A stretch of 33,580 nt of DNA, from assembly GCA_947166165.1 (NCBI GenBank), contig CAMVDK010000003.1:1-33580 (forward strand), read 5' to 3'. Numbering within the stretch: the stretch's first letter is position 1; each line of letters begins with the position of its first letter. This DNA comes from an uncultured Porphyromonadaceae bacterium. GTDB lineage: Bacteria; Bacteroidota; Bacteroidia; Bacteroidales; Muribaculaceae. Positions 1 to 33,580 of the stretch are shown here, one piece after another. The notes under the pieces were generated by a model. The model saw only the letters and a list, made by a program, of their open reading frames with translations. It did not search any database and had not been told where the DNA came from. The position numbers were made by a program, and so were the translations under genes.

Positions 1-234
1 GCGCAGCACGTCGCGGTTGTTGTCGTCGATGACGAACTTGCGTCGCTGGTGTCGCAACACAATCTCATTGGCTACGCGCATCAGCACTTTGGCGTGCACA
101 TTAAAGATTTCAGGAATGGCCAGTTCTTGTGAGTGCGCCAGCTCTTTCTTCATCTTGCTCAACGCGCGGTTGAGTTGCGCATCAAGGTTTTCGATGGCGA
201 GTCGTTTTTGTCGTTCAATCAGTTCTTGGTTCAT
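1..234 (-). CDS. Phage early protein, N-terminal part only (possible helicase loader)
   Basis: This is the first 78 residues of a leftward gene that runs off the left edge of the window, so it is absent from the ORF track. It starts at an ATG (MNQELIERQKRLAIENLD...) 17 bp beyond the stop of the DUF4373 gene and stays open to base 1. The visible part is a charged, probably helical N-terminus ending in RRKFVIDDNNRDVLR. In phages of this type the gene after a DUF4373 protein is often a DnaC/DnaA-like ATPase that loads the replicative helicase. That role is inferred from position only, because no Walker motif falls inside the window. Confidence 0.6.
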   Translation of the reverse strand, partial: MNQELIERQKRLAIENLDAQLNRALSKMKKELAHSQELAIPEIFNVHAKVLMRVANEIVLRHQRRKFVIDDNNRDVLR

Positions 235-251
235 CGTCAAAAGCTAATCAG

Positions 252-977
252 TTAAACATCTTTGCTCCCGAAGCCGCCGCTATACTGGTAGTCGGTGGCC
301 GCAGGCGGTTCGCCGGCCTCGTCGTTTTTCGTCCGTTCGCAGCGTATGCGCATGAGCGAAATAAGATGTTGCGACCAGTCGGTGTAGTTGGGGTGAGTTT
401 TCTTTGACAACTTCCATTCGGCAACGACATCTTTGGCGACGGCTTTCAGCAGCGGTTTGTCGTTAGGTTTCAGCCCGAAGTTTTTGAGCAGCACCTCAAT
501 GTTTGCGCTGTTGTCGGCACCAAAGAAGCGGTTGTAGAACTCGTCGTCGGTGGTGTAGTCGGTTACTGGTGCAGGCTCGGTGTCGGCAGTTGTCTCTACC
601 TGCCTCGCGCTCCATCGTGTCGCCATGCCTTTCTTTCCAGCGGCACTTCTCTTTGCGGCCGATGTGTCCTTTACTTCCATGCGACTGTTGAAACTCTCGG
701 AGTAGAAGTACTCACCGCTACTGGTGAAGACGAATAACCCGAAGTCTTCTACAACAGACTTGACAAGGGCAGCATCGACACGAAGGTCAAAGGCTATCAT
801 GTTATAATCTTTGGCACTCATGTAATTGGCCTCCTCCCTCATGCGCTCCAGTATCATAAAGTAAACTCCATAACCTGCGGCACCATGTTTCATGCGCAAG
901 TTAACGAGCTTCGCGTCGTTCCGGGCGTTGCTGTCGTGAGAGAAGTAGTTGGTGATTTTCGTTTGCCTTGTTGTCAT
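252..977 (-). CDS. DUF4373 (Lin1244/Lin1753-like) phage replication protein
   Basis: This is a 241-aa protein. Its N-terminal half has the features of the DUF4373/Lin1244-Lin1753 domain: YFSHDSNARNDAKL, then LRMKHGAAGYGVYFMILERM and a short winged-helix-like segment to about residue 100. Such proteins are common in Firmicutes and Bacteroidetes phages, usually just before a DnaC-like loader, and are thought to act in initiation of phage replication. The C-terminal half (from about residue 110) is polar, with FFGADNSANIEVLL and a W-rich helical stretch near 200. It sits near the end of the leftward early operon, 14 bp after the DUF1064 gene. The family assignment is from recognition of the N-terminal pattern. 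The exact biochemical role is not established. Confidence 0.75.
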   Translation of the reverse strand: MTTRQTKITNYFSHDSNARNDAKLVNLRMKHGAAGYGVYFMILERMREEANYMSAKDYNMIAFDLRVDAALVKSVVEDFGLFVFTSSGEYFYSESFNSRMEVKDTSAAKRSAAGKKGMATRWSARQVETTADTEPAPVTDYTTDDEFYNRFFGADNSANIEVLLKNFGLKPNDKPLLKAVAKDVVAEWKLSKKTHPNYTDWSQHLISLMRIRCERTKNDEAGEPPAATDYQYSGGFGSKDV

Positions 978-991
978 GTGAAGTGAAGTTT

Positions 992-1339
992 TTATCGTTC
1001 CGTAATTCTTATGCCGTGTACTTTGAGCATCAGCTTGCGCTTGATACGGTACACATCGGTACGCACGCCCTTGGTGTCCTCGACGATGGTGTTACCATGC
1101 TCGTCGGTATAGACGAAGTCGGCGACATAGTGGCAGGCGCGTTCCAGCACCTTGCCGTCGGGAGCGCGTTGCGTGGGGATAAGTTCGTATGGCACCTGTT
1201 CGCGCAAGTCGGAGATAAGCCCTGCACGCAGGAGCAGCCGCAACTCATTGGCGCGGCGATGCTCCTTGCGTGAGTCGTAGCCACCCGATTTCTCGGCGTG
1301 GTACTTGCTTGGCTTGGTTTTGCGCATGTTGAATTTCAT
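992..1339 (-). CDS. DUF1064 family phage nuclease-like protein
   Basis: This 115-aa protein matches the DUF1064 pattern. It has a basic N-terminus (KPSKYHAEK...YDSRKEHRRANEL), a central LISDLREQVPYELIP, and a C-terminal core VADFVYTDEHGNTIVEDTKG followed by YRIKRKLMLKVHGI. The D...E-D-x-K arrangement is typical of PD-(D/E)XK nucleases. DUF1064 proteins are phage proteins regarded as possible Holliday-junction resolvase or VSR-like nucleases, so a role in resolving or trimming phage DNA during recombination is plausible. Its ATG overlaps the stop of the upstream HU gene by 4 bp, which indicates translational coupling. MRKTK, four codons in, is an alternative start. Confidence 0.75.
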   Translation of the reverse strand: MKFNMRKTKPSKYHAEKSGGYDSRKEHRRANELRLLLRAGLISDLREQVPYELIPTQRAPDGKVLERACHYVADFVYTDEHGNTIVEDTKGVRTDVYRIKRKLMLKVHGIRITER

Positions 1340-1620
1340 TTCTGTGCGCGGTTAATGCGTTCCTGAAGCTCGTTGTAGGCGGTGAACTTGACGCGCTTGC
1401 GCTCTGGCACAATGATGGTCTCGCCCTTGCTGATGTTGCGTGCAGGCTTGGCGGCACGTGTGACGAGCTTGATACAGCCGAAGCCTCGCAGCAGGATGGT
1501 CTTGCCCTCTACGAGAGCGTCGGCAACGATGTCCATAATGCCCTCAACGGCGTGAGTGGCTTGTGATGTGGAGAGGTCGGTACGCCCCACCAGTTCGCTG
1601 ATGATTTCTTTCTTTGTCAT
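1336..1620 (-). CDS. HU/IHF family DNA-binding protein (phage-encoded)
   Basis: This 94-aa protein has the whole HU fold. MTKKEIISELVGRTDLSTSQATHAVEGI makes the helical dimerisation part, and ILLRGFGCIKLVTRAAKPARN matches the beta-arm region of HU (usually GFGxFxxxxRxARxGRNP). Here the arm tip reads KPARNISKGETIIVPERK, so the RNP tip common in HU (GRNPxTG) is altered to ARNISKG. The final segment VKFTAYNELQERIN follows the usual FxxGxxLKxxVN end. It bends or compacts DNA and may assist replication or recombination of the element. It is embedded in the early operon with 4-bp overlaps on both sides. Confidence 0.9.
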   Translation of the reverse strand: MTKKEIISELVGRTDLSTSQATHAVEGIMDIVADALVEGKTILLRGFGCIKLVTRAAKPARNISKGETIIVPERKRVKFTAYNELQERINRAQK

Positions 1621-1820
1621 GTCGTTAATGTTTTAATTTGTTCTTTAATTTGCTCGCACTGAGTGCGAATTATCTTTGTCGCTATTTTGTCGTGCATTAT
1701 CGAGAGCAGCCTTGCCCTGTCAACCTCCCTTGTGTTGCCGGCATGAAGCAGGTAGAATGAAGCAGCGTCACGCAGGTATCGACAGAGCGAACTGCAATCG
1801 GAGTTGGATAGTGGTATCAT
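1617..1820 (-). CDS. Hypothetical small phage protein (67 aa)
   Basis: I do not recognise this family. The protein starts MIPLSNSDCSSLCRYLRDAASFYLLHAG, followed by a helical, basic C-terminus (IATKIIRTQCEQIKEQIKTL). The first half resembles short Bacteroidales phage proteins of the SDxxxxLxRxLRDAA type, but no function can be assigned. It is credible as a gene because it overlaps the HU gene by 4 bp at its stop and the 90-aa gene by 4 bp at its start. No membrane segment or metal site is visible. Confidence 0.7.
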   Translation of the reverse strand: MIPLSNSDCSSLCRYLRDAASFYLLHAGNTREVDRARLLSIMHDKIATKIIRTQCEQIKEQIKTLTT

Positions 1821-2083
1821 TTTTTCTTGCCAATTAGCATGTCCACTGTGTTCTTTATTTCAATCACTCTGGCAGCCCTTTGAATGATGTACGTTAGTCT
1901 TTTGTCTTGCATACTCCCAAGCACAAGCCCCATGACAATTCTGTCAGTGTCGCCTTTAGCGGCCAGTATAGAGCTATCGCCTTTAGATACAAGCATTAGG
2001 TACTCATCGCTGTTGGTGTCGAGCCATTCGGTGAAAGCCTGTACGGTGCTTTTTATCTCGTTTACGGTTTTTTCGTTGTCCAT
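1817..2083 (-). CDS. Hypothetical phage protein (88 aa)
   Basis: I do not recognise this family. The ORF track starts at a TTG (MIMDN...). The ATG two codons later (MDNEKTVNEIKSTVQAFTEWLD...) is the better start and lies 6 bp past the stop of the helicase gene. The protein is acidic in the N-terminal half, has a central KGDSSILAAKGDTDRIVMGLVLGS segment, and ends in a basic helix (VDMLIGKKK). It is soluble by appearance. Its place between the helicase and the HU gene suggests an accessory role in element DNA metabolism, which is inference. Confidence 0.7.
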   Translation of the reverse strand: MDNEKTVNEIKSTVQAFTEWLDTNSDEYLMLVSKGDSSILAAKGDTDRIVMGLVLGSMQDKRLTYIIQRAARVIEIKNTVDMLIGKKK

Positions 2084-2089
2084 AATCAA

Positions 2090-3499
2090 TTACAAGTCGT
2101 TGAAAAACATTGTTACAAGTTCATTGAAATACAATTCGTCGGTTGGAATATCATCGTCGGTCGCCATGATTTGGTTGGCGATAGACTTCTTGCGGTGGAT
2201 GATATTGTAGAGAACGCCGTCGATGGTGCCACGCCCGATGAGGTAGTAGCAGGTGACGTTGTCCTTTTGTCCGATACGGTGTGCGCGGTCTTCGCATTGC
2301 AGGCAGTCGGCATACGTCCAAGGGAACTCGATGAACGCCACGTTGCTGCTTGCCGTGAGCGTGAGACCCACGCCAGCGGCCTTGATGGAGCAGATGATAA
2401 GCTTTGCCTTGCCCGACTGGAACGCATCGACGGCGGCTTGCTTGCTGGTGGCGTTGTCGCGCCCGGTGACGCGCACCGCATCAGGGAACGCCTTGCACAG
2501 TTCGTCCACTATCTCATGATAGGAGCAGAACAGTATGAGCGGCTTGTCGCTGTCGAGGAACACGCGCACGAAGTCGATGGCCTGCTTTACCTTTCCTTTG
2601 GCGGAGAGCGAGCGCAGCGTCATGAACTTCACGAGAGCTTCCATGCGCATCTTGCGCCGTATCTCCCAGTCGTCGCACTCCTTGTACTGGCGCAGGTACT
2701 CGGCGAGGTCGGCCTGTGCGAGGTAGTATTCCTCGCGGTTGCTGATGTCCACATACAGGTCGGTGCGTGTCTTGTCGGGCAACTGCGTGAGAACCTTTGT
2801 TTTCTCGCGCCGTATCATGCAGCGGTCGTAGAGCTGTCGCGACAACTCGTCGAGGTTGTCGTTCTCGCCGTAGTCGGCAAGGAACTTGCCGCGCCCTCCG
2901 AACTCTTGGAGCCTGCCCATGATGGAGAGTTGCGCCACCAAGTCCTCGGCGCGGTTCACCACTGGCGTGCCTGAGAGCAGTATTCGCCAGTCCTTGCCCT
3001 CGACGATGCCGCGCGTGAAGATTGTCTGCTGTGCGCCGGGGTCTTTGACGCGGTGGCTCTCGTCGATGATGACGGAGCGGAACACCTTTATAGCGTCGTT
3101 GAACACCACGTCTTTAAGACGGAACGCGACACGCTTGGAGGCGCGGTGTATGTCCCACACGAAGTATTTGCGCAGGCTCTCATAGTTGACGATGGCCACA
3201 TGGAACATGCCCATCTGCAAGAAGTAAGGCCATGCCGTGCGTGAGGCGTTGTCGAGGACGAGGGCTTTCTTGTCGGTGAATTTCTCAAACTCGCGCTGCC
3301 AGTTGATTTTAAGTGACGACGGACATATAACGAGTGCAGGGTAAGCGTTGGCGGTATCGACAATGCCGATGGACTGGAGCGTTTTGCCCAGCCCCGGCTC
3401 GTCGCCGATAAGAAGCCTTTTCTTATCGAGACCAAAGCAGATACCCTCACGCTGGTACTGGTACGGCTCTATCTTCAAGTTATGTTTAAGAGCGTCCAT
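2090..3499 (-). CDS. SNF2-family DEAD/DEAH-box helicase (phage)
   Basis: This 469-aa protein is a compact SNF2/SMARCAL1-type ATPase. The Q-like motif PYQYQREGI is near residue 13, Walker A GDEPGLGKT is at 32-40, LVICPSSLKINWQREF (motif Ia) follows at about 56-71, and the DESH box (IIDESHRVKD) is at 146-149. LLSGTP (motif III) is near 174. The helicase C domain ends with QCEDRAHRIGQKDNVTCYYL (motifs V-VI) and GTIDG near residue 400-430. There are no extra DNA-binding domains, as is usual for phage versions. It is likely an ATP-driven DNA translocase or annealing helicase in phage replication or recombination. Its stop is 6 bp from the next start, and its own start lies 1 bp beyond the HTH gene stop. 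Confidence 0.9.
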   Translation of the reverse strand: MDALKHNLKIEPYQYQREGICFGLDKKRLLIGDEPGLGKTLQSIGIVDTANAYPALVICPSSLKINWQREFEKFTDKKALVLDNASRTAWPYFLQMGMFHVAIVNYESLRKYFVWDIHRASKRVAFRLKDVVFNDAIKVFRSVIIDESHRVKDPGAQQTIFTRGIVEGKDWRILLSGTPVVNRAEDLVAQLSIMGRLQEFGGRGKFLADYGENDNLDELSRQLYDRCMIRREKTKVLTQLPDKTRTDLYVDISNREEYYLAQADLAEYLRQYKECDDWEIRRKMRMEALVKFMTLRSLSAKGKVKQAIDFVRVFLDSDKPLILFCSYHEIVDELCKAFPDAVRVTGRDNATSKQAAVDAFQSGKAKLIICSIKAAGVGLTLTASSNVAFIEFPWTYADCLQCEDRAHRIGQKDNVTCYYLIGRGTIDGVLYNIIHRKKSIANQIMATDDDIPTDELYFNELVTMFFNDL

Positions 3500-3500
3500 G

Positions 3501-3728
3501 TCAAGCGATGAGGGTGTATTTGGCGAAGCGCACAGGCTTTCCTGTTATCCTGCTTTTGGCTTTCATTATCTCTGTCGTGATGTTGTAGCCGTCAGCCCGA
3601 AGATTGAATATGATGGCACCGAGACGGTAGCAGCCGTATTCGCGCAATGCGGTCAACGGTTCTATGCTGCCGTACTCTTGCAGGTGCCTAAGCACAAATT
3701 GCTTCTGAGTGGTCGTTACTTTCTCCAT
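3501..3728 (-). CDS. Small helix-turn-helix phage protein (HTH_39-like)
   Basis: This 75-aa protein reads MEKVTTTQKQFVLRHLQEYGSIEPLTALREYG, then YRLGAIIFNLRADGYNITTE and a wing-like RITGKPVRFAKYTL. This is the winged helix found in many Bacteroidetes and Gram-negative phages as a short helix-turn-helix protein between recombination genes. It probably binds DNA. The target is unknown, and it may be a regulator or a recombination cofactor. It lies directly between the exonuclease-like gene and the SNF2 helicase gene in the same operon. Confidence 0.75.
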   Translation of the reverse strand: MEKVTTTQKQFVLRHLQEYGSIEPLTALREYGCYRLGAIIFNLRADGYNITTEIMKAKSRITGKPVRFAKYTLIA

Positions 3729-3741
3729 GATGATATTGTTT

Positions 3742-4419
3742 TTATAGGTTCAAGCACCAGTATTGAAAGGCAAGCTCCTCATACTTGGCGCGGCCACGTC
3801 GGTAGATGTCGTCGTCGCGGTTGATGAGCTTCTTGAAAATACAGCCGTTGCGTTTGCTGATGGCGTAGATGAAGTCGCGGTCGGAGCGTGCGATGTCCAT
3901 GTACCAAGCGCGGCTCCTGTCCCAGTCGAAGAAGTCGAGCGCGTCGTCGAACTCGCTTTGCGTGGAAGCGGACACCGTTTTGAGGTCGCCGCCGAAGCCG
4001 ATGTTGCCGAATGACAGCCACCAGTCCCACTTGCAGCGCGTGTCGAGCGTGAAGCTGAACTCGCCATACTCAATGGTCTGGTCTTTGTTGACCATGACCT
4101 TTTGTGTGTCGGCCACCTCCAGCACCTTGGCGAGGAACGGGTCACGCCTTGCCTCGGCGCGTAGTGCGCGATACATTTCCTGTGCGTGACGGAACTCGTC
4201 CTCGGTGTACTGCACGTCATCGACGGTGTACTGGTAGTAGTTCACGCGCTCGGGTTCGGTGATGATAGCGTCAACGAGCGTGCCGAAGCGGAACGCCGCC
4301 TCACGGTCACCGAACATGGGACGTGGGTGCAGCAGTTCTTTGAGAGCCGTGAGGTCAGAATTACTGACCTCACTACGCTCAAAGTAGCCAGCAGTCGGGA
4401 TACTCCTCAATGCTTCCAT
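3742..4419 (-). CDS. PD-(D/E)XK exonuclease-like protein (DUF3799 / RecE-like)
   Basis: This is a 225-aa protein. NSDLTALKELLHPRP and the FRFGTLVDAIITEPER segment (residues about 20-60) match the start of phage RecE/Exo VIII-type nucleases, where the conserved H of GxxxH is replaced here by D (GTLVDA). The core continues with EYGEFSFTLDTRCKWDWWLS and FGGDLKTVSAST, which supply the D...D-x-K metal-binding residues at about 120-150. It probably degrades one DNA strand to expose single strands for the RecT annealase encoded three genes upstream. The gene starts 1 bp beyond the stop of the coiled-coil protein gene. The two share an operon and probably a function. Confidence 0.75.
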   Translation of the reverse strand: MEALRSIPTAGYFERSEVSNSDLTALKELLHPRPMFGDREAAFRFGTLVDAIITEPERVNYYQYTVDDVQYTEDEFRHAQEMYRALRAEARRDPFLAKVLEVADTQKVMVNKDQTIEYGEFSFTLDTRCKWDWWLSFGNIGFGGDLKTVSASTQSEFDDALDFFDWDRSRAWYMDIARSDRDFIYAISKRNGCIFKKLINRDDDIYRRGRAKYEELAFQYWCLNL

Positions 4420-4420
4420 C

Positions 4421-5623
4421 TTACTTGGCTTTTACGTCGTCAACATATTCAACATGCTCCGACTGGATTAGTATGGGGTTGGCCTTGTCGTTGGCCAGCT
4501 TGTTGCAGAACGTGAGTTGCTTCTTGAACTCCTTTTCAAGCTCGGCGACGGAGAGTGTGCATCCGTAGTGCGACCACCACATGCCGACAATGGGCATGAA
4601 GCCCTCGGCGTTGAGGACGTTGATGCGTTTCTTCACCTGCGTCTTGGGCTGGTAGGCCATTTCGGTCAGTTGCGCCTCGCCAAAGAGGCTGTCCATTTCC
4701 TGCTTTTGCGCTGCCAGTTCGGCGGCGGCTTTCTCCTTTGCCTCGCGCTCGGCGCGTTCCTTTTCGCGCTGCTCGGCTTCCTTGCGCTCGCGTTCCTCCA
4801 TAGCCTTGCGGATGCGCTCGGCCTCCTCGGCGTTGGCTTTCGCCATGCGCTCCAGTTCCTTGCGCTTGCTTGGCAGACGGTCGAGGATGTCGTCGCGCGT
4901 AGCTGATACCTCAAAGGTGTACTGCTCGGTTAAACGCTGGTACATCTTCTGCTTGACATCAGCGGCAATGGAGCGTGCCTCGTCGGGAGATAGCGCGGAC
5001 GGCAGCAGCACCTGCGGACGCAGGTTGTTGAACCACTCCTGCGGCAGCGCGTCGCTGGTATTCTTCACGCCGTCGGCGACGATGGCGTAGTTGTCGAGCG
5101 TGAGCGACTTGTCAAGCTCCATGAGGCGGTTGATGGTGCCAGTGACAAGTGCGTTGTACTGTCGCGTGTAGTCCTCCTCCACGTCGGTGGTGTACTTGGA
5201 AATCGCCGTCAGGCGTGCCTGCTCCTGCTGACGCTGGCGAAGCTCGGCCTCGCGCTCCTCGCGTTTCTTGGCGGCATACTTGTTGCGCACTTCCTGCAAC
5301 TGTGCAGGCACGGTGCCTTTCTTTGCCGGGTCAACTTCATTCTCCAGCCCGGTATAGGCGGAGCGGATGGTGTCGAAGATTTGCGTGACGGCTGAACGCT
5401 TGCCGTTCATCTTCTTCAACGTCTTCTTGGCGCGGTCGATGAAGACGGCAATCTCTTGGTCGAGGCTGTCGGACATGCCCTCGGTCTCGACACGCTTTAG
5501 CAGTTCCTTGCCGAACTGGATGCAGCGGTCGTGTGAAATGGTGTTCTCTTTGTAAGCCTGCGGCGCGACTTGTGCTATCGTCCCTACGCTCTGCGGCTCA
5601 AATATTGTAAGTTCATTAGCCAT
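4421..5623 (-). CDS. Coiled-coil phage recombination-module protein (unknown function)
   Basis: This is a 400-aa protein. Residues 1-120 are helical (MANELTIFEPQSVGTIAQVAP, then AVFIDRAKKTLKKMNGKRSAVTQIFD). Charged coiled coils occupy about 110-140 and, most strikingly, about 260-315 (repeats of RKAMEERERKEAEQREKERAE type). The C-terminal 90 residues form a separate conserved-looking domain with YQPKTQVKKRINVLNAEGF and MPIVGMWWSHYG. Proteins of this layout lie between recT and the exonuclease in Bacteroidales phages, but I know no assigned activity. It could be a structural or loading partner of RecT and the nuclease, which is inference from position. The start ATG is 7 bp past the stop of the 48-aa ORF. 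Confidence 0.7.
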   Translation of the reverse strand: MANELTIFEPQSVGTIAQVAPQAYKENTISHDRCIQFGKELLKRVETEGMSDSLDQEIAVFIDRAKKTLKKMNGKRSAVTQIFDTIRSAYTGLENEVDPAKKGTVPAQLQEVRNKYAAKKREEREAELRQRQQEQARLTAISKYTTDVEEDYTRQYNALVTGTINRLMELDKSLTLDNYAIVADGVKNTSDALPQEWFNNLRPQVLLPSALSPDEARSIAADVKQKMYQRLTEQYTFEVSATRDDILDRLPSKRKELERMAKANAEEAERIRKAMEERERKEAEQREKERAEREAKEKAAAELAAQKQEMDSLFGEAQLTEMAYQPKTQVKKRINVLNAEGFMPIVGMWWSHYGCTLSVAELEKEFKKQLTFCNKLANDKANPILIQSEHVEYVDDVKAK

Positions 5624-5630
5624 GATGTTG

Positions 5631-5777
5631 TTATTTTTGTGGTTGGAAAATCTGTGTGCAAGGCTGCACCTTGCTGTATTCTACGTAGCGTTTGAGGCGC
5701 GTGCAGTAGAGGCCGTTCAGTGCGTTGTATGCCATGCGGCACCCTTTGCACGCGCTCTTTTTATTCTCAGAAGGCAT
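5631..5777 (-). CDS. Small cysteine-rich protein, 48 aa (not in the ORF track)
   Basis: Reading the minus strand between recT and the coiled-coil gene gives an ATG ORF of 48 codons. It starts MPSENKKSACKGCRMAYNAL, continues NGLYCTRLKRYVEYSK, and ends VQPCTQIFQPQK before a TAA. It overlaps the 3' end of recT by 11 bp and stops 7 bp before the next ATG, filling what would otherwise be a 140-bp gap in a tightly packed operon. The four cysteines (CxxC, then C, then C) resemble a small zinc-knuckle arrangement, similar to short phage proteins of the CxxC...YC...C type. Function is unknown. Its place inside the recombination module suggests a cofactor role. Confidence 0.7.
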   Translation of the reverse strand: MPSENKKSACKGCRMAYNALNGLYCTRLKRYVEYSKVQPCTQIFQPQK

Positions 5778-6717
5778 CGTCGTCGTCGGTTTCAACGGTT
5801 ACACCTGCGGAAATGTCGTTGGCAGGAGGGCCGAACGACGCGGCACGCGGCATGACTGCCGGCTCAATCACTTCGCCAGTCTCGGGGTCAACGCCCTCGA
5901 CGCCGTAGAGGTCGTTGTTGATTTCGATTTCTTTCTCCTCGACCTGCTGGCTTTGCAACACGGAGCCACGGCCGATGCGTACTTTGGGGTAGGTCTTGAA
6001 GGCGTGCTTGACACACTTGGCCATGAGGAAGCCCGGGTCGATATTGACGACACCGTTAGCGTCCACTCCGTAAAGCTCGTTGGCGATGTTCTTGCTGCTC
6101 TGGCGCGCGCTGTACTGCGCGAGGCGCACCCAGTCCTCCTCGGTCATCACCGAATAGTCGATGCTGCCGTCGGCGCGTGTGATGCGCAGGTAGCAGGCGA
6201 TGATGCGCTGTCCGTTGTGCGGCAGGTGGCAGGTGTAGTTCACGACTTTCTGTCCGTTGCGGTCGGAGAAAGAGAACTCGTCGCCTGAATAGACCAGCAC
6301 GGGGTTGTCGGCGTGCCGTATCTGTCCTGCTCGCTCACGGAGCACCAGCTCTCCGTAGGCGGAGATTTCGAGGCGGGCGCGCACCTCCCACACGGCGCGT
6401 TCGCGTGTGCCGATGTTGGTGTTACGTTTGATGAGGTAGCAGAGGGCGCGTGTCCCTTGCTCGAGAGTGAGGCCGCACACCGCGATGTCGATGAACGCGG
6501 TGAACAGCGAGAACGGCGTGCACTTCTGCAGCTCGGGCTTCTCGCGCAGTATCTTGTTGAAGTAGATACTCTCGCGCTCGTAGGCCTGCTCGCCGGTACC
6601 AGCACCCCAAAGGGTGTCGTAGATGGTGATGAACTTGTCGCGAACGATTTCGGATTTCGCGATGTCGAACGCTTTCATGCTGTTAAGCTGTTCGACGGTA
6701 AGATTAATCTTGCTCAT
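5767..6717 (-). CDS. recT: RecT family single-strand annealing protein
   Basis: This 316-aa protein has the phage RecT core. ESIYFNKILREKPELQKCTPFSLFTAFIDIAVCGLTLEQ (residues about 48-85) matches the N-terminal helix block of RecT. RARLEISAYGELVLRERAGQIR corresponds to the conserved QxGYKGLIELAxRSGxI-type segment, and the central sheet carries GDEFSFSDRNGQKVVNYTCHLP. MAKCVKHAFKTYPKVRIG near 250 is the conserved KKTALRR-like end. The acidic tail (TVETDDDDAF) may mediate contact with the partner nuclease. It anneals complementary single strands during phage recombination and works with the exonuclease-like gene at 3742-4419. It follows the tRNA-like gene in the leftward transcript. Confidence 0.88.
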   Translation of the reverse strand: MSKINLTVEQLNSMKAFDIAKSEIVRDKFITIYDTLWGAGTGEQAYERESIYFNKILREKPELQKCTPFSLFTAFIDIAVCGLTLEQGTRALCYLIKRNTNIGTRERAVWEVRARLEISAYGELVLRERAGQIRHADNPVLVYSGDEFSFSDRNGQKVVNYTCHLPHNGQRIIACYLRITRADGSIDYSVMTEEDWVRLAQYSARQSSKNIANELYGVDANGVVNIDPGFLMAKCVKHAFKTYPKVRIGRGSVLQSQQVEEKEIEINNDLYGVEGVDPETGEVIEPAVMPRAASFGPPANDISAGVTVETDDDDAF

Positions 6718-6758
6718 GTCTGATAGAAATTAATGAGTTAAACATAAATAAGTCTTCT

Positions 6759-6832
6759 TGGTGGGACAGGCAGGTGTCGAACCTGCGCCTCGGCTGGGAT
6801 TAGACCGCGAGCTACCGCTGCTCCACTGTCCC
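6759..6832 (-). tRNA. tRNA-like gene with encoded CCA, anticodon not assignable
   Basis: On the minus strand a 74-nt segment folds as a tRNA. The acceptor GGGACAG pairs perfectly with CTGTCCC, the discriminator is A, and CCA is encoded. The D arm is GAGC-AGCGGTA-GCTC, and the T arm is GCAGG-TTCGACA-CCTGC with the invariant TTC. The anticodon arm is abnormal. With standard spacing it is CGGTC-TAATCCC-AGCCG, which has a T-G wobble, a C-A mismatch next to the loop and no T at position 33, and the variable loop is 4 nt. The 34-36 triplet would read ATC, but I do not trust this. It may be a decaying phage tRNA or one with an unusual expanded loop. It lies inside the early operon just upstream of recT. 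Confidence 0.65.
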
Positions 6833-6833
6833 T

Positions 6834-6894
6834 GTCGGTCTATTTCCGACTGTCAACGGTTTATTGCCTTGCGAGGTGGTAGTCCTCTCCGTTG
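6834..6894 (-). other. Structured non-coding stretch upstream of the tRNA-like gene
   Basis: Between the tRNA-like gene and the 84-aa ORF, the minus strand forms nested stems. An outer CAACGG/CCGTTG encloses a GAGG/CCTC hairpin with a 7-nt loop, followed by a GTCGG/CCGAC hairpin with a 7-nt loop that ends 1 bp before the tRNA 5' end. No ORF or clear promoter is present. It may be a processing signal, a degenerate second tRNA-like unit or a small RNA. This is a fold noticed by eye, not a recognised family. Confidence 0.4.
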
Positions 6895-6917
6895 GCGCGA
6901 TTATATTGAACCTGAGA

Positions 6918-7172
6918 TTATGATTTCAGTTGCGCGATGTAGAAGCGGATGCGCTCGGAGGTGTTGACGCTGGTGATGTAGTCGTACTCGAAGTCGTCGG
7001 GCGTTCCTTGGAAGCTCCTTTTGTTGTCATAGTGTTGCAGAGCGTGGTGTCGCATGTCGTCCAGCTTCTTTCGCGCCGCACGTTTGGCTTGGTGGTTACA
7101 TGCTTCCTGTGTGAAGCGGTGGATGATGCGCGGCTGCTTGCCGTCGCTGGTCTTGTAGATTGCGTAGTCCAT
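6918..7172 (-). CDS. Hypothetical phage early protein (84 aa)
   Basis: I do not recognise this protein. The ORF track extends it back to 7289, but that would run through the preceding gene. The ATG at 7172 (MDYAIYKTSDGKQPRIIHRF...) is 5 bp after that gene's stop and is the sensible start. The protein is basic in the middle (NHQAKRAARKKLDDMRHHALQHYDNKRSFQG) and ends with DDFEYDYITSVNTSERIRFYIAQLKS. The size, basic helix and short C-terminal sheet suggest a small nucleic-acid-associated phage protein, but nothing specific can be said. Confidence 0.65.
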   Translation of the reverse strand: MDYAIYKTSDGKQPRIIHRFTQEACNHQAKRAARKKLDDMRHHALQHYDNKRSFQGTPDDFEYDYITSVNTSERIRFYIAQLKS

Positions 7173-7177
7173 AATTG

Positions 7178-7453
7178 TTATCTTTTGAAATAATCTTGTT
7201 GTGTCTGTTGCAGCAGGCGCAGGTCGGCCATGCAGTACTCCACTTTCCCCGGTCGCTTGCACGGATGCACGCGTCCCTCCCTGCGCCATCGGTCAATGTT
7301 GGCACGCCCGAAGATGGCGTAGGCCTGCCGCTGGCTTACCGTCTTCGGGTCAGCCTCGGCACGCTGCATGTTGCGGACGATACGTGCGGAGAGGTCGTCC
7401 ATGAATGTGTCGTAGGACACACAGCGGTCGGGGAAGGTGATGAACATTGACAT
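7178..7453 (-). CDS. Small winged-helix DNA-binding protein
   Basis: This is a 91-aa protein. The C-terminal half, SQRQAYAIFGRANIDRWRREGRVHPCKRPGKVEYCMADL, follows the MerR/excisionase-type winged helix (S-x-x-x-A...FG...I..W...G.I.p.....k..Y...dl). The N-terminal 45 residues (MFITFPDRCVSYDTFMDDLSARIVRNMQRAEAD) form helices of unknown role. Similar proteins occur among Bacteroidetes phage early genes and may be regulators or excisionase-like architectural factors. It lies between the 74-aa membrane protein and the 84-aa protein with gaps of 3 and 5 bp. Confidence 0.7.
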   Translation of the reverse strand: MSMFITFPDRCVSYDTFMDDLSARIVRNMQRAEADPKTVSQRQAYAIFGRANIDRWRREGRVHPCKRPGKVEYCMADLRLLQQTQQDYFKR

Positions 7454-7456
7454 GGT

Positions 7457-7681
7457 TCAGAGGTTTTCGGAATAGACGCTGAGTTCGTTGATGAGACCGC
7501 GGTTGTCCCAGTAGCGTGAGAGGCGATAGCAGAGGTAGCCGAGGCCGAAGCCTGCGGGCTTGATGAACATGAACACGGTGAGGTCGTCGGTGTCGCCCAG
7601 GATGAGGACTAACGCCATCATGGCGAGAACCGTCAAGACGAGGACGCGCCAGTTGAGCAGGGGGATGAGATACTTTTTCAT
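7457..7681 (-). CDS. Small membrane protein (74 aa)
   Basis: The track start at 7780 enters the neighbouring gene. The ATG at 7681 gives MKKYLIPLLNWRVLVLTVLAMMALVLILGD, a strong transmembrane helix (residues about 10-28). A second, weaker hydrophobic segment follows (LTVFMFIKPAGFGLGYLCYRL, about 32-52) with a soluble basic C-terminus (SRYWDNRGLINELSVYSENL). It is an inner-membrane protein of a type common in Bacteroidales phage early regions. Function is unknown. Confidence 0.65.
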   Translation of the reverse strand: MKKYLIPLLNWRVLVLTVLAMMALVLILGDTDDLTVFMFIKPAGFGLGYLCYRLSRYWDNRGLINELSVYSENL

Positions 7682-7694
7682 GACTGTGTGGTGT

Positions 7695-7922
7695 TTAGAG
7701 TTTAAAATGTTTGCTGAATGTTTCAATCTTGTTGCCTTTCCAGTCCACATCGTTGTTGGTGAAAAAGGCAATAACGTCAAGTAGTTGTTTCTTGCTCCAT
7801 GCGGCGATGGGTATCACGTCGTCAAATCGTTGCACGGGCGTGGGGTCGAAGAAGAACTTCGTGCGCTTGCCATGCTTCTCGCAGCGAATTTGCGATTTTA
7901 TTTTGCGGTAGTTGATAGCCAT
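7695..7922 (-). CDS. Hypothetical phage early protein (75 aa)
   Basis: I do not recognise this family. The sequence runs MAINYRKIKSQIRCEKHGKRTKFFFDPTPVQRFDDVIPIAAWSKKQ and ends in KHFKL. An IRCEKHGK-like stretch followed by aromatic and basic residues suggests a small nucleic-acid-binding fold, but only one Cys-His pair is present, so a complete zinc site is not supported. It is part of the tightly spaced early operon (13 bp before the next gene, 11 bp after the exported protein). Confidence 0.6.
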   Translation of the reverse strand: MAINYRKIKSQIRCEKHGKRTKFFFDPTPVQRFDDVIPIAAWSKKQLLDVIAFFTNNDVDWKGNKIETFSKHFKL

Positions 7923-7933
7923 GGCGGTATTGG

Positions 7934-8233
7934 TTACTTGTTGTTGCGGATTTGGTTGAGTTTCTCGCGGTCTTCCTTGGAGAGGTAGCGCTTGACGGGC
8001 TGGCCGGCGTTCTTGCCGCTCTTGGCGACCTTGTAATAGAAGTAGCCGCCCTTGCTGCCCTGATAGATGGGGTACTTGCCGTCGCGGTCTTCCCAGCAGT
8101 AGCCGGTGGGAGTCTCGCCGGGCTTGGCTGTAGTCTGTTCGATGCGCACAGTGTTGTCGCTCTTGACGATGGTGCCGGCGGTGCAGGTGAGTGCAGCAAG
8201 TGCCAGCATGATTGAAAGGAAAATCTTTTTCAT
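7934..8233 (-). CDS. Exported small protein (99 aa)
   Basis: MKKIFLSIMLALAALTCTAGT is a clear signal peptide. The cysteine at 17 does not fit the usual lipobox (ALTC), so cleavage by signal peptidase I after about TAG is more likely than lipidation. The mature part is polar and aromatic (GYCWEDRDGKYPIYQGSKGGYFYYKVAKSGK...). The core IYQGSKGGYFYYKVAKSGK resembles short strands with a K-rich C-terminus (YLSKEDREKLNQIR). Function is unknown. An exported product early in a phage operon could affect the host envelope, which is speculation. Confidence 0.65.
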   Translation of the reverse strand: MKKIFLSIMLALAALTCTAGTIVKSDNTVRIEQTTAKPGETPTGYCWEDRDGKYPIYQGSKGGYFYYKVAKSGKNAGQPVKRYLSKEDREKLNQIRNNK

Positions 8234-8245
8234 AAGGCTATTGCT

Positions 8246-8497
8246 TTATTGGTTGTTGTTCTTGTTGCGCTTGATGATGATGGTCGCGCCGTTGTCTGGC
8301 GTGGTTACTTCAAACTCGGTAAAGCCTGCACGCTGGTTGAGGCGTGTGGACGCGCTCTTTACTGTGCTGAAAGGAGCAAAATCCACACACGATACTTCTA
8401 CAGTCGCACCCTGTTCTATGGTGAGCATACTCTCGGGAGTGTTCACCTGCGTCTCACGAATGACACGCATCTGATTTTTTTCTTGATTTTTTGCCAT
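8246..8497 (-). CDS. First gene of the leftward early operon (83 aa, unknown)
   Basis: This is the first ORF after the leftward promoter, with a leader of about 80 nt. The sequence is MAKNQEKNQMRVIRETQVNTPESMLTIEQGATVEVSC, then VKSASTRLNQRAGFTEFEVTTPDNGATIIIKRNKNN. The latter (S..tR.N...g...F.v....G..I.R) is similar in layout to short DNA-binding or anti-restriction-like phage proteins, but I cannot name a family. Being promoter-proximal it is likely expressed immediately on induction, so a regulatory or anti-host role is possible. Confidence concerns gene reality, not function. Confidence 0.65.
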   Translation of the reverse strand: MAKNQEKNQMRVIRETQVNTPESMLTIEQGATVEVSCVDFAPFSTVKSASTRLNQRAGFTEFEVTTPDNGATIIIKRNKNNNQ

Positions 8498-8547
8498 AGT
8501 TTTATCGTCTATATCAATTAAAATGTTTAACTTTGAACCCTTTTAAG

Positions 8548-8575
8548 TAAGTGAGTTGCATTGCAACGGCACTTA
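8548..8575. repeat. Inverted repeat at the start of the leftward transcript
   Basis: Outer arms TAAGTG/CACTTA and inner arms GTTGCA/TGCAAC (one-base centre) form a 28-bp nearly perfect dyad. It lies just downstream of the expected start point of the leftward promoter, so it could be an operator or a hairpin in the leader RNA. Confidence 0.6.
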
Positions 8576-8583
8576 ATTCGGTG

Positions 8584-8614
8584 CAAAGATAAGACGCTAA
8601 TTTGATTTATACAA
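8584..8614 (-). promoter_or_regulatory. Leftward early promoter (Bacteroidetes type)
   Basis: On the minus strand a TTG (8612-8614) is followed by a 20-bp spacer and TATCTTTG (8584-8591), an exact match to the Bacteroidetes -7 consensus TAnnTTTG. The start point would fall near 8577, giving a leader of about 80 nt to the ATG at 8497. It drives the long early operon. Confidence 0.7.
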
Positions 8615-8628
8615 GACTAATGTCTTAT
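8589..8628. promoter_or_regulatory. Probable repressor operators over the early promoter
   Basis: A dyad AAGAC-TAAT-GTCTT at 8613-8626 covers the -33 element. A second AAGAC half-site at 8591-8595 overlaps the -7 box. The two AAGAC words are 22 bp apart, about two helical turns. They lie in the 174-bp gap between the repressor gene and the early operon, as expected for operators bound by the XRE repressor. Binding itself is inferred. Confidence 0.55.
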
Positions 8629-8671
8629 TTTCTGCAATTTTTAAGATTTATTAACAAGACAACAGACTGAT

Positions 8672-9034
8672 ATGACTGGAAAACAACTAAAGGCAATGAT
8701 TGACGACCTCGGCATAACTCAAAGAAAACTTGCCGAGGAAATGGGTGTGACCCCACAAACTATAAGTGCAATTCTTACAGCCAAAGATGTCCGCACATCA
8801 ACTATCGAAAGAATTGCCGATGTGACAAAAATGCCTATCAGTTATTTCTTCAGAGAACATGATGGGCAAAGTGCGGTGGCGAACGGTGACGGCAGCGTGG
8901 CCGTGACTGGCAACAACAATGTGGCAGGCAACGTTACCATGGGCGACGCTGCCGTGCTTCAGGAACGCGTGACAATGTTGGAGAGGCTCCTCGAGGAAAA
9001 AGAGCGAACAATTAAAATTCTGATGCAGAGATGA
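8672..9034 (+). CDS. XRE-type phage repressor with coiled-coil tail
   Basis: This is a 120-aa protein. Residues 3-58 form a typical Cro/CI helix-turn-helix (KQLKAMIDDLGITQRKLAEEMGVTPQTISAILTAKDVRTSTIERIADVTKM). It is followed by ISYFF, a Gly/Asn/Val-rich stretch GDGSVAVTGNNNVAGNVTMGD that looks like short beta-turn repeats, and a leucine-heptad coiled coil (LQERVTMLERLLEEKERTIKILMQR) that probably mediates dimerisation. There is no LexA-like protease domain, so RecA-triggered self-cleavage is not expected and induction must work otherwise. It is divergent from the early operon across a 174-bp control region and is the first gene of a rightward operon. It likely maintains lysogeny by silencing the leftward promoter. 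Confidence 0.85.
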   Translation: MTGKQLKAMIDDLGITQRKLAEEMGVTPQTISAILTAKDVRTSTIERIADVTKMPISYFFREHDGQSAVANGDGSVAVTGNNNVAGNVTMGDAAVLQERVTMLERLLEEKERTIKILMQR

Positions 9035-9396
9035 GTCGTCACGACTATTCTGGTATAGCTTCATGTTGTGTATTCTTACTTATATTCGTAGCAGGAATAG
9101 CAATGGGCATATATTTTTCTCCCAAAAAGCAACATGCTGATAGCGAGACAAAGAAAGACTCAATAGATTGGGCGATTGAATCCAAAAAGATTGTCATCAT
9201 TTGCGAGTCAGACAGTCTTTTCCACTATTCAACGATGTGTGAAATTCTTGGTCGTTCACCCAAAATTACCATTGAACATGTTGCACGACTCAAGGGAAAA
9301 TGGATGTGCCCTATTTGTGGAATTAAGGAAGCAGAATATGTCATTCACAAAGACGAATATCTTAATGATTTGAGAAGCGTTGATGAAGATAATTAA
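9031..9396 (+). CDS. Membrane-anchored protein with His/Cys module (121 aa)
   Basis: This starts at an ATGA overlap with the repressor stop. An N-terminal transmembrane segment (SGIASCCVFLLIFVAGIAMGIYF, about 7-29) is followed by a basic linker and a C-terminal module: IICESDSLFHYSTMC, IEHVARLKGKWMCPICG. The pattern FH-x-S-x-x-C...CxxC gives one His and three Cys, a plausible zinc site. The same pattern recurs in the next gene. Such modules are found in many Bacteroidetes hypothetical proteins. Co-transcription with the repressor suggests expression in the lysogen and a lysogenic-conversion or exclusion role, which is inference. Confidence 0.7.
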   Translation: MSRHDYSGIASCCVFLLIFVAGIAMGIYFSPKKQHADSETKKDSIDWAIESKKIVIICESDSLFHYSTMCEILGRSPKITIEHVARLKGKWMCPICGIKEAEYVIHKDEYLNDLRSVDEDN

Positions 9397-9670
9397 AACA
9401 AAATATCCAATGAGACTACTATTGATTTTTTGTCTTGGGCTTGTATTATTATCTTGTTCTGACAATAAAGACAAGGTTGTAAAGATAGACATTAACACGG
9501 TGCAGATGCAAGATAGCGTGTGGATATGCACGAGCGAGAATGCAAAGCGGTTCCACGCAAGTGATACATGCGGTGGCATCTTGTCATGTGGAGAAGAAAT
9601 AAAGCAATTTACGAGAGAAGAAGCAGAACGGAACGGCAGAACTTACTGCCATAAATGCTACAAAACATGA
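9383..9670 (+). CDS. Lipoprotein with His/Cys module (95 aa)
   Basis: The ORF track begins at a TTG at 9380. I take the ATG at 9383, although ATG 9410 (MRLLLIF...) would also give a functional signal. The signal peptide ends in the lipobox LLSC, so the protein should be lipidated. The mature part carries VWICTSENAKRFHASDTCGGIL...FTREEAERNGRTYCHKCYK, with FH-x-S-x-x-C and CxxC spaced as in the preceding protein. The gene overlaps its neighbour by 14 bp and the next gene by ATGA. Both the module and the envelope location are shared with the 121-aa protein. Function is unknown. Confidence 0.7.
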   Translation: MKIIKTKYPMRLLLIFCLGLVLLSCSDNKDKVVKIDINTVQMQDSVWICTSENAKRFHASDTCGGILSCGEEIKQFTREEAERNGRTYCHKCYKT

Positions 9671-10026
9671 GCAATGACGACATAGCAAGACGCAAGTTCG
9701 ACCTGCTCATGGAGGCGGTTGAGCAAGTGAAACATCAGGACGCGGCGATGGACGAGCTTCGGCACGCAGCGTTCGAGGTGCTGCTGCTGCATCCCGGTTG
9801 CGAGCTTGAAGACTGGGGAGAGCTGCTTGCCGAGCAATACGGCACGGAACTGATAGACGCTTTCGGGAAAGACCTCGACAAGATAACCACCTCGGTCATC
9901 AAGATGTGGAAGTCGCCTTACCTCGACGAGAACAGCGGACTGGAGCGCAGCTACGAGGAATGGGCGCAGGCATTCGCCACGGAGGCGGCGGTGCAGATGT
10001 ATTACGACCTCATAACACCGACATGA
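9667..10026 (+). CDS. Helical protein of the lysogeny operon (119 aa)
   Basis: The track start at 9655 lies inside the lipoprotein gene. The ATG at 9667 shares ATGA with its stop and is preferred. The product is acidic and almost entirely helical: ARRKFDLLMEAVEQVKHQDAAMDELRHAAFEVLLLHPG, then EDWGELLAEQYGTELIDAFG and YEEWAQAFATEAAVQMYYDL. I do not recognise a family. It is soluble and lacks any visible catalytic motif. Its base composition is richer in G+C than the three genes before it, more like the early operon, so it may have a different history. It could be an immunity or anti-phage accessory protein of the lysogen (inference). Confidence 0.65.
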   Translation: MSNDDIARRKFDLLMEAVEQVKHQDAAMDELRHAAFEVLLLHPGCELEDWGELLAEQYGTELIDAFGKDLDKITTSVIKMWKSPYLDENSGLERSYEEWAQAFATEAAVQMYYDLITPT

Positions 10027-10032
10027 TTTAAT

Positions 10033-10140
10033 ATGGATTTGAACAAACGTCTAACTCGCTCACTGGCAAAACCGAATAACAGCCGCGCAGGCAGCAGTGG
10101 AAGAATAAGCGAAAAAACGCTGAAAATTAGCGAAATATGA
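10033..10140 (+). CDS. Possible 35-aa basic peptide
   Basis: An ATG ORF begins 6 bp after the preceding stop and ends with a TGA that touches the terminator stem. It reads MDLNKRLTRSLAKPN...GRISEKTLKISEI and is basic and polar. Tight spacing supports it and its small size argues against it. No family is recognised. Confidence 0.3.
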   Translation: MDLNKRLTRSLAKPNNSRAGSSGRISEKTLKISEI

Positions 10141-10179
10141 GGCAAATGTCTGGCAAACAGACACTTGCCTCACTTTTTT
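10139..10179 (+). terminator. Strong terminator of the lysogeny operon
   Basis: A 14-bp stem with one mismatch (GAGGCAA-TGTCTG with CAGACA-TTGCCTC), a 5-nt loop and a six-T run form a textbook intrinsic terminator. It closes the rightward repressor operon and marks the last clear element feature. Confidence 0.9.
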
Positions 10180-10323
10180 CTGCACATCCTGCGCATTTCA
10201 AAAAAATTAGATGGCACCTGAAACAAAAAGACAAAAATGGTTGGTCTTCCGTCGATCAGGATAGCCCCATGAAGCGGATTTCGCTGTATTTTTGCACTAG
10301 ATTTAAATACAAGTTAAGGAAAT
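10180..10323 (+). promoter_or_regulatory. Element/host junction zone with host promoter
   Basis: This stretch has no credible gene. An exact TAnnTTTG box (TATTTTTG, 10287-10294) lies 30 bp before the reductase ATG and is a likely -7 element, but no convincing -33 element is seen. The right attachment site of the element probably lies between the terminator and this box. I could not find its other copy because the left end is outside the window. Confidence 0.4.
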
Positions 10324-10995
10324 ATGAAGAGACCCTACGTGATTTGCCACATGATGGCATCGATAGACGGTCGCATCGACTGCGACATGACGGAGCAGAT
10401 AGGTGGCAACGAATACTATGAGGCGTTGGAAATGCTCTGCTTCGACACGACCATCGAGGGAAAGACAACCGCCGTGAACCACTATGCCGAGAAAGAACTG
10501 TTCGTACCCCAAGACGCTACGCCTGTGGGTCGCGAGGAGATTTACAAAAGCCACGACTCGAAGCGGTGGGAGGCGGTGGTGGACACACGCGGCACCCTGC
10601 GATGGCCGGTGGACGACACGCCCGACCGCATCTGCATCGTGAGCCAACAGGCTTCGCGCGAATACCTCGACTATCTGCGCAGCCGCAGCATCTCCCACAT
10701 AGCAACCGGAGAGAAGGCCATCAACCTGCCCCGTGCGCTCAACATCCTGCAGTGTGAGTTCGGCAGCGAGAGGGTGGGGATTGTTGGTGGCGGCCACATC
10801 AACGGCAGTTTTCTGCGCGAAGGGTTACTCGACGAGGTGAGCATGCTCTACGGTGCTGCCATCGACGGTCGCGAGGGCTTCTGCGCAGCCTTCGACGGCA
10901 TCGAGTCCGACCATACCCATCCCTACATGCTCCGCTTAAAGAGCGTCCGCCAGATGGGCAACGACTCCGTGTGGATAAGGTATAGTATCATATAA
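10324..10995 (+). CDS. RibD C-terminal / DHFR-like reductase
   Basis: This 223-aa protein belongs to the dihydrofolate reductase superfamily of the RibD_C type. It opens with YVICHMMASIDGRIDCD (the MSLDGxI motif), has a central ATGEKAINLPRALNILQCEFG, and then the NADPH-binding glycine run GIVGGGHINGSFLREGLLDEVSMLYG. RibD_C-type proteins reduce a ribosylamino-pyrimidine in riboflavin synthesis, but stand-alone copies without the deaminase domain often have unknown substrates. It is followed after 1 bp by the aldo/keto reductase, so the two form a short redox operon that may handle small carbonyl compounds with NADPH. The substrate is not predictable from sequence. Confidence 0.85.
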   Translation: MKRPYVICHMMASIDGRIDCDMTEQIGGNEYYEALEMLCFDTTIEGKTTAVNHYAEKELFVPQDATPVGREEIYKSHDSKRWEAVVDTRGTLRWPVDDTPDRICIVSQQASREYLDYLRSRSISHIATGEKAINLPRALNILQCEFGSERVGIVGGGHINGSFLREGLLDEVSMLYGAAIDGREGFCAAFDGIESDHTHPYMLRLKSVRQMGNDSVWIRYSII

Positions 10996-10996
10996 T

Positions 10997-11980
10997 ATGG
11001 AGAAGAACATGAAAGAACTACGACACTTTGCCACCGCCTGTCTGATGGCTACGACGTTGCTCACCCATGCACAAAGCATGAGGATACACTATAATGATGG
11101 CTGGACCGAACAAATTCCTGTCAGCAACATCGACAGCATCACCTTTTCATTCAACGAACAACATTTAGCACCTACGCTTATGCTTAACAACGGACTCCAA
11201 ATACCGGTATTCGGCATCGGCACCTACTCGCTCAAGGGCGAGACGTGCTTCAACTCGGTCTATACGGCCCTGAAAAACGGCTACCGGCTCATCGACACCG
11301 CCTATATGTACGGCAACGAGGAGGAACTCGGTCGCGCCGTGCGCCAGGCCATCGCCGACGGCATCTGCCGTCGCGAGGACATCACCGTCATCACCAAAAT
11401 CTATCCCGGACAGCAGTTCGCCAACCCAGAGCCGGCCATACAGGAGCGCATCGACAAACTCGACATCGGCTATGTGGACATCATGCTGCTGCATCATCCT
11501 GGCGACAACGACGTGAAAGCCTACAAGGCGATGGAGCGGTTCGTGCACAAGGGGCTGATTCGTTCGCTCGGCATCTCATGTTTTTATATCGACGAGTTGA
11601 AACGCTTCCTGCCGCAGGTGAGCATCAAGCCCGTGCTGGTGCAGAACGAGATACATCCCTACTATCAGGACACGGAGGTGGTCGATTATATCCACAGCCA
11701 GGGCATTGTCGTGCAGGCATGGTATCCGCTTGGCGGTCGTGGCCATCAGTCGGAACTGCTGAGCGACCCCGTGCTGCAACGCATAGCAGACGCTCACGGC
11801 AAGACACTCGTGCAGGTCATCCTGCGCTGGCACTACCAGCGGCGTGTCGTCGCTATTCCCGGCAGCAGCAACCCGGCACACATCGCCGAGAATATCGACA
11901 TCTTCGACTTCGTGCTCACCGACCAAGAGATGGCCGACATTGCCGCCCTCAACCGCAACGAGAAGCACGACTGGTACTGA
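10997..11980 (+). CDS. Exported aldo/keto reductase
   Basis: This is a 327-aa protein. After a signal peptide (MKELRHFATACLMATTLLTHAQ, probably starting at Met5) a short segment MRIHYNDGWTEQIPVSNIDSITF matches the small strand found at the start of many exported Bacteroidales proteins. The rest is a complete AKR barrel with the catalytic tetrad D100, Y105, K134 and H167 at exactly the usual spacing (DTAYMY, TKI, LLHH). GSSNPAHIAENIDIFDF near the C-terminus is the NADP-binding end. The family reduces aldehydes and ketones with NADPH, so export to the periplasm, which lacks free NADPH, is puzzling. A cytoplasmic form starting later is possible. Confidence 0.88.
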   Translation: MEKNMKELRHFATACLMATTLLTHAQSMRIHYNDGWTEQIPVSNIDSITFSFNEQHLAPTLMLNNGLQIPVFGIGTYSLKGETCFNSVYTALKNGYRLIDTAYMYGNEEELGRAVRQAIADGICRREDITVITKIYPGQQFANPEPAIQERIDKLDIGYVDIMLLHHPGDNDVKAYKAMERFVHKGLIRSLGISCFYIDELKRFLPQVSIKPVLVQNEIHPYYQDTEVVDYIHSQGIVVQAWYPLGGRGHQSELLSDPVLQRIADAHGKTLVQVILRWHYQRRVVAIPGSSNPAHIAENIDIFDFVLTDQEMADIAALNRNEKHDWY

Positions 11981-12001
11981 TAGGGTTTAGGGTTTAGGGT
12001 T
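11981..12001 (+). repeat. Telomere-like heptamer repeat (TAGGGTT)x3
   Basis: Three perfect copies of TAGGGTT follow directly after the TGA of the aldo/keto reductase gene. The unit is identical to the plant-type telomere heptamer read in another phase. In a bacterial intergenic region it is most simply a slippage microsatellite. Confidence 0.9.
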
Positions 12002-12008
12002 GAGATGA

Positions 12009-12116
12009 TTGATTAGGGAGAAAGTCGCGGCTGTGCTGATGGGCGGAATGCTCACGGCCTGCACACAGAAGAGCGACAACAACATCCAAAACAACAGCGA
12101 ATCACTACAACATTAA
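12009..12116 (+). pseudogene. Lipoprotein leader remnant
   Basis: An open frame from a TTG, or from the ATG at 12039, reads EKVAAVLMGGMLTACTQKSDNNIQ and stops after about 34 codons. It has the hydrophobic core and lipobox (LTAC) of a Bacteroidales lipoprotein followed by a polar linker, but no mature domain. It looks like the 5' end of a truncated gene, with the start lost near the heptamer repeat. The remaining bases to 12227 contain no gene that I can support. Confidence 0.5.
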
Positions 12117-12227
12117 ATTGACTTAGGGGGGGCAAGACGTCCGCCAAGAGAGTGTGGCAATGTAATCCTGGCAAAAGATGATGAGGCTTTGACGCTCTGA
12201 CCGTGCAATGGGGCATGACGTTTTGCG

Positions 12228-14126
12228 TCAGGTTTTGGGCGCACAGTAGGTGTCGTCGGCGTTGCGGACTAGGTAGCCCTCGTCGACCAGGAAGTCGACC
12301 ATCTTGCAGATGTCGTCGGCGGGGAAGGCCAGGGTGCGGATGAAGTCGGCCAGGGCGCGCGGATGCTGGCTGGCCATGTAGAGGATTCCCTGCTGCACAT
12401 CGGCGCTGGTGCTTTGCTGCCGTTGCCGCTGTTCGATGCAGAGGTCGCAGTGGCCGCAGTGGGCCTCGGTTTGCTCGCCGAAGTAGTTGAGCAATGTGAG
12501 TTCGCGGCAGCCGTCGGTGCTGTAGGCGTAGTGGATAACGGCTTCGATGCGTTGCTCCATGCGCTGCTTTTGCAGCTCGTAGACCTCGCGGGGCAGCAGC
12601 ACGTGGCGCGGCTCTTCGCGCGAGGTGGTGTAGGTGACGTAGGGCGTGCGCTTGCGGGGGATGTAGTGCAGGATGTGCATGCGCGTGAGCTCGAGCAGCG
12701 AGTCGTAGACGTGCTGCGCGTCGACCCCCGAGCGCATGGCAATCACGTCTTCGTTCACGTTCACATAGTCGGCAAACAGGCCGGTGTAGAGCCTGAGCAC
12801 GGCCATGAGCACGCGGTCGGCTCCGGGGGTGGTGGTGGGCAGGTTGTAGAGCTGGTCCTTGCGGGCGTCAATCATGATGCGCGACTGCGAGTCCATCTCC
12901 TCCACATAGTCGATGTAGCCGGCGGCGGTGAGGATGCGCAGGGCGTTGTGGGTGGGCAGAACGGGCAGCTTGTAGGTGCGGCAGAATAGGCCGAAGTTGA
13001 AGTCGTAGGTGCGGTCGTAGCCGCTGCCGAGGGCCACGCCGAGGAAGTTGCCGGTGAGCTCGTAGACGCGGCGGATGAACTGCTTGTCGGGGTATGCGTC
13101 GGCGAGGCGGCGGCGCAGGGTGCGGCGGTCGGTGGTGCTGACGAGCAGCACGGCGTAGGAGCGGCGCCCGTCGCGTCCGGCGCGTCCGGCTTCCTGGTAG
13201 TATTCCTCGAGCGAGCTGGGCACGTCGATGTGCACCACCACGCGCACGTCGGGCTTGTCGATGCCCATTCCGAAGGCGTTGGTGGCCACCATCACGCGGC
13301 ACTGGTCGCTCTTCCATCGGTTCTGCTTGTGGTTCTTGACCTCGGCGGCGAGGCCGGCATGATAGTAGTCGGCCGCGATGCCGCGCTGGCCGAGCTCGTC
13401 GCTCACCTGCTTGCAGCGCTTGCGGCTGCGGGTGTAGACAATGGCCGAGCCGGCCACCGAGTTGAGGATGTGCACCAGTTCGGCGGGCTTGTCGGTGGTG
13501 GGGCGGACCACGTAGGTGAGGTTGTCGCGCGCGAAACTCTTGCGCAGCACCACCGGCCGTTGCATTTCGAGCCGCTGCAGGATGTCGGCCTCCACCTGCT
13601 TGGTGGCGGTGGCGGTGAGGGCGAGCACGGGCACGCCGGGCAGCAGCGGGCGCACGCCCGCAATGCGCAGCAGCGAGGGGCGGAAGTCATGGCCCCACTG
13701 CGAGATGCAGTGCGCCTCGTCGACCACAATCAGGCACACGGGCATGAGGCGCAGCTGCTGGAGGAAGGCCGTGGAGGCCAAGCGCTCGGGCGACACGTAG
13801 AGGAACTTGCAGCCGCCGTAGCGGCAGCGCTCGTAGGTGCGCATCACCTCGGTGCGCGTGAGGCCGGAGCAGAGGTAGGCGGCCTTGATGTGGCGGGCGG
13901 GGGGGCCGTCCTCTGGGTCTTTCACCAGCGAGCCGATGGGGGCGTCCACCCGCTCCTGGCCGTCCCGCATGAGCGTGGGCACTTGGAGGGGGAGCGACTT
14001 GCCTCCGCCGGTGGGCATCAGGCCCAGGGTGTCGCGGCCGTCGAGCACCGAGGCGATGATTTCCTCTTGCAGGCCGCGGAAGGCGGGGTAGCCCCAGTGT
14101 TTTTTGAGTACGTCGAGTGCTGTCAT
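12228..14126 (-). CDS. recQ: RecQ family DNA helicase with divergent motif Ia
   Basis: This is a 632-aa protein, the short Bacteroidetes RecQ. Walker A (MPTGGGKS) is at 37-44, DEAH (VVDEAHCISQWGHDF) at 136-139, LALTATAT follows, and the second RecA domain carries YYHAGL, ATNAFGMGIDKPDVR and the arginine finger region YYQEAGRAGRDG. The RQC zinc site is intact (GCREL...CGHCDLC). The C-terminus ends in a winged-helix-like segment and no HRDC domain is evident. Residues 57-76 are odd: where RecQ proteins have VVxPLIALMKDQVDNL, this one reads DAPIGSLVKDPEDGP. It unwinds forked DNA in repair. It is downstream of the YbbR gene with a 79-bp gap. Confidence 0.9.
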   Translation of the reverse strand: MTALDVLKKHWGYPAFRGLQEEIIASVLDGRDTLGLMPTGGGKSLPLQVPTLMRDGQERVDAPIGSLVKDPEDGPPARHIKAAYLCSGLTRTEVMRTYERCRYGGCKFLYVSPERLASTAFLQQLRLMPVCLIVVDEAHCISQWGHDFRPSLLRIAGVRPLLPGVPVLALTATATKQVEADILQRLEMQRPVVLRKSFARDNLTYVVRPTTDKPAELVHILNSVAGSAIVYTRSRKRCKQVSDELGQRGIAADYYHAGLAAEVKNHKQNRWKSDQCRVMVATNAFGMGIDKPDVRVVVHIDVPSSLEEYYQEAGRAGRDGRRSYAVLLVSTTDRRTLRRRLADAYPDKQFIRRVYELTGNFLGVALGSGYDRTYDFNFGLFCRTYKLPVLPTHNALRILTAAGYIDYVEEMDSQSRIMIDARKDQLYNLPTTTPGADRVLMAVLRLYTGLFADYVNVNEDVIAMRSGVDAQHVYDSLLELTRMHILHYIPRKRTPYVTYTTSREEPRHVLLPREVYELQKQRMEQRIEAVIHYAYSTDGCRELTLLNYFGEQTEAHCGHCDLCIEQRQRQQSTSADVQQGILYMASQHPRALADFIRTLAFPADDICKMVDFLVDEGYLVRNADDTYCAPKT

Positions 14127-14205
14127 GGTGTCGTGCGATTCGGGATTGGGGGCATGTGGCGGGCTGCGGCGAGGCTCTTTGGCCCGCGGGCGCAGCTGCG
14201 CGCGC

Positions 14206-15177
14206 TCACTTCTTCTCGATGATGTATTCCACGCTGTCGGTCATCGGGGTCACGTCGTGGAACACGCCCGAGGCCTCGCCCACCTGCACAGCGGCCTTGT
14301 TGCCGGCGGTGGTGAGGTCGATGGTGTTGTAGTCCACCACGAGAGTCACCACGCCGTCGGTGGAGCGCACGAGGCTCTCGGGAGCGTAGTAGTGCACGTC
14401 GACGCTAGCCGGGAAAAAGACGATGCTGACGCCCGGCGGGGCGTTGCGCACCACCACGGGCACCGTTTTGGTGACGGGCCGGAGCTTCTCAATGGGCACA
14501 ACCACGGCCACCGACGACGGCTCGACCACAGCACCCTTGACGGGCGAGATGTGCACGGTGCGGCGCAGTGTGTCGCGTAGGTCGGTCTCCTTGACGTGGT
14601 AGGTGTACACCTCGTTGATTTGCTTGAGCGTCTTGGAGTCGGCGAAGACGATCACCGAGTCGGTGCTGTGCTCCACAAAGCCGTTCTGCACAAAGGTGGC
14701 GGCCGGAGTGGCCACGATGTCGTACTTGACGGGCACGCGCTTGCTGTGCTCGCTGTAGCGCGCGGTGATGCTTTCGGGCAGGATGATGATTTCCTGCGGT
14801 TGGGCGCCGAGCAGGCGCACGATGGCTTTGCGCAGATGGGCGGCGTCGTACTTGAAAGTGCCCTCGCCCTCGGCGGCGTCGACGGCGATGGTGAGCCGGG
14901 GCACCTGGCCGAACATGGCACGCAAGAAGAAGCGCCCGCGCTCCTTGATGGTGACCGTGATGGTGTCGGGCACCGGCGTGAGAAACCGCGCGCTGGCGGG
15001 CAGGCGGTATTCCACGGGTATCTCGATGCTGCGCGTCATGTACTCGCCTGCGGTGAGAAACGCCCAAAAGGCGGCCGAGATGACCACAAAGCTCAGGTAG
15101 AGAAGGATGGAACGCGTGCGGTTGGAACCGATGCGCGGATGCTTGAGCTGCCGATATTTTTCGGACCAGAAACTCAC
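14206..15177 (-). CDS. YbbR-domain membrane-anchored protein
   Basis: This is a 323-aa protein. A basic N-terminus is followed by one transmembrane helix (SILLYLSFVVISAAFWAFLT, about 23-42), and the rest lies outside the cytoplasm. The extracytoplasmic part contains YbbR-type beta repeats (IEIPVEYRLPA, ITVTIKERG, VPVKYDIVATP, VPVVVRNAPPG). It lies directly after yajC with a 4-bp overlap and after nusB, the order seen in other Bacteroidales, where coaE usually follows. Here recQ follows instead. In Firmicutes YbbR/CdaR binds the diadenylate cyclase, but the Bacteroidetes role is not known. Confidence 0.85.
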   Translation of the reverse strand: MSFWSEKYRQLKHPRIGSNRTRSILLYLSFVVISAAFWAFLTAGEYMTRSIEIPVEYRLPASARFLTPVPDTITVTIKERGRFFLRAMFGQVPRLTIAVDAAEGEGTFKYDAAHLRKAIVRLLGAQPQEIIILPESITARYSEHSKRVPVKYDIVATPAATFVQNGFVEHSTDSVIVFADSKTLKQINEVYTYHVKETDLRDTLRRTVHISPVKGAVVEPSSVAVVVPIEKLRPVTKTVPVVVRNAPPGVSIVFFPASVDVHYYAPESLVRSTDGVVTLVVDYNTIDLTTAGNKAAVQVGEASGVFHDVTPMTDSVEYIIEKK

Positions 15178-15521
15178 TGCTGCTCTTTGGGATTTGAACC
15201 GGTTTCGTTCACGTCTTGCATCGACTGGTAGATGGAGCTGATGTCGACCTTGATGCGCACGCCGTCGGCCACCTCAAGGATGACGGCTTTCTCCTTCACC
15301 TCGCGGATGCGTCCGTAGATGCCGCCGGCGGTCATGACCTTGTCGCCGTTCTTGAGCGAGGAGCGGAACTCGGTGATTTTTTTCTGTTTCTGCGATTGCG
15401 GACGGATCATAAAAAAATAAAAAATCACAATCAGGATGGCAATCATGATGAGCGTGCTCCAGCCGCTGCCGGCAGCACCGCCGCTCGGGGCGGCATCCAA
15501 GAGAAGGTAGTTGAGTAACAT
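15174..15521 (-). CDS. yajC: Sec translocon accessory subunit YajC
   Basis: This 115-aa protein has one transmembrane segment (STLIMIAILIVIFYFFMIRPQ) followed by the YajC signature IRPQSQKQKKITEFRSSLKNGDKVMTAGGIYGRIREVKEKAVILEVADGVRIKVD. It is a small partner of SecDF in the inner membrane. The start gives a short glycine/alanine-rich segment before the helix, as in other Bacteroidales YajC. It sits between nusB (21-bp gap) and the YbbR gene (overlap). Confidence 0.95.
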   Translation of the reverse strand: MLLNYLLLDAAPSGGAAGSGWSTLIMIAILIVIFYFFMIRPQSQKQKKITEFRSSLKNGDKVMTAGGIYGRIREVKEKAVILEVADGVRIKVDISSIYQSMQDVNETGSNPKEQQ

Positions 15522-15542
15522 ATGTGTATAAATTATTGGAAA

Positions 15543-16481
15543 TTACGAATTCAATTCGGGCCGCAATCCTTGCTCGCGCAGGTGCACCAGGGCGGCGTTG
15601 AGCACTCCGTTGACAAATCGGCCGCTGTTGGGCGTGCTGAACGTCTTGGCCAGTTCGATATACTCGTTGAGCGTGACCACTGTGGGAATGGAGTCGAAGC
15701 CCTTAAGCTCGGTGATGGCCATGCTCATGATCAGGCGGTCCATGAGCGCGACGCGGTCGTTGTTCCAGCGTTCGGTGTGCACAAGGCTGTCGATGAGCGC
15801 GTTGTTGTCGTCGTACTGCCGTATGGAGCACTCAAGCAGGTCGGGGCCGAAACGGCTGTCTTCGTCATTGGCAAACATGGGGAACAGCGGTTCGGGGTCG
15901 TTGCGCTCGATGCGCTGCATGGTTTTGATGGCGAAATCGACCATCACGTCGATGTCCTCGCTGCTCCAATGCATCGAGCGGGCCTCGACGGTGTCGGCAA
16001 ACAGCTGGTCCTCGGCCAGCACGTCGCGCAGCAGTGTGACCCACAGCTGGCAGTCGTCGTGCAGGGTGGCCTGCTCGAGGGCCATATAGTCGGCATAAGG
16101 CTCGCTGTGGAGCACGCGGTCGAGCATCGACCTGAGGAAGATGATGTCGTCCCAGGCCACGAGGTGGTCGCGGCAGAATCGGTTGAACTCCTCGTTCTGC
16201 CGCAGGGCCTGCGCCAGACGGTTGTCCACAAAGCGGGTGTCGGGGTTGAGATCCTGCTCGGTGGGCAAGAATTTGTGCTTGGCGTCGTCGAGGCGGCGGT
16301 CCTGCAAGTCGGTGAGTTCTACCACCAGGTGGAGCAGATAGTAGTAGAGCTCGTGCGACTTCTGGAAGGCGGTGTCGAGTTCGGCCTGGGCTTGTTCGGG
16401 CGTGCGGCCGGCGGGCTTGGTGAGCCTATAGCTGTAGAAGCACTGCAGCGCTTTAACCCTGATGAGGATGCGGTTGATCAT
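15543..16481 (-). CDS. nusB: Transcription antitermination factor NusB (long form)
   Basis: The ORF track begins at 16541, but that start would lie upstream of the promoter start point. The ATG at 16481 gives MINRILIRVKALQCFYSYRL, the conserved NusB beginning. The protein is 312 aa, longer than the roughly 140 aa of Proteobacteria, as is usual in Bacteroidetes, with an inserted helical region. The C-terminal third has the NusB core (LIDSLVHTERWNNDRVALMDRLIMSMAITEL, then VVTLNEYIELAKTFSTPNSGRFVNGVLN). It binds boxA RNA with NusE to allow antitermination on rRNA operons. It is the first gene of the nusB-yajC-YbbR operon. Confidence 0.92.
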   Translation of the reverse strand: MINRILIRVKALQCFYSYRLTKPAGRTPEQAQAELDTAFQKSHELYYYLLHLVVELTDLQDRRLDDAKHKFLPTEQDLNPDTRFVDNRLAQALRQNEEFNRFCRDHLVAWDDIIFLRSMLDRVLHSEPYADYMALEQATLHDDCQLWVTLLRDVLAEDQLFADTVEARSMHWSSEDIDVMVDFAIKTMQRIERNDPEPLFPMFANDEDSRFGPDLLECSIRQYDDNNALIDSLVHTERWNNDRVALMDRLIMSMAITELKGFDSIPTVVTLNEYIELAKTFSTPNSGRFVNGVLNAALVHLREQGLRPELNS

Positions 16482-16511
16482 TTTGCGATAATGGATGAAT
16501 AAATGGTGGTG

Positions 16512-16543
16512 CAAAGTTACAACATATTGCCGAAACGGCAAAA
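16512..16543 (-). promoter_or_regulatory. nusB operon promoter (Bacteroidetes type)
   Basis: On the minus strand TTTTG (16539-16543) is followed by 19 bp and TAACTTTG (16512-16519), matching the Bacteroidetes -33/-7 pattern. Transcription would begin near 16505, about 25 nt before the nusB ATG. Confidence 0.75.
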
Positions 16544-16578
16544 TGCGCCGTTGGCGGAGTGGGGGAGCGCGCGAGCGT

Positions 16579-17361
16579 TCAGTCCACGCGCTGGTTGTCG
16601 AGCAGTCGCTGCCGCACGACCTCGTAGATCATGATGCCGGCGGCCACCGACACGTTGAGCGAGCGGATGTTGCCGAACTCCGGGATGGCCACGCGGTGCT
16701 GGCACAGCCGCTCCACCTCGGGCGAGATGCCGCGGTCTTCGGCTCCGAGCACAAGGGCCACCGGGCCTGTGTAGCTGACGGCGGTGTAGGGTTCTGCCCC
16801 CTCGCCGCTGGTGCCCACGATGGCGAAGCCGCTGTCGCGCAGATAGCGCAGCGCCGCCACAAGGTTGCTTTGCCGGCACACGGGCAGATAGTTGAGTGCT
16901 CCGGCCGAGGTCTTGACCGCGTCGGGCGTGGCTCCCACACTGCCGTGCTGCGGGATGACGATTGCACTGGCTCCGGCACACTCGCAGGTGCGGGCGATGG
17001 CACCGAAGTTGCGCACGTCGGTCACTCCGTCGAGCACGACCAGAAAGGGGTTGTCGCCCTGCTCGTAGAGCGTGGGCACGAGTTGCTCCACCGTGCAATA
17101 GTCGACGGCGGCCATGAGCGCCAACGCCCCCTGGTGGTTCTTGCGGGTGACGCGGTTGATGCGCTCCTCAGGCACTCGCTGCACGGGCACCGAGGCGGCG
17201 CGGGCCTTGTCGATGAGTTCGGCCACCAGGTCGCCGCGCAGGTCGCGGCGGAGCAGGATCTTGTCGATGGGGCGGCCGGAGTCGATGGCCTCGATCACGG
17301 CGTGAAGGCCATACACATAGTGTTGCGACGGGGTGGGGTGGGTATCGGTGTTGGTCATCAT
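16579..17361 (-). CDS. rlmB: 23S rRNA guanosine-2'-O-methyltransferase (RlmB-like)
   Basis: This is a 260-aa SpoU-family SPOUT methyltransferase. It has the substrate-binding N-domain (HYVYGLHAVIEAIDSGRPIDKILLRRDL, then RINRVTRKNHQGALAL) followed by the knot domain. Motif 1 is LDGVTDVRNFGAIARTCECAG, motif 2 is ALVLGAEDRGISPEV, and motif 3 is IPEFGNIRSLNVSVAAGIMIYE. These are diagnostic of TrmH/RlmB. It probably methylates G2251 of 23S rRNA. It is the last gene of the dnaN-led operon, overlapping recN by 4 bp (ATGA). The start has two tandem ATGs and either may be used. Confidence 0.92.
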   Translation of the reverse strand: MMTNTDTHPTPSQHYVYGLHAVIEAIDSGRPIDKILLRRDLRGDLVAELIDKARAASVPVQRVPEERINRVTRKNHQGALALMAAVDYCTVEQLVPTLYEQGDNPFLVVLDGVTDVRNFGAIARTCECAGASAIVIPQHGSVGATPDAVKTSAGALNYLPVCRQSNLVAALRYLRDSGFAIVGTSGEGAEPYTAVSYTGPVALVLGAEDRGISPEVERLCQHRVAIPEFGNIRSLNVSVAAGIMIYEVVRQRLLDNQRVD

Positions 17362-19034
17362 TTGGTTGTGTTTTGGCTGATGAGCGATTGGGCGTTGCGG
17401 ATGGCGGCCTCGTCGAGCTGGCGACCGCTGAGCATGCGGGCTATCTCGAGCACGTGCTGCTCATCGTCGAGGCGGCGGATGGACGTCAGCGTGGAGTCGG
17501 CCTCGTCGGTCTTGTAGACCTGGTAGTGGTGCTGGCCGTGCGAGGCCACTTGCGGCAGGTGGGTGATGGCAATCACCTGTATCGAGCGCGCTATGCCGGC
17601 CATCATGGCACCGATGCGGCTGGCCACATCGCCCGACACGCCGGTGTCGACCTCGTCGAAAATGATGGTGGGCAGGTTCATGGTGCTGGCTATGATGGCT
17701 TTGATGCATAGCATGATGCGCGACATCTCGCCGCCCGACGCGGTGTCGCGCAGCGGCATGGGCGCCTGGTTCTTGTTGAAGGCCATCATGAAGTCGACGG
17801 CATCGGCTCCGCTGGCCGTCAGCGCGGTGGCGCTGAAGTCGACGTGGAAGCGCAGGTTTTTCAGCCCCAGCTCGGTGGCCATGGGCAGTAGTTGCTGCTC
17901 GAATTGGGCGGCCGCTTGCTGGCGGCCTTCGGTCAGGCGGCAGGCCAGCGCGGTGGCCTCGCTGCGGAGCGCGTCGACCTGTGCCTGACGCTGGGCGAGC
18001 TGCTCGTCGGCGCCGTCGATGGCGGCCAGACGGGCTTCGTAGTCGTGCTGCAAGTCGAGCAGGGCGTCGACCGAGTCGGCTCCGAGTTTGCGCTCCAGGT
18101 CGTAGATTTCGCCCAACCGGGTTTCGACGCGCTCGAGTTGCTCGGGGTCGGACTCGAGGGTGGCCAGCAGGTCCTGCACGGTGGCGGCGATGTCCTTGAG
18201 TTCGATGAGCGTGGCGCTGGTGCGCTGGCTCAGTTCGGCGGCTTCGGGGAGCATGGTCTCGAGCTGCGCGAGTTGCGAGGCCGACTGCTTGAGTCGCGAC
18301 AGCATCGAGCCGCCGCCGTCGGTGTCGTCGCCGTCGATGTCGTTGTGCACGAGCCAGAGCGTCTGCTTGATGTGGCTGGAGCCAGCCAGTCGCCGTTGCA
18401 GGGCCTCGAGCTGCTGGTCTTCGCCGGGGGTGAGGCGCATCTGCTGCAGTTGGTTGCATTGGAAGGCGATGTAGTCGTGCTCGGCCTGCGCCTGGGCGAG
18501 CTGCCGCCGCATTTTCTCCAGGTCGCGCTCGGCCTGAGTGAGCTGCTGGTAGGTCTGGGCGTACTGGTCGAGCAGCGGCTGGTGATGGGCGATGGTGTCG
18601 AGGATGCGCAGCTGGAAGGCCGCAGTGGCGAGCAGCATGTTGCTGTGCTGCGAGTGGATGTCGACCAGCCGTGTGGCGAGCTGCTTGAGCGTGGCCAGCT
18701 GCACGGGGGTGTCGTTGACAAAGGCCCTCGACCGTCCGCCAGCCCCCACCTCGCGGCGCAGGATGCACTCGGGGCAGTAGTCCACGTCGATTTCGTCGAA
18801 GTAGGGTTCGAGCCCGAAGCCGTCGACGGCGAAGGTGGCCTCGACCACGGTTTTGGCCTGCTTGTCGCGGATGGCCTGTGCGCTGGCGCGCTCGCCCAGG
18901 ATGAGCGACAGCGCGCCTAGGATGATGGATTTTCCGGCCCCTGTCTCGCCGGTGATGATGGTGAGCCCGGGGTCGAAGGTCACCTCAAGGTGGTCGATGA
19001 GCGCATAGTTGCTGATGTGGAGCGTGGTGAGCAT
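17358..19034 (-). CDS. recN: DNA repair ATPase RecN
   Basis: This is a 558-aa SMC-like protein. Walker A GETGAGKS is at 29-36 after the typical MLTTLHISNYALIDHLEVTFDPGLTIITG. Long coiled coils run from about 150 to 370 (HSQHSNMLLA and the Q-loop region precede them). The C-terminal ABC part has TASGGEMSRIMLCIKAI and the Walker B TIIFDEVDTGVSGDVASRIG. It gathers broken DNA ends in double-strand break repair. It lies between the DUF4835 gene (35 bp) and rlmB, as in many Bacteroidetes. Confidence 0.95.
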   Translation of the reverse strand: MLTTLHISNYALIDHLEVTFDPGLTIITGETGAGKSIILGALSLILGERASAQAIRDKQAKTVVEATFAVDGFGLEPYFDEIDVDYCPECILRREVGAGGRSRAFVNDTPVQLATLKQLATRLVDIHSQHSNMLLATAAFQLRILDTIAHHQPLLDQYAQTYQQLTQAERDLEKMRRQLAQAQAEHDYIAFQCNQLQQMRLTPGEDQQLEALQRRLAGSSHIKQTLWLVHNDIDGDDTDGGGSMLSRLKQSASQLAQLETMLPEAAELSQRTSATLIELKDIAATVQDLLATLESDPEQLERVETRLGEIYDLERKLGADSVDALLDLQHDYEARLAAIDGADEQLAQRQAQVDALRSEATALACRLTEGRQQAAAQFEQQLLPMATELGLKNLRFHVDFSATALTASGADAVDFMMAFNKNQAPMPLRDTASGGEMSRIMLCIKAIIASTMNLPTIIFDEVDTGVSGDVASRIGAMMAGIARSIQVIAITHLPQVASHGQHHYQVYKTDEADSTLTSIRRLDDEQHVLEIARMLSGRQLDEAAIRNAQSLISQNTTK

Positions 19035-19069
19035 GAATCAGGATGAAGCGTGTGGTGGCGTGCGGGGCG

Positions 19070-19978
19070 TCAGAACGTGTCGTCCGACACTTTTTTGATT
19101 TTGTCGAGGCGTTCGAGGTCAGTGGGGTAGATGGGGTAGAGGGTCTCATAGACGCTCTCCTTTTCGCTTGAGTTGGCCTTGCTGTAGATGTTGACCAGCT
19201 CGTCCAACTTGGCGTCGCGGAACATCGACAGGCACACGCTCATCGAGTTGGCGTCGTAGATTTTCTTGAGCGTTTCGAGCTGCTTGGTGATGTTGGCGCG
19301 GCCCTTGTCGACGCTCACCACCATCTGGTCGAGACCCTGCCGGTGGTACTGGTAGAGCACCTCGCGAATGCCGGCGGTCTGCGAGTCGGTGAAGGCGCTG
19401 ATGACAGCCGAGCGGTTTTTGGTGTCCTCGAAAGCCCTCCATCCCGTCTCGCCCGAGCCTTGGGCCAGCCGCACCACGTTGGCGGCCTTCTCGTAGTAGG
19501 GGTCGCCGCCGTTCGGCGCGAAGGTGTCGAAGTCCATGGCGATGATCAGATAGGCGTAGAAGTTGAGGATGGCCGTGAGGTTGCTCTGCATCTCCTGCTC
19601 GTTGAACGTGAGCGGGTCGTTCTCCATGTAGGTGAAGTCGATTTTGGTGTCCTTGAAGTTGATCACCGTGGTGGTGTAGGAGCTGTTGTAGACGGGCCGC
19701 TGCGACTGTATCTGCAGGTCGCCTTTCATTTCGCCGGTGCCGTCGTTGTACTCCGAAATGGTGAAAAAGAGCTTGCACACGATGCGCTCGTTGTAGCCAA
19801 ACTGGGCGTCGGTCCACTTGGTTGTGTTCATATAGTCGGAAATGGCCTGCTGCAGGGTGTTGAACACGTCTTTGTTGACGTTTCCCACCTTGCTGGCGTT
19901 GACCTCGACGGTGCAGTTGAGCTCCTGGGCTTCGTCCTGCGCCCACGCTGCGGCGGCGATGAGAAATCTTCTACGCAT
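19070..19978 (-). CDS. DUF4835 (PorD-like) exported protein
   Basis: The product is 302 aa. It starts [31 protein letters not shown], and the match ELNCTVEVNxxKVxxxxKxVFxTLQxAI is the DUF4835 signature. As I recall, current annotation calls this family type IX secretion system protein PorD, though that role should be treated with care. The start shares bases with the coaBC stop (8-bp overlap), which supports MRRRF. The signal peptide is very short, with a hydrophobic core of about 9 residues (FLIAAAAWA), shorter than in relatives, perhaps after a small deletion. The track's longer N-terminus runs into coaBC and is not real. Confidence 0.85.
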   Translation of the reverse strand: MRRRFLIAAAAWAQDEAQELNCTVEVNASKVGNVNKDVFNTLQQAISDYMNTTKWTDAQFGYNERIVCKLFFTISEYNDGTGEMKGDLQIQSQRPVYNSSYTTTVINFKDTKIDFTYMENDPLTFNEQEMQSNLTAILNFYAYLIIAMDFDTFAPNGGDPYYEKAANVVRLAQGSGETGWRAFEDTKNRSAVISAFTDSQTAGIREVLYQYHRQGLDQMVVSVDKGRANITKQLETLKKIYDANSMSVCLSMFRDAKLDELVNIYSKANSSEKESVYETLYPIYPTDLERLDKIKKVSDDTF

Positions 19979-21188
19979 TTTTCTGACTGAGGATGAGTTG
20001 ATGTATGGCATCGACAACGTCGGCGGCCACCTCGCGCTTGTTCTTGAGCGGGTAGGGGGTCTGCCGGCCGTCGGCGGTGATGATGGTCACGCGGTTGGTG
20101 TCGACCTGGAATCCGGCCTGGGGGTCGCGCAGTGAGTTGAGCACGATCATGTCGAGGTGCTTGCGCTGGAGCTTGCCCAGGGCGTTGGCCTGCTCGTTGT
20201 CGGTTTCGAGCGCGAAGCCCACGGTGATTTGCCCCGGTCGCTTGGCCTGGCCGGTGGCCAGGGCGATGTCGGGATTGGGCACCAGGCGCAGCACGGGAGG
20301 CTCGTTGCCTTCGCGCTTGATTTTGTGCTGTGCCACGTTGTCGACACGGTAGTCGGCCACAGCGGCGCAGAGGATGGCCACGTCGGCCTGGCCAAAGGCG
20401 GCCAGGGTGGCCTGTAGCATCTGCTCGGCGCTCTCCACATCAACGCGCTCGATGGCCGGGTGGCGCGTGGACAGGCTCACCGGGCCAGCCACCAGGGTGA
20501 CCTGCGCGCCGCGCGCCGCACACTCCTCGGCCAGGGCAAAGCCCATCTTGCCGCTGGAGAAGTTGCTGATGTACCGCACCGGGTCGATGCGCTCCACGGT
20601 GGGCCCGGCGGTGATGACCACGCGCCGGCCCGCCAGGTCTTGCCCTCTGGCGAAGAAGTCGTCGAGCACGAGCACAATGTTCTCCGGCTCTTCCATGCGG
20701 CCTTTGCCTATCAAGTGGCTGGCCAGCTCGCCCTCGGCCGGCTCGATGATGTGGTTGCCATAGCTGCGGAGCAGCTCCAGGTTGCGCACGGTGGACGGAT
20801 GCCGCATCATGTCGAGGTCCATGGCCGGGGCCACAAACACCGGCGCTTTGGCCGAGAGATAGGTGGTGACGAGCATGTTGTCGGCCACGCCGTTGGCCAT
20901 CTTGCCGATGGTGGAGGCGGTGGCGGGGGCCACCACCATGGCGTCGGCCCACAGACCCAGGTCCACATGGCTGTTCCACTGGCCGGTGTTGGCGGTGAAA
21001 AACTCGCTGATCACGGGCCGGCCGCTGAGTGTGGACAGCGTGACGGGCGTGATGAACTCGCGCGCGTTGGGTGTCATGACCACTTGCACCTCGGCGCCGG
21101 CTTTGACGAGCAAGCGCACCAACGTGGCCGTCTTGAAGGCAGCTATTCCGCCAGTGATTCCAACTATGATATGCTTATCCTTGAGCAT
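19971..21188 (-). CDS. coaBC: Bifunctional phosphopantothenoylcysteine decarboxylase/synthetase
   Basis: This is a 405-aa protein. The N-terminal CoaC flavoprotein domain has [21 protein letters not shown], the catalytic His region [21 protein letters not shown], and PAMDLDMM (the PxMNxxM loop with the Asn changed to Asp). The C-terminal CoaB domain has [39 protein letters not shown] and AVADYRV, with the KxKK-type end. It makes 4'-phosphopantetheine for coenzyme A from phosphopantothenate and cysteine. It lies 5 bp downstream of the exonuclease gene. Confidence 0.95.
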
Positions 21189-21193
21189 ATTGG

Positions 21194-22000
21194 CTATCGA
21201 TTATTGAACTTTTCCTTTAGGGCATTGAGGCGGCGTTGCTCATTGACTCGCTGCTTGGCTTCGGCAAAGACGCGCTTGGTGTCGTCGGCAAAGTCGCTGT
21301 TCATCACCCATCCCGCATATCCGGGGTCGTTGGCAAGAACATCGTCGAGCAGCTGGCCACGGTATTTGCCAAAGTTGATGGTGGGCTGGCCCTTGTCGTT
21401 GAGCACAACGCGCCCGGCCAGGTCCACATTGCGCGTGTGGGAAGAGTAGGCCGACAGCTTCCCGATGTCGTTTTCCAGGTCGGGGTAGCGGTCGAGCTGC
21501 GCCTTGAGCACGTTGAGCGTGGTGCGCGCGTCGGCCATGGCGTTGTGGTGGTTCTCCATCTCCACACCGCAGTAGAAGCGGCAGGCGGCGGCCAGGTCGC
21601 GCTTCTCGCGCTTGTGGTAGATGGTCTGCACGTCCACAAACCGGCACTGCTTGATGTCGAACTCCACGCCGGCTTTGGCCATTTCCTGCGCCAGCAGGGG
21701 GATGTCGAAGTTGTTGCTGTTGAAGCCGGCGATGTCGCAGCCCTCAAACACGCCGGCAATCTCCTGCGCCAGCTGCGCGAAGGTGGGGCAGTGGGCCACA
21801 TCAGCGTCGGTGATGTGGTGCACGGCAATCGAGGCGGCCGGGATGGGCATGCCGGGGTTGATGCGGTAGGTGTGCGACGACTCGTGCCCGTCGGGATACA
21901 CTTTCACATAGCTCAGCTCGATGATGCGGTCCTTGGTGATGTTGAGTCCCGTCGACTCCACATCGAACACAATGAGCGGGCGTGTCAATTTCAGTTCCAT
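21194..22000 (-). CDS. DnaQ-like 3'-5' exonuclease with C-terminal DUF3820-like domain
   Basis: This is a 268-aa protein. The exonuclease domain has ExoI DxE (FDVESTGL, D13/E15), HHITDADV, ExoII GFNSNNFDIPLL, and ExoIII HHNAMADARTTL, so all catalytic residues are present. From about residue 185 a second region follows, VLNDKGQPTINFGKYRGQLLDDVLANDPGYAGWVMNSDF, which matches the short DUF3820-like FGKYRG...DPGY..W module seen fused to exonucleases in Bacteroidetes. It could be a proofreading or repair nuclease. The gene follows dnaN by 27 bp, so the clamp and exonuclease are co-transcribed. Confidence 0.88.
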   Translation of the reverse strand: MELKLTRPLIVFDVESTGLNITKDRIIELSYVKVYPDGHESSHTYRINPGMPIPAASIAVHHITDADVAHCPTFAQLAQEIAGVFEGCDIAGFNSNNFDIPLLAQEMAKAGVEFDIKQCRFVDVQTIYHKREKRDLAAACRFYCGVEMENHHNAMADARTTLNVLKAQLDRYPDLENDIGKLSAYSSHTRNVDLAGRVVLNDKGQPTINFGKYRGQLLDDVLANDPGYAGWVMNSDFADDTKRVFAEAKQRVNEQRRLNALKEKFNNR

Positions 22001-22027
22001 AGTGGATATGAATTCGGTTAGTGCGCG

Positions 22028-23146
22028 TCAAATCATCATCGGCATTTGCAGCACGAGCAGTTCTTCGCCCTGCTTCTGGTCGGCGGGCAGGAAGATGCCG
22101 GCCCGGCTGGGGTCGCTGAGCTTGATGACCACCTGCTCGGAGTCGATGTTGTTGAGCACCTCGATGATGTCGCTGTTCTTGAATCCCATCACCAGGTCGT
22201 CGCCGACGTATTCGCACTGGATGCGCTCCTCGGCACTGGTGGCGTGGTCGAGGTCCTGTGCGGTGAGCTTCATGCCTCCCTCGCCCAGCTGGAGCTTCAC
22301 GAGTCCGCCCACGCTGGCGAAAATCGACACGCGCCGCATGGCCGTGAGCAGCGTCAGCCGGTCGGCGGTCACGGTCTTGGGGCTGTCCTGCGGAATGACC
22401 TTGTTGTAGTCGGGATAACGCCCGTTGATGAATCGGCACGAGAGGATGTAGGCACCGGCCTCGAAGGTGGCGCTGCCGTCTTCGAGGGTGATGTGCACCG
22501 GCTCGCTGCTGCCCTTGTCGAGCACCGTGTTGAGGATCGAGGCCGGCTTGGAGGGCAGGATGAAGCTGCGCTCGGTGTTGGGCGTGATGTTGCTCTTGGT
22601 GAAGCGTACCAGCTTGTGGGAGTCGCTGGCCACGAAGGTGATGGAATCGGGCTTGATGTCCCAGTAGATGCCCATGAATTGCGGATGCATCTCGTCGGTG
22701 CCCACGGCGAAGAGCGAGTGCATGATGCCCTCGCACACGTCCTTCTCCGACAGCACAAGCACTTGCTGATTCTCGCCACCCTGCGCCTTGAGCGGATAGT
22801 CGTCGCCATTGAAGGCGGTGATGTTGAACTGACCGTTGAGGTAGGTGATGGTCACCTCCAGGTTGTCGAGGTTCACTTCGAACGTCAGCCCCACGTCGGG
22901 CAGCTCGCGCAACAGGTTGAGCATGCGCTTCACGTCGACGGCGAAACGCCCTTCGCCCTCGGCACCAGGCACCTCGATGGAGGTGGTCATGCGTGTCTCC
23001 ATGTCGCTGCCGGTCACCACCAGCCGCTCGCCGCCAAGTTCAAACAGAAAGTTGTCGAGGATGGCATAGGCGTTCTTGTTGCTTATCACCTTGCTCACTG
23101 CCGTCAGGTGCGACAGCAGCAGCTTGCTTTGGATGTTGAATCTCAT
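22028..23146 (-). CDS. dnaN: DNA polymerase III beta subunit (sliding clamp)
   Basis: This is a 372-aa protein of normal clamp length, made of three repeated domains. It begins MRFNIQSKLLLSHLTAVSKVISNKNAYAILDNFLFEL, with GRFAVDVKRMLNLLRELPD in domain 1, and LVRFTKSNI and PDYNKVIPQDSPKTVTADRLTLLTAMRRVSIFA in domains 2-3. It ends EELLVLQMPMMI, close to the usual VVMPMRL tail. It is the processivity ring for Pol III and a hub for repair proteins. It leads a six-gene leftward operon and has its own promoter. Confidence 0.96.
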   Translation of the reverse strand: MRFNIQSKLLLSHLTAVSKVISNKNAYAILDNFLFELGGERLVVTGSDMETRMTTSIEVPGAEGEGRFAVDVKRMLNLLRELPDVGLTFEVNLDNLEVTITYLNGQFNITAFNGDDYPLKAQGGENQQVLVLSEKDVCEGIMHSLFAVGTDEMHPQFMGIYWDIKPDSITFVASDSHKLVRFTKSNITPNTERSFILPSKPASILNTVLDKGSSEPVHITLEDGSATFEAGAYILSCRFINGRYPDYNKVIPQDSPKTVTADRLTLLTAMRRVSIFASVGGLVKLQLGEGGMKLTAQDLDHATSAEERIQCEYVGDDLVMGFKNSDIIEVLNNIDSEQVVIKLSDPSRAGIFLPADQKQGEELLVLQMPMMI

Positions 23147-23179
23147 ATCGTTAGGTTTAAAAAATTATATACCACTCTG

Positions 23180-23232
23180 CCTTGCAGGTTGCCCTTTTAG
23201 GCACCCCGCAAGGGATTGAAACTACAAATTTA
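23180..23232 (-). promoter_or_regulatory. dnaN promoter and leader hairpin
   Basis: On the minus strand TAAATTTG (23225-23232) is an exact TAnnTTTG box. An upstream TTTG lies 22 bp away, slightly wide. The leader then forms a hairpin at 23180-23213 with outer CCTTGC/GCAAGG and inner TGCC/GGCA stems. It is about 35 nt before the dnaN ATG and could influence expression. Confidence 0.55.
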
Positions 23233-23255
23233 GCAACAATTTTCGAAACTAACGC

Positions 23256-23294
23256 AAAAAAGCGCGTCCGCCGTGCGGCGGAAGCGCTTTTTTT
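23256..23294. terminator. Bidirectional terminator after the M13 peptidase gene
   Basis: Stem AAAAAAGCGC...GCGCTTTTTT enclosing TCCGCC/GGCGGA gives an intrinsic terminator with U-tracts on both strands. It ends the leftward peptidase transcript before the dnaN promoter. Confidence 0.85.
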
Positions 23295-23310
23295 AGGCAT
23301 TTTTTGCGTT

Positions 23311-25320
23311 TCACCAGATGGCCACGCGGTCGGCGGGCTCGCGATACATCTTCTGTCCGCTGGTGATGCCGAAGGCTTTGAAGAACGGGTCGAGGTTGCG
23401 GATGGCCACATTCACGCGGTTCACGCCCAGCGAGTGGGGGTCGACCTTGGTACGGCGCAGGATTTCCTCCTTGGTGATGTTGTTGGCCCACACGTTGGCA
23501 TAGGCCAGGAAGAAGCGCTGGTCGGGGGTGAAGCCGTCGATGGTCTGGTTGCCCTTGCCCTGGTCGGTGTGCTTGAAGGCGGTGTAGCTCACGCGCAGCC
23601 CGCCGTGGTCGGCGATGTTCTCGCCCATGGTGAAGGTGCCGTTGGCGTGGATGCCGTCGGCCACCACCTCGGCGCTGTACTGCGCCCCGAGTTTGTCGGC
23701 CAGGGCCTTGAAGCGGTCGGCGTCCTCTTGCGTCCACCAGTCCACCATGTTGCCCTCGTGGTCGAAACTGCGTCCCTGGTCGTCGAAGCCGTGGGTCATC
23801 TCGTGGCCAATCACCACACCGATGGCGCCATAGTTGCTGGCATCGTCAGCGGTGGGGTCGAAGTAGGGCGGCTGCAGGATGGCGGCCGGGAAGCAGATCT
23901 CGTTGGTCGACGGCTCGTAGTAGGCGTTCACCGTCTGCGGCGTCATCTGCCAGCGGGCTTTGTCGACGGGTTTGAACAGCTGGCTGTACTCGTAGGCGGC
24001 CTCATGCTGGCGAGCGGCCTTGACGTTGGCCCAGTAGGAGCGGCCGGTGTCGATGTCGATGCCGCTGTAGTCGCGCCACTTGTCGGGATAGCCGATTTTG
24101 ACGGTGAAGCTGTTGAGCTTGACCAGTGCGTTCACCTTGGTGGTGGGCGACATCCAGGTGAGGTCTTTGATGTGCTCGCCCAGGGCCACCTTCAGGTTGT
24201 CGACGAGCCGCTGCATCTTCTTCTTCGACTCGGCGGGGAAGTATCGCTCCACATAGAGCTGCCCGACGGCCTCGCCCAGCAGCGTGTTGGGCACGTTCAG
24301 GGCGCGTTTCCAGCGGGGCTGCATCACCTGCTTGCCGCTCAGGGCGCGGCTGTAGATGTCGAAATTGGCCTGCACAAAGTCGTCGCTCAGGTAGTTGGAG
24401 GCCGCGTCGGCGAGTTTGAAGGCCAGATAGTTCTTCACCTGGTCGTCGGTGAGCTTGCCCAGCAGCTCGTTGACCTTGGCCAGCGAGGCGGTCTGCATGA
24501 CGCACACGCGCTGCACACCGCTGATGCCCAGAGCGGCCATGAAGGCGTCCCAGTCGATGCGGGGATAGTCGGCCTTGAGCTGGTCGAGCGTGCGCAGGTT
24601 GTAGAGCTTGGAGTAGTCGCGGGTCTGTTCGCGTGTCATGGCCGCCCGTGCCAGCTCGGTTTCGATGGCCATCACGTCGTTGGCGGCTTTGGTGGCGGCA
24701 CCCTTTTTGTAGCCGGCCAGTTGCATGAGTTTGACCACGTAGTTGCGGTAGGCTGTGCGCACCTTGACGGTGTTGGCATCGTTTTCAAGATAGTAGTCGC
24801 GGTCGCCCAGGCCCAGTCCGCCCTGGATGAGGTAGAGCAGGTTGGTGTTGGAGTCCTTGAGGTCGGCCATCACGGCGCTATTGAAGAAGGGGTCGCCCAG
24901 ACCGTTGTGGAACCAGGCAATCAGGCGCGAGAAGTCGGCCCGGCGGGAGTTGGCGATCATCGCCAGGTCGTCGGCCAGCGGAACGGCTTTCTCGGCGTTG
25001 AGGCGCGCGCTGTCCATGCCCATGGCATAGAGGTCGCCCACCTGCTGCTTGATGGAGCCCTTGGGGTTGCCCGTGCCCAGCGTGGTGATGATTTGCTTCA
25101 CCTGCTCGCGGCTGTTCTCGGCCAGCTGGTCGAAGGTGCCGAAGCGGGCATACTGTGGGTCGAGCGGGTTGGCCTTCATCCAGCCACCGCAGGCATACTG
25201 ATAGAAGTTCTCGCCGGGCGACACCGAGGTGTCGAGGTTGGCGCGGTCCACGCCCTTGAGGCTGCCCGCGTGCATGGTGAGGCTTGCAGCCATCGTGAGT
25301 AGCAATGCGATTTTTTTCAT
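23311..25320 (-). CDS. pepO: M13 family metallopeptidase (neprilysin/PepO-like)
   Basis: This is a 669-aa protein starting at ATG 25320. The track's 806-aa version runs back through the nadE gene. MKKIALLLTMAASLTMHAGS is a signal peptide. The M13 N-domain begins VSPGENFYQYACGGWMKANPL. The zinc site is HEMTH (H506, E507, H510) in VIGHEMTHGFDDQGR. The third ligand and catalytic partner are in GENIADHGG (E567, D571). NAYYEPSTNEICFPAAILQPPYF precedes them, as in neprilysins, and the C-terminus reads YREPADRVAIW. It cleaves peptides in the periplasm or at the surface. It lies 44 bp downstream of nadE. Confidence 0.93.
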   Translation of the reverse strand: MKKIALLLTMAASLTMHAGSLKGVDRANLDTSVSPGENFYQYACGGWMKANPLDPQYARFGTFDQLAENSREQVKQIITTLGTGNPKGSIKQQVGDLYAMGMDSARLNAEKAVPLADDLAMIANSRRADFSRLIAWFHNGLGDPFFNSAVMADLKDSNTNLLYLIQGGLGLGDRDYYLENDANTVKVRTAYRNYVVKLMQLAGYKKGAATKAANDVMAIETELARAAMTREQTRDYSKLYNLRTLDQLKADYPRIDWDAFMAALGISGVQRVCVMQTASLAKVNELLGKLTDDQVKNYLAFKLADAASNYLSDDFVQANFDIYSRALSGKQVMQPRWKRALNVPNTLLGEAVGQLYVERYFPAESKKKMQRLVDNLKVALGEHIKDLTWMSPTTKVNALVKLNSFTVKIGYPDKWRDYSGIDIDTGRSYWANVKAARQHEAAYEYSQLFKPVDKARWQMTPQTVNAYYEPSTNEICFPAAILQPPYFDPTADDASNYGAIGVVIGHEMTHGFDDQGRSFDHEGNMVDWWTQEDADRFKALADKLGAQYSAEVVADGIHANGTFTMGENIADHGGLRVSYTAFKHTDQGKGNQTIDGFTPDQRFFLAYANVWANNITKEEILRRTKVDPHSLGVNRVNVAIRNLDPFFKAFGITSGQKMYREPADRVAIW

Positions 25321-25364
25321 TGAGTTATTAAGTTTGTTCGGTGTTATTCGCAATGATGTTCGGT

Positions 25365-26225
25365 TCAAGGCGCATAGGTTTCGCGTGGAATGACGATGGG
25401 CATTCGCTTTCGCTTGAACTCCGAGTTGCGGTGCCGGCGCAGCACGCGCTCCACCGTTTCGGCGCCATAGTCGGCGTTGAGCCGCTGCATGGTGGCTGCC
25501 TCGGCCTCGGGGTCGCCTTTCGCGGCGATGTAGCTGGCCAGGATGTCGTCGACGTGCTCGTAAGTGTGTCCGGGAGCGATTTGCGCCATGTCGCCGCCGT
25601 CGGCCACGCCGTTGCCGTCGGTGGGCATGATGTCGTGAGCCGCGCGCAGGGCCTGGTGGCGCGGGTCGGCAGCGTCGGGCCACAAGTGCGTGAAGGCGTG
25701 GCGGCACAGCTCGTAGACCTCGTGCTTCCACAGCCCGCCGATGGGGTTGTAGTCGGCCACGTCGCCGTGAATGGTCCAGAAGCCGAGGTTGTGTTCGGTC
25801 AGGTTGTCGGTGTCCATCACAAGTCCGCCGGTCACCGACGCTATATTATATAGGTATATCATGCGCAGGCGGGCCTTGATGTTGCCCTGCGAGATGGGTG
25901 TCGACGGCAGCCGCTGCTCGCAGGTGGCCCGCAGCAGCAGGTATTGCGCCTGCAGGTTCTCGGTCCACCACTCGTCGCAGAACGCCTCCATGGCGCGCCG
26001 GGCCGAGTCGTTCTCCTCGGCGGTGTTGCTTGTGCAGGGCAGGCTCACGCCAATCAGTTTCAGCCCCAGTTCGCGATGCGTGTGCACCACCTGGTGGCAG
26101 ATGGCCGCCGTCACCGTGCTGTCGAGCCCTCCCGACAGGCCGAGCACCATGGTCTTCAGGCCATGGTCGGTCAGATAGCCGGCCGTGACTTCGACCAGCG
26201 TGTTGAAAACCTTGTTATAGTCCAT
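25365..26225 (-). CDS. nadE: NAD synthase (ammonia-dependent type)
   Basis: This 286-aa protein starts at ATG 26225 (MDYNKVFNTLVEVTAGYLTDHGLKTMVLGLSGGLDSTVTA). The promoter upstream rules out the track's longer start. The PP-loop is SGGLDS (31-36). GNIKARLRMIYLYNIAS and NLTEHNLGFWTIHGDVADYNPIGGLWKHEVYEL are the typical NadE substrate and nucleotide-binding parts. There is no glutaminase domain, so ammonia is the likely donor. In the usual motif TxNxxE/S the residues here are TDNLTEHNLGFWT with an H insert. It completes NAD from nicotinate adenine dinucleotide. Confidence 0.92.
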   Translation of the reverse strand: MDYNKVFNTLVEVTAGYLTDHGLKTMVLGLSGGLDSTVTAAICHQVVHTHRELGLKLIGVSLPCTSNTAEENDSARRAMEAFCDEWWTENLQAQYLLLRATCEQRLPSTPISQGNIKARLRMIYLYNIASVTGGLVMDTDNLTEHNLGFWTIHGDVADYNPIGGLWKHEVYELCRHAFTHLWPDAADPRHQALRAAHDIMPTDGNGVADGGDMAQIAPGHTYEHVDDILASYIAAKGDPEAEAATMQRLNADYGAETVERVLRRHRNSEFKRKRMPIVIPRETYAP

Positions 26226-26264
26226 AATGCGAAAATAATTCAGAGTGAGGTGGAAATTACAGCG

Positions 26265-26297
26265 CAAAATTACTGCAATCCGAGCGAAAAACCAAAA
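26265..26297 (-). promoter_or_regulatory. nadE promoter (Bacteroidetes type)
   Basis: On the minus strand TTTTG (26293-26297), a 20-bp spacer and TAATTTTG (26265-26272) match the Bacteroidetes consensus. The start point would be near 26258, about 33 nt upstream of the nadE ATG. Confidence 0.75.
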
Positions 26298-26301
26298 CAA
26301 G

Positions 26302-26334
26302 TTTTGATTTTTCCGCAAACTTGCACTACCTTTG
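26302..26334 (+). promoter_or_regulatory. wecB promoter (Bacteroidetes type)
   Basis: TTTTG (26302-26306), a 20-bp spacer and TACCTTTG (26327-26334) match the Bacteroidetes consensus. Its -33 element is only 4 bp from the -33 of the divergent nadE promoter. The leader to the wecB ATG is about 110 nt. Confidence 0.75.
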
Positions 26335-26450
26335 CATTCAGTTTTCAGGGCTTTACCGTTTTCGGTGATGTAGGGCCGAGTCGCCACAGCCACCTTGAAC
26401 AGGAGAGTCTATCGACCAAAAACAGACATCAAATCATTAATCATTCGTAT

Positions 26451-27608
26451 ATGAAACGAATCATGCTCGTGTTCGGGACCCGTCCCGAAGCCATCAAGAT
26501 GGCGCCGCTCGTCAAGGAGTTCCAGCGCCATCCCGACCAGTTCGACACCGTGGTGTGCGTCACCGGTCAGCACCGTGAGATGCTCGACCAGGTGCTCGAG
26601 ATTTTCGACATCCGCCCCGACTACGACCTCAACATCATGAAGCCCGGCCAGGACCTGTACGACATCACCAGCCGCGTGCTGCTTGGCATGCGCGACGTGC
26701 TGCGCCGCGTGGAGCCCGACGTGGTGCTCGTGCATGGCGACACCACCACCAGCACCGCCGCCGCGCTGGCCGCCTTCTACCAGCAGATACCCGTGGGCCA
26801 TGTGGAAGCCGGGCTGCGCACCCACAACATCTACAGCCCCTGGCCGGAGGAGATGAACCGGCAGATCACCGGCCGCATTGCCACCTACGACTTTGCCCCC
26901 ACACCGCTGAGCCGCCAGAATCTGCTCGACGAGCACGTTGCCGACGACCACATCACCGTGACGGGCAACACCGTCATCGACGCCCTCTACTGGGTGGTGG
27001 ACAAAATCAAGCGCACCCCCTCGCTCAGCGCCGAGCTCACCGAAGCCCTGCGCGAGAGCGGCTACGACGTGGAGCGCCTTGCCGCCGGCACCGGGCGCCG
27101 CCTGGTGCTCATCACCGGCCACCGGCGCGAGAACTTCGGCGATGGCTTTCGCAACATCTGCCAGGCCATCAAGACCCTCAGCGAGCGCTATCCGCAGGTC
27201 GACTTTGTGTATCCCATGCACCTCAACCCCAACGTGCGCGGACCCATCCACGACCTTTTCGGCGCCGACCTTGCCGGGCTGGGCAACCTCTTCTTCATCG
27301 AGCCGCTGGAGTATCTGCGCTTCGTCTTCCTCATGGAAAAAGCCCACATCGTGCTCACCGACAGCGGCGGCATCCAGGAGGAGGCCCCCGGCCTGGGCAA
27401 GCCCGTGCTCGTGATGCGTGACACCACCGAGCGTCCCGAGGCGCTCGACGCCGGCACCGTGAAGCTCGTGGGCACCGACTACGACCGCATCGTCGACAGC
27501 ATTGCCTGCCTGCTCGACGACCAGCAGGCCTACGAGGCCATGAGCCATGCCGTGAACCCTTATGGCGACGGACACGCCTGCGAGCGCATCGTGGCCAAGA
27601 TGCAGTGA
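26451..27608 (+). CDS. wecB: Non-hydrolysing UDP-GlcNAc 2-epimerase
   Basis: This 385-aa protein starts at ATG 26451. The track's start at 25944 runs antisense through nadE. It is a GT-B fold epimerase: RIMLVFGTRPEAIKMAPLVKEF, CVTGQHREMLDQVLEIFDI, VHGDTTTS, VPVGHVEAGLRTHNIYSPWPEEMNRQ, then ITGHRRENFGDGF and LTDSGGIQEEAPGLGKPVLVMRDTTERPEAL. It turns UDP-GlcNAc into UDP-ManNAc for surface polysaccharide synthesis. galE follows after 75 bp on the same strand. Confidence 0.96.
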   Translation: MKRIMLVFGTRPEAIKMAPLVKEFQRHPDQFDTVVCVTGQHREMLDQVLEIFDIRPDYDLNIMKPGQDLYDITSRVLLGMRDVLRRVEPDVVLVHGDTTTSTAAALAAFYQQIPVGHVEAGLRTHNIYSPWPEEMNRQITGRIATYDFAPTPLSRQNLLDEHVADDHITVTGNTVIDALYWVVDKIKRTPSLSAELTEALRESGYDVERLAAGTGRRLVLITGHRRENFGDGFRNICQAIKTLSERYPQVDFVYPMHLNPNVRGPIHDLFGADLAGLGNLFFIEPLEYLRFVFLMEKAHIVLTDSGGIQEEAPGLGKPVLVMRDTTERPEALDAGTVKLVGTDYDRIVDSIACLLDDQQAYEAMSHAVNPYGDGHACERIVAKMQ

Positions 27609-27683
27609 TTGCTTCGGGCAACCCACAACTGCATTGCACCACCAGAGCTGACCATTGATAACCATCAACCCTTCACCCACCAT

Positions 27684-28724
27684 ATGCAAACGAAAGGAAA
27701 AATTCTAGTCACCGGCGGAACCGGATTCATCGGTTCGCACACCACCGTCGAGCTGCAACAGGCCGGCTACGAGGTGGTGATCATCGACAACCTGAGCAAC
27801 AGCAACCGCGACGTGGTCGACGGCATCGAGCGCATCACTGGTGTCAGGCCCCACTTTGTAGAGGGCGACTGCACCGACATGGCCACCCTGCGCCAGCTCT
27901 TCGACACCCACCCCGGCATCAAAGGCATCATCAATTTTGCCGCCAGCAAGGCCGTGGGCGAGAGTGTGGAGAAGCCCATCCTCTACTATCGCAACAACCT
28001 CAACATCCTGCTCAATCTGCTCGACCTCATGCCCGTGTACGGTGTTGAGGCGTTTGTCTTCTCCTCGTCGTGCACCGTCTATGGCGAGCCTGACCAGAAT
28101 CCCATCACCGAGGCCGCGCCCATCAAAAAGGCCACCTCGCCCTACGGGGCCACCAAGCAGATATCGGAAGGCATCATCGCCGATGTGATTCGCAGCGGAA
28201 GCCCCATCAAGGCCGTGCTGCTGCGCTACTTCACCCCCATCGGGGCCCATCCGCGCGCCGAGATTGGCGAGCTGCCCAACGGCGTGCCGCAGAACCTGGT
28301 GCCATTCCTCACGCAGACGGCCATCGGCATCCGCAACGAACTCAGCATCTTCGGCGACGACTACAACACGCCCGATGGCTCGTGCATCCGCGACTTCATC
28401 TATGTGGTCGACCTTGCCAAGGCTCACGTCAAAGCCCTCGACCGCATGCTGCAAGGACACAACGCCGAGGCCCTCGAGACCTTCAACATCGGCACCGGCC
28501 AGGGACTGTCGGTGCTGCAACTGGTCGACGCCTTCGAGCAGGCCACCGGCGTGAAGGTGCCCCACCGCATCGTGGGTCGCCGTGAGGGCGACATCGAGCA
28601 AATATGGGCCGACCCCGCTCGCGCCAACCAGGTGCTCGGCTGGCACGCCGAGGCCGACATCAGCGACGTGATGCGCTCGGCATGGCGCTGGCAGCAGCGC
28701 CTGCGTGAGCGAGGACTGATGTGA
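27684..28724 (+). CDS. galE: UDP-glucose 4-epimerase
   Basis: This 346-aa protein starts at ATG 27684. The Rossmann motif TGGTGFIGSHT is at 10-20, NAD binding continues with VIIDNLSNSN, and FSSSCTVYGEP and the catalytic Y-x-x-x-K (SPYGATKQISE) follow. RYFTPIGAHPRAEIGELPNGVPQNLVPFLTQTAIG and DGSCIRDFIYVVDLAKAH are typical GalE. The usual RYFNPxGAH has T in place of N. It interconverts UDP-glucose and UDP-galactose and with wecB supplies sugars for the cell surface. Confidence 0.95.
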   Translation: MQTKGKILVTGGTGFIGSHTTVELQQAGYEVVIIDNLSNSNRDVVDGIERITGVRPHFVEGDCTDMATLRQLFDTHPGIKGIINFAASKAVGESVEKPILYYRNNLNILLNLLDLMPVYGVEAFVFSSSCTVYGEPDQNPITEAAPIKKATSPYGATKQISEGIIADVIRSGSPIKAVLLRYFTPIGAHPRAEIGELPNGVPQNLVPFLTQTAIGIRNELSIFGDDYNTPDGSCIRDFIYVVDLAKAHVKALDRMLQGHNAEALETFNIGTGQGLSVLQLVDAFEQATGVKVPHRIVGRREGDIEQIWADPARANQVLGWHAEADISDVMRSAWRWQQRLRERGLM

Positions 28725-28747
28725 CGCACTGTCGCGCCTTTTGAACC

Positions 28748-28864
28748 ACCAGAAGCACATAAGCGTAACCAAAAGCTTATGTGCTTTCAGTATACTATGA
28801 CGCCTCAACAATTTTGCCCCTTATGTTCTTCTGGTCTAAAAAATATCCTCATGTCCTTTTAGTC
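28748..28864. repeat. Degenerate 17-mer repeats between galE and groES
   Basis: Four copies of a word close to CTTATGTnCTTnTrGTC occur. One is inverted at 28748-28763 and three are direct at 28776-28791, 28820-28836 and 28848-28864. The first two form the galE hairpin. The third is followed by AAAAAATATCC. A further inverted copy lies between groES and groEL. The rest of this roughly 280-bp gap holds the regulatory sites upstream of groES and no gene that I can support. Confidence 0.65.
28751..28790 (+). terminator. Hairpin after galE (likely terminator)
   Basis: A perfect 12-bp stem AAGCACATAAGC/GCTTATGTGCTT with a 10-nt loop follows galE. The T-run after it is short (TTTC), so termination may be partial. 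The arms are inverted copies of the 17-mer repeat family described separately. Confidence 0.7.
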
Positions 28865-28881
28865 AAGAAAAGGTGCAAAAG

Positions 28882-28897
28882 TGTCAGTCGACTGACA
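28882..28897. promoter_or_regulatory. Perfect 16-bp palindrome upstream of groES
   Basis: TGTCAGTCGACTGACA is self-complementary over its full length and lies about 108 bp before the groES ATG and 22 bp upstream of a sigma-54-like element. It is a strong candidate for a dimeric regulator binding site. Confidence 0.7.
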
Positions 28898-28918
28898 AAT
28901 TGGCCACGCTACGCTGAC

Positions 28919-28935
28919 TTGGCACGACTTATGCA
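28919..28935 (+). promoter_or_regulatory. Sigma-54-like -24/-12 element upstream of groES
   Basis: TTGGCACGACTTATGCA has the GG and GC dinucleotides exactly 10 bp apart and matches TGGCACG-N4-TTGCA except for one base. It lies about 70 bp before the groES ATG. No better TAnnTTTG promoter is seen in this gap, but the assignment rests on motif match alone. Confidence 0.5.
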
Positions 28936-29005
28936 ATAGCGGTGGTGGTCACTCAAAAGACCAAAACAAGAAATTATACAACAACTTTTAAAAATATTTC
29001 GAATC

Positions 29006-29278
29006 ATGACAATCAAACCGTTAAGTGACCGCGTTCTCATCGAACCGGCAAAGGCTGAAGAAGTGGTCGGAGGCATCATCATCCCCGACAGTGCTAAGGA
29101 AAAACCCCTCAAGGGCATCGTGCGTGCCGCTGGTGGTGGCACCAAGGACGAAGAGATGGTCGTCAAGGCCGGCGACACCGTGCTCTATGGCAAGTATGCC
29201 GGAACCGAAATCGAAGTTGATGGCGAAAAGCTGCTCATGATGCGCCAGAGCGACATCCTGGCCATTATCGAGGACTGA
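29006..29278 (+). CDS. groES: Co-chaperonin GroES
   Basis: This is a 90-aa protein of the usual length. [90 protein letters not shown] shows the mobile loop ([17 protein letters not shown]) that contacts GroEL and the conserved [10 protein letters not shown]. It caps the GroEL folding chamber as a heptamer. It precedes groEL with an unusually long spacer of 143 bp. Confidence 0.97.
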
Positions 29279-29315
29279 CACACCACCGCGAGAGTGTTTT
29301 GAAATGCAGACGTAT

Positions 29316-29342
29316 GGATATTTTAGACTATAAGAACATAAG
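29316..29342 (-). repeat. Inverted copy of the 17-mer repeat between groES and groEL
   Basis: Read on the minus strand this is CTTATGTTCTTATAGTC followed by TAAAATATCC. It mirrors the direct copy at 28820-28848 (same word, then TAAAAAATATCC), so groES is flanked by an inverted repeat of about 27 bp. The spacer up to groEL otherwise holds only a GGAGGA ribosome-binding site. Confidence 0.65.
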
Positions 29343-29382
29343 TCTTTATCGGTGCGGATGCAGTTTGAAGAATAAAAAATAA

Positions 29383-31056
<1,674 letters not shown>

Positions 31057-31098
31057 TGCCGCACCAGCCCGAGCCTCAGGCTCAAGCCTAATAACCAC

Positions 31099-31139
31099 AA
31101 GCCCCGCCAGAGCAATCGCTCGCTGGCGGGGCTTGTTTT
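31099..31139 (+). terminator. groEL terminator
   Basis: A 12-bp perfect stem AAGCCCCGCCAG/CTGGCGGGGCTT with a 12-nt loop (itself able to form AGC/GCT) is followed by GTTTTG. It separates the convergent groEL and oxidoreductase genes. Confidence 0.85.
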
Positions 31140-31157
31140 GGGTTTGTGCCGTGGCGC

Positions 31158-33580
31158 TTACTGGAAGGCGTTCTCGCTCAAGCCCTTGCCGCTGAGCGCG
31201 AGGTCGGCCATGTAGCCAGGCACGGGTTTGCCCAGATACTTGTCGACGTAGAGCCGCGCAAGATACTGGCCGAGCATGAATCCGTGTCCGCGCAGGCCCG
31301 TGAGCAGTCCGGCCTCGGGGTCGACAAGGTAGCGAGGCTCGATGTAGTAGCCGGCCCACACTGCGTGGAAGCCCACCGAGGCCAGGTTGGGAATCCACTG
31401 GGCAAACATCTCGCTCACCACCTTGAGGAAGGCCTGGCTGTTGTACTTCAGGTTCTGCCTGGCCTCATAGGGGTCGCAGTCGGGCGACGCGCAGCCGATG
31501 ATTTGGCCGGTGTGCAGGAACTGCTGACCGTAGACGGCGTTGAACCCCTTGTAGTGGCGGCGGTCGATGATCATGTCGAGCGAGTCGCCCCGCACGCCCA
31601 GGTTGGGCAGCCGGCGGGTGATGAACGCCTGGTGCTTGACGGGATAGAGCTGGGTGTCGATGCCGAGCATGTCGGTGAACTTTTCGGAGCCCCAGCCCAT
31701 GGCGTTGACAAAGTGGTGGCAAGTGTACTCCACATAGTGCTTGTCGTGCCGGCGCACGAGCACCCGGAATTTGTCGCCCGCGCGCTCCACGTGGAGCACC
31801 TCGCAGTCCTCGAGCACCTGTCCGCCGTGCTGCTTGCCCACGTTGCGCACATATTCAATGGTGCGTCCTGGCGTGGCCTGCCAGCAGTTCTCCGAAATCA
31901 GGGCGTGGCTGTAGGTGTGGTCGTCGGGGTTCCAGTAGGGCGAGATTTCGCTGGCGAAGTCCTTGCGGTCGATCATGCGGGCCTCGCTCCATGCGCGCGA
32001 GGCGTCGAGCGAGCGGTAGGTGGCCTCGTCGTGCACCAAGTTCACGTAGCGCGTCATCTTCAGGTCGATGTTGCAGTGCTGCTGGTCGTCGCGGAATATC
32101 TCGAGGTTGTGCATGGCGATGTCGCTGATGTCGGGGTTGGAGAACGCCGGCCGTCCGCCGCCTATGCAGCGCCACGACGAGCCACGCTCGTAGTTGGCCA
32201 GCACGGTGCGCTTGCCGGCCTCGGCAAAGTAGCGGAAGGCGGCGCTGCCGGCCATGCCGCCACCGGCGACAAAGATTTCGGTCTCGGCTTTCTCGATCAC
32301 TGCTCCGTGCTCGAACACGAAGGTCTCCTTGTACTCGCCGTTGTAGACGTCGCCCAGGGTCACCTGGTTGGCCAGCGGCGCGCGCGGAGTGCTGTCGCCG
32401 GTCACCTCGATGCCGCGAGCGCGCAGGAGCTGCTTGGCGCGGGCCACACAGCGCTTGCCACGGCAAGGACCCATGCCCATGCGGGTGGTGTGCTTGAGCT
32501 CGTCCACCGAGATGTGCTTGCGGTCGCCCACCACGGCCAGCAGGGTATGCACATCCACATCCTCGCAGTGGCAGACGTAGGCTTTGCCTTCCTCGGCGTT
32601 GGTGAGCGGGCGCAGTTGCAGCGGCTCGGGATAGCGCTCCTTGACGATGAAGCCATGCACCTGGTTCAAATCGCCGACCTCGGTGGCACGCACGCGGGCC
32701 ACGTTGGTCTTGTTGCCTTTTTTGAGCACCTTTTCGATCACACCCAGTCCCACTTTGGCTCCGTTGTCGTCGACCAGCACCACGTCGCTGCCCTCGTCCA
32801 CTTCGTATTCCACCGGCAGGAACACCACATTCTTGCGCTTGTCGTAGCCGAAAATGGCCAGACCCGGGCAGTGGTTCACGCACTGCATGCAGCCGATGCA
32901 CTTGTCGTAGTCAATCGTCGGCACCGACGAGGTGGTGGGCTTGCTGATGGCCCCTTGCGGGCAGGCGAAGGTGCAGGGATTGCACGCGAAGCCGTAGAGG
33001 CAGTCGGCCACCACATAGGGCTTCTGCTCCATGCGCTGCTCGCTGGGCAGGCGCGGGCTGTCGAGCAGGCGCACGGGGCGCTGCTGCGAGTCGATATACT
33101 GGCGCGAAACTTCGAGATAGTCCTCGTAGGAGAAGCGGATGCCCAGTTCCTGGGCCACCTCGTAGGCCACCTGCCGTCCGCGCAGCACGGCGCTGGTGCC
33201 CTCGCCGATGCGCACAGCGTCGCCGGCGCCGTAGACGTTGCGCCCGAACACCGAGCGGCCCTTCACGAGCAGCTGGTTGTCGGGAATCAGACCCGTGCAG
33301 ATGTTGATGATGTCGATGTCGTCGATCACGCGTTCGGTGCCGGGAATGGGCTGGAAGTTGCGGCATTCGGCAATCACCGCGCCGGTGATGCCAGTGTAGT
33401 CGTCGTTGGGTATGGCGCGGACGAGCACGTGCGAGGTCATGATGGGGATGCCCAGCCGGCGCACGCGGTTTGCCTGCACCGGGAAGCCGCCCTCGTGGTC
33501 CATGCCCTCGATGATGGCCTTGATGGTGGCTCCGGCCTGCATGGCCTGGTAGCTGGTCAGGTAGCCGATGTTGCCGGCAC
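31158..33580 (-). CDS. Fused flavoprotein oxidoreductase with ferredoxin and BFD domains (5' end outside window)
   Basis: The frame stays open upstream of the track's Met to base 33580 (AGNIGYLTSYQAMQAGATIKAI...), so the gene is partial, with more than 800 residues visible. In order: the end of a pyridine-nucleotide-disulphide oxidoreductase-type FAD domain (GRNVYGAGDAVRIGEG), a ferredoxin-like segment with CNPCTFACPQGAIS and CIGCMQCVNHCPG (two [4Fe-4S] sites), a BFD-like [2Fe-2S] module (CHCEDV...GPCRGKRC), and a second FAD domain of the D-amino-acid oxidase type (IFVAGGGMAGSAAFRYFAEAGKRTVL) to the C-terminus. This resembles a fusion of the HcnB/OoxA-like and HcnC/OoxB-like subunits of amine or opine dehydrogenases. 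It probably oxidises an amino acid or amine and passes electrons to a carrier. The substrate is unknown. Confidence 0.85.
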   Translation of the reverse strand, partial: AGNIGYLTSYQAMQAGATIKAIIEGMDHEGGFPVQANRVRRLGIPIMTSHVLVRAIPNDDYTGITGAVIAECRNFQPIPGTERVIDDIDIINICTGLIPDNQLLVKGRSVFGRNVYGAGDAVRIGEGTSAVLRGRQVAYEVAQELGIRFSYEDYLEVSRQYIDSQQRPVRLLDSPRLPSEQRMEQKPYVVADCLYGFACNPCTFACPQGAISKPTTSSVPTIDYDKCIGCMQCVNHCPGLAIFGYDKRKNVVFLPVEYEVDEGSDVVLVDDNGAKVGLGVIEKVLKKGNKTNVARVRATEVGDLNQVHGFIVKERYPEPLQLRPLTNAEEGKAYVCHCEDVDVHTLLAVVGDRKHISVDELKHTTRMGMGPCRGKRCVARAKQLLRARGIEVTGDSTPRAPLANQVTLGDVYNGEYKETFVFEHGAVIEKAETEIFVAGGGMAGSAAFRYFAEAGKRTVLANYERGSSWRCIGGGRPAFSNPDISDIAMHNLEIFRDDQQHCNIDLKMTRYVNLVHDEATYRSLDASRAWSEARMIDRKDFASEISPYWNPDDHTYSHALISENCWQATPGRTIEYVRNVGKQHGGQVLEDCEVLHVERAGDKFRVLVRRHDKHYVEYTCHHFVNAMGWGSEKFTDMLGIDTQLYPVKHQAFITRRLPNLGVRGDSLDMIIDRRHYKGFNAVYGQQFLHTGQIIGCASPDCDPYEARQNLKYNSQAFLKVVSEMFAQWIPNLASVGFHAVWAGYYIEPRYLVDPEAGLLTGLRGHGFMLGQYLARLYVDKYLGKPVPGYMADLALSGKGLSENAFQ

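Follow-up and report, generated by a model that had tools for sequence, protein, structure and literature searches.

Two small membrane-anchored proteins are encoded directly behind the repressor gene of a temperate Bacteroidales prophage, and both carry a C-terminal module with the conserved core H-x(3-4)-C...C-x2-C. The first, referred to here as type A, is attached by a transmembrane (TM) helix, and the second, type B, by a lipobox. The module of type B is predicted to adopt the fold of the Ada N-terminal domain. Judged by the position of their genes, both proteins may be regarded as extracytoplasmic cargo of lysogenic conversion, for which superinfection exclusion appears the most likely role; this reading is tentative and stands somewhat below an even chance. 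The genes form a defined class whose location, behind the repressor and towards the attachment site, is predictable, and they are open to direct testing.

Prophage and operon organization

The window, i.e. the whole stretch of DNA analysed, is one complete contig of 33,580 bp derived from a metagenome-assembled genome, the host of which is described as a Prevotella-like gut bacterium. The right part of the prophage, which belongs to a temperate Bacteroidales phage, occupies positions 1 to about 10,130. The early genes (replication initiator, SNF2-type helicase, RecT and others) lie on the minus strand and are followed by a divergent rightward operon, the first gene of which encodes an XRE repressor (Table 1). 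The inverted repeats located 5' of this gene constitute a candidate operator of a divergent immunity region. The four genes of the operon, successively repressor, type A, type B and a 119-aa protein, are tightly packed, with a terminator-like site behind the last of them. The DNA similarity to the related prophage G027 ends at 10133 and thereby brackets the prophage end; the genes from 10324 onwards are chromosomal (RibD-like, aldo/keto reductase, RecQ, YajC, RecN, DnaN and others, names read from the sequences). A tRNA-Asp gene, found by ARAGORN at 6759-6832 (-), lies within the prophage part and adjoins the RecT gene.

The two adjacent membrane-anchored genes reported in the initial annotation are real, with open reading frames at 9031-9396 (TM helix) and 9383/9410-9670 (lipobox), both on the plus strand. 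The overlaps described for them hold in part: the repressor stop and the type A start share 4 bp (ATGA), whereas the overlap of the TM and lipoprotein genes is probably absent. The start at 9410 is preferred for type B, since its homologues begin at the equivalent position and the DNA similarity to G027 starts exactly there. The type B gene thus probably starts at 9410 rather than at 9383; the A/B overlap then vanishes and the genes are 13 bp apart.

Table 1. Features of the prophage right end in the window (positions are those of the window)
Feature	Position	Strand	Description and basis
Inverted repeats 5' of repressor	8586..8631		AAGACTAATGTCTT; AAGATAAGAC/GTCTTATTTT; sequence
Repressor gene (XRE/HTH_3 prophage repressor-like protein)	8672..9034	+	120 aa, first operon gene; Pfam HTH_3 E 5.6e-10, PHROG transcriptional repressor 3.8e-10
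Type A gene	9031..9396	+	121-aa single-TM protein, C-terminal His/Cys module; homologues in L018, L067/L070, L069
Type A TM helix	9055..9114	+	residues ~9-28; sequence; AlphaFold2 helix 7-28, pLDDT ~86
Type A module	9190..9321	+	invariant H65 (9223-9225), C70 (9238-9240), C93 (9307-9309), C96 (9316-9318)
Type B gene	9410..9670	+	lipoprotein with His/Cys module, 86 aa preferred (ATG 9383 gives 95 aa)
Type B lipobox Cys	9455-9457	+	lipobox LLSC
Type B module	9518..9661	+	predicted Ada-like fold; H58 (9554-9556), C63 (9569-9571), C89 (9647-9649), C92 (9656-9658)
Type B subfamily Cys	9527-9529, 9587-9589	+	C49 and C69
Last operon gene	9667..10026	+	119-aa acidic protein, function not assigned; 95% identical in prophage G027
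Prophage right end	10027..10320		phage DNA similarity to G027 stops at 10133; chromosomal genes from 10324
Terminator-like hairpin	10152-10169		consensus match only

Type B is a lipoprotein, as are several relatives. A single TM helix is present in type A of the window and of the prophage in the closely related G042. The type A protein of the IMG/VR contig 3300012983_000059 (L069) is a lipoprotein (LLTSC). Because the chain of a lipoprotein lies outside the inner membrane, the module is extracytoplasmic in this phage and, by homology, we infer the same placement for type A of the window. The 99-aa protein encoded before the L069 type A gene was tested as a counterpart of the additional N-terminal segment seen in the G042 protein, and this equivalence was unsupported. 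In the type A N-terminus of G042 (L018:11747-11940), residues 9-61 match inside open frames of 5,594-5,769 aa in G042 and G103.

The shared module and its relation to Ada

A joint alignment of the A and B proteins conserves exactly one His and three Cys residues. The longer pattern proposed in the initial annotation for both proteins is therefore confirmed in its H/C/C/C core, but not in the first Cys of the TM protein: C58, the Cys of the "IC" motif, is replaced by Ser or Thr in both homologues of the window type A. The relatives of type B retain C49, H58, C63, C69, C89 and C92 without exception. Both window proteins contain the arrangement FH-x4-C...C-x2-C, which appears in 84 and 77 per 100,000 residue shuffles, respectively (<0.1%). 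BLASTP detects no similarity between them, which rules out that either gene arose by recent duplication of its neighbour and indicates that A and B are distant relatives.

The HMM comparison suggested earlier was made with a module profile (A10) from which all TM-type proteins had been left out. The window type A scores 14.9 bits on this profile, against a shuffle maximum of 9.0 (about 2,800 scored of 3,000 made); its two homologues fall within the shuffle tail, with 9 and 28 shuffles scoring as well. The alignment of the type A family with A10 by hhalign reaches E = 2.6e-4 and places H, C, C and C in register. These comparisons suggest a module common to A and B, the statistical support for type A being moderate.

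AlphaFold2 modelling of type B with 12 phage relatives gave a pLDDT of about 95 across residues 40-95. The type A model, calculated from a mixed alignment, had a mean pLDDT of 55 and was unusable. Among predicted viral structures the type B model finds its best match in an entry named "Metal binding domain of Ada" (probability 1.00, E 2.5e-3); of the twenty matches ranked below it, several bear Ada-like or methylphosphotriester-repair names. No significant match to the type B model was obtained among PDB structures, where the Ada N-domain 1wpk had the top query TM-score of the matches listed (0.35) at E = 7; a profile search found nothing relevant among PDB sequences. The module profile aligns with the N-domain of E. 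coli Ada at E 1.1e-4, and C42, C69 and C72 of Ada coincide with the three module Cys. Ada scores 10.1 bits on the module profile, a value reached by one of 2,806 shuffles. Neither window protein matches the Ada metal-binding family PF02805 (gathering cut-off 23 bits); one distant relative of the module does so at E 0.0029.

The module thus resembles the Ada N-domain (PF02805, PDB 1WPK) in three respects; (i) the predicted fold, obtained for type B only; (ii) the three aligned Cys; (iii) the A...G..xC-x2-C ending. In contrast to Ada, it is displayed outside the cytoplasm on lipid or TM anchors, is accompanied by neither an AraC nor a methyltransferase domain and lies under Pfam detection. Furthermore, the four Cys ligands of Ada are not all present, as both proteins and all aligned homologues invariably have a His at the first ligand position. 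This His occupies the position of Ada Cys38, the methyl acceptor, and its presence throughout points to a binding or structural module rather than a repair enzyme. The module may therefore be described as Ada-like in its predicted fold and devoid of the repair nucleophile, which argues against DNA repair; the His and three Cys would bind zinc. In this way a common, unannotated module of Bacteroidota can be assigned to a putative Ada-like fold outside the cell.

Recurrence, position and the exchangeable slot

The A+B pair occurs in the same order in the window, in G042 (L018, L067/L070, L071) and in L069. The L067/L070 loci have DNA identical to the G042 prophage and represent that prophage, and L071 very probably corresponds to the same contig; all are counted as G042, so that the independent pairs number three. 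The two pair-bearing phages other than that of the window are Prevotellaceae-type. Type B adjoins type A at all three known A loci and exists without A in prophage G027 (L019). Clear copies of type A, found in 2 of 397 family genomes and on IMG/VR contigs, so far come from phages only.

The module itself is far more widespread. Type B-like modules match 25 of the 101 genus genomes, and the wider module profile 35 of the 297 phylum genomes (about 12% of sampled Bacteroidota), in agreement with the earlier statement that it is common in this phylum. Many module proteins are lipoproteins encoded in chromosomal, non-phage surroundings, and type B is most closely related to chromosomal lipoproteins of Prevotella that share its signature RFHxSDxC...TRxxAE...CHxCYR. 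Phage and host copies are mixed in the tree, the well-supported branches of which force at least three switches, at the weak resolution given by few (61) columns. The abundance of host copies and their intermixing indicate that the module is not specific to exclusion. The IMG/VR loci were found with alignments of homologues as queries; scans of IMG/VR with each single window protein gave no match. Phage GenBank records contained no match for type B or for a generic module protein, and the plasmid search yielded one place in Hymenobacter, beneath a gene annotated as helicase. Seven of 14 module proteins match PHROG 14556 (no function given), the last ~64 positions of which correspond to the type B module region; in contrast to the module proteins, which cover its C-terminus only, this profile extends over 451 positions.

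The co-occurrence survey proposed in the initial annotation bore out the association with the repressor, as the pair is present in three phages and the position downstream of a repressor in many more. According to the ORF maps, repressor and module gene share one strand, with the module gene 3' of the repressor, in the window, G042, L069, G027 (type B only), G007 and G033, as well as in L073, L074, L076, L077 and L083/L084; the same probably applies to L087/L088, the regulators of which have no Pfam match. A Pfam S24 or HTH domain is encoded upstream in L073, L074, L076, L083, G042 and G007; the match of the L077 regulator is weak and under the cut-off, and the 112-aa regulator of L069 has no Pfam match. 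The repressor-downstream position was found in about 9 of the 14 viral records searched, a descriptive count, like the others for position, since the viral loci were picked by similarity and some are near-copies. The exceptions are five viral loci, with the module gene beside lysis genes (L079, L081, L082) or elsewhere (L075, L085). In 7 of 8 viral records with an integrase match, the integrase is encoded either close to the module gene or at the other end of the prophage; the integrase match of the G042 prophage is under the Pfam cut-off. The G027 repressor is split between two ORFs of 62 and 51 aa (L019:3549-3920) that resemble a single 123-aa repressor of G042, which may reflect a frameshift or an assembly error.

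Comparison with G027 reveals an exchangeable cargo slot. The DNA flanking it is 87-95% identical to the window, and window positions 7703-9409, containing the repressor and type A, are exchanged together as a single block; type B and the last gene of the operon are kept at 90-95% DNA identity. The replacement encodes a different repressor, a Cas2-like protein of 92 aa and a pair of membrane proteins that match PDC-M18B weakly in PADLOC (L019:2272-3472), and these Cas2-like and PDC-M18B-like genes possibly represent an undescribed prophage defence unit. In both G042 and L069, which also carry A and B, genes for a DUF6864-type protein and a small TM protein follow the repressor directly (L018:10934-11726; L069:3709-4354) and form a candidate conserved cargo unit. 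Such exchange is what one expects of an immunity or defence cassette, and the slot behind the repressor is a place to seek new prophage defence cargo. PADLOC models gave weak matches only with the two window proteins; the assignment of type A to PDC-M14A (PADLOC E 0.0076) was reproduced by no module relative and was not used.

Superinfection exclusion and alternative roles

The location of both genes directly behind the repressor suggests that, as cargo of lysogenic conversion, they would be expressed while the prophage is silent. A lipid or a TM helix would hold each product on the extracytoplasmic side, displaying a small zinc module of the Ada type and probably altering the surface of the infected cell. 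DNA and protein are both conceivable ligands of an Ada-type fold, and the displayed module might bind a component of the incoming phage, namely the tail tip, the tape-measure protein or the entering DNA. Binding would then block DNA injection by related phages, i.e. exclusion would act at the entry step. An envelope system of lysogenic conversion had already been proposed in the initial annotation. The anatomy lends it support (repressor operon, pair, recurrence, predicted type B fold), but the module is also common in host lipoproteins. A broader proposal regards these proteins as an undescribed and widespread surface class of Bacteroidota prophages, in which an extracellular Ada zinc fold with a Cys-to-His exchange captures incoming phage DNA or tail protein for exclusion and A+B is the two-anchor version; we hold it to be rather doubtful. 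To our knowledge, no superinfection-exclusion lipoprotein has been characterized for temperate phages of Bacteroidales, and none was found in the titles or abstracts of the literature searched.

The closest parallel is Ltp, a lipoprotein of the Streptococcus thermophilus phage TP-J34; its gene belongs to the lysogeny module and is transcribed in the prophage, and the protein acts outside the membrane to prevent DNA injection (PMC3952083). Similarly to this small lipoprotein, tethered outside the membrane and encoded near the repressor (PMC3952083), A and B are products of lysogeny-module genes next to a repressor and are anchored through a lipid or TM helix so that the domain lies outside, a placement that for type A of the window follows from homology. 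The differences relate to the Gram-negative envelope and the presence of two different anchored proteins. No sequence relation between Ltp and A/B is known, and the likeness is one of gene position and topology.

The strongest rival is a function in the host envelope: A and B would be captured host lipoproteins with a general role in host fitness, such as periplasmic metal handling or thiol/oxidative protection, and no anti-phage function. The chromosomal Prevotella relatives of type B with the same signature, the breadth of the module in the phylum and the two additional invariant Cys of the type B subfamily favour this explanation. The recurrent placement in a variable slot behind the repressor, beside candidate defence cargo, speaks against it, as does the confinement of clear type A copies to phages, and we consider it possible though on the unlikely side. 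Selection may also be absent altogether, the small module genes drifting as neutral passengers in a permissive slot. Their size and the nature of the slot as a cargo hot spot would agree with such drift, yet the ligand residues are invariant across divergent copies and the order of the pair is kept while its neighbours are replaced, which renders it improbable.

Superinfection exclusion has further to be weighed against two other explanations. The membrane protein could sense the state of the envelope or of metals and inform the repressor encoded by the preceding gene, to which the 4-bp overlap and the joint replacement of the repressor and TM genes between related prophages would correspond. 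Such a signal input to lysogeny is quite improbable, given that type A of L069 is a lipoprotein without a cytoplasmic part, that type A of G042 is separated from the repressor by other genes and that type B is found without A (L019); metal or redox sensing, an option raised in the initial annotation, gained no specific support. A role as immunity lipoproteins, protecting from contact toxins or secreted antimicrobial proteins that other Bacteroidales produce, is suggested by a weak NCBIfam match of type B to the BSAP-5i family (NF053773, E 1.7e-4). This match lies mainly over residues 10-54 (signal peptide and linker), leaves out the module and, at 21.7 bits, falls short of the cut-off of 150, so that this is a very unlikely explanation.

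The function of the host module lipoproteins could inform that of the phage copies. In four genomes of the genus (L091-L094), these proteins are encoded in a conserved cluster of small-lipoprotein genes. Another host lipoprotein (L100:5736-6359) contains two tandem modules, VYVTPSGNRYHVSTC... and VYITPSGKRYHRASC..., within a single chain.
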